Shown here one piece after another: positions 1 to 64,000 of a stretch of 64,000 nt of DNA (positions are counted from its first letter, which is position 1; the number at the start of each line of letters is the position of its first letter). The stretch is from positions 24,195,665-24,259,664 of the forward strand of contig CM044965.1 of the NCBI GenBank assembly GCA_024516035.1, written 5' to 3'. The position numbers and the translations under genes are program-made. This stretch comes from Bactericera cockerelli (Eukaryota; Arthropoda; Insecta; Hemiptera; Triozidae). A model generated the notes under the pieces. The model did no database searches. It was not told the DNA's origin and saw nothing but the letters and a program-made list of their open reading frames with translations.

Positions 1-416
1 TTTGAACCATCAATTTAACATTACTTACCTCTGATCAATTTGTCCCACACCCCATTCACAGAGACGGACCACAGCACAGATCATGCTTACCATAAAGCGC
101 CTTCAAAAACAATCACACCATTTCTTACTTCACGCATTACATCGCCGCGCCGCAGGTACTGCGTTATCAATTTGAAGGCGTAATTTAGAGTATCTTATTT
201 AATTTGAAGGCGCATTATGTAACATTAATTTTCCATGAGCTTGAAGGCGTTTTTTTCCTTATCACACTCTTATCAGGTCGAGTCGTGCTGCGCATGCTTA
301 GAACACGCTTTCGTTATCTCTGCTTTATCTGAAGTTCATTCATTTCATTCAATGGTTTTTAAGAAAGAGACGACAGAGCTCTCGTGTGAAAAAAATACCT
401 ATATCAGTATTAATAG
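1..416. other. Non-coding upstream sequence
   Basis: I see no supported gene here. Short open frames in this stretch have no recognisable domain and no codon bias. The words TTTGAAGGCG/TTGAAGGCG recur at about 171, 212 and 241, a weak local repeat. The milton gene lies 18 kb to the right. Confidence 0.5.
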
Positions 417-640
417 ACATGCAGGAAGGAACTACGTGGGAGATTAGGGGAGAGAGATAGGAACCGATATTGATGGTCTGATGGAATACTATTAAAAAGA
501 AGAATTTCTGTGCAAGACAAAGAATGACGAAGAATATTGGTAGGAAAGAAGAATTGAGAAGTTGCATTTGATGTACATGAATATCAGAATATACCTGGAT
601 AGCTGTTTCGAGCTTATTTTCTCTCATCAGCAAATAAGCT
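417..640. repeat. Dispersed repeat A, copy 1
   Basis: About 225 bp beginning GACATGCAGGAAGGAACTAC and ending near a word TTTCGAGCTTATTT followed by CTCTCATCAGCA. The same sequence returns in the same orientation at about 6597-6822 with scattered substitutions and a small indel. I find no tRNA-type A/B boxes and no coding potential, so the class is unknown. Confidence 0.8.
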
Positions 641-655
641 CTTCCACCCAACCCT

Positions 656-720
656 CACTAAGGGTTGGGTGGAAGAGATTGTCATAGGCAATAACCCCGC
701 CCTTTAGTTAGGACATATGT
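656..720 (+). repeat. NG repeat fragment
   Basis: Carries the family signature GGGTTGGGTGGAAGAG followed by ATTG-C-ATAGGCAATAACCCCGCCCTTTAGTTAGGAC. A short inverted word (CCAACCCT...AGGGTTGG) lies at its left edge. Other copies are near 4070, 42880, 54510, 55820, 57220, 61890 and 62410. No polymerase III promoter is visible in the copies seen. Confidence 0.7.
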
Positions 721-792
721 ATATATTTTGTTTATTTTTTTCCTGTTTATATTTACATTGTCAATTTTGTATTTTAATTTTTACCATTATTT

Positions 793-1138
793 CTTCTTCT
801 TCTTTCACTTTGCCTTTTCCCAAACCTACTTGGGGTCGGCATTTGTTCCATGAATCCTTTCCTTCCATATTTTTCTATTTAGCGCGTCCTCTTTTCTCCA
901 GTTTTCTCTCTTAGGTCTTCTTCAACTTTGTCTCTCCATGTCATCTTTGGTCTTCCTCTCTTTCTTTTACCGCTTATTTGAAGTTCATGTATTCTCTTAC
1001 TCACATAGTTTTCATCTCTTCGCTCTATATGTCCGAACCACCTCAGCCTACTCTCTTGTATTTTCTTTGCCAGAGGTCCTACTTTCACTGTACCCCTAGT
1101 GCGCTCATTTCTCACCCTATCTCTCCTTGTTATTCCAC
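793..1138 (-). mobile_element. 5'-truncated RTE-type LINE fragment with target-site duplication
   Basis: Read on the minus strand this is the 3' end of a non-LTR retrotransposon. A 78-codon open frame (1115-879) contains RLRWFGHIERRDENYV and GKRKRGRPKMTW, the pattern typical of the C-terminus of RTE-like reverse transcriptases. A short 3' UTR follows with the GCCGACCCCAAGTAGG word and a (GAA)n tail, seen as CTTCTTCTT on the plus strand. The fragment is flanked by a perfect 17-bp direct repeat, AATTTTTACCATTATTT, at 776-792 and 1139-1155. That marks a 5'-truncated insertion that is not very old. It lacks the RT and endonuclease domains and is immobile. Confidence 0.88.
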
Positions 1139-1295
1139 AATTTTTACCATTATTTGTTTGTTAATATGTTCTTCTAATAAAGAGTTTTAAAATAATAACA
1201 ATCAGCAGGTAATAGCTCTGAATATCCATGCCATCAACTAAACTCTGTATTTTAATAAATTTAATCTTTCACCTTTTTTTCTTTAGTAATAATAA

Positions 1296-1372
1296 TAGTA
1301 ACACTCTTTAGTGGAAGATAACCACCAGGCGGGGTTAATGCTCAAAGCTTTTCTACCACCCAACCCACAGAG
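1296..1372 (-). mobile_element. SINE1 tail fragment
   Basis: Begins AACACTCTTTAGTGGAAG and reads through the reverse complement of the SINE1 3' region (ACCACCAGGCGGGGTTAATG, then a TTCTACCACC word). The tRNA-like head is missing, so this is a partial copy. Confidence 0.75.
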
Positions 1373-1413
1373 TTTTATGACATCCATCAGTAGATGTGAA
1401 AATATGATTGAAA

Positions 1414-1562
1414 AGTTATCATATTTGTGTTAATCGCATTCGTGATATCACAACTACTCAAACTCGCTTTACTAAATCTACGCTGAAAACAGGACTTGAA
1501 CAACCGACCTCCGGGTTTCAAGTCCGCCGCCTTATCGATCAAGCTGCTGAGGTCGGTTGATG
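1414..1562 (-). mobile_element. SINE2 (tRNA-like), reverse copy
   Basis: The reverse complement starts ACCGACCTCAGCAGCTTGAT, reads through a tRNA-like head with a B-box-like word at the sequence GTTCAAGTCC, then the body TTTACTAAA/ACTCAAACTCGC and the tail word GTGATTAACACAAATATGAT. The same order is found at 8745, 33880 and 57815. It shows polymerase III type 2 promoter logic. The head is diverged, so a functional tRNA is excluded. Confidence 0.8.
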
Positions 1563-3490
1563 TTAAAATATGGTTAACGTTATGAGCCTGTAAAGCTGGA
1601 AGTTTTTTCAGGGTTTTTTTTTTAGCTTCTAAAGGAAAGGCCTAAATTCTGACAAAAAATTATCGCACTTCAGAATTTGACAGTCAAGTAAACGTTGCCG
1701 AGAACCATCAACCCAACCATTATTTTTTAGTAAAAAAAAAGGTCATCATATAGTTCATCTTAAGGTACTTAGTCGGTCTTATCTTTGTGGTAATCCAATT
1801 TAATAATTCAGCCCCTTTAATTAGTTAATTAGGCCTCTAATATCAAAAAATAATGATAGAGTACTAACCGCAATAAAATAATTATCTCAAAATTGTAACA
1901 ATTATAAAACCATAGCTTATTTATCACTATCAGTTTATGGATATAATATCTAATAATGATAATTATTGATATAAACAAATAAACCTTTATTTGGATATAT
2001 ATGACCACAAAAACAAATTATTTTAATACATAAAATTATATACTAGCTATCATAAATCAATTGAGCTTTTGCTGAGGTCGAATTTGTTTTTGTATATAGT
2101 GTCATAAATTAATTGATATAATACAATACGTTGTAATAATGATTATTATCTCAAACTGAACAATTATAAAACCAAAGCTTGTTTTATCGCTATCAGTTGT
2201 ACAGATTTCATACCTAATAATAATAATTTTATTAGGCTGAAATAATAATAATAATTTATTAGTCCTATCTCAACCATAGCTGAGATGTCAGTACTAATCA
2301 AGTATCTTTAACGCCACTCTTTCTCTAAGCACGCCTCTAGTTGCCTACTAGTTCAGTTAGACTCGGGTTACTCTACTGATAACACGCCGTTATCAACTGT
2401 CTCTTTATTTGAGAGAGAAAAAATTTCGCTCCCGAATTAAAATTTTCGACAACAAAACAGCTGTTTGTGATAAAGACGTTAGTTTTTCGGTGAAATTACA
2501 AGTAGCTTGTTTAAAGTAGACCGAGTGCTTGTGTTAATTCCTAGAAAGTAGTGAATTTTTCCGTTATTAGTTCTGAATTAATTTGAAACATATTCACAAC
2601 TTCAGTTCTAGTTTTCACACACAAAAATCATACATTCGTTATTAGTTATTGATGGCCCTGTTTTACCTTTTTCTTTGTTAATTTTACATAAAATTCACAA
2701 TAGAAAATTGTTCTACAGAATAGAGTTAAATTGTTTTGGATTTAATTTGTTCTTTCATTTATAATATACAAAATACATAATTTTTTTTCCATACAATACA
2801 TCATTCCGTTTCCAAAAGTAATTTTTAAAATTAAATCATGCATTTCTTTCATGCTTATTTAATTTTTTGTTCTCTTATTTTTAAAATAATTATGCTCATT
2901 TTCATTTATCTCCCCATTCAAATGTAGTTTAAATTTAGTGTTCAATGAATCTAAAAATAATTTTAATTGTTCCATATCCGTTAGAATTTATTTCTTACTT
3001 TTCTCAGTTTATTTTGAGTAATTGAACGCCAAGTATTCCATGTTGTTTAACAATTCTAGTGTTTCTCTGATCTATCATCCATTCAATCATTATTAAATAT
3101 TTAATATAATAACTTTTATTTTAAAAACATTTTTCATAAAGTCTACAAAAGAGTTGTTTTTATTAGAAATGACTTGCTTAAATAAAGCCATTTTAATTAG
3201 TTACATTAAAACCAATTATTATACATAAACATAAAAAGACAGTTATAATCAAGTTTACTGGAGAATGGAACAACTTTATATAAAATAAAATACTAATGTT
3301 AAAAACTTTTTTATAACAACTATAAGTAATTAAAAAAAAAAAATATAATATAAAATAAATTTATCATTCATAATATATCATACTTCTGGGGAACACAGCC
3401 CACAACTGATGCTACATTGCTTCTCTGTGTTAAGCTTAAGTGCCTTAAATGATATATTTTTACAGTGAATTCAACTTGAGCTGATGATTT
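1563..3490. other. AT-rich non-coding stretch
   Basis: Very AT-rich sequence with long runs of A/T and simple repeats of ATA/AAT. I see no open frame with recognisable protein content, no tRNA-like head and no terminal inverted repeats. It may be unannotated old repeat or plain intergenic sequence. Confidence 0.5.
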
Positions 3491-3500
3491 GCTAATCGAT

Positions 3501-3684
3501 CACAGGTATTTTCACAGAAATATCACAGGTATTTTCACAGAAATATCACAGGTATTTCCACAGATATATCTCAGGTATCTTCACAGACATATCTCAGGTA
3601 TCTTCACAGACATATCTCAGGTATTTTCACAGAAATATCACAGGTATTTTCACAGAAATACCACAGGTATTTTCACCGAAATAT
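3501..3684. repeat. Minisatellite, 23-bp unit, 8 copies
   Basis: Eight head-to-tail copies of a 23-bp unit, CACAGGTATTTTCACAGAAA plus TAT, starting at 3501, 3524, 3547, 3570, 3593, 3616, 3639 and 3662. Internal copies differ at a few positions (GACATATCTC variants). An open frame crosses the array, but its repetitive peptide is explained by the array and I do not call a gene. Confidence 0.9.
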
Positions 3685-3954
3685 CTTCATGGACTTGTAT
3701 TGATAGCCCTTGGACAAAGGTTGCTTAGTCAGTTAGTGTGCAGTTACATTTATAGAGAGAGCAAAAAGTGGGGTTTCAAAAGAAGGGAATCAACTGTTTA
3801 GGATCAAGAGAGTTTAGGAACCTCTTTAGATACTGAAAGAGTGACTCATAAATTCCATTTTTGTATCGGTTTATGTGGCAGCACCCCTAAAATATTTTAC
3901 CACCAGCCGCGTCAGGTCTATTATTATTATTATTATTATTCAATTCAGTTCAAT

Positions 3955-4133
3955 TCAATTCATTTATAGTATGCTTTATTAGGTAGAACAATATGTACAG
4001 TAATATTCAATGAAATTATAAAAAAAAAAATAGAAAGAAACAAGAACAAAAAATAGAAAGAAACTAGAGAGTCCTACCTAAAGGGCGGGGTTATTGCCTG
4101 TGGCAATCTCTATAAGAATTCACCCAACCCAAC
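3955..4133 (-). repeat. NG repeat, long copy
   Basis: Contains TAGTATGCTTTATTAGGTAG, an A-rich stretch with GAAAGAAACAAGAACAAAAA, then TACCTAAAGGGCGGGGTTAT and the NG end ACCCAACCC. The same order occurs at 55697 and 61770. It is preceded by a short fragment GTGGCAGCACCCC (about 3870) that also recurs at 13170 and 56545. Confidence 0.7.
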
Positions 4134-4404
4134 TCTATAAGAATTATCCCTGTCCATTTTACAAATTCGTCTCTTAACTGGGATTTCCCCCATCTTATCT
4201 ATGAGACATTTTCTTCTCTGAGATCATAATTATATGCAGGTGACTCAGTCACTACACCTTGGCGTGGCAATATGCTTCTAGAGGTCGTAGGAGTTATCTT
4301 TGGTTCACTCAAAGTTGTTGTTGTTGTTGTTGTAACCAGCCTGACTACAGCCGGGGGAGTGATGGTCTCCAGTCAAGGATTGGATTCAACCCAATGCTTG
4401 AATT

Positions 4405-4530
4405 TTCCCCCATTTTTGTGAGTTTGTGACCACAGAATAATGAGACTCTGAGGGTTTGGTGGTAGAAAATGTTTTGAGCATTAACCTCGCCTGGTGGTTA
4501 TCTTCCATCAAAGAGTGTTATTATTATTAA
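4405..4530 (+). mobile_element. SINE1 3' portion
   Basis: Matches the SINE1 body from GAGTTTGTGACCACA to TTCCATCAAAGAGTGTTATT. The tRNA-like head is truncated. It is followed at about 4555-4610 by a short NG-type stretch ending in CCTTTGTCAATATTATTCTT. A second SINE1 tail fragment lies at about 4940-5025, with a duplicated CGCCTGGTGGTTACCT. Confidence 0.75.
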
Positions 4531-5622
4531 ATTACATATATAAGTAATCATGGGTTTGATGGCAGAGATTGCCTCAGGCAATAATCACGCCCTTTGTCAA
4601 TATTATTCTTGTCAATAAAGAGTTATTATTATTATTACTAATCATTTTTGATTTATATTAACGAAGTAATGTGTATCTCCGGAGCTAAAACTCCAAATAC
4701 CTAAGAAAGGGGTTTTTTGATGGTAGAAAACCCTTTCACTGTGAGAAGTAAAGGGATTCTTTACTTTCCTTCTTGCAGGAAAACAGAGTATTGTATTGTA
4801 TTTCACTAGCTCTAGTTTCAACAACGTGTTTAAAACAGCTTTTTTTCTCTGTAAATATATTATTATTAACAGACTGAATTAGGTTTTAGTAATCATATTA
4901 GATTAATTGCAGAGAGATGGATTGTGAATCGAGTTATAAGTGGTAGAAAAGGCTTTGAGCTTTAACCTCGCCTGGTGGTTACCTTCCACAACTCGCCTGG
5001 TGGTTACCTACCTACATTCCACAGCTACTAACACTAAATATCTTTATTATTATTGGATTATAAGTTATCATATTTTTATTTAATAATACATTGTATTAGG
5101 TTAACACTCAATATTTTTATTATTATTCGATTATAAGTAATCATATTATTTTTATTTAATACTTACTTAATAATAGAGGTTAACACTAAATATTTTGTTT
5201 AGATCATAAGTAACCATATTCGACTAAAATAGGGTATATTAGGTTTTAGGTAATGATATTAGATTAATTGCAGAGAGATCGGATTGTGAATCGAGATATT
5301 ACTTCTATCTTCCAACACTCAGGATACTGACATGCTTGAGTAGGTACGAGCTATGCCAGTAGACAGCCAACTATCTATGTATGATCTAAATCTACACCAG
5401 AGAGTACACCACACACTGTGAGATGTATTCCTGTGGTGTAGACCACCTTGTACTAGTATCTACACTGTCTAATCCTAGATGTTTGTTGTTGTTGTTGTAG
5501 CCAGCTTGGCTACAGCTGGAGGGGGAATGATGGTCTTCAGCCAACTTTATTTCAAAGTTGGCTCGTCCTGAACCCCATATTTCTATGTGCGATCAACCAT
5601 CGAGAGGACTTGCAAGCCTTTT

Positions 5623-5742
5623 CCTTTTTCATAATTCGGCCTGTTTCCTTTTTCATAATTCGGCCTGTTTCCTTTTTCATAATTCGGCCTGTTTCCTTCT
5701 TCAGAATTCGGCCTGTTTCCTTCATCATACTCGTAATTCGGC
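5623..5742. repeat. Minisatellite, 24-bp unit, about 5 copies
   Basis: Unit CCTTTTTCATAATTCGGCCT plus GTTT, at 5623, 5647, 5671 and 5695, with a degenerate fifth copy from 5719. The period is a multiple of three, so one frame (5558-5875) stays open and reads repeated NSACF. I regard that frame as a by-product of the array, because nothing outside the repeat looks like a protein. Confidence 0.85.
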
Positions 5743-5957
5743 CCTTAATTCTCAGTTGACTCTTATGTGTGAGTGTGATTCATTCTTCTTGCACGTATTT
5801 TCTTCTTATATACATTCTATAACTATTGATCAAGTTTTTTTTTATACTATGGAGTTAGTTCCTTCCTTACTATAAAATTAATTATTCTTGTGTCATAGAA
5901 GCATAGTCTCTTCTAGACCGTCTATTTTCTTGTATACAAATTATGAATATATGTATA

Positions 5958-6549
5958 CAGGGTGTCCCAAGTTTTATCTATAGAAAATTTCAGAGTCAAC
6001 TCCAGGAGACATTCTGAGACTAAAATAATCTTGGGTATTTTTTCGAAAAACGAAGAAGAAAAAATCACTGAAAAAACAGTTTTCACCTGAAAAATGAACT
6101 TGAACTTGGTGAAAAGAAGTGAAAATGCCTCTCATGTCTTTGTGTACTACAATTATTAGGTAAATTTCCTGAGGAAATACATAGAACTCAACATTTTGTA
6201 CCTATTTTCATTCAAAACTGAGTTTTTTATGAGTGTTTCACAGCCTTTTTTATTTCGTAGCCATAAAACAGGAGCTACTGTAGACGCTTGTGGTCTGTGT
6301 TGTAGCCTGCCCATCTCATAGTATGCCTCCCCTCTGATGGGCGAGAAGTAACAATACTTTGCATTTAGTTGCTGAGTAACAGCACATAAATGGGTCAACT
6401 ATTTGCATTCAAAACTGAGTTATTAGGTGTATTTTTTTCATATCTTCGTTCGACGGCATTTTTCGAAAAATGGTCTTGGATTATTTTAGTCTTATAATGT
6501 CTCCTGGAGTTGATTCTAAAAATTTCTATAGTTCTTTTTGGACACCCTG
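5958..6549. mobile_element. Foldback MITE (CAGGGTGTCC ends) with a nested SINE3 fragment
   Basis: The terminal inverted repeats start CAGGGTGTCCCAAG at the left and end GGACACCCTG at the right. Both arms continue through CTCCAGGAGACATT and its complement. The element sits between TA dinucleotides (5956-5957 and 6550-6551), as expected of Tc1/mariner-type target sites. There is no transposase. The loop holds a reverse SINE3 3' fragment (about 6225-6360), recognised by AGGAGCTACTGTAGACGC and CCCATCTCATAGTATGCC. Confidence 0.85.
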
Positions 6550-6596
6550 TATACTAACGTAGAATTACGTGCAGTGGGAGTTGGATTTATAGTGTG

Positions 6597-6822
6597 ACAT
6601 GCAGGAAGGAACTACGTGGGAGAGGAGGGGGGAGAGAAAGGAACTGATATTGACGGTCTGATGGAATACTATTAAAAAGAAGAATTTATATGCAAGACAA
6701 AAAACTAAAAAGAAGAATATTGGTAGGAAAGAAAAAATGAGAAGTTGTACTAGATGTACATGAATATCAAATATACCTCGTCAGCTATTTCGAGCTTATT
6801 TGCTCTCATCAGCAGGTATTTG
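6597..6822. repeat. Dispersed repeat A, copy 2
   Basis: Second copy of the repeat at 417-640, in the same orientation, beginning GACATGCAGGAAGGAACTAC. It differs by scattered substitutions and an insertion in the AAGAAGAATA segment. This shows that the repeat is a discrete dispersed unit, not part of a gene. Confidence 0.8.
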
Positions 6823-7149
6823 TTCTGATTATCCGCATGCCATCAACTAACCTCTATTTTATAATATAATGCCCGGTATACGGGTACATTTATTAACGGT
6901 ACAATACCTTTATACAAATTATAAACATGTCATAAAAACATTAAATTCTAAAAGAACAATGGTGAAAATTGAGAAGTTTAATCAGTATAAACAGAAAAGT
7001 GAGAAGTTGTACTATTGTAAGCATTTGTATACACAAGAGCGATATCACACAGTTACCCCAAACCTGGCTTACTAAAATAATCCTATACTCGAGACACGAA
7101 CCAGTGACCTCCAGGTTACGAGTCCGCCACCTTGACGTTCGCGCTACTA

Positions 7150-7380
7150 TAATAATAATAATTCCGTGTCCGTGAGATAGGTATTGATAGCTAAACCACG
7201 GTGGTGAGAGGATTATATGGACGCCCTTGGCTCCTTTTATGTCCAATGTCTAGGCTCCTTTTATGATTCTATTTGGTTTTAACGTCCTGACTTGAGGTAG
7301 ACAGGACGGGGGTTTTACCCTCCATTAGCTGGGAATCGTACCAGCTACCCACATTAACCTCACCCAGCTTGGGTAGAAAA
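7150..7380 (-). mobile_element. SINE4 body/3' fragment
   Basis: Contains CCGTGTCCGTGAGATAGGTA, ATTATATGGACGCCC, GACTTGAGGTAGACAGGACG and the core word CCCACATTAACCTCACCCAG. These are in the same order as in the complete copy at 29696-30046. The tRNA-like head is absent here. The adjacent 7085-7140 is a SINE2-like head remnant (ACCAGTGACCTCCAGGTTAC). Confidence 0.75.
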
Positions 7381-7437
7381 TAACGGATAGAAAATAGAAC
7401 AGGATCTCCGAAAATAACGGATTCAAGTGGAATGTAA

Positions 7438-8098
7438 ACAACATCCTGTGCTCAGAAATAGCGAAACTGAGAGGATAAAATATCCATTCTTGGGACACGA
7501 ACCACCGACCTCCAGGTTACAAGTCCGCCACCTTGACGTTCGAGCTACTGAGGTCGGTAGTATACGAGTATAAGTAGAACAGGATCTCCGAAAATAACGG
7601 ATTCAAGTGGAATGTAAAAGTGTTCTGACATTTCATAATAACTTAATCAAATTTGAAAAAGTACGATGAATTTTAAAATTCCAATCAAAATTTAAATCAT
7701 ATATTTAAAATTGTCAGTTTTAAGTGCATAATTTCAACAAACAACACATACACCATACACTACACACTGGACATGGAAGGAGCCCAGAACAATGGTTCTG
7801 GGCGTCCAAAGGGTTCACCCATATCAATCCTTCCACCACCATGACATCACACATGGACACGGAAAGTAAAGTAAAGTAAGAATGTAAACATCCTGTGCTC
7901 AGAAATAGCGAAACTGAGAGGATAAAATATCCATTCTTGGGACACGAACCAGCGACCTCCAGGTTACAAGTCATCCACCTTGACGTTCAAGCTACTGAGG
8001 TCGGTAGTATACGAGTATAAGTAGAACAGGATCTCCGAAAATAGCGGATTTAAGTGGAATGTAAACATCCTGTGCTCAGAATAGCGAAACTCATAGGA
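7438..8098. repeat. Direct segmental repeats, about 180 bp
   Basis: The block TCCTGTGCTCAGAAATAGCG, ATATCCATTCTTGGGACACG, CCTCCAGGTTACAAGTC and AACAGGATCTCCGAAAATA occurs at about 7438-7617 and again at 7881-8060. A third copy starts at about 8057 and breaks off after GCGAAACT. Each block contains a SINE2-like head. Between them lie a short ACACATACACC stretch and a GACATGGAAGGAG word related to SINE4. This looks like a local duplication. Confidence 0.75.
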
Positions 8099-8257
8099 AG
8101 GAAGTGTGAGGAAAATTCTAGACAGCTCAACATCCTTGAGTGACGGAGAGGCCTGGAGTATTGACTTCGATACAGTGACATATCTATGTTGTCTTGATGA
8201 GATTCTTGAAAAAATCTTACAGTCAAACCGGGATATAATAATAATAACAACGCCTTA

Positions 8258-8405
8258 TTATACTGCTACTCATTTATGAGTGTATGAGTGGACCCCGAAC
8301 ACCCAAGTACAGAGCAGAAAAAATCCTGCCCCGCTGAGGATCGAACTCAGGTCACCATGCGTCCTATGCATAGAGCGCTAACTCACTCTGCCACGGTGAC
8401 TACAG
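8258..8405 (-). mobile_element. SINE5 (tRNA-derived), reverse copy
   Basis: On the minus strand the head reads GTCACCGTGGCAGAGTGAGT with an A-box-like segment. After the anticodon-arm region comes GAGTTCGATCCTCAG, a good B-box. The tail contains GGATTTTTTCTGCTCTGTAC and GGTGTTCGGGGTCC. The tRNA-like part cannot be a real tRNA gene because the acceptor ends do not pair and the sequence continues into a SINE body. Confidence 0.65.
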
Positions 8406-8459
8406 TGGATACCTATTGAAACAATGCTTTAAATACCTACAGTATAATAGGACGTCTGA

Positions 8460-8669
8460 ACCAATGTGACCCAAAAACTGAAGGATAATCCAGATAAAAA
8501 TCGAGATTTGGTACAGCCACCAAGATCACCGAACTTGTGGTCTACAGATTTGGTGCACCGTTCTTTTTTAATTGAAGATAATACCATAACGGACCTTCAC
8601 CATGTAACACCGCAAGAAAACAAACAATTATTTTTTCTCATATCAGAAATTCAGAATCTATGCGGATAA
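8460..8669 (+). other. Unassigned 67-codon open frame
   Basis: An open frame at 8466-8669 reads like protein (for example NLWSTDLVHRSFLIEDN) and is less repetitive than its surroundings, but I recognise no domain. It lies between SINE5 and SINE2 copies and has no evident splice sites. It is most likely the remnant of a mobile element gene or chance. I give no function. Confidence 0.15.
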
Positions 8670-8744
8670 GTAAAATTGGTGTTTGGGAATTTAACCTCAC
8701 AAAATCCAACACCAATATTTTAGGCAAAGAGTAATACTTAAGTT

Positions 8745-8892
8745 AAGTTATCATATTTGTGTTAATCACTTTCGTGATATCACAACTACTCAAACTCGCA
8801 TTACTAAATTTACGCTGAAACCGGGACTTGAACCACCGACCTCCAGGTTGCAAATCCGTCGCCTTATCGATCAAGCTACTGAGGTCGGTGGC
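8745..8892 (-). mobile_element. SINE2, reverse copy
   Basis: Almost the same structure as 1414-1562: AAGTTATCATATTTGTGTTA, GATATCACAACTACTCAAAC, GGGACTTGAACCACCGACCT and ATCAAGCTACTGAGGTCGGT. Complete head and body. Confidence 0.82.
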
Positions 8893-8934
8893 AAAGAGTA
8901 ATACTTCACTAATGGAAGGATATGAAGATCGCCC

Positions 8935-9045
8935 ATCACGACCGAAGTCGCTACTGGTAACCGCTTTTCGGACCGGCGAACTCTGGAATCTCTGGATTCA
9001 CTGAGTGCCCCCTCTACCACTGAGCTACCGGGACAATGGATTCTA
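8935..9045 (-). mobile_element. SINE6 head fragment
   Basis: Minus-strand tRNA-like head: GTCCCGGTAGCTCAGTGGTA, then the word AGAGATTCCAGAG. Related copies are at 28630, 35150 and 57008. The B-box region here is degraded. Confidence 0.6.
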
Positions 9046-9718
9046 CGGCGAATGGAGTAAAATATTAGTAATAAAATAGTCTAATAAATTGATTTGTGTG
9101 ACTCTAATATAGGTCCGGAGACCTCAGTTTAGTGTGGTTTGGGATGTGAACGATTGGGTCCAAGTGTTCTCTGTTATGTTTACATAGGTAGGTGTCACCA
9201 TCTAGCTAGGAACAAACATTGGTTTGTTCTCGTAGTCCAGGCAGGACTATTTCAGGTTCAGCTACCACTTACACGGACTAGCTACTAAAATAGAACACCC
9301 AGGATAATTGGAGAGAACTGGACCACTCTGGACCAGTGATAGTTTGAATAGGACCACATGCATAGGTATCCTATTTTATATCTATTGTCATTGACTGATC
9401 GCTATTTGTCTATACTCCAGATAAGAGAAGTTTTTCCTATCTTGATTTTTGTTGTTCTTATCAAACTATACTGTGAGTAGCTGAGTGTTTTCAGTGAATG
9501 GAGGGTAAAACCTCCCTCTTGAATGACCATGTTAGAAAGACGTTCAGTCAAAAAAAAAAAACTACCAAATAACTTATCCTACGTTATATTTATTATTTAT
9601 AAATCTAAAGCTAATTCTAAATAAGTTAGAATTAGATTTAGAGGTAAAACTATATTGTATTTATAATTTATTGTATTAATAATTTACTGTCAATAAAGCA
9701 AATAATTCAAATTCAAAA

Positions 9719-9880
9719 TTCTTTAGGGGAAGGTAACCACCAGGCGAGGTGAATGCTTGAAGCATTTTCTACCATCTAAAAGTCTTATTATTTATTATGT
9801 GTTCATTAATTCAAAATGGAAAAATTCATGCATTGGGTAGGATTCGAACCAACGGATCCCTACGCTACCTGGATTACCAA
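9719..9880 (-). mobile_element. SINE1, reverse copy
   Basis: From TTTAGGGGAAGGTAACCACC through GCATTTTCTACCA to the head words GGATTCGAACCAACGGATCC and TACGCTACCTGGATTACC. The B-box (GGTTCGAATCC on the minus strand) is intact and the far 5' part is truncated. Confidence 0.8.
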
Positions 9881-10309
9881 CATTTCAAATTTGTTTTTGT
9901 TTTCAATAACTCCCTGTCGAGAATCTGACAAATACAAAAAAAAAAAAAAAAAAAAAATGTAAAAAAATATTAATTTATTACAAATAAATCTTCTCTTATC
10001 TTATCTTATCCTCAATTATTATTATTATTTAGTATTATTACATTTACTATTATGTATTTATCATCATTATTCTTTTTTTACAACAACAAAAAAGGTCATC
10101 ATCAAAATTAAATTATTAACAAAAAGGTCATTAATTTTTCCTCGCGACCTCGCGTGACGTTGCTATTGATCTGGCCCATGTTCAGATGATATAGACGGCA
10201 CTCCTGCTGTCTCAGGTCATGGATGTTCTATTTTCAGCTGTAAGCTCCGTTTACACTAAATAACAAGTAAACATTATTTTCTCGTTGAATTACTTAACTT
10301 ATTACTTTT

Positions 10310-10354
10310 CGTTGAAATCGGCCGATCGGCGGCAGTCTGCGGCCGATTTCAACG
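10310..10354. repeat. Perfect 15-bp stem hairpin
   Basis: CGTTGAAATCGGCCG at 10310-10324 is exactly complementary to CGGCCGATTTCAACG at 10340-10354, with a 15-nt loop. It is GC-rich in an AT-rich setting. It could be the palindromic end of an unidentified DNA transposon. No partner end is identified. Confidence 0.8.
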
Positions 10355-10534
10355 TAAAGTATATAAAATTCGTGTTCGTGTGATATGTAAAATAAACTTC
10401 CATACCAAATTTCAAGGCTCTAGCTCTTACCTTTCTCGAAATATGTTGTTCACGAACACACAGACGCACGGACCAATGGCCTAAAAGGACCTTTTTTCGT
10501 ATCCTGAGGCTATGTTTCGTCCAGAAATGTGACA

Positions 10535-11020
10535 AACTGGGTAGGTCAGATTTTTAACGAATACAATACTTTCCTTTTTATAGGGTACGAAAATAAAAAA
10601 TAAAAAAATACTCGTTATCAATGAGTTTCGTTTTCATTCTAACCGGGTTGTTTTGAAAACTGGGTAGGTCAGATTTTCAACGAATACAATACTTTCCTTA
10701 TTATAGGATACGAAAATAAAATAAAAAAATACCCGTTATCAATGAGTTTCGTTTTCATTCTAACCGGATTGTTTTGAAAACTGTGTAGGTCAGATTTTCA
10801 ACGAATACAATACTTTCCTTATTATAGGATACGAAAAAAAAAAAAAAAAAAATACTCGTTATCAATGAGTTTCGTTTTCATTCTAACCGGGTTGTTGTTT
10901 TGAGATAGAATAGCGCTTCTTTTGGTTCACCCTGTAAAATACTCGCTATCAATGAGTTTCGTTTTCATTCTAACCGGGTTGTTTTGAGATAGAACAGTCC
11001 TTCTTTTCGTTCACCCTGTA
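10535..11020. repeat. Tandem repeat, about 118-bp unit, 3-4 copies
   Basis: The word CTGGGTAGGTCAGATTTT (or CTGTGTAGGTCAG) occurs at about 10538, 10660 and 10782. ATCAATGAGTTTCGTTTTCA with TTCTAACCGG follows at about 10618, 10738, 10862 and 10949. The last copies end in GGTTCACCCTGTA, similar to the CAGGGTG ends of the MITE family. Internal poly(A) lengths vary. Confidence 0.8.
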
Positions 11021-11095
11021 CTTGAAGTCAACTCGGATACCGTCGCAAGATAATGCAAGGTTAAATTCGTCTCTGATGCCTGTGAACCCATGGCG

Positions 11096-11890
11096 GAAGG
11101 ATGTGAAGAAATACTATTAGGAGAGGAGGAGGAAGGATGTGAAGAAATACTATTAGGAGAGGAGGAGGAAGGATGTGAAGAAATACTATTAGGAGAGGAG
11201 GAGGAAGGATGTGAAGAAATACTATTAGGAGTGGAGGAGGAAGGATGTGAAGAAATACTATTAGGAGTGGAGGAGGAAGGATGTGAAGAAATACTATTAG
11301 GAGAGGAGGAGGAAGGATGTGAAGAAATACTATTAGGAGTGGAGGAGGAAGGATGTGAAGAAATACTATTAGGAGAGGAGGAGGAAGGATGTGAAGAAAT
11401 ACTATTAGGAGAGGAGGAGGAAGGATGTGAAGAAATACTATTAGGAGAGGAGGAGGAAGGATGTGAAGAAATACTATTATTAGGAGAGGAGGAGGAAGGA
11501 TGTGAAGAAATACTATTAGGAGAGGAGGAGGAAGGATGTGAAGAAATACTATTAGGAGAGGAGGAGGAAGGATGTGAAGAAATACTATTAGGAGAGGACG
11601 AGGAAGGATGTGAAGAAATACTATTAGGAGAGGAGGAGGAAGGATGTGAAGAAATACTATTAGGAGAGGAGGAGGAAGGATGTGAAGAAATACTATTAGG
11701 AGAGGAGGAGGAAGGATGTGAAGAAATACTATTAGGAGAGGAGGAGGAAGGATGTGAAGAAATACTATTAGGAGTGGAGGAGGAAGGATGTGAAGAAATA
11801 CTATTAGGAGTGGAGGAGGAAGGATGTGAAGAAATACTATTAGGAGTGGAGGAGGAAGGATGTGAAGAAATACTATTAGGAGTGGAGGAG
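11096..11890. repeat. 36-bp minisatellite, 22 copies, open on both strands
   Basis: Twenty-two units encode EGCEEILLG(E/V)EE on the plus strand and SSPNSISSHPSS on the minus strand. The eleventh unit has a 3-bp insertion that adds one Leu. Both open frames are long (plus 11090-11944; minus 11985-11011) because the 36-bp period is a multiple of three and the unit has no stop in two frames. An ATG at 11090 has C at -3 and G at +4. The flank at 11890-12070 is degenerate GGAAGGA/GAGAAGGAG. I see no domain or splice sites and favour non-coding satellite. Confidence 0.9.
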
Positions 11891-12070
11891 GAAGGAACTG
11901 AGAAGGAGAAGGAAGGGATTGAGAAGGAGGAAGGAAGGGATTGAGAAGGAGAAGGAGGAAGGAAGGATTGAGAAGGAGGAAGCAAGAGATTGAGAAGAAG
12001 GAAGGAAGGATTGAGGAGGAGAAGGAGGAAGTAAGAAGGAACTAGAATAATGAGGAGGAAGATGGAACAA

Positions 12071-12619
12071 ATAGCAGCGGAATAGGAAGTTTAGAAAGAG
12101 GAAGAGGAGAAGGAGTAAAAGAAGAGAATGTTGAAAGGATTGTTAAAGCATGTATGAAGTTTCTCAAGTTTAAAGCATTTCAATTCACTGTTCCATTTTG
12201 CAGATTTGCAAAATCATACTTATTCACTATCATATTCACTGAAGTATATTCACTAAAGTAAGGTGTTAGCATTTCTTGTTATGATGTGTTTTTTTAATTA
12301 TGTTTGGTGTATTTTTAATGGTGTTTTGCGCTGTTGGTTAATTACTTTAGTAAATATTTTGAAATCATGTGTGTCGGTTGTTTTAGCTTAGGCGGGGCCC
12401 GTCTAGATTAGTTTTTGCTGATGGATTGTACAACATACGGGCACATTTTTCTGCGGTGTTCTAAGGAACCGTGTGTCGTTTTTGATAATGAACTGTGCTT
12501 AAGTGAACAATATGATTAAATGTATTTTTAATGACCAACCTCAGTAGTTTGACCTGGGTTCGAATCAACAGAAATCGTCAGGAAGCAATGAGATTTTGCA
12601 AATCAAGATTTACTTGCAA

Positions 12620-12620
<1 letters not shown>
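12071..12620. other. Non-coding spacer
   Basis: No recognisable gene. At about 12535-12560 there is a partial tRNA-like word (ACCTGGGTTCGAATC) that may be an old SINE head. Otherwise nothing stands out. Confidence 0.45.

Positions 12621-12650
<30 letters not shown>
12621..12650. repeat. (AC)n microsatellite
   Basis: An uninterrupted dinucleotide run of about 15 AC units. Confidence 0.95.
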
Positions 12651-12654
<4 letters not shown>

Positions 12655-13217
12655 ATTAGTTTTCTAACCACTATATTCTCTGGTTTGATGTTCATAATTT
12701 AATTGATTGCTTTTACATCGTTTCTGTGGTTGAGCGGTAAATCGGTGTTGTTCAGATGGCAGAATTTCTCAAAACCGCCCGATTATACGATCAATAAAAT
12801 CATTGCGCTGTTGGCGGCTCCTTAACTTGATGCATAGATCAGGCGCGGCCGGTGCTAAGGAGCTCTGCAGCACCCCCAGATGAAAAGGATATACAAAGGG
12901 TTTTTTTTCTTCTTTTTTTCCCTACGCTATTTGGATTTCTCAAATTGTTAACTCAAATTTATCAAATTATTAATTAAAAACTCTTTATCTTGGTAAGTAC
13001 TTACTTAAGATGGCGACTCTACAAGATCAAATCCTAGCTCGTACACAGTAAAAATATATAACACATTTCTCGAATCGTTAATTCTTAATCAGTAAATGAT
13101 TGACATGGCGAAAAAAATCCATCTTTGTAAGTACGTATACTTAAGATGGCGATTATAAAATCAATTTTGTGGCAGCACCCCCAAGACATTTTCCCACTGG
13201 TCGCACCTGAATTTAAT

Positions 13218-13430
13218 GTACTGGTGGTCAAGTGGTTAACGCGCTAGGCTAGTAATCCAGGTAGCGTAGGGATCCGTTGGTTCGAATCCCACCCAGTTTT
13301 GGTTTTTTCCTCATTAATTTGAATTTGTGACCACATGATAATAAGACTCTGAGGGATAGGTGGTAGGAAATACTTCGAGCATCAACCTCGCCTGGTGGTT
13401 ACCTGTTACCTTCCACTAAAGAGTGTTTTT
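13218..13430 (+). mobile_element. SINE1, full-length copy
   Basis: A good reference copy. The tRNA-like head contains ACTGGTGGTCAAGTGGTTAA (A-box region) and GGTTCGAATCCCACCC (B-box). The body runs GAGTTTGTGACCACA-like to AGACTCTGAGGG. The tail reads ACCTCGCCTGGTGGTTACCT and CACTAAAGAGTGTT. The head does not fold as a complete tRNA. Transcription would be by polymerase III and mobilisation by a partner LINE. Confidence 0.88.
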
Positions 13431-13626
13431 ATTCTGGATTTAATGTATTGAAATGTAATAATAAAACGGTGTTTTATTGAAATTGATTTACGTTGCGTTA
13501 TAAAGTGATATGAAATTCTTACGGAACGGATCATAAATTGAAGTTATTGTTTTCTAATTTGATTGGTTGAGAAATCTGCCTTGTGCTCACTCCAATATTG
13601 ATTTACGTATTAGGTTTAATATTACA

Positions 13627-13818
13627 GTGCACTGGTAGTCGAGTGGTCTGGTAATTCAGGTAGTGTAGGGATCCGTTGGTTCGAATTACACCCAGTGCAT
13701 GAATTTTTCTTCATTGACTGGAGTATATGACCACATAATAAGACTCTGAGGGTTAGGTGGTAGAAAATGCTTTGAGCATTAACCTCGCCTGGTGGTTCCA
13801 CTAAAGAGTGTTATTATT
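13627..13818 (+). mobile_element. SINE1 copy with shortened head
   Basis: Begins GCACTGGTAGTCGAGTGG. About 15 bp of the loop are missing relative to the copy at 13218, and the TACC dinucleotides before TTCC are lost at the tail. It ends CACTAAAGAGTGTTATTATT. Confidence 0.85.
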
Positions 13819-16800
13819 AGAATCTCCAGATTCTGTGCATTCTATCGGCTTGCTAGACTCAGATGATGAGAATATTAACATTCAGTAAAATCCAGCTTTT
13901 ATGTCGCCGTTGAGGTTTTTGCCAGTGGCTGGCGACCTATTTGGAATTTTTAAAAAGTTTTTCTCAGTATGCACAATTACGCTCCTAAATACTAAAATTT
14001 AATATGTATTTGTTGTAATATTATTTGGCTTTACTATAATTGACTGGCCTTGCCTACCAATGCCAAAAAAACAACAACAACAAAAATACCAAAAAGAGAC
14101 TCTGTGCCAAATTGAAAGTCATTTGGTTCAGCCATGGTCCCATTGTCGAGAAAGAGTTGTGTCATCCCTCCGGTGCAATGTTTACATGGGTGTTTTTTGT
14201 TTACTTTCTCAAATTTAACGATCGAGTCTGATCGACAGGGAAAGTGGTTTTTCCTGCTGACATCAAAATTGTCGCTCCGATTGGAAATCAGTTTTTTTCA
14301 CGTGTGTCAAAGCAGAAAAGTGAGAAGTTGTTTTCCTTTTTCTTTCGCATCTTTCCCGATTATTCTTTCCTGGGAGTAATTCTTATTTATCTGAACAAAT
14401 CAATAAGTTGGACCCATGTGATGTGTTCAATTTTCTCCTTCTTATAATAATGTGAAGAAAGTTTCACTTTCTTTGCTTTTCCTAATCCTGAATTTCGATG
14501 TAGTCAAATTTTCTCTTAGTTTCTCTGAGTGGGTTGTGCGTACCGGTGTTTTATCTTGTTTTTTTTGTGAGATTTGAAATTATTAAAAAAAGTTGATATA
14601 TTATTTTACCTTCGAAATCCTTTTTCGGCTGTACGCTAAAGTTGATAATACTTTGCTTTTGAAATCTTTTGTCGGCTGTGCGCTATCGTTATCGATTAGA
14701 TAGGGCCATTTATTGACCTTAAGAAAGCATTCTATAACATTTATTGTGAAATTCAAATCAATTAAAGTGCCCCTTTGAACAACCGTAATCATGGGTTTTA
14801 GTTTCTTCATGTTTTTGCTGTCACTCATCGCGTTGTGAGCTGAAAAGTGGGACAGTGCTATCGAAATTTATTGATCGTCAGAAGTTGAAATCAGTGCGCC
14901 CTCAAGGCGATTCCCTCCGACCTTTTATTTTATCGAGAGTTCTGTGCACAATGTTCATCCTAGTTGAGACTTCGCTGTCAATGATTGTTCAATTTATAAA
15001 ATGAGTGTTCTGTCGATACTGTTCATTTTCTCAGCAGTATTTTTTGTTTAAAGTTTTTAATTTAAAACTGAGAAAGAACTTTCCATTTTCATACGTGACG
15101 AGTTAGTCAAGAAAAGTTACCAGCAACTACATAACAAAACTATAATTTCTAGCAATCTTTCTAATTAGGAAGATAAGTTGGATAACATCAAACTTCTACT
15201 TTTTAACTAAAAGTGAAAATGAAAGTTTCGAGTTTCTAATTTAATCAATTTCATACACTGTGTCTAATTGGTACAAAACTGTCAGATTTTTCGGATATGC
15301 ACGGATAAATTGAACTCTAATTGCTTCTAATCGTCATAATTAAATGATATAAATTATAAATCTTTAATCTAAGTCGTGAGTGTTAAGAAATTCCAGACTT
15401 CTTGTGAAAAAATAAAATTTCAACAAGATTTTGATTGATATCAATGAAAACAGCATATCTAATTGGTTTTAATAATTCATAATCATAATTCATAACCAAC
15501 ATCAAAACAGTATTTAATTTTTACTAGTAGAAATTAACTTTGAACAAGTAAAAGTTTACGTACTACCTTCTCTGTTCCACTTGTATGAACAAACATCTTG
15601 AGATCACTAAAAAGACCAAGTTAATTATAATTAACAAATAAAAAAGACTAAAAACACTTTAATGAAGATCTAGTGAAAACTAAAAAATAAAAATCTTTTT
15701 TCCAATTGAGAAACTGTTGTTCCGGTTTGCCAGCGTTGAAATACCTATTTATATTGATTTTCCCGCCGAAAGCACCAATTACTTCTTTTGAAACAGGCAG
15801 TCAAACTCTTCCGGATATCTTGTATTTTGTCTACATTTCAATTTTCAACATGGGTCTCTCAGGTTTGCTGTTCATCTTCTCCATCATTTTCATTTTCGTC
15901 AATGGAGTCAGAACAGAGAGAGTCAAAACTAAACTTAAACGAATTTAAAATACCCAACCACACACGAAAAAGATGATTCCAAAATTTTCGAAGTGGATAT
16001 TTAAGCAAAAGTGACAACAGCTCGTATTAGCCCGAGCAAGATGATTTTAAAAAACTCTAAAGTGGATATTCAAGGGAAAATAAAAAGTGACCTTTTTTTC
16101 TGAAAACTTTGAAGGGAAAGAAACATGAGAACAATGTCATCGATACTAATTCTTATTACAAACAATGTTAATGGGACCTAAGCTTCTGAATTAAGCTTCC
16201 ACTACTAAGTACTGATGGGTTTTTTAATTTATTATTAAAATAAAATAATTACCTCTTACAGTTTTTATGAAAGACATTCTGAAAGTAAGTAATACCTTTG
16301 ATTCTTAAAGAAAATTTTAGAATAAAGGCCAAATTATGAAACAGGATTAAAGTTAAGATAAGCTAGTCACGGCCTCAATCAAGTCTCTCAAGAGCTTCAA
16401 CCAATCACAGCACACTTAGCCCGACTTGAGGGACAGTCTGGCTTATCTAAACATCCTCTTTTTTTTATTCGGCTCTAAGCATATTCGAAATATCTGTATC
16501 TGGTAGTTTTTTTTCTATTTTTAATGATAACTAGATGCAATTTTATGTTTAGCGATGTAGAGAGTACTTCTGATATTTTTAGTAATACATTACCATCTAT
16601 GTGGGACTAAGAGTACTCGAAAGTATTACCAAGGTGAATATGATGATAATTATGTAGGTCAGGGATAAGTTCAGTACCCATAGATTTCCTTCTTAATTTA
16701 TCTACAGCGTTGGCAAAAATAGAGAAAAATTTTTACGTCATACCTATGTATAGGAAAATTTTATACCGTATAGACTGTATAGAGAAATCACTAGCATTTT

Positions 16801-18084
16801 TTCTAAATGGGGGAAAAAAAGGAGATTTTTTCTTGGATTTATCACCATGCCTTTTCTCAGCAAAGTAGACTAATATTGTTGTTACATATTGTTTTTTTTA
16901 TATACCTAGAAGATATTCTGTGAAAGTACGTCTAAAAGCTCCTGAATTCACTGCTAGATTAAAATATTAATTATGCGTTTATGGTTCGTCGGTTTCAACT
17001 CTAAGCAAAAGCAGACCAAGTTTACTAACAATTGATTCTCTATTGTGTTTGTTTTTTTCAGTACTTTTATTTCTCATGAACTTTTTCTTGATTAATTGCT
17101 CTCAAAGCAAGGACAGACTGTGCCATTTTGATAGCAAATACTTTATCAAGATTCTTTAAACTCCAAACTTTCCAAGTCGTGCGTTACTTGGAAGTTATTG
17201 AATGAATTGTGTTGTTTATAATTTCAAACCATTAATCAAAGTAAATAATCATACTTTTGTTAAAAATATAATAAATTCTTTGTAATTGAATCATAAATAA
17301 TTTAAACTGAAGTGATGTTCTCTGAAGAAAATACATCCCAGAGTCAATAAACTTTGAATCTGTATATATTTTTTTTTTTTTTTTAAGTAAAAAAAAAACT
17401 CTGTAAGTGATAAAAAGAGTTAAAAAACAACTCAGAAGAAATTCCGCGTGTTTTGCTCCAAGACAACCCGGAAATTTTGCCAAGAAAAACACATTTCGAC
17501 CGGTTTGAAGAATTTCGCCACGTTACTCTGCCGCCTATGACACTGCTCAGCTGTTTTCAATGGGAGATAAGTTAAATTTAACACTCTTGAGCAAAAATAA
17601 AGAGAAAGAAGATAATTTTGAAGAGACGCAACAACAGCAAGAACAAAATTTTGCAACCTCAGAGATTCATATTGCAAAGAACGTTTCAGGTGCTCGATGT
17701 TCAAAGACTCTGAGTAGCCAGCCAGCCCACAACCCACACACGTTTGAGATTCTCGTATGTGAAAATAGCATCAGACTTGGACTGTTTTCAATAAAGAATT
17801 TGCCAGTATTGTGCATGTTTTCCATAGCCTCTTGCAAGCCATTCTTCAAGCTGCATTCAGCAACTCTTTTTACAAAATAAAACATATGATAAGCTGTTTT
17901 TAAAGAACTTGAAACAGAAACTTCCTCTGTTTGGTTACATATTCTAGCACCAGCTGAATAGAGCTCGACAAAGTTCATAGATAAACAACAATAAGACTCA
18001 GTTCATGATCTATTCTTCACTCTTGAACTTGAGCCGAAAACACATCCCCAAACTCTTCTATCTCGGACATTGTAAAAACATGAC
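13819..18084. other. Region immediately 5' of milton coding exon 1
   Basis: I find no SINEs in this 4.3 kb, in contrast to the flanks, which fits a promoter/5' UTR region under constraint. Short overlapping open frames on both strands at 17430-17980 have no recognisable domain. A pyrimidine tract followed by CAG (about 17049-17062, GTTTTTTTCAG) could be a splice acceptor of a 5' UTR exon. I cannot place the transcription start. Confidence 0.4.
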
Positions 18085-19915
18085 ATGAGCAATGACGAAA
18101 CAAAACGAGTTCACACGATCACCAGTTCGAGTGTTGCACGAGAAAATGTCGAAGCTCGAGTAAGTCATGCGATCGTTGAAAGTCCCCCAGATGAGGTGTC
18201 TCACCGAAATGGTCGAGAAAACGACGATAGAGAAAGTTCAGATGCACCAAATTATAATCCAGATGCGAAAGAGGAAACTGAAGAAGGTACCAAGAACCCT
18301 CTTGGCGAACCTGTTCCCAAGGTAGCATGCCAAGTACGGTTTACCAGCACTGAAGAGCTGCACGAAAAGTATCCGATCTATTCCGCCAACCTTTTGAACA
18401 TCTGGCGGTCGAACAATGAATTGAGCTCTTCACAAACATCATGCTCACAAAAATCTAATAGTACAAAGAATAATGATAAAGACAAAGTACCTGAAACCGT
18501 TACTGGAGCTAACGTTGACTCAAATGTAGATTTAGTGAAGCATGTAGATTTTAATGAACCCTCAACAGGTGCTTTTGCAGAAAATGTTGAAAGTTTTTTG
18601 CATAGACGAGCTAGCGCTGACTATTTGAACTCCAAACTTCTCGACAACAACTTGAAACTATTGAAATCCAAGTGTGAAGAGAGTGAACTTAACAGAGCGT
18701 TTGATTGTTCAAATAGATTGCTGGAGATCAGGAAATTGTATGGTGAAACCAGTAATGATGGAAAAGATGGTAGCATCCCATTAGAGAGTTCAGATGAAGT
18801 GAGAAGAGCTCCAAGCATTTCATTTCGAGAAACATTTACGAATTTAATTCAAGGATGCAATTACTTTGAACACAAAAGACTGATCCCCTCAGCATTTAGA
18901 AAGACTGAATTGAAAGATTCCGGAAATCATCAAGGTGCCTTTATTGATGAATCTGAAATTGACATATCTGTGAATACCTCACGTGATGGAAACGAGAACG
19001 TTCGGACAAGTCCAGATACTGTAGATAGTGTAAATAACTCTTGTGAATACATTGGAGCAACCAATCAAAATCAATCTGTAAATAAACATGTAGATGAGTC
19101 TATAATTAACATTAGTGAACGAGGCGAACAAAGTATACGGAACAAATCAAAAGATCTAAACGACAAACTAGATCAACGAGAACTTAGATCAAAAGAAACT
19201 TTGGCTACTAAGGACAACACAAAACGTGAGAACCCAATATTCAAAAGAAATACACAAAGCAGCAATGAAATAGCAGGCGTCCATAATAAGTCAATTAAAA
19301 ATGACACCATTATCGACATCGATAACCAAAAATTAGACGCTAAAGATGATGATACATTAGACAGAAATAACGCAAAAAGAACCAAACATAAAGTTGCAAA
19401 TCCGAAAGGAGACATTTCCGACATACCTTTGTGGGACTGTGATGAAAATCAAGACAAACATGAAGCAACGGCTAATCTTTTCGACATGTGTTCGCCGGAA
19501 ACGCAGACATTAGAGACAACTGATTCATATGAAGGCAATCTTTTCCATTCAACAGCTGAAGAAGGCGTTCTCAATGTTTCACCAACGGGATTTTTGCAAA
19601 CATTGGACGGAAGTGATTCGAATCAAGAGATTCTCTTCCATCCAAAAGTTGACGAATCTTCGGTAGGATTTTCGCAAACTTCAGAAACAAACGACACGAA
19701 TCCGTCGACGGGCAAAGACGGCGATTTCGACGCAAGTTCGGCCGTCGAAATCAGTGCGGCGGAGTTGTTGGAAAGTTTGCAGCTGTCCCAATCGAGTGAG
19801 GAGTTGCATGAGAGTGCTGGCGATCAGCCGGACTGCCTGTTTCACCTCACGAATGACGGCAGCCGCGGCTGTGACAACATCCGGCTGAGAGTTATGCTTC
19901 CCGCGCTGAACAAAG
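18085..19915 (+). CDS. milt: milton/TRAK, coding exon 1 (long N-terminal exon)
   Basis: This exon encodes residues 1-610 plus the first base of codon 611. The ATG at 18085 follows an in-frame TAA at 18073-18075 and has G at -3. The exon ends at a strong donor, AAAG/GTAAGT-like (AAAG|GTAAG), with GT at 19916. The peptide is hydrophilic, rich in Asn/Asp/Glu/Ser and largely without predicted structure; it has no signal peptide or membrane segment. Its last 50 residues (SAAELLESLQLSQSSEELHE onward, ending RLRVMLPALNK) look more ordered and are encoded by visibly GC-richer DNA. Exon 2 joins in phase 1 (G|TC = Val). I identify the gene from exons 2 and 3; the N-terminal part is family-variable and I do not recognise it by itself. 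It may be longer than in other milton proteins. Confidence 0.85.
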
Positions 19916-19971
19916 GTAAGTTTCCAACATTCTATTATTCTTCTTATTCTTGATGGTTTTCAAATTATCTA

Positions 19972-20096
19972 TACAGTCGAACCTGGATGTAAGAGAACTA
20001 TTTTCACGTCTATTTACCTCTTTACAAGGGAAAATAACCAATTTTTTATGAGACACCTGAATATAAGATAACTATTTTCAGGTCTATTACCTTCTC
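19972..20096. repeat. Pogo/Tigger-like MITE, left part
   Basis: Begins ACAGTCGAACCTGGATGTAA and repeats AAGAGAACTATTTTCA words. It is split by the foldback element at 20099-21811 and resumes at 21814-21860 (AAGGGAAAATGATCAG). Related sequence is at 32068-32135 (CAGTCGAACCTAGCTATAAG) and reversed at 63270-63380. The CAGTCGAACCT start next to TA resembles ends I know from pogo-type elements. That class assignment is inference. Confidence 0.55.
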
Positions 20097-20098
20097 TA

Positions 20099-21811
20099 CA
20101 GGGTGTCCCGTATACAGATGCAAATATTTTGAGGGTAGGTTCAGCCCACCGTGGACTATCATATGAGCGAAACTTGCAGTGGGGCATTTTGCTTCGTTAA
20201 AGAGTTATGGCCAAATCCCTGTTTTTCCCACAGGTCTAGAGGTCAATTGGATCGATGCACGTTTTTAAAGAAATGATAGCCAGCAAGTAATTTTTGACTT
20301 CATGTATGGATAGTCATGCATATTTCCCTTCAAATGCAGTTGGTTGCATAAAAAAATATTGAAAGACCAGAGAGATATTTAATCATAAGTTCAATACTTT
20401 TCTAAAATTTGATTTTTCCCCTTTTTCCCTTTCGTGAATTTAGAGTACTTCTACAATTGCAATTCTGCGTATCACTAGGTAAAAAAATACCCTTTGCTAT
20501 TTTTTTTCAATAAATACAAAGTTCTTTCAGACGCGTGAAGGAACGAATGAGATACGCCTTATTAAACGGCACCAGAAGGAGAGAAACACATCTATCAAAT
20601 TTTGAATCTGGGTGCTATTGCATTTTGAAGAACACTCGATGCTTGAAGCGGTCTGTGTGACCATTTTTGTGCCAACTGCAAGTTATAAATGAAAATTTTC
20701 TGAGTTCAAATAGTTCTATTAACCAACTATATCAATCAAATCTAATAATTAAAATAACAAGGCGATCAAATTGTTCGGTGGAAGAGAAAGCCACAAGCTT
20801 TAACCTCGCCCTTGGTTCGCTACATATTCTTTTGGGTTCTTTTCATTTCATGTCCTTTGTTGCAGAATGTAGCATGATTGTAGTTTATCAATAAGTATTA
20901 ATATTAATAGTAACCTTAAGGTTGGATGTTCGAGTTTTACCCAAGGTTAATTTTCGGCACTATTTGTTATGTTTTTGATATCATGATTGTGATAAACACA
21001 AAAATGATATTTTTAATTTTTAATCAAAAATGATATTTTTAAAATAAAATGCATTTTTTGTTGTTAGCGCAGAGCCTTTCTCCATGTGTATTCTTTGTCC
21101 ATAATTACACCACTGGTTGCTGCTTTCGTTGCAGCCTCTCTCATTTTTCCTCATGATAACCCTGAGACCCCGTAACCCCATTCACATAAAAGTTCACACC
21201 GACCGACCACTGTGAATGATCAATTTCCCTCTGTTAAACATCCCAGAGCAGTGTATTTATACCTCAAATTACGCGCCAATTCTGTTAAAATTCAGCCAAC
21301 TTTGAATTTTCCATCATGATTCAGAAGTGTTTTTTGAGCTTTGAGTGTACTGCGTTCCATGATCTTTAAAGTAATATAAATGAGCTTTCTTTTTTCTAAA
21401 ACTAAACATAATAGGGTATTTTTTTAACTAGTGATACGCAGAATTGCAACTGTAGAAGTAATTTAAATTCACGAAAGGGAAAAAGGGGAAAAATCAAATT
21501 TTAGAAAAGTATTGAACTTATGATTAAATATCTATCTCTCTGGTCTTTCAATATTTTTTTATGCAAACAACTGCATTAGAAGGGAAATATGCATGACTAT
21601 CCATACATGAAGTCAAAAATTACTTACTGGCTATCATTTCTTTAAAAACGTGCATCGATCCAAGTGACCTCTAGACCTGTGGGAAAAACAGGGATTTGGC
21701 CATAACTCTTTAACGAAGCAAAATGCCCCACTGCAAGTTTCGCTCATATGATAGTTCACGGTGGGCTGAACCTACCCTCAAAATATTTGCATCTGTATAC
21801 GGGACACCCTG
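20099..21811. mobile_element. 1.7 kb foldback element with about 400-bp arms
   Basis: The left arm 20099-20493 is complementary to the right arm 21413-21811 with few differences. It starts CAGGGTGTCCCGTATACAGA and ends TCTGTATACGGGACACCCTG. The TA target duplications are at 20097-20098 and 21812-21813. The 0.9 kb centre has no transposase. It contains an AACCTCGCC word and low-complexity sequence. The single-stranded form would make a very long hairpin. It belongs to the same CAGGGTG-ended group as 5958, 38024 and 53532. Confidence 0.92.
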
Positions 21812-21860
21812 TATAAGGGAAAATGATCAGTTTATAAGAGACACGAAAAATTGGTTCTGA

Positions 21861-22771
21861 CATTTCCTATGCTCCATTCGAATCTCTAGGTAAAAGTAAT
21901 AGTTTCATTACAATATGTATAAGTTTAAATCACAGCACAAAAGCCTCATCGAGCTGTTGGTGGACAGGCAATGTGCGAAGTAAGGCCGCCGCATTGCCTC
22001 TTTGGACGGCTAAAGCGAGTCTCTCTTATAAAAGGCTGACTTGATGTCTCCTGTTATTTCAATCGTACACCACATGAAAATCACTGGGGTTGAGGTCATT
22101 GCACTGAACTGCACTGATGCACTATCAAATCGGTATTCTTGCTTTCTCCCATTGCACATCGCGAAAACTTAAAACAAGTTTTTACCGCAAAACCTGCCAA
22201 TTTAAGCCGCTATCCTTACTACATTGCTTGCCATGAACTTGGCATCCGATTCACCGAAATACAGGTGAATGAGTTGTATTCAAAACTAGACACCTAAAGT
22301 AATTATATTATCGTTTCTGTAAACTTGAACTTAGGAATCTTAGCATGTTGTGATTGTAATGCAACATTTTACCAAAACCAGTCATTTTAGGTATTCATTT
22401 GTCGTAGACTTACCATGTTTTATTTTATATCAATGTCTAACTTCGCTTGAGTTGAAGTGTCTACCTTCAACTCAAGCGACATTTGTCCGTTTGTATGTAT
22501 CTATCTATAATTCTATATGTATGTTTGTAACGTGAGAAAAAGCTGTAATTTTTGTCCAATCGAGCTGAAATTTTCAGGGTATATTCCTTACATGCTTGGC
22601 TATCAATATTTTTGAAAATCTGATAGTGTTATCTAAAGAGTTCTTCCCTTATGTGAACTCTGACGGGAGCTCTGATCAGTTTGATCAACTAGTACGCCTA
22701 TAACCAGTACACTTCTACCACTTGACTTGAGCTTGAATCAAGTTATGTATCACCACCATAACCTAGCTACC
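21861..22771. other. Intronic sequence without clear features
   Basis: No supported feature. A short perfect inverted word CTTCAACTCAAGCG and CGCTTGAGTTGAAG (about 22445-22480) forms a small hairpin. Nothing else was recognised. Confidence 0.45.
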
Positions 22772-23645
22772 AGTAACCAGCTAGTTCATTTTAGAGTCGA
22801 ACGTCGCCATGATTTTTTTATAGCTCGTTTTTTTATCAGAACATTTTTCGCTCTATATATACATTTTTCGCTCTATCAAAACATTTTTCGCTCTAACAAT
22901 ACATTTTTCGCTCTAACGAAACATTTTTCGTTCTATCATAACGTGTACGCTATGGTTCTATCAAAACATTTTTCGCCCTAGAAAACATTTTTCGCTCTAT
23001 TAAACCCGCGAGCTTGCGTGGTCTCGAGATAACTAACGTGTATGACGATTCTTATCAGCATAATTCTCCACTTGACCCTGGGAGTTTGCTGAGGAGGGGG
23101 GGAGGGCGTAAGGTTAACCCAACGATGGAATGACCTAGCAACTCCCAGTGGAGAAGTAACTACGAAGTCTGGACCAGGGGTGGTTTGCTGAGGAGAAACT
23201 CGGGGCTTGTAAATGTTTAGAGCGAAAAATGTTTTGTTAGAGCGAAATATGTTTTGTTAGAGCGAAAAATGTATTGATAGAGCGTAAAATAGCTGTGGAT
23301 CTAGCTGGTTACTAGTAAAATGAAATAGTTGTGGATCTAGCTGGTTACTAGTAAAATGAACTAGCTGGTTACTAGTAAAATGAATTAGTTGTGGATCTAG
23401 CTGGTTACTAGTAAAATGAAATAGCTGTGGATCTAGCTGGTTATTAGTAAAATGAATTAGTGTAATGAGAATTCGGGTAGGCAGCTTTTTGAGTGACGTG
23501 ACTTTTGAAGAAATCCTACAAGGTTAAGCCAACTATGGAATAACCTAGCAACTCCCCGAGAAGAAATAACCACAGCGTCTGGACCAGGGGTGGTTTACTG
23601 AGGAGAGACTCGGGGCTTGTAATGAGAATTCGGGTAGGCAGCTTC
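22772..23645. repeat. Inverted/tandem repeat complex
   Basis: Left, a 20-bp-type unit ACATTTTTCGCTCTA repeats about eight times (22847-23000). Right, its reverse complement TAGAGCGAAAAATGTTTTG repeats three to four times (23216-23287). Outside these, AGTAACCAGCTAGTTCATTT at 22772 is the exact complement of a block at 23350, which itself sits in a four-copy direct array of CTAGCTGGTTACTAGTAAAA (23309-23455). A longer block (GACCAGGGGTGGTTT, GAGACTCGGGGCTTGTAA) is directly repeated at about 23090-23215 and 23515-23622. No coding potential. Confidence 0.8.
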
Positions 23646-24254
23646 TTGAGTGACGTGATTTTTGCGGAAATCCTACAAGATTAAGTGCGAATCTTACAAC
23701 CGAAAAAAAATGTAGTACGATTTTAACGATGTTTGTTTGAGGAACTCTTTCTGGTTCGCTCAGATAGCTGGTGATGAAGTAGCACCTGAATGGGAATTTA
23801 AAAAAAAAATCTTCGTATTCTACTGTATGTTTTTTTTATTTATTTTTTCTCTCAATATTTACGAACTTACGTGTTCATTTTATGCAACACGGGAGTTACA
23901 TTATTAAGCTTACAACTAATACAAAAAAAACTAATTATATGTTAGCTCACAAGCTGAAATGCTAAATAAACTATGGTCATATATTACAACTGCTTAGATT
24001 TGATGGTAAATCGTTGATATAGAGTAGGAACATCAACGGCCCCAATATGGAACCGGTGGCTATTCCTGTATTAACTCTTTGAGGGTCTGAGAGATGTTCA
24101 TTCAATTTCACAATGTGTACCCAATTTTCGAGATAAAAAAAAAAAATAATAATACAACTTTTTTACTTGCTATTCACACATTGAATTCATCATGCTTAGA
24201 TTTTAATTTCCGTGATAGGCATTTTTTTTTACTCTACTTTTTTTTTGCGTTTTT

Positions 24255-24580
24255 TGTACTTAGCACGACCACCTTCCCCCTCAGCCTCCCTTACTGAATC
24301 AGTCCCTGCTCATAACTCCATAATAATAAAAGTAATAATACAGAAAACTTAACTAGCTGCTATTCCAACATGTTACTCACGCTGCTAGTATGTTAGTTTC
24401 CGCCTTAGGCTGCGGGATTTGTTCAATTTCAGCGTGACTACCTTCCCCCTCAGCCTCCCTTACTGAATCCGTCCCTGCCCATAACTCCATAATAATAAAA
24501 GTAATAATACAAAAATAAAACTTAACTAGTTGCTATTCCAACATGTTATTCACGCTGCTAGTATGTTAGTTTCCGCGAAC
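24255..24580. repeat. Tandem duplication, about 170-bp unit, two copies
   Basis: CACCTTCCCCCTCAGCCTCC to TATGTTAGTTTCCGC occurs at about 24266-24406 and again at 24438-24576, with about 5% differences. The joined ends suggest a local tandem duplication. Confidence 0.85.
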
Positions 24581-24719
24581 CACAGTCGCCCAGTTCAAAC
24601 CTAGTAAGATTAATTTTACCGCGAGTGTACACCTATTTCGCGTGCTAAAAATTTTCCATGCGAATTAATTTTTTCAGTGTTTAATTAAAAATGTAAACAA
24701 AAGAAAATGAGTGTGTTCT

Positions 24720-24905
24720 TTTTAAAGTTGAAGACTTGTAATTGAATCGCAAAGTTGAAGACCTGGAATTAAAATTTAATTAAAAGACAAGACATCTAAC
24801 TGTTGTTTTCAAAATGAAGAGTTGTAATTGAATCGCAAAGTTGAAAACCTATAATTAAAATTAAATTTAAAGACGAGACCTATGGGAATTTATTTCCAAG
24901 TAAAT
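24720..24905. repeat. Direct repeat pair
   Basis: TGTAATTGAATCGCAAAGTT with GAAGACCT/GAAAACCT occurs twice (about 24735 and 24823) with matching flanks. Low-complexity, class unknown. Confidence 0.6.
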
Positions 24906-25184
24906 TTAAAGACCTCTGATTTGCTCTGCTATAATTTAAAGGTAATCGCCTCTTTTATGTATGTGCTACTTTTAATTGTTAAATTTTCTGTACTAATTAT
25001 GTAGCACTATACGTTGTTTCTTCTATTTTTTAAATTATTTAGATACAATTACGATAAAGTTCTTATTCTTTTCCGTAAGACAATTTTCTCAGTAAGACAA
25101 GACAATTTTCTCACTAAGACAAGACAATTTTCCCAGTAAGTTTTTCAAGTTCTTGCTAACAATAATCGCCCCGCCCGTCTTGTG

Positions 25185-25440
25185 ATTTTAATTTTAAAGT
25201 TTACACAGGTGAACGTCCCTTTTGGGGTTTTATTAATATTCAAACTTATTCTTGGTGTGCTCTTTTGGGGATCTAATTTTCAAGTCGACTCAGGCGAACG
25301 CCCCATTTGGGGTTTATTTTTGTCGTCCTATTTTGGGGGTTTAATTTTCAAGTTTATTCTTGGTGTGCTTTTTTGGGGTTTTAATTTTCAAGTTTACTCA
25401 GGTGAACGATCCTTTTGGGGGTTTTCAAGTTCATCGCGAA
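25185..25440. repeat. Degenerate TTTTGGGG repeat cluster
   Basis: Alternating blocks TTACACAGGTGAACG/GACTCAGGCGAACG and TATTCTTGGTGTGCT separated by CTTTTGGGGTTTTAAT and TTTTCAAGTTTA, four to five times. A 97-codon frame stays open by virtue of the repeat. I do not call it a gene. Confidence 0.65.
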
Positions 25441-25805
25441 AGCGAAGTTCCTATAGTAGTACTAACACTAACTAATTATCATAGTTACTTAAGTTACTTT
25501 GAACAGAAAAAAACAACAAGTTTTACTTAGATGTACAATAAAATTATACATATGTAGGTAATGTAGATATCAGAACACACCTGGACAGCTGTAATTGAAC
25601 TTTCGAAGTAATTGTCTCTCATTTGACATGTCCTTCACGGTAGAGGAATTATTTTTAATACAGGTAACTAAAATTTCTTTTAAAGTTCTCACTTTCCGCT
25701 TTTCTATTGGTTTTTTTAAAGTTCAACAGGTAATCCATCTCACACGGTATTATTAGTAGATAGTTAAGATACAGAAATTATAGTATTTATGTGGTTTCTT
25801 TATTA

Positions 25806-26142
25806 TTATTTTTTAATATGAATGTTTCACCACCTTTTTTATTTCGTAGATAAGAAAAATGGGGTTACTGGTAGTACCTCTAAATCCAATAATTTAATAA
25901 TTTTAGAGGCACTATCAGAAAAAATGTCTACGTCCACGTTATGCAGTATAGTCAACTTTATCCGAGAACACGTATTAAAGAAACAGCCTGCATTCACAGC
26001 AGACTGCCCTCTCAGAGTTAACTCTATGCTAGAGCAAGTATTAAAAAGTACTTTCATAACCTTTCGGAATAAGTTAAGCACTAGCTCTGCAATTCTCGGC
26101 TCGCAGATCTGTATCTGCTTCAAATGTCAGTGGAGCGCTTAG
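25806..26142. other. Segment open in several frames, unassigned
   Basis: Open frames on both strands (plus 25822-26142, minus 26123-25839) are unusually long for this AT-rich intron. The left edge carries the word ATGAATGTTTCACC, TTTATTTCGTAG, shared with SINE3 3' ends, so this could be an insertion into or next to an old SINE3. The peptide shows no domain I know. It is possibly a transposon gene remnant. Confidence 0.25.
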
Positions 26143-26237
26143 TCCTTTTCGAATAAATTTCAGTGTGTCTCTATTTTTCTTTTAACTTCTTCTCTCATGT
26201 TTTGAATAACTTGTAGACCGATAACTTTTCATCGTCA

Positions 26238-26515
26238 TAGGGTGGCGTCATCGTGAACGATGGTAGCCAGGCAGTGGAGGAATGACTCAGCACTTCTACC
26301 ACTGTCTTTACAAGGAGGTTAAAAATTGACAAGGGCCCCCAGAACCAAGCCAATGCTGGTCTACTCCCTGTTTCTAGTCCCCCAGCCAGACTGCTGGTCT
26401 ACTCCCTGTTTATAGTCCCCCAGCCAGACTGCTGGTCTATTCCCTGTTTATAGTCCCCTAGCCAAACTGCTGGTCTACTCCCCGTTTATATCCCCCCAGC
26501 CAGACTTTTAGACTG
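26238..26515 (+). mobile_element. GC5 repeat with a 38-bp tandem tail (4 units)
   Basis: The body runs ATAGGGTGGCGTCATCGTGA, GGAATGACTCAGCACTTCTA, AAGGGCCCCCAGAACCAAGC. It is followed by about four copies of GCTGGTCTACTCCCTGTTTA + TAGTCCCCCAGCCAGACT. The same body occurs reversed at 56829 with about 1.5 tail units and at 59022 with about one. The family therefore varies in tail copy number between insertions. Confidence 0.8.
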
Positions 26516-26563
26516 TCTCAAACCTCTTTTACATATCCAAGTCTCTTTCAAATAACTTGTAGA

Positions 26564-26738
26564 CCGAGGTTAATGGTCAAAACATTTTCTACCACACCTA
26601 ATCCTCAGAGTCTTATTATTATGTGGTCACAAACTCACGAGGATTTTTTTTTTGTTGCTTTGGGTGAGATTCGAACCAACGGATTCCTACGCTACCTGGA
26701 TTACCAGACTAGCGCCTTAACCACTTGACCACCAGTCT
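26564..26738 (-). mobile_element. SINE1, reverse copy
   Basis: From CGAGGTTAATGGTCAAAACA to the head words GAGATTCGAACCAACGGATT and CTAGCGCCTTAACCACTTGA. It is inserted within a series of direct repeats reading AATAACTTGTAGACCGATAA and TTTTAGACTGTCTC (26170-26960). Confidence 0.82.
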
Positions 26739-28625
26739 AATACTGTCTCCAATAACTTCTTCTCTCATGTTTTGAATTACTTGTAGACAAATTCGAATAA
26801 CTCTCAAGACTGTCTGTAACATTATTTTCTATCCAATTCTGTTTCGAATAACTTGTAGACCGATAACTTTTAGACTGTCTCAAATATCTTCTATCTATCC
26901 AAGTCTGTTTTGAATAACTTGTAGACCGATAACTTTTAGACTGTCTCCATTTCCCGTTCAGGATTGTTCCGCATAACTTTTTCTCTGTCTCTTATTAATG
27001 TTAGTCGGTTAACAAGTGGATTGAACTTTCGACCGCTGCCCACTTTCTAAAATGTTGATGAGAAGCGAACGATTGTACTTATCAAAAGTAAGTGAATGAT
27101 GGATCTTTTATTTTATTTAAATGACTTTTGCCATTTGTGATCGTGACTCAAACTTGTTGGTGTTGTTGTTGTTGATGTTGATTTGCAAGAGTAAAATGCT
27201 GGTTTGGTGTATAGAGTTGTAATCTTGTGGTGGATGATAGTCGTAGCAATAGTAAACTGTTAAATTGAAATTTATTTACATAATTCACCAACCCATTGGT
27301 GGTGATGTTAGTATCTAGAGTTGTGTTGTAAAGTTTTTGCCCTTGATCTGTATAAATAGAATAGTGGAGCTTTTCTTGATCTGTATTAATAGAATAGTGG
27401 AGCTTTTCAGAACTGGGTAATGTAGACAAGGTAATTTCATAAGTCGATTCAAGTCCATCTGAGACCTAGACCTCTTTGCAGAAATCTTTCTCACTCTCAA
27501 AACCCCTTAAACCCCGTTTTAATAGTCAAAGTCCGTTCTAATATGCCTTTCAGAGTGTGTTGTTTACCAAAAATACCCAAATTGTTAGTCGCTTCAAGCC
27601 TTCTCAAAGCTGCACAATGTTTTGAACCGTCCGACCACTGATTCATCTGAAAAATAAGAAGTTATAATTAGATGCACTAGAATTCACAAGATAAACATTG
27701 CTATTAGAACATCCTGTACGGTAAGTTTCGTTCTAGTTGGCTTTTTTCAGCAGTCAGTTGGTCCGGAATATAATGGTTCACAATGATGCAATCTATCAAC
27801 CTTGAAGTGTGACCCTGATCTTGTGGCTGATTCTTTGCTTTTATTGTCTACTAGTTGATTATTTACTTTACTGGTTTGTTGTGGTACGCATTCATTTACC
27901 TACTCACTGGTTTACTGCGGTGTTTGCAGACAAGTTCAATCTATTAGCAAAGTATAGTAATTCAACTTCTTCATAATCCGCGTAAAAATGGTTTGTTTTC
28001 CTTGCCTAGGAATGATTGCAGAAATATTTATTTATTTAATACATGACAAGTAAACAATGACAGTTTACATAATTCATAATATTTTTAACTGAACAAATGC
28101 TAGTTTCTTTTGGCTGTCGTCATCACACACAAAGGGCCACACCTATGAAGTATGGTCCTTGTGTCGTGGGATACGTACTTACCTACTAATACTTACTTAC
28201 TGTGTACTACTTACTTAACCGTAGTTCGGGCCTAACGATGCCTCATCAACAAGTTGTCTCCATTGACTTCTATCCTGTGCTGTCCCTATCAGGTCTCAGA
28301 ATCTTTGAGAAGCAATCATTGAACAAGCGTTTTTGCAATCTTGCAGAGTTGAGTCTCAGTAGTAATGGATTCATCTGTACAATTTCTCTGATAGGTATAG
28401 ACAATGCCATTACTGTTTTTCATTAATTTGCAATGATGAATCATTTTACTGAGATTAGTGAAAGATATATACACACTACTGGTACCGTCTATCTCTATAA
28501 TCTTCAATCAATGGTTTCATCATAGCGGGTAATGCAAGCATCTTTTTAATGAGGCTGATTCTGATTGTATTGATGATGTGACTGATGAAAAAACTGATGT
28601 TATTGGTCATAGAATAGAAAAGACC
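26739..28625. other. Intronic sequence, mostly featureless
   Basis: The first 230 bp continue the GTAGACCGATAACTTTTAGA direct repeats. At 27343-27408 TTGATCTGTATAAATAGAAT plus AGTGGAGCTTTTC is repeated twice. Small open frames here have no recognisable content. I see no genes. Confidence 0.45.
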
Positions 28626-28627
28626 TT

Positions 28628-28850
28628 GATTATTGGTACTGAGCTGTGGTAAAGGCATTCTGTGAATCCAGAGGTCGCGTCGCGTGTTCGAAACCCAGCC
28701 GTGACATGATAAGTTATCCTCCCATTTTTACTTTTTTTTTTTTTACTTCATAGTAAATAATACGTCTTGGACTTACTGCTGGAATAATGGGAATTAATAG
28801 TCCTAATCGGGAAATATTATTATTATTATTATTATTCAGTATTATAAGGC
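28628..28850 (+). mobile_element. SINE6, plus copy
   Basis: The head reads GAGCTGTGGTAAAGGCATTC, then GTGTTCGAAACCCAGCCGTG (B-box). The body is CCTCCCATTTTTAC and the tail GGACTTACTGCTGGAATAAT to a (TTA)n run. It matches the reversed copy at 57008-57215. Confidence 0.75.
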
Positions 28851-29695
28851 GATATTATTAATATTCCTTGTTTCTTTTACTCCAGCAATCAGTTGTAATG
28901 CTAGTATTGTTGATAGTACCAATAATATGATAATGTAAGTGATTTTATTGACTGTGGTGTTGGTGTAATCTCCAATAATGACGACAGATGCTTTAACTAA
29001 ACTGACACATATTGTCCAACAATCTTGACCGTTTTTCCCTTGCTTTTATGTTTATCTTTTTGTTTTCTTAACATGTTTTCCTTTTTACTATATTGTCTTT
29101 ATTTTCTATCTCCTGTTTTTTAGCCAAAAATTTACTGTTTTGTGTTTATTATACTGTTCTTCTTCTTCTTCTTTATTTTTTGCCATAGCTTTACACAGCC
29201 CGACGTGGTGGATCTTATGTTTTCTTTAAAAGATTTTTTATGTTTATTAGGGTCAAGGGGGGTAATTACGAACGATTTTGAGCTACATTTTATAAACATA
29301 TCTGTAACCCTGAGTTGCTTTTGTAAAATCCATGTCTTGTGATTTTTTTTGGTATATAGACTTATTTAGCATTCTAATGGTGCATTATAAATAGTTTTGT
29401 GCATACTGTAGTATCTGTTTAGTGGTGTTCTTATTCACCCCCGGCTGTTCGCATTTACCCCCGCCTGACGGGGGTAAATGCGAACACATTATACAATATT
29501 AAAAATGAACTTTTTAATGGCAATATGTGCTTTTTATGTACAAATAATACACCAAAATTGCACTTTGTGTCTTTAGCCACCTGTATGACAATATGCAAAG
29601 TTTATGGACACACAGGATAGTGGTTTGAATCCTAACCACAAAGGTAGTCAGCTCTTATCAAATAGGGTATCTCTATCTTGCAAATAATAGTAATA

Positions 29696-30046
29696 ATAAT
29701 AATTTCGTGTCCGTGAGATAGGTAAAGATACCTAAATCACGGTGGTGAGAGGATTATATGGACGCCCAGATCCAATGTCTAGGCTCCTTTCATGTCCATT
29801 GATTCTATTTGGTTTTAACATCCTGACTTGAGGTAGACAGGACGGGGGTTTCACCCTCCATTCGCTGGGAATCGTACCAGCTACCCACATTAACCTCACC
29901 CAGCCTGGGTGGGGCCGGAATCGCCAGCCTCACATGTTCGGAGGGGACAGAATTTTCTGTGCGAAAAGTCTGCTCCAACCGGGAATCGAACAAAGGATCT
30001 TTGGACTACGGGCAGTAGTCACAACCGTTACGCCACGGAGGCTGGT
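29696..30046 (-). mobile_element. SINE4, complete reverse copy inside the pogo-like element
   Basis: On the minus strand the head is CCAGCCTCCGTGGCGTAACG (A-box) ... TTGTTCGATTCCCGG (B-box), a tRNA-like head. Then come AGAAAATTCTGTCCCC and the core GGCCCCACCCAGGCTGGGTG AGGTTAATGTGGGTAG with CGAATGGAGGGTGAAACC. The 3' part is GGTTTTAAC-type/ATGGACATGAAAGGAG and CCTATCTCACGGACACGAAA. A (AAT)n-type stretch adjoins it. Confidence 0.85.
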
Positions 30047-30387
30047 AATAAAAGCATAATAATAGTAATAGTTAATTATGAGAGCTTTTGAAAGGTGTTT
30101 TTATATTTTTTTAATTTTTTTTTTATATACCGATTTTGGTCTTATCAATAGTTTCTAGGTCATTGTCAATCTCAGATTTGTCTTCTTCTACCTTCATTTC
30201 TTTCTTCTTTTTTGAAACTGTTCCCCCTATATTTCTTTTCGTTTTATACACTTTCATTTTTCTTCCTTTCTTTTGCTATGTTCAAGTACACAAATACCTT
30301 CATTGGGTCCAATACATTAGGGTACTAATATCTTGGTACTTCTTACAACCTCCCAGTATTTCAGGATTTTGAGCCTTACGTTTGGAA

Positions 30388-30541
30388 AATTCTACTTTGG
30401 TTTGCGGAATCTCAAAACACTGCCGTTGCTCTTCTGACAGCCAGGTTTCCATTAAAAACATCTAATACGATAGCAGATATCATTTGTGCTTCTGTATACA
30501 AAGGAGGTTGTTTCTTCATCTTGTAGTTCCGGGGCATTCTG
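30388..30541 (-). pseudogene. Pogo/Tigger-type HTH transposase N-terminus, broken
   Basis: The minus-strand frame starts MPRNYKMKKQPPLYTEAQM and continues through SAIVLDVFNGNLAVRRATAV. This is the helix-turn-helix (psq/CENP-B-like) DNA-binding start of pogo-type transposases. The frame hits TGA just after AVF; one base over, the sequence continues F-E-I-P, the usual next helix, so I read a one-base frameshift. The larger frame annotation (30645-30412) includes unrelated upstream codons. The downstream DDE domain is not found. Confidence 0.7.
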
Positions 30542-31189
30542 AGTGTTTTGATAAATACAAAAAAAGTTATAGGGTAAAACAAACACCCAAAATATGCGTT
30601 CGTAATTACCCCATAGCAAAAAAATGCGGGGGTAATTAAGAACACCCAAAAACTATAATTTAAAAAAGGTTAAAACAATTATTTTTGTAAAATACTAACC
30701 AAAAACATGCTTATCAATAATTAAAAGTAAAATAATGATAAAAATTCAAGTAACGCACTTACCTAAAAAATTGTTTTAAAAAAATCAAAAACTTCAAAAA
30801 TCAATTTTTTTGATAGATCTATTTTCACTAGCTTAGTAACTACAACTGAAAATAAATACTATCGAAAACTCGTGTTCAACCTGTAAAAACATATCAAAAT
30901 AATAGTATTCAACCACCAGATTCGAAATATCTTATCCTGTTTAGGTACAATGACCACTGTTCGTAATTACCCCCTGTTCGTAAATACCCCCCTTGACCCT
31001 ATACTGTTTTTTTTTTTGTCACAACTTTACTGTCTGGCTGTCTTATTGTTTTCTCAACACGTTTGTCACGCACGATTCTCGCTGATTCATCCATTTCCAC
31101 GGTTTCTCTCGCCAGCTCTGTCACACTCTTCTTTTTTGTCACACTGGTCTCCTCTGTCACACTGTCACACGCATTACCACCGTCACACG

Positions 31190-31262
31190 TCCGAGAGACA
31201 TGGCGAATTGAGCGACGAAGAGGTGCGACAGTACAAGGTTGAGAGTTTGAAAAAATGGTGAA
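31190..31262 (+). pseudogene. Possible SAP-like N-terminal fragment
   Basis: The frame ending at 31261 reads GELSDEEVRQYKVESLKKW before a stop. The spacing of hydrophobic residues resembles the first helix of a SAP (nucleic-acid-binding) motif. An ATG at 31200 is one base out of frame with it, as if a base were lost. The preceding 170 bp are low-complexity TGTCACAC repeats. It may be the start of a decayed mobile-element gene. Weak. Confidence 0.25.
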
Positions 31263-32067
31263 AAAAAAAATATTTAAATAATAATCAATTTCATAGAACA
31301 TTTAAAATTTATTTGAATCGGAACAAAAAAGTATTTTTTTTTTTTTACAAAAACGAACGCAAAAATCTATGAAGATAAATAAAAAGAACCCAGAACATCT
31401 TGAAAAAAAAAACTAAGCAAAGAATATAGTGAAATATACCTACATTATAATAATATGTGACATATAAAAACATACATTTGACACAAGCAAAACTGAGTTA
31501 GAGTGATGGATCAAACGAATGGCCTTGGTGTGTCCATTCAAGAAATAAAAAACCTTAACATCTCGACAATGAAAACATGAGAGTAGATCATACAGTGATT
31601 TTTTTTTAAAAACATGTGTTATGCAAAAAACATGCATGTTATATTTTTTTTTTAAACATGCACGATTTTTTCTTTATGTAAATTTTTTAACAATAGAAAA
31701 ATTGATTTAACTTGCATCGCCGAAAATGGCCTTGTTCATATAATAACTTCAGTCGTGGAAAATTATGTTCGAAAATGTAGCATGTTGTTTTGGCATATTA
31801 CACAGATTTATGTCAATTATCATTGTCAGTAGTTCCTGCAGGGGAAGTAGGAGTGTCGGAACCAACCAACCTTAACCATGAGGAAGAGGTTGAACAATGC
31901 CAACCCCAAGTAGCTCTAGAACAGGGCTGCCCAACCAGTCGATCGCGGAGTGATTTTGGGTCGATCACGTCCAGAAAGGTGAGATGGATGACGTTCTGAG
32001 AGTATTGATCACTAAAGTACAAAATGATTGTGAACGAGGAGGTTGACATGTATTAATGTGTATAACA
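31263..32067. other. Intronic sequence without clear features
   Basis: AT-rich, with poly(A/T) runs. At 31922-31970 the sequence CAGGGCTGCCCAACCAGTCG resembles the end of a hAT-type element, but I cannot find a partner end or an 8-bp duplication. Confidence 0.4.
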
Positions 32068-32227
32068 GTCGAACCTAGCTATAAGAGAACTAGATATAAG
32101 AGAAACCTGCATGAATATAAGAGAAAATGAATATCCAAGTTCCACTATCCAAAATGAATATCCAAGTTAGTATACATTTGCACAGTGTCCTTATGAAGAA
32201 CATTTTCATGTACTTAGACGTGAAATA

Positions 32228-32464
32228 TGCACTGGTAGTCAAATGTTTAAAGCGCTGGTGGTCAAGTGGTTAAATCGCTAGTCTGGTGATCCAGGTAGCG
32301 TAGTGATGCGTTGATTAAAATCCCAGCCATTGCAAACATTTTTCCTCATTAATTTGAGTTTGTGACCACATAAAATAAGGCTCTGAGGGTTAGCTGGTAG
32401 AAAATGCTTTGAGCATTATCCTCGCCTGGTGGTTACCTTCCACTAAAGAGTATTATTATTATTA
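32228..32464 (+). mobile_element. SINE1 copy with duplicated 5' end
   Basis: The 5' end is partly repeated (ACTGGTAGTCAAATGTTTAA then GCTGGTGGTCAAGTGGTTAA). The body and tail are standard. The B-box is mutated (GTTGATTAAAATCCC), so the copy is probably transcriptionally dead. Confidence 0.82.
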
Positions 32465-33048
32465 CTTAGACGTGAACTACACTGTAGACAAGCAATTTTT
32501 TCTTGTGCCTTCATATTCAATACATTGAATTGTAGCCAAACTACTACGTTCTTAACTATTGTTACAATTTGGCAACTATTAATTTGTTCAGTAATGACAT
32601 TGTAATATGACAGTCTGAAACGGATGTGTGCATGTGACATGCTTTAGTACTTGTGGAACGTGGGAGCTTGTGTGGCTATGACTTTAATATATATAAAAAA
32701 ATATGACTTTAATATATATAAAAAAAAATATTAATTTTTTAATATAAAATGTATAAGCTATTCGAACCAGGCACACGCCGGTATGGCTTGTAGGTCCTGG
32801 TCCAAATTTCAAAATTTAAAGTATATAAATTTAAAAGAAAGAAAAATGATCCACACTCTCAAAGACATTTCAAAAGATCATATATGGGCATTCTACTGAT
32901 CGACAGAAGATGTATTGAAACTACTAGAGATCCTGTGCATTATAATATCCGAACGTATGTAGAAGAAGAATTTCATTTTCAAGCATGTCAATGATGATAT
33001 TTTAAAGATAAAATAAATAAATATAAAATGTTACTGATAATAATAAGA
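32465..33048. other. Intronic sequence without clear features
   Basis: AT-rich. There is a short direct repeat TATGACTTTAATATATATAA (32678 and 32702). No genes seen. Confidence 0.45.
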
Positions 33049-33270
33049 ATAACACTCTTTTGTGGAATTTAACCACCAGGCGCGAGGTTAATGCTCAAAA
33101 CGTTTTCCACCACCTAACAATAACACTCTTTTGTGGACTTTAACCACCAGGCGAGGTTAATGCTCAAAGCATTTTCCACCACCTTTAACCCTCAGAGTCT
33201 TATTATTATGTGGTCACAAACTTAAATGAATGAGGGAAATTCGTGGTTGGGATTCGAACCAACGAAACCG
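33049..33270 (-). mobile_element. SINE1, reverse, with duplicated tail
   Basis: The tail segment AACACTCTTTTGTGGA ... CACCAGGCG(C)GAGGTTAATG ... TTCCACCACC is present twice in tandem (33049-33117 and 33119-33185). The body follows, down to GGGATTCGAACCAACGAAAC. The head beyond the B-box is missing. Confidence 0.8.
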
Positions 33271-33875
33271 TAAATCCAGATTTACATGTGGATTTACATG
33301 ACATTATGTATATTTCTTTTTTAATTGTTTGCTCATCTGTCATATGTATTTTTTAAAACTTTTTATCTTTATCCTTGTACCAGTTTTATTTTATCAAACA
33401 TAAAAAAAAAACATTATTAAGAACATCATCATTGGGATGACAACCCAAAACGTTTGCAGCATTGTCTCGTTGAACTGCATGGCTTATTTGTTATGTTTAA
33501 TGTCTAATGTGCAATTAAAATCTATCTATTATCAAAAATAACTTTCAAACATCGATGCTGAACTATTCTGAAGCATTACGCAGTTGAAATGAATGGACAA
33601 TTGATGAGTTTTTTAGTTTGGTATATCTACTCTTGTAAATGATTGCCAAATGGACTACATATTATGTATGCACATTATACATAATATACATACATATATT
33701 ACATATACGTATTATATACATATATATTATACATTTTTGCTAAACCAAGTTTCGAAATCGCAATGACCATTCACTTTTTGCTCTGTTGATTCGATCGCGA
33801 TCCTAAAAGACACCTACACACAGTACAACACTTCAATCTGGTACACTGTATCGTGTAGTGTATCGTATACGTGCA
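33271..33875. other. Intronic sequence without clear features
   Basis: AT-rich, with a TATACATA/ACATATAT simple-repeat patch at 33660-33735. No gene. Confidence 0.45.
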
Positions 33876-33877
33876 TC

Positions 33878-34033
33878 ACCGACCTCAGTCGCTTGCATCG
33901 ATAAGGCGGCGGACTTGTAATCGGAGGTGGGTGGTTCGAGTCCCGAGTTAAGCAAGTGTTTAGTAAAGCCAGTTTGAGTAGTTGTGATGATATCACGATT
34001 GTGATTAACACAAATATCATAACAACTTAACTT
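33878..34033 (+). mobile_element. SINE2, plus copy
   Basis: Head ACCGACCTCAGTCGCTTGCA, TCGATAAGGCGGCGGACTTG and B-box region GGTTCGAGTCCC. Body TTTAGTAAAGCCAGTTTGAG. Tail GTGATTAACACAAATATCAT. Confidence 0.83.
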
Positions 34034-35148
34034 ACTTGCAGCATGCTAGAAACCACAGTATTGTTGTTGTTGTGTCTTTTGTTGTTGTTGGTGTTGTGGC
34101 TTTTGTTGTAGTTGTTGTTGTTGTCGCTGCTTTTAATCATCGGTACCAAAGTTGGTACCGAAGTTAGAACAAGACAGACAAGAAGAGACTTTGTGCATTG
34201 GTAATATGGTCAATTGGTCATGGAGGCCTTTGTGTTATACAAACAATGTAAAATGCTTGCAATTCTTATAGGGATTATTGGCCAGGGGGGGGGGGGGGGG
34301 TAGCGCACACCTACCTTCGTTACAACTTGCATCAGGTAATTGAAAGTACCTACTTCTATTTTATTATTATTGAAACACTTCCCTTCGTTACGATTAATAT
34401 GAAAGTACTTAACTTCAAACTTGGATCAGGTAATTGAAAGTACTTCTACTATATTATTTTATTGAAACACTTACCTTCTTAATATGAAAGTACTTCTATT
34501 CTATATTATTATTATTATTGAAACACTTACCTTCTTGATATGAAAGTACTCAACTACTTATCTTCGTTACAATTAATATGAAAGACAGGGAACACACAAT
34601 CTATGAGTCACCTGGTAGCTAAAATAAGCATGACCATCCAGAGAGGTAATGCTGCCAGCGTGTTAGGAGCATTGCCATCAGAAGAATTGACTTCAATGTT
34701 CTATCTGTAACTTTTAATAAAACTTGACTAATATGAAAGTACTTAACTTCGTTACAACTTACATCTCATAATTGAAAGTACTACTATTTATTATTATTGA
34801 AACAGGTACCTTCTTAATATAAAAATACTTCTATTTTATTATTATTATTTCGAGGTAGATACATTTTTTTTTTTTTTTTTTTTGCTTCTTAGTTAATAGT
34901 GAGGAGACTTTTCAGTATATCTCACTAAAACTATAACTAGTATGTTAAAATTAATTATTTTTATTATTATTATTGGAACACTTACCTTCTCAATATGAAA
35001 GTACTTACCTTCGTTACAACTTGCGATATCTTTTTGTATTACGATTATCCTTTCCAGCTCGTTAAGTTCTAGTGAAATGAAATTTTTAATTAGCCATCTC
35101 ACAACTAAGTGCTAATTAATAACAGATTCGATACTAGTCCTGCATGTT
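34034..35148. repeat. Simple repeats and a local direct-repeat cluster
   Basis: A (TTG)n tract at about 34064-34130 is followed by a G10-13 run at 34289. From 34310 to 35030, AATATGAAAGTACTT and ATTATTATTGAAACACTTACC with CTTCGTTACAACTT words recur six or more times as loosely spaced direct repeats. There is also a T20-type run at 34865. No coding potential. Confidence 0.65.
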
Positions 35149-35149
35149 G

Positions 35150-35330
35150 GGCGAAAAAACAACAACACCAATCACTTGTTGTTGTTGTTGTAGGCAGCGG
35201 TGTTAACTACTTGGGTGCAGAACTACTAAGGATAACTTGTCATGTCCCGGCTGTGTTTCGAACCCACGACCTCTGGAATCTCTGGATTCACAGAGTGCCG
35301 CCTTTACCACTGAGCTACCGACAGAAGTAG
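35150..35330 (-). mobile_element. SINE6, reverse copy
   Basis: On the minus strand: TCGGTAGCTCAGTGGTAAAG, TCTGTGAATCCAGAGATTCC, GTCGTGGGTTCGAAACAC-like B-box and GGGACATGACAAGTTATCC. The 3' part is joined to a (TTG)n tract at 35180. Confidence 0.72.
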
Positions 35331-35659
35331 AGTTAGTACTTGATTTTGAACTGGCTAATATCAATTCCGGTTTTCTTTTGATTAGAGGACCAGGAAATCA
35401 ACACTGCATTGGACTTTATTTTGACAAGAATCGTTGATTCAATATTTGAAACTCATTTTACGATTGCGTGGTGTTTTTTTAACTCGTTTTTTATGCAGTG
35501 ATTGGTTCGGAATCGACCGGTGGAACTGTTATTATTATTAATAATATTAATACTAGACTTACTAAAAATTAAAAAAAAACCTTTAAGCAATTATAAATAA
35601 TACGGTAATATTCGAGATACCCTGTGGTAAGTGTCGAATCTGTAGCTAAGCCAGGGGGG

Positions 35660-35765
35660 ATGGTATATACATGAATTCACCAGTTCTCATCCGATCAGTG
35701 AAGTGAAGCAACGTTGAGCGTGGTGAGGACGTGGAAACGTGACTGTTTTGGTCTCAAATCCATAT
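35660..35765 (+). pseudogene. 5S rRNA-like sequence, degenerate
   Basis: AATTCACCAGTTCTCATCCG followed by ATCAGTGAAGTGAAGCAACG and TTGAGCGTGGTGAGGACGTGG aligns along its length with the conserved internal promoter region of animal 5S rRNA (5S has CACCGGTTCTCGTCCGATCA at this place). The first helix and 3' end are poor. It is either a 5S pseudogene or the head of an old 5S-derived SINE. There is no shared SINE core downstream. Confidence 0.7.
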
Positions 35766-36094
35766 ATCCGTGGTCATCACTCATCATGGTACTCCATGTT
35801 TTGCTGGCTATTTCCGGCCCCATAATTTGAGAAACTATGTATAGTTTGTTTGCCTAGTGAATGTTGATGGGCAAAACCCCAATCGTCATATGAACATGCA
35901 GTTGAAAATGACGTGAAACCTAAGTAAACAAATATCGATTTTAATTTAGTCCAATAGCTTTGCGGTCTAGAGGACTTTGTTTGCAATTATCAAAGAAAAA
36001 GCATCATCTATAAATTATTTTATAAATGATGCTTAAAAAAAAAAAAATATGGATAAACTTTTTTCTCAGAATTCAAATTAAACTTCGAAAATTT

Positions 36095-36335
36095 AGGACG
36101 ACATTAATAGACAAAATCGATAACTTAAGTTATTGCTTAGCATCGGTTTTCCCTGTCTAAGACAGTACGCAATCCGAGGCTTAGCGCCACAGATGTATTA
36201 CAAAAACGTCTATTAATTTCATCCTTTTAAGGGTGTCTTAAATGCGTACTATCTTAAATGGGGGGAAAAAAGTGCTAAGTCATGACTTAAGAACACGATT
36301 TTGTCTATTAATTTCACCCTTATATTTCGTAAAAT
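36095..36335. repeat. Dispersed repeat with GCTTAGCGCCACAG core
   Basis: Contains GTTATTGCTTAGCATCGG, ACAGTACGCAATCCGAGGCT, TAGCGCCACAGATGTATTAC and AAAACGTCTATTAATTTC. The same words, in order, return at 57470-57700. Both copies contain internal complementary parts (AAAATCG near each end), suggesting a foldback-type MITE. Ends are not resolved. Confidence 0.65.
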
Positions 36336-36658
36336 CAGGAAACCCTTCTCACAAGTTCATCATTCGTTTATCTCATGTTTATTAACATTTATGTATGTTG
36401 GTCTCGCAATCTACAGCGAGCTATAAGTGATAACACCAGCAGTGATAAGAGTCGTAAGACGCTTGGGACAAAGTGAAGTGGCTATCAGCTTGAATTATAC
36501 ACTTTATACAGGGTGTGATAGTGGAAGGAAAAAAATAGCGGAACTAAGACCACATTATGAAATGGGATAAAAGATCAGTGGTTGAGTGAAAGAGCTCACA
36601 CATATGAGAACCTGCCACTTTAAAGAAAGACGAAAAAAAGTCCTCAAGTTCAGGAAAA

Positions 36659-36945
36659 TTTTAGTAAAGCCAGTTTGAGTAATTGTGATATCAAGTGCAC
36701 TGGTAGTCAAGTGGTTAACGCGCTAGTCTGGTATTCCAGGTAGCGTAGGGATACGTTGGTTCGAATCCCACCCAGTGCATGAATTTTTCCTCATTCATTT
36801 GAGTTTGTGACCACATAATAATAAGACTCTCAGGGTTAGGTGGTAGGAAATACTTTGAGCATTGACCTTGCCTGGTGGTTATCTTCCACGAAAGAGTGTT
36901 ATTATTATAAGATTGTGATTAACATAACTATGATAACTTTGGTTT
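36659..36945 (+). mobile_element. SINE2 fragment split by a SINE1 insertion
   Basis: SINE2 body TTTAGTAAAGCCAGTTTGAG TAATTGTGATATCA is cut at about 36694. A complete SINE1 (about 36695-36909; GTGCACTGGTAGTCAAGTGG to GAAAGAGTGTTATTATTATA) fills the break, and SINE2 resumes GATTGTGATTAACATAACTA. The order of events is therefore SINE2 first, SINE1 later. Confidence 0.85.
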
Positions 36946-37800
36946 TTAATCCTGTTTTATAATTTGGCCCCCTAACTTCATCACATCTTCTTCTTCACCC
37001 TGTCAGAGCTTGATTTGAACAAGGTGCAAAGTAAACTTTTCTTCCAACTCTCAATAGTCTCAACATTTATTCGGTCAAGTTTTCGCCTGCAAAACGATTT
37101 ATTAAGAATAAATAATAATAAATAAAAAACTACGGAACAACGTTCCATTTTATTACTTAAATATTATTCCAATTAAATTTCAACACTAGAGTTAAATAAT
37201 CAAAATCTATCTCATCACAAATTACAGTATAATCTTCACATTTTTATTTGGTATCTGTTTTTGTTTTGTTTTTTTGTACTTTTAAAAATTCTAAATGCAC
37301 AAAAAATATTCTGCAGATCATGATCTAAAGTATTTTCTTCTTATTCATCATCTATAATTTTAAATTTAATGCATATACATATATCTATGTGAATGTACAA
37401 ATTGTACATTCTACATAATTATATTCCTAGTATAGCTAGGTGTTTTTTTTTTGTCTGAGAATTAAATAATTTACTGAGAAATTAATAACAATTTATAAAT
37501 CCCGGTGCCGATGTTTTTTTTAATAATAATAAACTGCAATTTTAACATGCGATGGTTAACCTAGCTGTAAATATAACTGTTTACCCAAAAACAATCTCAT
37601 TCATTTATTATTTCAGGTTTTTTTAGTGACCTCTAAATATTACCACGGAAGTTTAGAACTAAAATTAATTCTAATATAAGTTTGTTTACATGTGGATCTA
37701 AGTAAATAATCTTTTTTCCCAAAAAACATTTTTCCCAATAATTTAACTTCAGCTTAAAAGGTAATAATTATGTATATTTTATTGATGTAAATAAAGTTCA
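36946..37800. other. Intronic sequence without clear features
   Basis: AT-rich, no recognisable repeats other than A/T runs, no gene. Confidence 0.45.
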
Positions 37801-37804
37801 TGAA

Positions 37805-38005
37805 GTGCCCTGGTAGTCAAGTGGTTAAGGCGATAGTCTGGTAATCCAGATAGCTTAGGGATCCGTTGGTTCGAATCCACGTAGTGCATGAATTTTTCCT
37901 CATTATTTTGAGTTTGTCTACGACCTGAGGATTAGGTGGTAGAAAATGCTTTGAGCATTAACCTCGCCTGGTGGTTACCTTCCACTGAAGAGAATAATTA
38001 TTATA
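37805..38005 (+). mobile_element. SINE1, slightly deleted
   Basis: Head CCTGGTAGTCAAGTGGTTAA and GGTTCGAATCCACG. A deletion removes part of the TGTGACCACATAATAATAAG segment. The tail TTCCACTGAAGAGAATAATT abuts the left end of the foldback element at 38024. Confidence 0.82.
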
Positions 38006-38023
38006 AATAATAACAACTATGTA

Positions 38024-38701
38024 CAGGGTGGGGCAAAAGTCTGGAAACCCCTGAATAACTTTCGAATGGCTTCTTCGGTAAAATTAAAATTTTGTAAGGT
38101 AAACCGGGCTAATAAGTCCTTCTTATAGAGTCGGGTTGGTTTTTGTTACCGGCCCCCATGTCGGGGCCAGGGGGGTCAACTTAAATACGAACCCCCACCT
38201 TGCGATACATTTTTGGAAAGGTCTTTAAATAAGAAATACATTGGTGCAAATTTTCGTATTTAAAAAAATGAAGTTGACCTTCCTAGACCCGACATGGGGG
38301 CCAGTGAAAAAAAATCGGTCCAATTCTATTATAAGGTCTAATTACCAAGGATTACCGTACACAATTTGAGAAAGTCCTTTCGAAAGATATTCAGGGGTTT
38401 CCAGACTTTACTGCATAAACAAAGTTGGACGCCATTTGCAAATAAAAAATATTAAAAAAATAAAATATGCACAAATGTATTTCTTATTTGAAGACCTTTC
38501 CAAAAATGTATCGCAAGGTGGGGGTTCGTATTTAAAAAAATGAAGTTGGCCCCCCTGGCCCCGACATGGGGGCCGGTAACAAAAAACGACCCCACTCTAA
38601 AAGAAGGTCCTATTAGCTTGGTTTACCATACAAAATTTTAAGTTTACCGAAGAAGGCATTCGAAAGTTATTCAGGGGTTTCCAGACTTTTGCCCCACCCT
38701 G
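38024..38701. mobile_element. Foldback MITE, about 680 bp
   Basis: Starts CAGGGTGGGGCAAAAGTCTG and ends with its complement. The arms stay complementary for about 250 bp through GGCCCCCATGTCGGGGCCAG. The TA target repeats are at 38022-38023 and 38702-38703. Each arm also contains a smaller inverted pair of the CGACATGGGGGCC type, so the hairpin is nested. No transposase. Confidence 0.92.
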
Positions 38702-39940
38702 TATAATTAATAAAGTTCATGTTAATAAAATTCATATATATTAAATTAAAAAAAAATAGCGAAAATTATCTACCTAATGCAAACTTTTTATACTAGGCCA
38801 TTGTTCTTGTGAGTTTTTTCTCACCAATTTTAAACAATAAACATGTTTTATTATAGTTTAACTGGTCTTTGTTAGACCTGATGGTTTTTAACCTATTTTT
38901 TTTATATTATTATTATTTTTTTTTTTTCATCGTGTGGGTTCTTCCAGTTTTATAATTTCACAGAAGAGTACGAAATTAGAGAATTGCAGGATATGCAATT
39001 TCCTATATCTGGTTTACAACTTCGCTTGGGATTTAGTTCGATGTTTCTTTACCCACATGAAGTAGGATGCAATTTTTTCGCATGAATTCTTTACTATTAG
39101 GAGATAATTTAAATCTAATGTTATTCTATCAGTTAACAGATAATCATTTTTATTATGATTGTTATTTATTAATAATTATATTTAAATTTTTGAATTGCAT
39201 TAATTTATTAGGCTCTATAAACATGAGATGAAATGAGTATAATTCTGTTAATACTGAATTGCATTGTGAAGAGAGAACCATCAATTTTTTTTATAATTAT
39301 TTATTAATTAGATATTTTTGCATTTAATTAATTTATCAGGCTCTTTAAACGTGCGATAAATGTATCTTGGAACTCACAGAGCTTCTCGGTGAATATTTTC
39401 CACGCATTATTATACAAACATGATGAGTCTGCTAAACATTAATTAATTAGAATCTAATAATGTTTTTTTTTTTTTTTTTTGAGAATCATAAATTTTTGCA
39501 TCCCTCTGTAAAACATGAGATTAATCATATCTTTCCTGAAACGAATGAGAGAATGTTGCATTGAATTTACGAGTTCGCCCACAGTTCATTCATTATTTTC
39601 ATACCAGAGGACTAAAGCGGAAATTCTCGCTTTTCGTATAACCCCGAAATAAACTCATAATTATGTTTATATTATATTTTTCTATTCTTTTTCCTTTTTA
39701 CTGTACGCTTCTATAGAATTCGCATCCTCAAAAAACTACGCTTCTATGGAAATCGTGTCTTGAGCAAATTCAGTTTTTTTTCTTTAAAATCCTCAAAAAA
39801 CTACGCTTGTAACCTTACTACTACTTATATTGTTTCCTTTTTTTTCATTGTTATAACAATTATTTGTATTGTACAATGTACATATGTCTTTTTATATCTA
39901 ATAAAGTGTTTAATAATAATAATTGAATTGAATATATTTC
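38702..39940. other. AT-rich intronic sequence
   Basis: Strongly AT-rich with two T-runs (38920, 39463). Segments ATTATTTATTAATTA and TTTAATTAATTTATCAGGCTC repeat loosely at 39160 and 39300. No genes. Confidence 0.45.
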
Positions 39941-40890
39941 TATATTAGAGTGAATACCAGTGGAGGCCGTTACAAAATTTCGTTACAACCTTAAAACAGA
40001 GGTACGAACACGATTTACAACAGGTGATCTATTCAAAGCTATAAAATCAACAAAGAACTCAAAGGCGCTAGGCCCTGACAATCTATCACCTGTAATGTTA
40101 AAACACATCGGTCCCAAATGTGCCAACTACTTGACAGAGCTTTTCAACCTTTGCATTCAAGAGCTAAAAATACCTGATATCTGGAAAGTAAGCAAGATAA
40201 TACCTCTCTTGAAACCAGGCAAACCTGCAGATGCATCAACATCATACCGCCCTATATCACTCTTATCTCCAGTTATGAAGATATTTGAGAAGCTGGTACT
40301 GAGTATACTTAATGATCACTTGGAGTCAGCAGAACATCAGCATGGCTTCAAGAAGAATAGGAGTACAACTACGGCACTGCACCATGTCACAGACTTTATT
40401 CAAAGAGGATTAAATGAGAAACGCCCTAATAAACGCTCAATTCTAGTGGCCTTAGATTTATCAAGGGCATTTGACACAGTATGCCACAGCACCTTACTAA
40501 AGGACATTTTGGACTCTAATCTTCCAAATGATATCAAGAGGATCCTAGCAATATATTTAAGGGGGCGACAAACTTATGTAGAGTATAGAGGTACTAAATC
40601 CTCTTACAGGAAAGTAAAACAAGGAGTTCCACAGGGCAGCATAATATCCCCAGTACTTTTCAACCACAACGACATCCAAACCTTGTATGATAAAATTAAC
40701 CCCTATCTTGAAACACTAAACACCTGGTTCAAAGAAAGAAAACTCGTGCTCAGTGCAGAAAAATCCTCGGCCACCTTATTCACTACATGGAACCTAGAAA
40801 TCAACACTAACCTCGACATCAAAATTGGAGGAAACTCTATCACCACCATAAAACACCCTAAGATACTTGGTGTCACACTCGACAATCTCC

Positions 40891-41707
40891 GGACGACACC
40901 TGATTCCGTCCCGCGAGTTTTTTCTCTCAGGTAGTCGATACTCGATTCCGTCCCGAACCTCTCAGATCAATCACTGAATTCCGTCCCGTCACTTATCTTA
41001 TGCACCTATGTACTATGTACATAAGTAACTGATATTATGTATTAGGCTATGTACAAGTTCGGTGCGAGGCATGGCCTATATTGTATTTTACCTAACCCTA
41101 CTATAAACCCAAGGCATGGCCTTCATTGTATTTTACCTAACCCTACTATAAACCCAAGGCATGGCCGTCATTGTATTTTACCTAACCCTACTATAAACTC
41201 AAGGCATGGCCTTCATTTTATTTTACCTAACCCTACTATAAACCCAAGGCATGGCCTTCATTGTATTTTACCTAACCCTACTATAAACCCAAGGCATGGC
41301 CGTCATTGTATTTTACCTAACCCTACTATATAAACTCAAGGCATGGCCTTCATTGTATTTTACCTAACCCTACTATAAACCCAAGGCATGGCCGTCATTG
41401 TATTTTACCTAACCCTACTATAAACTCAAGGCATGGCCTTCATTGTATTTTACCTAACCATACTATGAACCCTAGGCATGGCCTTAATTTTTTTATTTTA
41501 CGTGATTGAAAATAAACTGATGAAAAATGTTGAATTTATAATTTATGTATTTATTTATGTATATAGGACGGAACATATGGGATGGAATCGGGTATTGAAC
41601 CCTTACGATGACCGGACGGAATCAGGTGTTAAAATATTGACGGGACGGAATCGACGGGACGGAATAAGGTGAAAAAAAGGTAAATGGGACGGAAAACGGT
41701 GCCTCCC
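40891..41707. mobile_element. TIR element with 8-bp target duplication, inside LINE-A
   Basis: Flanked by CAATCTCC at 40883-40890 and 41708-41715. The outer 22 bp are imperfect inverted repeats (16 of 22, ending in TTCCGTCCC), and GATTCCGTCCCG/CGGGACGGAATC words recur inside both ends. Without it, the LINE-A reading frame runs through in phase, which proves both the insertion and its boundaries. An 8-bp duplication fits hAT or P superfamilies. There is no transposase. The middle is the minisatellite below. Confidence 0.92.
41069..41490. repeat. 45-bp minisatellite within the TIR element, about 9 copies
   Basis: Unit AAGGCATGGCCTTCATTGTA + TTTTACCTAACCCTACTATA + AACCC, in near-perfect head-to-tail copies, with CTTC/CGTC alternation and CCC/CTC alternation at the unit joint. 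The CCTAACCCTA word looks telomere-like, but the unit is 45 bp and is not a telomeric array. Confidence 0.9.
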
Positions 41708-42874
41708 CAATCTCCTTACCTTCTCAGAGCATATTAAAATCATTCGCACCAAAATACAAAAAAGGAATAATGTGCTGAAGGCTCTGGCGGGTAGCACATG
41801 GGGGAAAGAGAAGGAAATTATTGTTACCACCTACAAAGCCATAGGAAGATCTGTCATGAACTATGCGGCCCCAATTTGGTCCCCTCAAGTATGTGAAACC
41901 AACTGGAAAAAGTTGCAAACCTCCCAAAACGCAGCACTAAGAATAGCCACTGGGTGTCACCACTGTCACCTAATGAGTCATCAAGACCACTTACACAGTG
42001 AAACACAAATCCTCCCTGTTAAACCACACAATGAACTCCTGTCACTTCAATACTTGGTCTCCTGCCTGATTCCCGAACATACATGCAACACCATTACAAC
42101 AGCAGCCCAACCACCTAGAAATATCAGGAAATCACTCTCCAACACCTATCTTCCTATCCTCCAAGAGCAATACCTACAAGATGGAGAAACAAGCAGAGAC
42201 AATTATAAATCAATCATACAGCATATTCACAGTAACATTGTAAACAACACAATTGGAAAATATCAACCTAACCGAGTTCTTGGAACTAATGTATTGCCAG
42301 ATATAGACCCATCGGAGAAGAATCTACCAAGATCAGCCCGTTCCACCTTAGCCCAACTTCGCTCCGCATGGTGCAAACTCCTCCAGAACTATAAATCTAG
42401 GATAGACCCTATAGAAAAAGACATCTGCCCACTCTGCCAGCAAGCGGGTCATGATGTCCATCACATATTTTCCTGCCCATCAAAACCCACAACTTTGGAC
42501 CCAACTTCTCTATGGACAAACCCAGTAGAAGTGGCCGTTTTCCTTGGGCTTGAGACGGATGTATGATGCAGTCAATGATGTATGAAACGTTAACAACAAC
42601 AACAACAAAATTTCGGCCCCAACCAATTACATAATAATAATAATAATAACAACCCATCCTCATAACCCCAATCAATCCAATCATAGTCTCTCGTTACACT
42701 TGTCCAGTGTTACATGACTCTAATTAATTGAATCATTTCTAGGGCTTCGAATTATTGCTAACTGATGGATTACGTCTAGCACAACACCTGTGCTGATCCC
42801 ATCTGTTTTACACCATTATGATATTAAGGTGTTATCCAAAGATTCTATTAATAGGTAACTCAACTCACTAAACA

Positions 42875-43010
42875 TTAAGGATTGGGTGGAAGGGATTGCC
42901 GTAGGCAATAACCCCACCCTTTAGTTAGGACATAATGTATGTTAATTTTCAATGTTTGTTTTATGTACTTGTGACTTTGTAAAAATATTTTTACCGTAAG
43001 AAAATATACC
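42875..43010 (+). repeat. NG repeat
   Basis: AGGATTGGGTGGAAGGGATT, then GCAATAACCCCACCCTTTAG TTAGGACATAATGTATG, then a T-rich 3' part ending ACCATACCATA. Same orientation as 656 and 62410. Confidence 0.7.
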
Positions 43011-44000
43011 ATACCATATATTATATCTATATGTTATCTATGTTGTTTACCTTTTTTTCTTGATTATATTGTTCTGAATTTTAATTTTCATTATTACCTG
43101 TTTGTACATTAGACTGGTTTTATCTCATAGAGGTAAGAAAAAAATGTCAGAATTTTTACAACGCTCAGGCAGAAATGAGTTTGGCTTTTGCAGAAATTGA
43201 GATAGACAAAATTTCAAGGCAATCAGAGTACGTTAACAGGACCCGCTCTGGCCTCAAAGTTTGGAAATTTGCCAAATTTTCGAGGTTGAGCTGACATTTT
43301 CGGCCATAACTCGAGAACGAAAACTCATACGAGCTTTAAAGATAAATCAAATGAAAGACCATTTTGTTGGCTTTACTTTGTTGTATAATACTATTTCCCG
43401 AAATCTTAGTGGTTACTGACTGAATTAAGAATATGTAGTCGAAAACGGGCCAGGTACCCAAAGTAGAGCATCTAAGGCATGATAGGATAATGGGTGAAAA
43501 TACTTATGATTTATAAAACTTATACATATAAATGTTATATGATTAGTTTTGAATGAATTTTTGACACATTATGAATCTATAAATACCCGTTTTTACCTAC
43601 TTGATAGTTCCTGACAGGTTAAGGCATGGCCAGAAAAACAAAATAATAATACCAACATATTACGTCAAAGTTATTCTCATTTTTTTATTGTAGAACTACA
43701 AATATCTAAAATTAAAAGTACAAATAGGTATTATTTCGTCAAAAAAATACAAATTAAGCAGTAAAACTTTACTTTGTTAGTTGGGAGAGAGGTAGAGAGG
43801 GAACTTTTTGAAGAATCAGGATAGAGTCTCCTACATTTACTCACAACTTGTGGGACAAACTGTTTCTGACATTCCTCTCTAGTTAGTAAATCGCTGAAGT
43901 CACTCCTCAACTTAACGCATCTCTTGGCTGTATCGTTTACAACTTTAAGGGATTGTACAATTTTAAGTCCTTTCTGATACTGAGGCTCACCATGCCAGAT

Positions 44001-44384
44001 TTAGGGGTCTACCCTCAAAAAGTCAGTTTTTATGACAAATCGACTGAAGAAAAGAAATGTTTCGTGAGTAATGAATTCTTTAAGGCCCCCTCTCACATAA
44101 GCTGGAATGTCTTTTATTCGTACTGTAATATTGACATTTTTTGTCCCCTCTGTATCATCAGAAGAACTGAAAAGCTTTGCAGCCATTCCAGACTTTTCAT
44201 CATGTGGCAAAGTTGGATCGAAAAATCCCAAGCCAACAGTTTCGGCATTCAAGTACCACAGGTGATAGACAACTTTATATAGTGCTTTCTCTGAACTATT
44301 GTTTTTATACGACAGCATCAAACACAGGTGTAGAGTAAAAGGACCTTGCACATTATTAGAAAAAATGTTAGAGCGGCACAACAT
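44001..44384 (-). pseudogene. Unnamed transposon-borne gene fragment, left-arm copy
   Basis: A minus-strand frame of 127 codons. Readable parts are MAAKLFSSSDDTEGTKNVNI and GGLKEFITHETFLFFSRFVI, ending KTDFLRVDP. The right arm repeats the same frame on the plus strand (about 44735-44985) with an in-frame stop (codon after NVNITV). Past the stop the right arm can still be read as DTAKRCVKLRSDFSDLLTRE and ECQKQFVPKVVS. I have the impression of a widespread uncharacterised invertebrate repeat-borne protein family but cannot name it. It is likely the C-terminal part of the parent element's own protein. Confidence 0.5.
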
Positions 44385-44461
44385 TTCTAGAAGTTGTCTT
44401 GAGAAGCGTCTTTGACTGTAAAATGGGTAGTAAAACTGAACCTCATCTAGATAATTTATAT

Positions 44462-44735
44462 GAGAACGCGATTAGCTCAGTGGTTTAGCACCGCTTGCCA
44501 TGCGGAAGGTCCTGAGTTCGATCCTCCGTGCCGACAAAAATTTGTATTCTTAATTTGGTTACAATTGTTTGTAAGGGATACCTTCCGGTGCGCTCGTGTT
44601 GACCCAGCACCTAAATGGGAAGTATTGTGTCACTTCTCGCCCATCAGAGGGGAGGCATACGACGGGATGGGCAGGTTACAACACAGACCACAAGCGTCTA
44701 CAGTAGCTCCTGTTTCTTGGCTATAACCTGTTTTA
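44462..44735 (+). mobile_element. SINE3 in the loop of the palindrome
   Basis: Head GCGATTAGCTCAGTGGTTTA, CTTGCCATGCGGAAGGTCC and GAGTTCGATCCTCCGTGCC (B-box). Body CCTTCCGGTGCGCTCGTGTT, AAATGGGAAGTATTGTGTCA. Tail CAAGCGTCTACAGTAGCTCC and TGTTTCTTGGCTATAACC. It matches 58361-58660 and the reverse fragment at 6225. Confidence 0.85.
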
Positions 44736-45906
44736 CTTGAATGCCGAAACTGTTGGCTTGGGATTTTTCGATCCAACTTTGTCACATGATGCAAAATGTG
44801 GAATGGCTGCAAAGCTTTTCAGTTCTTCTGATGATACAGAGGGGACAAAAAATGTCAACATTACAGTATGAATAAAAGACATACCAGCTTATGTGAGAGG
44901 GGGCCTTAAAGAGTTCATTACTCACGAAACATTTCTTTTCTTCAGTCGATTTGTCATAAAAACTGACTTTTTGAGGGTAGACCCCTAAATCTGGCATGGT
45001 GAGCCTCAGTATCAGAAAGGACTTGAAATTGTACAATCCCTTAAAGTTGTAAACGATACAGCCAAGAGATGCGTTAAGTTGAGGAGTGACTTCAGCGACT
45101 TACTAACTAGAGAGGAATGTCAGAAACAGTTTGTCCCAAAAGTTGTGAGTAAATGTAGGAGACTCTATCCTGATTCTTCAAAAAGTTCCCTCTCTACCTC
45201 TCTCCCAACTAACAAAGTTAAGTTTTACTGCTTAATTTGTATTTTTTTGACGAAATAATACCTATTTGTACTTTTAATTTTAGATATTTGTAGTTCTACA
45301 ATAAAAAAATGAGAATAACATTGACGTAATATGTTTGTATTATTATTTTGTTTTTCTGGCCATGCCTTAACCTGTCAGGAACTATCAAATAGGTAAAAAA
45401 CGGGTATTTATAGCTTCATAATGTATCAAAAATGCATTCAAAACTAATCATATAACATTTATATGTATAAGTTTTATAAATCATAAGTATTTTCACCCAT
45501 TATCCTGTCATGCCTTAGATGCTCTACTTTGGGTACCTGGCCCGTTTTCGATTACATATTCTTAATTTAGTCAGTAACCACTAAGATTTCGGGAAATAGT
45601 ATTATACAACAAAGTAAAGCCAACAAAATGGTCTTTCATTTGATAGAATAGAATAGAATAATTTTTATTGTAAATAAAGCCCGAGGGCATCTTACAAAGT
45701 CAATACTTAAAATTAATCTAATACTAAGGTAATAAAACAAAAGTAAATTACAATGTTATGACATTGAAAATAAAGACCGTTGACTAAGCTTAAATCAAAT
45801 AATACTATACATTGTCAAGAAACTAAACAAAAAAGTAGTAGGTAGGTAAATAAATAAGACACATAACAATAAATAAAATAAAACCATACAATATAAATAT
45901 TGTAGT

Positions 45907-48900
45907 CTAGCTTAGTTGGTCATTTAAAAATTCGTCAATCGAAAAATATGCCTTTTCTAATAATAATTCTTTAACATGGCTTTTAAAAATTTGATATGGC
46001 ATTTCTATTACATTAGCTGGTAATTTGTTGATGAATTTATAACAGTAAAAATTGGGACCATTTTGACTCTTAGTAAGTCTTACAAAGTCAGCTCTGAATT
46101 CATTCCGATGTCTAGTATCATGGGGATGGATTTGACTGTGTCTCACATAGTTAGAAATATTACTTTTGGCATGTAACAAGCAGTTTATAATGTAAATACA
46201 AGGAAAGGTAAGAATACGTAAGGTTTTGAAAGCATCCTGGCAAGGAGCTCTATAGGGTAGTTTTCCAACTATTCTCACAGCTTTTCTTTGTAACCTGAAT
46301 GCACGTATTCTCTCTGCTGAGTGACCCCAAGCCAATAGGGAATAACTCAAATGTGATTCAACCAGTCCAAAATATACGACTCTGAGAACCTCTTGAGAAA
46401 CGCAGGAGGAGAGATTTCTCAGAAGGTAAATATTTTTACCAAGTTTTTTAGCAATGTGGTTTATATGAGCCTCCCAGCATAAATTTGGCTGAAGTTGAGT
46501 ACCTAATAATGTAACCGAGTCAGGATTTTCAAAACCTTCTGCATTTCTCAATGTAAATAATACTTTCTCAGTTTTATTTTTATTGATGAACAGTCTGTTT
46601 GCTGAGAACCATTGTTCTACCTTACTCAACATATGAGATAGTAATAATTCACAATGCTCAAGGTCAGTAGTTGTTCTTGTAAATGTTGAGTCGTCAGCAA
46701 ATAAAACAGTATCTTCCTCATTCATAAAATCAGGTATGTCATTTATGTAAATTAAAAACAGTACAACTCCTAGAATCGACCCCTGCGGTACGCCAGAAGT
46801 TATGTCACTCATGTCTGACACATCCTGGCCAGGACAAGACTCGATCCTAAAAAGACTATTGTCAGATGGATCCTGATTTGAAAGGGAGATTAACTCGTTA
46901 TTTTTATTTGACTTAATAACCTTACACACTGTTTACGACCAGTTAAATAAGATTTGATAAATTGCAGACTTGTAGAATCAAAATGATATTTACCTAGTTT
47001 TTGAATCATAATGTCATGGCATACGGTATCAAAAGCCTTGCTTACGTCACAAAAAAGTGTACAAGCAAACTTTTTTTCTTCATATGCTTTCAAAATTGTG
47101 TCAACTAATTTTAAAACCGCATCAGAAGTAGACCTTTTTTCGCGAAAGCCAAATTGAAATTTCGAAAAAAGATGATTTTTGATAAAATAATCGGTGATCT
47201 GAAACTTTACTATCTTTTCAAATATCTTTGAAAAAATTGGAAGAACAGATATTGGTCTATAGTTCTCAATGAGCTTGGCATTACCTTTTTTGGGAAGTGG
47301 TGTAACAGCTGCAATTTTCAAACAATCAGGGAAAACTCCCTCTCTTAATGAATAATTGATCAGTTTTGTCAAAGGTGTTAAAATGAGAAACTTAATTAAC
47401 AGCAAAATTTCTAAATCAAGACCATAGATATCTTTGGCTTTGGATTTATTTATTAAACCTAGATGTTTCAGCACGTAAGCACATGAAACCTCTTGAAAAC
47501 TAAACTGGACACTAGAGCTCAAATTAGTCTGAACCAAGTCAGCAGGTCTAATATCAACCAAGGGAGTTTTTTCCCTTATCTCGCTTACGGCTTTTAGAAA
47601 TTGCTCATTGTACTGAGCTGCGCTAAAATTATTAGGACAGACATTTTGCTTCTTCTTTTTAGTTCCTGCAATCTCCCACATTGCTTTGGACTTACTAGGA
47701 TTTGATAGAATTTTAGCATCATTTGCATGTGTTCTTGCCATATCAATTTCATTTTTGTACATTTTTCTAAAATTATTTTTGTAAGTCAAAATTTCAGGAA
47801 TTGGGTCTTGTTTACAAATAGCATAAAGATCCTTCAGTTCAGACCGCATTTGTTCAAGTTTTGGTGACCACCAGTTTGTACCTTCTGTTACATATTTTTT
47901 TACGCGCTTTTCTTTAAAAGGAAAAGAGATTCGGAACAGATTGTAAATAATGTCATGAAATCGTTGGAATTTGTTATTTATGTCTGTATTTTCTAAATCA
48001 ATAAAACTGAAGTCTGAAGATTGAACAGACTCATAAAAACGACGCTTTCCTTGTTCAGTAATAGGTCGATACCTGATGATTTCAGTTTCTTTAGTAAAAT
48101 CCCAGATGTTCATGTTCAAAATTTGGGCTCGGTGGTCTGATAGATTAAAATCATGTACATAAGTCATACAATCAAAGTCATGTGTGTTGATAAAGATATT
48201 GTCCAAACAGTTATTTCCCCGTGTAGGTACTTTAACTTGTGGTAAAAATCCATAGGATGCAAATAAGTCACATAAAACTTGTTTCTGACTATTGTTTGTA
48301 TGAAAGTGTACATTGAAGTCTCCACAAATAATAATTCTCTGCCTTTTAAATATCTTTGACAGTAATACTTCAAAAACATCAATAAGATCAGGAAAAGCTG
48401 CATTAGGTGACCTGTAAATTGTAATAATAATTAGATCTAATATTTCAATATGTACACTAGAGATCTCACAAACAAGCTCCACAGACAGTTTGTTTACATC
48501 ATCAAGTGGTGTTGACACAAACTTCCTGTGAACAAGTACCATGGATCCACCTCTAGGTACAATAGGTCTGGCGTAGTAAGAACCAACCTGATAATCATCT
48601 AGTAACAGAGCCTCTATTTCAGGACCCAATAAAAAGTGCTCTGTCAGACAAATAAAATCAAATTGAAATTCAGAGTTTCTTGTAGTGCTTTTGGTTAAAG
48701 CCTGCAATTCGGACACTTTCGATCTAAGTGATTGAATATTAAGGTGCATTAATTTTACAAGGGTTGTTTGATCACTTAGACTTAAATTTAAATTTTCCTT
48801 GTCTAGAATAATAGTTTCATTCTGACCAGTGTAATCCGGTGCACTTAGAATACTATCAAGCCGATTATTTACAACTTGGTAGGGACAAGGTTCACCGTTG

Positions 48901-49193
48901 TCTGATTGTTGCTGTGGAGCACAAATATCTACATGCGTTAACAAGGTAAAATAATAAAAACCTTCTTCAAGGATAGTGTCATCAAAATCTAAAATGCGTT
49001 GCTCGATATCTACTCGACGATAGATACTAGCATTTGTGTCAGTCACCTTTTCGGTGTTAAAATGCTGCGGATGGGAATCCACATTAATTAACTGAGAATC
49101 ACTTGCCTGTTCGGCCAGCACGTCAGCTAATAGATTCCTACCCTTCTTATGAGCAGTAGTCGTCAAGTGACTAGAAAAAACGGGGAGAGTTCA
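45907..49193 (-). pseudogene. LINE-B ORF2: endonuclease-reverse transcriptase, frameshifted
   Basis: The upstream open frame (49166-46890) contains the APE-type endonuclease, about residues 139-350: HLNIQSL (N143), CLTEH (E176), CGDFN (281-285), NLSDHR (341-346). It then has the start of the RT (ENYRPISVLP, LFCDVSKAFDTV). After GRKQC near 46922 the frame loses one base. The remaining part (46929-45907) holds GVPQGSILGVVLF, LFADD (the catalytic FADD intact) and a CR1-like C-terminus ending IDEFLNDQLS. The frame has no ATG near the ORF1/ORF2 junction: it opens after a stop at 49193-49191 and overlaps ORF1 by about 20 nt, starting reading with TTG. All enzymatic motifs survive, so the copy is young. 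Confidence 0.85.
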
Positions 49194-51441
49194 TTGCTCC
49201 ATCACCACCATGATGGAAAGAACGGTTAGTAAACATACGGCTGCGACCATATGTTCCAGGAGGAGCACCCACATGAGCACAAGAGCAGGTATGTTGACCA
49301 CCATAGCGGCGCGGCTCAACCATACCGCTCATGTACCGGCGTGGAGGCTCACTGGTTTGACGAGGGCGTTCATGGTAGTAATTATTAGCAATGTTTCTCC
49401 TCTGATGGTAATGTACTCCATTACTATTCCTAATATGCCGAGGTAGACGAGACAATCCATAATTATTATAATTATTTCGTGTCTGATGAGATTTGTTGTT
49501 TACAAAAGTACGTCTAACTTGACTATAGTTTTGTTTAGATTGAATGTTTTTGAATGGTTCCCTGAGGTTTTGTTGAGAATTGTTATTGAAATGTTTCTGG
49601 ATTAATTTTGAAGTGCCATTTTTACTATTTTGAACTTTGAAACCAACCGATTGTGATGTTGTAGATGTCTTTATCTTATTGCGTACTTTATTAATGACTG
49701 AAAAATCTTTCTTCTCTACAATATGAGAGTATATCATATCACAGAACCTACGTCTACCTATACGGTTGAACTGATACCCGTCTCTATTGTAGTCACAGTC
49801 TCTAATTACGTGGTCAGGATTCAAAATAAAAACATTCTTAGTTTTCAAATAGTCACTTACTCTAGTGTTGAAAGAATGAATGTGATAGTTGAACTGAGAT
49901 TCACCTCTACGGGGTGGAACAAGAACAAAACCAAGTTTACAAGAGGAGAATTTCCTGACAATCTGATCTAGCTGATGCTTAACACGTTGCCATGATGTTT
50001 TACATACGTCATTAGAGCCAGCACAGATTATCATGACATCCCCAGCTCCTTGTTTCCCAATTTTGAACTCACAGATATTTTCAACACCAGATTGGTTTTT
50101 AAACCAACACTTTACGTTATACTTGCTAGAGAATCTCTTCTTCAGTTGATTTTCTATATTTTGAACAAGGTTGTCACCGATAACTGTAATAGAGGCTGTA
50201 CTAGGTGATGTCACAGGCGGTGTTCTTGCATGTCCATCGCCTACATTGAAAACTGATGGGTGATTAGCCGATTTGTTCGTATTGCTGTCGGGTTTCTTTA
50301 GAGAGGGTTTCATCTGTGATGGCGTTGCAGTAGGTTTTGATGTATTATGTTGATGCGATTGACCTTCTTTTATACCCTGTATATCTTTTTCCAGTGTTTT
50401 GATTTCATTCTCCAAATCCAAGAATTTGCTGACGGAGACATAGCACTCTGCTGATTGTTGATACTGGTTAGAAGTAGTAACAGTTGCTCTGCAGTCCTGA
50501 TTACCAGATGGTGTGACGTCATCTCGCCTGGCACTGTGCTGCACAGTTATATCAGCTTCAGTATACTGGGTGAATTCAGATTTCTGAGCGTGATTGTTGT
50601 CCTGTTCAAATTCTATTTTGTTCTGGATAATAGAATTTGTTTGAGAAATGCAGGTTGAACATTTGACTGGAGATTTTAATTGTTTCTCTAGTTGTCTTGT
50701 TAGATTCTGAATAATTTTGTCCTGCTCTTTTTTCGAGTCGATATATTGCTTGATGTGCTCCTCATGTTCTTCCAGAATGGCTTGATTCCTTAGTTCATAT
50801 TGTTTGATTTTTTCTGAGGCACATGATAAGTTATTATGAAGAGTGTTCACTTTCTCCGAAAGTGTTTCTTTGCATAAGTTCAATTATTCTATTTCAGCGC
50901 ATTTTTTGTTTAAGAGCTTGAACATATTACATATTAACTTATTAATTGTTGATACATCATGGAAGTTGGTTTCTTTGAATTTTTGATTCATTATGTCAAT
51001 TTCTCTCTTTATTTGAACAAAAATGTCTTGGACTTGATGTGTTGGTTCAATATTATCAAGAAAATCCCTTGTATCATCTTCAGTAATGGTGCGGGAGAAG
51101 GATAATTCATCAACACAGTTCTCATATACTGTTTGCTCAAGAGTCTGAGCTTGAACATTGTTCTGATTTGTTTTGTCCGTAGATCTCATGAATCTTCGAG
51201 AGCAACGAAGAATGTCATTGTGCGTTTGTTTCAGAGCAATAAATTTGTACTCAAAACTATTGCTATTGTTAGATGCTCTTACCCGTTGAACGGTGATACT
51301 GCCTTGGCAGTCTGGTCGAATGCACTGGAAGATTGCAGTGTTGTTGGTAGGTGAAGTAGAGTATGCATAAGTGAATCCCAGATGTACGATTGTGGTAACT
51401 CCATTCTGATGAACTACTTGAAAGTCTGTAGGAGCCGACAT
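49171..51441 (-). pseudogene. LINE-B ORF1 with one in-frame stop
   Basis: The first part is 51441-50884 (185 codons), starting MSAPTDFQVV. It has a FLYWCH-like zinc-finger pattern: aromatic residues (FTYAYS), C40, C45 and H74, with D76 where the second His is expected. A TAA at 50886-50884 interrupts the frame. The same frame continues at once for 570 codons: coiled coil about 1-70, Gln/Ser-rich linker, then an SGNH-hydrolase-like domain about 230-385 (VIGDN 234-238, AGSND 288-292, RDGYQFN 367-373). The nucleophile Ser is Asn and the catalytic His is not in place, so it may not be an active esterase. The tail is Arg/Tyr-rich. ORF1 proteins bind the element's RNA. Whether the stop is a mutation or separates two natural ORFs needs other copies. 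Confidence 0.8.
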
Positions 51442-52079
51442 GTTGAGTCATCCAGTATACTGATGAGGATGTTATGAGTTCACTTACTTCATACTTCACT
51501 ATTGTGTTTGTTTACTTAGCAAGTTGGTATACAACATTGAGTTCTTGTGATACGCGACCAAGGTCTTTTTTAAAATGTAAACAAAAACAATAATCACTGT
51601 TAATATTACGATAAAAATTCAAAATTATACAGCTGAATTAGCTAAAATGTGCCCTCACATAGGTGCTAAAATTATTTTAATTGGGCCAAAATTTAAGATT
51701 AAAAAGTGATGAATATTGATATAAGTTGCACTGTAAAACACTATGTGGTTGATTAATGGCGATTATTTTACAATATTTACACGGAGCGAGTTAGAATACA
51801 CGTCCTACACGAGTGACTACCAACCAAGAACATTGAGTTGTATATGATATATCTTTAAAGCTCGTATGAGTTTTTGTTCTCGGGTTATGGCCGAAAATGT
51901 CAGCTCAACCTCGAAAATTTGGCAAATTTCCAAACTTTGAGGCCAGAGCGGGTCCTGTTAACGTACTCTGATTGCCTTGAAATTTTGTCTATCTCAATTT
52001 CTGCAAAAGCCGAACTCATTTCTGCCTGAGCGTTGTAAAAATTAAGATATTGATTTTTTAAAACCAGTCTATTGTACAT

Positions 52080-52540
52080 ATTATGTCCTTTTTAAAAAGA
52101 GTTAAATAATAATAATAATAAGCGAACTGAAGGGCCCGGAATATTTTACTCTTCTATCCAATTTCTCTTGTAGAGAGGTTATTTTTCCCTCTCGTTCTCT
52201 TCTATTCACCTGAATTTCTTTAAGGTTTGACTATATTTCTTTAAAGTTTGACTATATTTCTTTAAAATTACTTTGTGGTAATCTCGCTGTTATCCTGATA
52301 ATTGCACTATTTGAGTTTAGTTGATTATCTGGAACTGGTGAACCCTTTTTTGTTCATCTCTCGATTCCATTACCTGTTAATTGCTATCTATGTATGTTGA
52401 AGTGGGTCAAGTTTTCCAGTATTTAAGTCACATTAAAATACAGATTTATGTCAGTTTGCCTCCACGTGTTTCTAATCCTAATAAATCACTTTGAAAATAT
52501 ATGTCACAATCGTGACATGATACTCATATAGAGAGAGATA
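52080..52540. other. Intronic sequence without clear features
   Basis: A direct repeat TTTGACTATATTTCTTTAAA (about 52225 and 52248) is the only structure noted. No genes. Confidence 0.45.
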
Positions 52541-52555
52541 TGTGAGTCAGTTTTT

Positions 52556-52823
52556 TTTTTTTTTTTTTTTTAAGTGGGGTTTTAACGTCGCTTTCAACTG
52601 CCATGGTCATATCACGACGGAGGTTTTACCCTCCATTCGCAGGAAACTCACAAACCTGCTACTCACATTGACCTCACCCAGCCTGAGTGGGGCCGGGAAA
52701 AGCCAGCGTCACGAGAATTAGAATTTGAATGGTCACCCATCCAAGTCTTAACCTCGCTGGATGTCGCTTAACTTCGGTGTTCTGAAGGGAACCGGTGTAT
52801 TCAACATGCCATCGACGCTGGCT
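52556..52823 (-). mobile_element. 5S rRNA-derived SINE with 15-bp TSD
   Basis: Flanked by TGTGAGTCAGTTTTT at 52541-52555 and 52824-52838. On the minus strand the head reads AGCCAGCGTCGATGGCATGT, TGAATACACCGGTTCCCTTC, CACCGAAGTTAAGCGACATC and GACTTGGATGGGTGACCATT: about 100 nt of 5S rRNA including the internal promoter. It then enters the core CCCGGCCCCACTCAGGCTGG, TGAGGTCAATGTGAGTAGC, GCGAATGGAGGGTAAAACC, which is also the core of the tRNA-headed SINE4. It ends in a poly(A) tail, seen as T-rich on the plus strand. The intact TSD indicates a fairly recent insertion. Confidence 0.9.
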
Positions 52824-53281
52824 TGTGAGTCAGTTTTTGTCTGTTGTTCTGTCGAAACTGTTAAATCAACCGGTCACAAATAGATCTATTTTTTATTTTG
52901 GTTTGTTGTATTTTCTTGATGAATTGTAAATTGTGTGCCTTAACTGACTTAGCTCTTTCTTTTCAATCGTACTTATGAACAATACTAGGTAATCTTTTTT
53001 TTTCAATTTTTAACAACTTTCAAATATTAACATTCCTGCCACTTTCCTTCTCATCCCCCTCATTCTTATTGACAGAGCTCTAATACTGGACATGTGGACT
53101 ATAACCCTCAACCATCCTATAATGTCTGGGAATATGGTTTGTTCCAGTGTTCGCTTGGTTTGCTTGCTGTTTGTTTCAGAAAGTTGATATATTCTAATTA
53201 AGTCGCAGTTTTAATTGTAAGGGTTTCACCGAAAACTCTGCAACCAGGTCAGATAATAACAATAATGGTGCGTCTAAAAAG

Positions 53282-53402
53282 TGAACAGTCTGTATGTTCA
53301 TCTGACTTATTTTTTTTTTTTTTTTTTTTTTTTTAAGTGAACTGTCTGTATGTTCATCTGAATTATATCTCTAATCAGTCAATTATCTGTCTCATGTTTC
53401 AG
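53282..53402 (+). promoter_or_regulatory. Splice acceptor region of milton exon 2
   Basis: A poly(T) run at 53310-53332 is followed by CATCTGAATTATATC, and the acceptor CATGTTTCAG ends at 53402. The tract immediately before the AG is pyrimidine-rich. A direct repeat AGTGAACAGTCTGTATGTTC / AGTGAACTGTCTGTATGTTC (53280 and 53335) flanks the T-run. Confidence 0.7.
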
Positions 53403-53479
53403 TCCTATGCAGCAACCGGGTGAGCCAAATGACCAGGACTTATCATGACATAGAAGCAGTGACTCGACTTTTGGAAGAG
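53403..53479 (+). CDS. milt: milton/TRAK, coding exon 2
   Basis: A 77-nt exon that starts with the last two bases of codon 611 (Val) and encodes [20 protein letters not shown] followed by RLLEE, residues 612-636. It ends at phase 0 before GTAAGT (53480). This is the hallmark start of the HAP1_N/TRAK conserved region: a Q-M-T-x-T-Y-x-D-I-E-A-V-T-x-L-L-E-E run found in milton and in TRAK1/2, which continues into a coiled coil. Family knowledge places it at the beginning of the domain binding kinesin heavy chain. The exon lies 33 kb from exon 1 and 6.5 kb from exon 3. Identification is very secure. Confidence 0.97.
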
Positions 53480-53531
53480 GTAAGTTCAACAGCATTATTT
53501 ATTTAGAAACTCTTTATTACTAGAACATATA

Positions 53532-54414
53532 CAGGGTGAGCATAAAGTCTCACCCCACCCCCCGTATCTCGAGAATGGCTGAAAATACAAGAAAACGCAA
53601 AAACCGGTATTCCTTAATTTTTAAAGGGATTAATTTTCAGCCAAAATTTTTTTGCCTACACGGCCCCAGTCAGGCTGGGCATGGACCAACTTTAAAATCT
53701 TAAATAGAATGGTATGTCTTGTGGCATATTGTCTTAAAGGTCTCATAGAGAGAAGTTCATTACAACAAATTTCAGTAAGCTACGACTTACCATTCTTGAG
53801 ATACAAGGTCGAACGTCCTGCGTAATATCCATATATTTTGACCTATAACTCGTTAACCGTAAATTATGGAGAAAATTTTTCTTGTTAATAATAACTCCTT
53901 ATGACAAGCCCTGTCGAAAAAGGTATAACTCGACATACTCTGTTGATATCAGTTTCTGGTCGGTTTCGTCAGTCAGCCGGACGAACAGTCCGAAAAATTT
54001 TAACGAAAAAACAAATCAAGTTTTAACTTGTTCGAAAGTTCTTGCGATAAGGAGTTATTATCAAGAAATTTTATTTTTCTGGAATTTACGGTCAACGAGT
54101 TACAGGTCAAAATATATGGATATTACGCAGGACGTCCGACCCTGTATCTCAAGAACGGTAAGTCGTAGCTCACTGAAATTTGATGTAATGAACTTCTCTC
54201 CGAGACCTTTAAAACAATATGCCACAAGACATACCATTCTATTTAAGATTTTAAAGTTGGTCCATGTCCAGCCTGACTGGGGCCGTGTAGGCAAAAAATT
54301 TTTGGCTGAAAATTAATCCCTCTAAAAATTAAGGAATACGGGTTTTTGCGTTTTCTTGTATTTTCAGCCATTCTTGAGATACGGGGGGTGGGGTGAGACT
54401 TTATGCTCACCCTG
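53532..54414. mobile_element. Foldback MITE 52 bp downstream of milton exon 2
   Basis: Left CAGGGTGAGCATAAAGTCTC, right the complement. TA flanks at 53530-53531 and 54415-54416. The arms are complementary for about 360 bp (for example GGCCCCAGTCAGGCTGG, ATTACGCAGGACGT with CGTCCTGCGTAAT). A 144-codon frame (53882-54316) and its neighbours are hairpin by-products. In the pre-mRNA the arms would fold into a long double helix right after the exon 2 donor. Confidence 0.92.
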
Positions 54415-54499
54415 TATACAGTCAAATAATGGTACAAATTATATATAAAATTGACAATATTAATAATATAAACAAGAAAAAAATAAACAAAATATATAC

Positions 54500-54562
54500 A
54501 TATGTCCTAACTAAAGGGCGGGGTCATTGCCTATGGCAATCTTTTCCACCCAACCCTGTGGT
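54500..54562 (-). repeat. NG repeat fragment
   Basis: ATGTCCTAACTAAAGGGCGG, then GCCTATGGCAATCTTTTCCACCCAACCC. It is a 3' part only, followed by a duplicated ACCCAACCCTGTGGTA word. Confidence 0.7.
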
Positions 54563-54657
54563 ATATGGGAAACTGTTTACCCAACCCTGTGGTAAACTGT
54601 TAGCGTAATGGGACTTCCTGTCTCGAGCCGACAGTCTAAATAAAGCACTACTATACT

Positions 54658-55200
54658 ATATAGTCAAGTGGTTAAGGCACAAGTCTCATAATCCATGTAG
54701 CGCAGAGATCTGTTGTTTCGAATTCCACTCAGTGCATGAATTTTGCTTCAGTGATTTGAGTTTGTGACCTCATAATAAAGAGACTCTGAGCGTTAGGTGG
54801 TAGAAAATGCTCTTTTTCTTTTACTCTGTCTAATCCCGCTTCAGCAGGGTCGACGTTGTTCAACCTCATGGTTGAGGTTGATTGGTTTTGGCACATTTTT
54901 AACAGCTGGATGCCCTTCCTAACGCCATCGATTTTATTTGATTTAACTTCGTGGATTAGGACGGGGGTTTTACCCTCCTTTCGCTGAAAATCGTATCATC
55001 TACCCACATCAACCTCACCCAGCCTGGGTAGGGCCGGAAATGCTAGCCTCACACATACGGAGGGAACAGAATTTTCTGTGTGAAAAGTCTGCTCCGACCG
55101 GGGATCGTACTCAGGATCTCTGGACTACGGGCAGTAGTTACAACTGTTCCGCCACGGAGGCTGGCTTCCACTAAAGAGTGTTATTATTATTATTATTATT
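54658..55200 (+). mobile_element. SINE1 interrupted by a SINE4 insertion
   Basis: SINE1 starts TAGTCAAGTGGTTAAGGCAC and breaks after GGTAGAAAATGCT (54810). A long reverse SINE4 (54811-55164) follows, with TCAACCTCACCCAGCCTGGG, ACAGAATTTTCTGTGTGAAA, CCGGGGATCGTACTCAGG and GCCACGGAGGCTGG. SINE1 resumes CTTCCACTAAAGAGTGTTAT. The roughly 30 bp between the two SINE1 halves are missing, so insertion was accompanied by a small deletion or gene conversion. The SINE4 is longer at its 3' end than the 29696 copy. Confidence 0.82.
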
Positions 55201-55554
55201 AATATCCACAGTGGTACGAAGAAAGTACTAAATTACTCGTTTGACTTGTATTTCGTCAACACCCCTAAGGCAAAGTCTGTACTCCGAAGTGGAACTGTTA
55301 AACTCTCCAAGGCAATTGTCTGCCAAATGTAATGACAGGTCGAATTAAACGCCCCCCATTGTTTAGGGCACGAAAGTAAAAGTTCGATTTTATCTGAATC
55401 TGACGTATGGTGCAGTTATGGCAGAAATATTACGAACAATGCGAATCGAATCTCGTATTCGCATGTTGTTGAGTTTTTTTTGTGTATTACGTGACCTATA
55501 CTATCAATCGTCTTATTATTACGCTTTTGGGATATCAATTTTTTTTAAAATAAT
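55201..55554. other. Intronic sequence without clear features
   Basis: Nothing recognised. Confidence 0.45.
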
Positions 55555-55686
55555 AAAACTTTTTAGTAGAAGGTAACCACCCGGCGAGGTTAATGCGTAC
55601 AACATTTTCTACCACCCAACCCAAAGAGTCTTATTATTATATGGTCATATACTCAAATACATGAGGAAAAAATTAGCGGATACCTT
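55555..55686 (-). mobile_element. SINE1 tail/body fragment
   Basis: TTTTTAGTAGAAGGTAACCA, CCGGCGAGGTTAATGCG, TTTTCTACCACCCAACCC, ATATGGTCATATACTC. The head is missing. Confidence 0.75.
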
Positions 55687-55696
55687 CTTATTATTA

Positions 55697-55865
55697 TTAT
55701 ATTATTATGCTTTATTAGGTAAGACAAAGTAAAATAGAATGAAATTATAAAGAAAAAATAAATATATTGAACAAAGAAACAAGAACAAAAAAGAGAATAA
55801 AGCTAATGGCCTACCTAAAGGGCGGGGTTATTGCCTGTGGCAATCTCTTCCACCCAACCCTTTTG
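55697..55865 (-). repeat. NG repeat, long copy
   Basis: TATTATGCTTTATTAGGTAA, GAACAAAGAAACAAGAACAA, GGCCTACCTAAAGGGCGGGG, CTGTGGCAATCTCTTCCACC. A reverse SINE3-like head remnant (ACTGAGCTAATCG) follows at 55910. Confidence 0.75.
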
Positions 55866-56825
55866 AAAGCCTAACTAAAATAAGTGACTACTTTCGGCTA
55901 TCTTACCACTGAGCTAATCGTGCGATCAAATATTTTTCTTGTTGTTGTTGGTTTTGTTGGTGCTATTTTTTATGACCTTTCATTTTTCTGCATGACTGCT
56001 GTAATTAATCTTATGATTACGTGTTTGGTTTTTGGTTTTTAATTCAACAATGACTATTGAAACTATTTCAATTAATGTAATCTCCCAATCTTCATTCTGC
56101 AGAATGATTAATATTCTGAATTTTCAAAACAATATTAAGAATGGTGCACAAAGGTCAAGTGATTGTAGATTTTTTTAGTTCAAGGACGTTTTATGGTTAA
56201 AAATTTCTGATGAATTGTTTTATTTTTTTACGTGTTTATAATTACATTCTTTTTTAAAACTAGAGAATTTTAAAACTCTAATTAAGTTATAAGGTGAAAA
56301 TATCTGATGAATTCATTTTTTTTTTTTTTTTTTGCATAGAAGGACTTTCCATTGTTGAGAATATTCATTGGATAGAAAGCAAGGTGAGATTACATTATAC
56401 AGAAATGGCCCTGGTCGATTCTTTTTTTTAATAACTATTTTATTCAAAATGCATAATTATTATGATTGGCATGGTAAACAAACTGAAACTCCTAAGATAC
56501 TGAAAGAGTGACTTTATAAATTCAATTTTAGTCTGGTTTATGTGGGAGCACCCCCAGAACATTTTCCCACCGGTCGCGCCTGGTAAGCACCTAACTACCA
56601 TTGCATAGAGGTGGATTAATACTTTATGATACAGACAACCCCCTGAGGCAATGGAGACTGCTAATGTTGTACTTCCTGGTTCCTGCGTCTGGTTATAAAT
56701 TTTATTATCTTGTGTTGATAAAGAGCGAAACGGCTCTTTTGCGTTGCGATAAAACGTGTATAGAATAATACGCAAGACTCTTTATAATAATAATATTATA
56801 AACAATATAGTAAACATAATATTAT
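55866..56825. other. Intronic sequence, mostly featureless
   Basis: AT-rich. At 56543-56583 the short word GTGGGAGCACCCCCAGAACA, CCCACCGGTCGCGCCTGG recurs from 3870 and 13170. It is a dispersed repeat fragment. No gene. Confidence 0.45.
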
Positions 56826-56828
56826 AAT

Positions 56829-57005
56829 AAACAGGGAGTAGACCAGCAGTCTGGGTGGGGGACTATAAACAGGGAGTAGACCAGTATTGGCTTGGTTCTG
56901 GGGGCCCTTGTCAATTATTAGCCTCCTTGTAAAGATAGTGGTAGAAGTGCTGAGTCATTCCTCCACTGTCTGGCTACCATCGTTCACGATGACGCCACCC
57001 TATGA
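56829..57005 (-). mobile_element. GC5 repeat, reverse, with about 1.5 tail units
   Basis: AGGGAGTAGACCAGCAGTCT, then GGGGGACTATAAACAGGGAG, then the body GGTTCTGGGGGCCCTTGTCA to TCACGATGACGCCACCCTAT. See 26238. Confidence 0.8.
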
Positions 57006-57007
57006 TG

Positions 57008-57215
57008 AATAATAATATTGCCTTATTTTTACTGCCCGATTAAGACTACGAAAGTCCCATTATTCCAGCAGTAAGCCCAAGACTCATTATTATGTGGTGA
57101 AAATCCCATATGGGAGGACAACTTCTCATGTCACGGCTGGGTTTCGAACCCACGACCTCTGGAATCTCGGGATTCACAGAGTTCCGCCTTTTCCACTGAG
57201 CTACCGGGATAGCAT
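57008..57215 (-). mobile_element. SINE6, reverse copy
   Basis: Starts with the 3' end (TAATATTGCCTTATTTTTAC, GCCCGATTAAGAC, TCCCATTATTCCAGCAGTAA) and ends with the head GGTTTCGAACCCACGACCTC / CCACTGAGCTACCGGGA. The TTGTCCTCCC body is present. It is followed at 57217-57272 by an NG fragment (ATCCTAACTAAAGGGTGGGG). Confidence 0.8.
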
Positions 57216-57469
57216 ATATCCTAACTAAAGGGTGGGGTTATTGCCTGTGACAATCTCTTCCACCCAACCCTTTTAGATAAAAAGCAAAGAAGTAGATCTC
57301 TTCTAACCCTGAAGCTTATGTTTTTTATCTCTCGTGTTGTGACTAGTGAGCTAGTGACTCACTGAGTCGTGGTCCAGACTCGAGTCTGTTTCCTTGTGGG
57401 GAACCGGTCTGATGAGTCATCAGGCTTTGCTATAATAATAATAATCATTACACCGACCTCAGTAGCTTG

Positions 57470-57700
57470 ATCAATATTTATATCGCAAGTCATTGCTTAG
57501 CGTCGCGTCGGTATCTTACACAGTACGCAATCCGTGACTTAGCGCCACAGAGGTATTACAAAAACGTCTATTAATTCCGCCCTTAGTATTGGTTTTACCC
57601 ATCTAAGAGAGTACACAAATCGAGACGCATAAGTCTTTTTTTGCAATAACTCCGTGGCGCTAAGTCTTGGATTGCGTACTCTGAGGGGAAAACTAATAGA
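57470..57700. repeat. Second copy of the GCTTAGCGCCACAG repeat
   Basis: GTCATTGCTTAGCGTCGCG, ACAGTACGCAATCCGTGACT, TAGCGCCACAGAGGTATTAC. The right half contains the complement (ACTCCGTGGCGCTAAGTCTT, GGATTGCGTACTCTGAG). The element is therefore an inverted repeat, a foldback MITE in this copy. A short SINE2 head word (ACCGACCTCAGTAGCTTGAT) precedes it at 57453. Confidence 0.7.
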
Positions 57701-57704
57701 TGGG

Positions 57705-57945
57705 CACTTGGGCAGGCTACAACACAGACCACAAGCGTCTACAGTAGCTCCTGTTTCATGGCTACGAAATAGAAAAACGGCTGTGAAACACTCATCTTTT
57801 TTTTTTTCTTTTAAGGCGGCGGCGGACTTGTAACATTAAGGTCGGTGGTTCAAGTCCCGGTTTCAGCGTAGATTTAAGTATAGCGAGTTTGAGTAGTTGT
57901 GATATCGCGAAAGTGATTGACACAAATGTGATAATTCGTTTATCA
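57705..57945 (+). mobile_element. SINE3 3' fragment followed by SINE2
   Basis: 57705-57795: GGGCAGGCTACAACACAGAC, CACAAGCGTCTACAGTAGCT, CTGTGAAACACTCATC (SINE3 end). From about 57813: GGCGGCGGACTTGTAACATT, GGTCGGTGGTTCAAGTCCCG, ATTTAAGTATAGCGAGTTTG, AGTTGTGATATCGCG (SINE2, 5' end truncated). Confidence 0.78.
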
Positions 57946-58054
57946 TATTTGTATATAATTTGAGATAGTACTTTTGCCTTAGGTAAATGTACAATGTACG
58001 CAGTAAAAGTTTTAATCAGATAGGTGGTATACCAATTTATTATTATCATATATA

Positions 58055-58245
58055 CAGGGTTGTTTTTTGAATGATGAGCTGTGCTGTGTAGTACAACCGT
58101 TTGTATCTCAGTACAATGTGTTACACTGTTAAACAGATAATGTGAATGTCCTGTACTTGTGCCTCGGGTATGTCTAGAATGAATGCAGTAAAAGTTTCAA
58201 TCAGATACCTTATGGATTATGATCATGTATACAGGGTAGTTGTAG
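58055..58245. repeat. Two ATACAGGGT half-elements, direct repeat
   Basis: TATACAGGGTTGTTTTTTGA at 58052 and TATACAGGGTAGTTGTAGTG at 58230. Before each comes a shared block (GTACAATGTACGCAGTAAAA/GAATGCAGTAAAAGTTTCAA, AATCAGATA). Related to the CAGGGTG MITE ends, but without a complementary partner. Confidence 0.5.
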
Positions 58246-58360
58246 TGAACCTACGGTGGTCTAAGCCCTAGGTGCAAATCTCGGTCAAACCATGGAATTT
58301 ATTAGGTACCTGGAAAGATACTTAAATTCTTAACATATCTTAACATAATTCTTAACTTAA

Positions 58361-58660
58361 CGAATAGCTTAGTGGTTGAGCACTCGCTTGCCATGCGGAA
58401 GGTCCCGGGTTTGAACCCCCGTGCCGACAAAAAATTGTATTCAAAATTTGGTTACAGTTGTTTGTAAGGTATACCTTCCGGTGCGCTCGTGTTGACCCAG
58501 CACCTAAATGGGAAGTATTGTGTCACTTCTCGCCCATCAGAGAGGAGGCATACAGGGCATACTACGAGATGGGCAGGCTACAACACAGACCACAAGCGTC
58601 TACAGTAGCTCCTGTTTCATGGCTACGAAATTTAAAAGGCTGTGAAACACTCATCTTTAG
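58361..58660 (+). mobile_element. SINE3, full-length copy
   Basis: A reference copy. Head ATAGCTTAGTGGTTGAGCAC, TTGCCATGCGGAAGGTCCC and GGGTTTGAACCCCCGTGCC (B-box region). Body GGTATACCTTCCGGTGCGCT, CACCTAAATGGGAAGTATTG. It holds a local duplication GGCATACAGGGCATACTACG. 3' end CGTCTACAGTAGCTCCTGTT and GGCTGTGAAACACTCATC. Confidence 0.87.
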
Positions 58661-59019
58661 AAAAAGATAGGCTAGTATCCACCCAGTATTTGGATAGACA
58701 TGCGTGTATTTCTGCAATGTGCTTAATTTACTAGTAGGAACTTAATACCAGTCTATAATAAGTAATAGTACTTGCATTATGGTGCTACAGTCTATAGGAC
58801 AAGCTAGATCGATATCAGGTATCCTTTCTCGGGATCAAATATCACCACATACCTACATCGAGATCAGATAATTCTGCATTCTAGATTGAGGTTGATGAAC
58901 TTTCGTTTTTTTTGCGTATGCGTCTTGATGTGTGGCCATTTCTGCAATGTAGGATAGTGTTGCTTTTGCTACTACTGCTGTTATAGTCGATATTTTTTAA
59001 AATGTGGGTTGTCCAATAA

Positions 59020-59165
59020 ACAGAGGGGAGTAGACCAGCATTGGCTTGGTTCTGGGGGCCCTTGTCAATTATTAGCCTCCTTGTAAAGGCAGTGGTATAA
59101 GTGCTGAGTCATTCCTCCACTGTCTAGCTAGAATCGTTCACGATGACGCCACCCTATGATGATGA
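59020..59165 (-). mobile_element. GC5 repeat, reverse, minimal tail
   Basis: GGGAGTAGACCAGCATTGGC, GGTTCTGGGGGCCCTTGTCA, to GTTCACGATGACGCCACCCT. Only part of one tandem tail unit is present. Confidence 0.78.
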
Positions 59166-59594
59166 TGGGTTGGCCAATGACCATTGACCATGTGTGATAC
59201 ATTTTCAAATAAACAATTTGTTCCTCTTCTTTTACTCTACCTTGAATTGAATTGAATTGAATTTTTATTGTTATTTTACCTTTCGGTGTGTACAATTTCC
59301 TTTTTTTTTGGCATTGGTTGGCAAGGCCATTCCATACAGCCATAAAATTTTATTTTATTATTTTACATTTTAGGAATAAAAAATGCATGTAAAAAATAGG
59401 TACCTAGACAATTTCCTTATTGATAGATTAAACTAATAATGATAAAATTAAGACTAATTCTAAATGGTTTTTGCAATAAATATTTACTGTTCTATCTTAG
59501 AAGCCAAGTAAAAATGGCTTAGGATGGGTCTCTCTCTGAATACAAAAAAAAAATATTTTTGTTATTGTTTGATTTATCGAATTTCCATGTATAT

Positions 59595-59742
59595 TGATCC
59601 TATTTCCTCAAGTCAGGACGTTGAAACCAAATAGAATCAATGGACATGAAAGGAGCCTAGACATTGGATTTGGGCGTCCATATAATCCTCTCACCACCGT
59701 GATTTAGGTATCAATACCTATCTCACGGACACGTAATTTCAC
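59595..59742 (+). mobile_element. SINE4 3' portion
   Basis: CTCAAGTCAGGACGTTGAAA, TAGAATCAATGGACATGAAA, GAGCCTAGACATTGGA, TGGGCGTCCATATAATCCTC, CCTATCTCACGGACACG. It is the complement of the 3' part of the 29696 copy, without head or core. Then, up to 59935, there is a local inverted word ACCCTTCAAAGGGT and a direct repeat GGAGCGGATC..ATCAAGTCTCCTG (59800-59870). Confidence 0.78.
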
Positions 59743-59984
59743 TTTCTCTCCTTTGGAGGGTAATTATTACCCTTCAAAGGGTATTACACCAGGAGCGGAT
59801 CATATCATCAAGTCTCCTGGTGTTGTAACTTCCGGAGCGGATCCGAAGATCAAGTCTCCTGAAGTTGTTTGGTTCATAATGCGGGGAGGTTATTTTATGA
59901 TGGACTCTGATGTCCATATTATTATTATTTAATTCCTAATTTATTGGTTTATTGATTTTCCTCTTATTCTTCTTGCTTCCTCAG

Positions 59985-60659
59985 AAAGAGAAAGACTTGG
60001 AGCTGACCGCGCGGATCGGCAAGGAACTTCTCGCCACCAATCAGAAGCTAGAGTCCACGGTAGCCTCCCTCGACAACGAGCTACGAGTCGCCAACGAGAA
60101 CATCACACAGCTCACTCATGAACTGGTTCAGAAAAATGAACTGCTCACCATACTCACCAACGATGCTCAGGACTCTGAAGATGACTCAGGTAAGAGACTC
60201 GCTCGTGACCTGGTTCAGAAAAATGAACTGCTCACCATACTCACCAATGACGCTCAGGACTCTGAAGATGACTCAGGTAAGAGACTCGCTCGTGAACTGG
60301 TTCAGAAAAATGAACTGCTCACCAATGATGCTCAGGACTCTGAAGATGACTCAGGTAAAAGACTCGCTCGTGAACTGGTTCAGAAAAATGAACTGCTCAC
60401 CATACTCACCAATGACGCTCAGGACTCTGAAGATGACTCAGGTAAGAGACTCGCTCGTGAACTGGTTCAGAAAAATGAACTGCTCATCAATGATGCCCAG
60501 GACTCTGAAGATGACTCAGGTAAGAGACTCGCTCGTGAACTGGTTCAGAAAAATGAACTGCTCACCATACTCACCAATGATGCACAGGACTCTGAAGATG
60601 ACTCAGGTAAGAGACTCGCTCGTGAACTGGTTCAGAAAAATGAACTACTCACCGAATAG
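59985..60659 (+). CDS. milt: milton/TRAK, coding exon 3 with tandemly repeated 5' splice sites
   Basis: Starts after AG at 59984, phase 0: KEKDLELTARIGKELLATNQ. This continues the coiled coil and includes the CC1-box-like motif (L-T-A-R-I-G-K-E-L-L, residues 643-652; the usual first Ala is Thr), a dynein-adaptor signature in TRAK proteins. The minimal exon ends at 60189 (68 codons plus G), right after DAQDSEDDS. Further donors with GT at 60277, 60355, 60442, 60520 and 60607 end the exon in the same phase. Using later ones adds repeats of about 29 or 26 residues (GKRLARELVQKNELLT core). The frame stays open to a TAG at 60657-60659. By comparison with the family, the first donor is the ancestral one, and the open extension up to the stop need not be translated. 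The gene continues beyond the window. Confidence 0.93.
   Translation, partial: KEKDLELTARIGKELLATNQKLESTVASLDNELRVANENITQLTHELVQKNELLTILTNDAQDSEDDSGKRLARDLVQKNELLTILTNDAQDSEDDSGKRLARELVQKNELLTNDAQDSEDDSGKRLARELVQKNELLTILTNDAQDSEDDSGKRLARELVQKNELLINDAQDSEDDSGKRLARELVQKNELLTILTNDAQDSEDDSGKRLARELVQKNELLTE
60112..60656 (+). repeat. Exon-intron junction tandem repeat, 87/78-bp units
   Basis: Units are GTAAGAGACTCGCTCGTGAA, CTGGTTCAGAAAAATGAACT, GCTCACCATACTCACC, AATGACGCTCAGGACTCTGA, AGATGACTCAG. Donor spacing is 87, 78, 87, 78, 87. The 78-bp form lacks nine bases (ATACTCACC, Ile-Leu-Thr). Unit 3's donor is GTAAAA rather than GTAAGA. All lengths are multiples of three. The unit combines the 3' end of the exon with the first 17 bases or so of the intron, so the duplication spans the splice site. 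Confidence 0.95.
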
Positions 60660-60975
60660 AGACTCATAAAAGTCTCATAACTCATTTTATATGAACTGGG
60701 TCAAAAAATGAACTACGCAACTGCCCGGTTAAAGAATTATCTACAACTTATTCATGTACTGATTTAGAAATATGAACTATTCACGTGGTTAGAGACTCAT
60801 AACTCATTCATGAACTGGTTCAAAATAATGAACTACTCACCAAGGTAAAGACTCACAACTCACTCATAAACTTGTAAAGAAATGATCACTATACTCACCA
60901 ATGATTCTGAGAACTCTAAATATCACCTAGGTACCTTGGACTGGTTCAGAAAAATGACTCCTCACTAATAAAGTT
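60660..60975 (+). repeat. Decayed copies of the exon 3 repeat
   Basis: About five degenerate units follow the stop: ATATGAACTGGGTCAAAAAA, CATGTACTGATTTAGAAATA, TTCATGAACTGGTTCAAAAT (with CAAGGTAAAG, a donor-like word, GT at 60845), CTCATAAACTTGTAAAGAAA with CTATACTCACCAATGATTCT, and TTGGACTGGTTCAGAAAAAT. They carry stops and indels in all frames. The array is therefore an old and repeatedly amplified structure, of which the first six or seven units have been kept open or recently homogenised. Confidence 0.85.
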
Positions 60976-61263
60976 TTCAAATTAAAATAAAATCGCAAAA
61001 CCCCCACTACCTATTTCCAAGTACATATCCTACAATTTCTATCCCATATATTCCGTACAATATGGTGTACATCATGTAAAAAAGCCCCACCCACACTCAC
61101 AATACGGTTAATTACACACTCTAATGAAACATGCTTCACTTTCTGATTGAATGACCATTCATAATGAGATTAATGAGTAATGAACTAATGAATCGCGTGT
61201 AATACATCCGATCGTGAATTACTACCATAATAATCATGTGTGATTTCAGAGTATTCAATACAA

Positions 61264-61485
61264 TAATAATAATACTCTTTAGTGGAAGGTAACCACCAGG
61301 CGAGGTTAATGCTCAAAGCATTTTCTACCACCTAACCCTCCGAGTCTTATTATTATGTGTTCATGAACTCAAAGTAATGAGACAAAACTTTATGGACTGG
61401 GTGGGATCCGTTGGTTCGAATCCCACCCAGTGCATAATTTTTTCCTCATTACCTGCATTACCAGACTAGCGCGTTATAATCATGT
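61264..61485 (-). mobile_element. Chimeric SINE1: reverse tail joined to inverted head
   Basis: It starts as a reverse SINE1 (CTCTTTAGTGGAAGGTAACC to GAACTCAAAGTAATGAG, TGGACTGGGTGGGATC). The next segment, CCGTTGGTTCGAATCCCACC CAGTGCATAATTTTTTCC, is in the opposite orientation, followed again by reverse head words (TACCAGACTAGCGCGTTA). The centre is thus inverted relative to its flanks. Confidence 0.75.
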
Positions 61486-61570
61486 GTTATTCAGAGTATT
61501 CAATACAAAAATAGAATGGACATCTAAACTCATTCACACATAAACAATTTTAATTGTTTAACAATACCAA

Positions 61571-61769
61571 GCACTGGTAGTCAAGTGGTTAACGCGCTAG
61601 TATAGTAATCCGGGTAGCGTTGGTTCGAATCCTACCCAGTGCATGAATTTTTCCTCATTCATTTGAGTTTGTGACCACATAATAATAAGATTCTGAGGGT
61701 TAGGTGGTAGAAAATGCTTTGTGTATTTACCTCACCTGTTGGTTACCTTCCACTATGGAGTGTTATTAT
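61571..61769 (+). mobile_element. SINE1, plus copy
   Basis: GCACTGGTAGTCAAGTGGTT, GTTGGTTCGAATCCTACCCA, GAGTTTGTGACCACATAATA, GTTACCTTCCACTATGGAGT. About 12 bp (AGGGATCC region) are missing before the B-box. Confidence 0.85.
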
Positions 61770-61940
61770 AGTATGCTTTATTAGGTAAGACAAAAATATA
61801 TACAGTAAAATACAATTAAATCATAAAGAAAAAATAAATATATTGAGCAAAGAAACAAGAACAAAAAAGAGAATGAAGTTAATGTCCTACCTAGAGGGCG
61901 GGGTTATTACCTGTGGCAATCTATTCCACCCAACCCAATA
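61770..61940 (-). repeat. NG repeat, long copy
   Basis: TAGTATGCTTTATTAGGTAA, AGCAAAGAAACAAGAACAAA, GTCCTACCTAGAGGGCGGGG, CTGTGGCAATCTATTCCACC, CAACCC. Directly adjoins the preceding SINE1, as at 55697 and 3955. Confidence 0.78.
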
Positions 61941-62404
61941 ACACTTAAAAAAAAGTGTTATGTATTATTATAGCAAAGTTCTTATGTGCTGTATATTTTT
62001 AATTATGTGTGAATTACTGTCTCATGCACACATAGCACGGTGTTCTGGGTGTTAATTATCTCTATATATATAAATGAGAATATTGTGTTATACAATCCAT
62101 CACCATGGACTATTTTGTTTCCTATATTAGGTATTATTACTCTACATTCTTGGGTGTGAACACATGTCTTTCATTACGTGTCCTATTCGCTCTTGTAATT
62201 AGCAGTTCTTTGTGTTGGACAATTAACATTTCCTCTATGTATGTATGTGTGAGATAACCAGAGAAATAATGAGATACTGCAGGTACTGACTACTCTGTAG
62301 ATAAGTACATCAACTATGTATGCCAAACTGTAATTGAATGACTTCAAATTGGCAAACTTTTGCTTTGAACCATCAAATATTAGATCTTATTTATACTGAT
62401 GGTT

Positions 62405-62530
62405 CAAATAGATTGGGTGGAAGAGATTGCCATAGGCAATTACCCCGCCCTTTAGTTAGGACTTATATTATGTTTTTATATATTTTTCTATTCTTTTTCA
62501 TTTTTATTGTATTACACCCTTTAAGGCTAA
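62405..62530 (+). repeat. NG repeat, plus copy
   Basis: GATTGGGTGGAAGAGATTGC, CCATAGGCAATTACCCCGCC, TTTAGTTAGGACTTATATTA, then a T-rich end. Confidence 0.75.
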
Positions 62531-62970
62531 TGTTGAATAATACTTATAAGTCATCACTTATCTGGGAATGCTAGAGCAATAATGATACTTCTATCTTAAA
62601 TAGGTTATATTACTAGCATAAGATCCTCTATCTATATTATATTATAAGAACTGTGGGCAGAAAATATTATCATCTTCGTTGAACCATATTGACTTCAAAT
62701 TGCTAATTTTTCGTGAGGAACTAATTACGTTTGGGCGGGACGAAGATTTCGATTAACTCAGTACCTTGTTAACAGAACATAAATAGTTGCTAATCTCTTC
62801 TAGTACAACTTCTCAATTTTCTGTTTATACTGATTATAGATACCTACTGATTTGCACAATACTGCTCTAGTTTTGTGTGTACAAGATTAGGAGCCTCTGT
62901 AATTAAGTTGAAAGTTAAATTAATCTGGCGCTTTTTGAGATCGAGATAATTATTATCTCATAGTGATAAT

Positions 62971-63269
62971 AGACTTTAGTGGAAATAACCAACAGGCGAG
63001 GTTAATGTTCGAATCATTTTCTACCACCTAACACCCTCAGAGTTTTATTATTATTAATAATAACACTAACACTCTTTGTTGGAAGGTAACCACCAGGTGA
63101 GGTTAATGTTCAAATCATTTGCTACCACCTAACCCTCAGAGTCTTATTATTATGTGGTTACAAACTCAAATTAGTGAGGAAAAATTCATGCATTGGGTGG
63201 GATTCGAAACCAACGGATCCCTACGCTACCTGGATTACCAGACTAGCGTCTCAACCACTTGAATACCAG
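62971..63269 (-). mobile_element. SINE1, reverse, with duplicated tail
   Basis: The tail is present twice (ACTTTAGTGGAAATAACCAA..., then AACACTCTTTGTTGGAAGGT...). It is followed by a full body and head down to GGATTCGAAACCAACGGATC, TACGCTACCTGGATTACCAG and CTTGAATACCAGT. This is the same tail-duplicated form as at 33049. From 63270 the pogo/Tigger-like word (TTTCTCTTATATTCAGGTTG, ATCCAGGTTCCACTGT) adjoins. Confidence 0.8.
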
Positions 63270-64000
63270 TCAGGTTTCTCTTATATTCAGGTTGCTCTTA
63301 TAAAGAGGTTACTTTCCCTTATAGAGAGGTAAATTTGACCTGGAAATTGTTCTCATATATCCAGGTTCCACTGTACAGTGTACATATTTAGATTGTAGGT
63401 AGGTTCACAAACATATTTTTGTGTTTTCGATTAGCACTCTTTAGGAAGTGTCAATTTTCTACCATGGTCCATATGGTAGTTGGCACTTTTATAGGAGTGC
63501 TGAGAGAACCATATGCTGTGGATATAGGATATAGAGGTGAAGGTAAGGAGGACAATAGAAGATAGGTAGTTCAGAGTGGCAGTTCTGTGGTCCATAGGTA
63601 GTAACATGTTCTTATTTTCATACAATTTACTTTGGCAAAGATGGCAATTATGTACGTAATACATGTTGTTCATTTTTGTGCATTTAGTGGGTAGCAGATC
63701 ACCGCGAAACTCCATATCACATCATTTGCCTAATGCTTGCTCGTAATGACGTATCATCACCATCATATAAAGAAAATTATATACATATTATATAAATATT
63801 TAGCATTACTTGAACTCATTGATTACATATTGTTAGATTTGTTTACCGTGTACTTGTGAGCAGGACGGTGCTAAGGAGGCGTGGAACTGCAGCACTCCCA
63901 GACAAAAAAGTAATAGAATAGAATATACCTTGTTTATACTGCCGAGGTAAGGGACTGAAAAGTCCCTTTACTCCAGCAGTCAAACAGGTCTTATATATTT

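Follow-up and report, generated by a model that had tools for sequence, protein, structure and literature searches.

A minisatellite across an exon-intron border repeats a 5' splice site in phase in the milton gene of Bactericera cockerelli

We identified a tandem array in the milton gene of Bactericera cockerelli in which the end of exon 3 and its 5' splice site are repeated, presenting six consensus-like donors (7.5-11.0 bits) to one common acceptor, that of exon 4 (C11:24261449). The common phase of the donors and the open frame across all units, both predicted originally from the DNA alone, were confirmed; the frame is open from 59985 to the TAG at 60657-60659. Positions are those of the window, the whole stretch of 64,000 nucleotides that was analysed (G000:C11:24195665-24259664), unless a contig or locus is given. 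As a repeat, the array is far beyond chance. It is probably a tolerated exon-border minisatellite which is a by-product of a duplication-rich genome, is compatible with coding by happenstance and resembles the VNTR of the human CBS gene.

The array lies on the plus strand directly 3' of exon 3 (59985..60189) and consists of copies of the last ~81 bases of that exon plus GTAAGA, arranged head to tail. The source copy is the exon end itself (60109..60189; TRF and sequence), and TRF finds head-to-tail units of more than 10 bp covering the exon end at 60189, which makes this a minisatellite across the exon-intron border. The source copy is followed by unit 1 (60190..60276, 87 bp), which starts with the ancestral donor, unit 2 (60277..60354, 78 bp), unit 3 (60355..60441, 87 bp), unit 4 (60442..60519, 78 bp), unit 5 (60520..60606, 87 bp) and the partial unit 6 (60607..60656). 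The six donor GTs were all found where they had been predicted, at 60190, 60277, 60355, 60442, 60520 and 60607, with a spacing of 87/78/87/78/87. TRF describes the array as 87 bp x 6.4 (60111-60653) with a higher-order unit of 165 bp (87+78) and 97% match. Among the 87-bp units 2-3 of 87 positions differ, and among the 78-bp units 2 of 78. The first in-frame stop past the array (TAG, 60657..60659, plus strand) is followed on the same strand by decayed, frame-broken and stop-containing unit copies (60660..60969, end approximate). This decayed tail contains a 56-bp repeat (60743-60872) and matches the array at 90% in 60804-60842 and at 72% in 60876-60969. A search of the 565-Mb assembly with the array as query matched, apart from the array, two pieces of its decayed tail and no further copies.

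Five of the six donors read CAG/GTAAGA (11.0 bits; the slash marks the exon-intron border) and are identical 9-mers, and nothing in the donor sequence favours the first. The prediction of a repeated GTAAGA therefore holds for these five donors and not for that of unit 3 at 60355, which reads CAG/GTAAAA and is the weakest (7.5 bits); all bit scores come from an approximate matrix. The view that GTAAGAGACTCGCTCGT is former intron sequence was likewise borne out in part: the intronic portion of each unit amounts to about its first six to nine bases, and the next stretch, CTCGCTCGTGAACTGG, is a copy of the exon's CTCACTCATGAACTGG which has diverged.

Exon 3, which ends in phase 1, belongs to the HAP1_N/TRAK coiled coil as proposed, with matches to PF04849 HAP1_N (E 1.7e-20) and to the TRAK2 chain 9dgv_a (E 1.8e-7). 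It contains ELTARIGKELL, which we take to be a CC1-box-like motif. The preceding exon 2 (53403..53479, plus strand) has an unduplicated donor (GAAGAG/GTAAGT), and exon 4 starts 5.6 kb past the first donor of exon 3, beyond the window. Our gene model begins at exon 1b, and exons 1b-12 form a single open frame of 818 amino acids, or of 957 when the last donor of exon 3 is used. Exon 4 joins in frame from each of the six donors: the five extra donors are all in phase and stop-free, in agreement with the claim that every donor keeps the downstream frame. Among the matches listed, the closest full-length proteins are those of Cacopsylla melanoneura and Diaphorina citri and an 849-amino-acid protein (65% identity over 827 amino acids). 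The 818-amino-acid model is 72% identical to milton of Cacopsylla over 792 amino acids, 71% to that of Diaphorina over 804 and 46% to that of Nilaparvata over 828. The HAP1_N coiled coil and the nearly end-to-end alignment of the model with psyllid milton place the gene in the milton/TRAK family. An intron of milton also contains long open reading frames at 45907-51447 (minus strand) and 39954-40934 (plus strand) which by eye look like non-LTR retrotransposons, with endonuclease- and reverse-transcriptase-like stretches, and the intron between exons 1b and 2 contains large minisatellites at 11095-11896 (36 bp x 22.2) and 41067-41489 (45 bp x 9.4).

The open frame was considered as proof that the array is coding and was rejected as such. 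Another forward frame, which starts at 60100, likewise has no stop over the array, and only 10 of the 261 possible single changes per unit create a stop in the coding frame, so that the open frame alone is weak evidence. The unit lengths, all multiples of three, go back to just two changes in length, the initial 87 bp and a single difference of 9 bp, and by our estimate would come out this way by chance in about 1 of 9 cases. Among units 1-6 (units 1-5 plus the CTG/CTA change of unit 6) seven events were counted in six columns; six of the seven fall on third codon positions (p 0.007), as do five of the six columns (p 0.018), and two of the seven are nonsynonymous compared to 71-74% expected (p 0.016-0.025). 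This third-position bias is a weak hint of coding use, as if the array were translated, and the numbers are small. Exchange with the real exon could produce an identical third-position pattern.

In milton of Cacopsylla and Diaphorina, both psyllids, exon 4 directly follows the end of exon 3, with the joint where donor 1 lies. A motif count over 277 homologous proteins (sets of 78, 79 and 120, the last being the best 120 of 325 matches) found one copy of the exon-end motif in 235, none in 42 and two or more in none. Three exon fragments with 82-85% identity were also found. P0001 extends 22 residues past the exon with no second unit, and P0002 and P0003 extend just five residues past the exon before stopping. 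The check for the array in related species that had been proposed was thus carried out at the level of proteins and short fragments, in which no array was present. Protein searches returned no array-bearing product, and no donor array in milton or TRAK is described in the titles and abstract openings of the open-licence literature searched.

Local duplication at splice junctions of milton is not confined to exon 3. By inspection, 6 of the 11 donors (exons 3, 4, 5, 7, 9 and 11) are locally duplicated and those of exons 1b, 2, 6, 8 and 10 are not. The exon 4 donor array (L004:5937-6394; C11:24261596-24262053) has 26-bp units inside 122/148-bp ones and carries 13 extra GTGAGT donors, 12 of them with the 9-mer of the first donor and none both in phase and stop-free. 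At exon 5, an array of 37 bp x 15 (L004:7318-7877) starts exactly at the intron GT, and the extra donors scored are weaker (5.5 bits). The exon 7 donor is present in two copies 63 bp apart, the second of which is stronger (12.9 vs 11.0 bits); this junction was considered as a second in-frame ladder and rejected, as the copy is in phase, yet a stop intervenes. The donor of exon 9 has a copy 308 bp downstream and that of exon 11 lies in an array of 31 bp x 6.2 (L005:4644-4836). On the acceptor side, a 73/135-bp array ends at the acceptor of exon 4 (L004:5353-5792) and a copy with 28/30 matches lies 160 bp upstream of the acceptor of exon 7 (L004:9605-9880).

At the five other duplicated junctions none of the 34 extra donors is in phase and stop-free, compared to 5/5 at exon 3. 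Donor arrays therefore arise and persist in this gene without coding use. That exon 3 alone of the six junctions has a coding-compatible array is compatible with chance, its five donors sharing one history. Judged from the sequence, a productive milton mRNA would need the first donor at exons 4, 5, 7, 9 and 11, though the rival donors of exons 4 and 7 are equal or stronger. The frame shared with relatives comes only from the first donor at exons 4 and 7, suggesting that first donors win in milton.

When duplication was instead defined by a fixed cut-off, a match of 24/30 or better inside 700 nt, 4/11 donors and 1/12 acceptors of milton qualified, compared to 199/1500 positions drawn at random from the span (for the donors, binomial p 0.047); the donors of exons 5 and 7, with 18/30 and 22/30, did not reach it. 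In the span of exons 3-12, 461/2231 sampled positions are locally duplicated, and 145/1266 when positions -50 to +700 of each donor are left out; the span of exons 1b-3 gives 1107/9926. The surplus of duplication near milton donors stems from a handful of arrays. Among donor-like MAGGTRAG sites in the window, 6/11 on the plus strand are duplicated, five of these six being the exon 3 array, as are 4/7 on the minus strand, which are not milton donors.

Outside milton, exons of kinase and P450 genes were sampled (20 kinase exons from 134 matches listed, with short open frames, and 15 P450 exons from 93), with candidate donors chosen by the same approximate matrix without homology; one doubtful exon match (L054) and one weak donor (L045, 4.5 bits) are both counted. 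Duplication affects the top-scoring candidate donor in 4/20 kinase exons (background 170/1500) and 1/15 P450 exons (background 72/1500), in total 5/35 and near background, and the top-scoring candidate acceptor in 2/20 kinase exons. Further backgrounds are 41/1500 for kinase loci in which long open frames predominate, 106/1000 for L006-L007 and 101/1000 for the window. A general targeting of donors by duplication was rejected on these counts. Local duplication is frequent in this genome and splice junctions take part in it; nothing shows that donors are singled out, and milton is on the high side of donor duplication. Some kinase matches occur as equal-score pairs on one contig of G000 (C10:27591408/30367135, C9:10867910/11486519 and C2:23463131/23724913), and could represent either haplotypes left unmerged or recent duplications.

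Arrays of this kind have precedents, and alternative donor use in the CBS VNTR was reportedly described by Lievers et al. in 2001. The 31-bp VNTR of human CBS is given as c.1444_1467+7(16_21), with 16-21 copies, in PMC2630376. We read this notation as 24 exonic and 7 intronic bases per unit with a donor in each unit. On that reading its units span an exon-intron border and each carries a donor, as in the milton array. In contrast, 31 bp is not divisible by three, whereas the milton units of 87 and 78 bp are and their frame is open; moreover, the CBS VNTR is known to be polymorphic, whereas the milton array is known from one assembly. In CBS 844ins68, according to the same paper, an intron/exon junction is present twice, and one of the two sites is strongly preferred in splicing (PMC2630376). 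In human paralogues, internal tandem repeats at exon-intron boundaries can alter splicing; there they form novel introns in segmental duplications, whereas milton has multiplied donors in a single-place gene (PMC2812944). In the potato RdRp gene a gained intron is attributed to a tandem duplication which crosses the intron-exon border and copies splice signals, as in milton; there the acceptor side was copied and the new intron was detected, whereas in milton it is the donor side and no gained intron is seen (PMC4974935). Border-spanning minisatellites are therefore already known, and the milton array adds an unusually clean phase.

If the array is a tolerated minisatellite, a ~87-bp piece made up of the last 81 bases of exon 3 and the GTAAGA of its 5' splice site would have been tandemly duplicated, after which a 9-bp deletion between direct CTCACC repeats would have shortened one copy. 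The resulting 165-bp pair would then have been amplified, with an older round leaving the decayed tail. One donor would dominate in most transcripts, most likely the ancestral first, and the array would be tolerated rather than selected. The shared phase and lack of stops at all five extra donors, the third-position bias, the five identical 9-mers and the modest, non-general enrichment of duplicated donors count against such a passive origin. The original prediction was that several donors are used alternatively, giving a ladder of milton isoforms. It agrees with the presence of six in-phase, consensus-like donors, five of them identical, which have no stops between them and each join exon 4 in frame, with the bias to third codon positions and with the changes in splicing that border tandem repeats can cause in human paralogues (PMC2812944). 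None of the donor arrays at the other milton junctions, however, permits such use, the array is absent from the relatives examined, and in two psyllid proteins the junction is that of the first donor. We consider a ladder unlikely.

Among identical donors, the acceptor-proximal one may be favoured. The main donor could then be that at 60607, nearest the acceptor, with the protein holding the whole array as 139 extra residues and the array evolving as coding sequence. The 957-amino-acid model is open with the last donor and the third-position bias between units points the same way, but a 139-residue insert would sit at a junction that is insert-free in two psyllid proteins, and exons 4, 5, 7, 9 and 11 need the first donor for the conserved frame, which makes this reading more doubtful than a ladder. 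Tandem arrays are prone to assembly error, and the number or order of units could be artefactual; equal- or near-equal-score matches on one contig elsewhere would fit unmerged haplotype copies in this assembly. The milton array, however, lies within a 29.3-Mb contig at a single place and its units differ by substitutions, and an artefact is very improbable. Recursive splicing at CAG/GTAAG was rejected, as no pyrimidine tract was seen by eye. A tolerated minisatellite thus remains our preferred explanation. If the downstream donors are unused, milton shows a gene surviving repeated duplication of splice junctions (6/11 donors), the transcript of which must still pick the right donor among copies. 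If they are used, the array would be a clean case of competition among identical 5' splice sites and a natural series of adaptor lengths with which to ask how the spacing of motor motifs sets dynein versus kinesin use.

The Spindly motif is presumably ESLAAELECSLFSEFS in exon 6. Judged from this placement, inserts, if made, would come to lie between the CC1 box and this motif. PMC10011603 states that dynein activation requires both elements and that the intervening region should extend along dynactin, so that inserts in this stretch could matter if made. Use of several donors might then yield graded dynein/kinesin adaptors, in which the spacing from CC1 box to Spindly motif grows by 29 or 26 residues per step; minisatellite mutation would determine how many steps there are, and coding selection would keep the frame open. 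We regard this as unlikely. In an alignment-free AlphaFold2 model (mean pLDDT 63) the extra blocks appear as separate helices of ~18-25 residues, mostly at a pLDDT of ~60 or less. The longer coiled coil predicted originally finds no support in this model, though its confidence is too low to count firmly against such a coil; the exon 3 helix spans 2-62 and ends in an acidic stretch.
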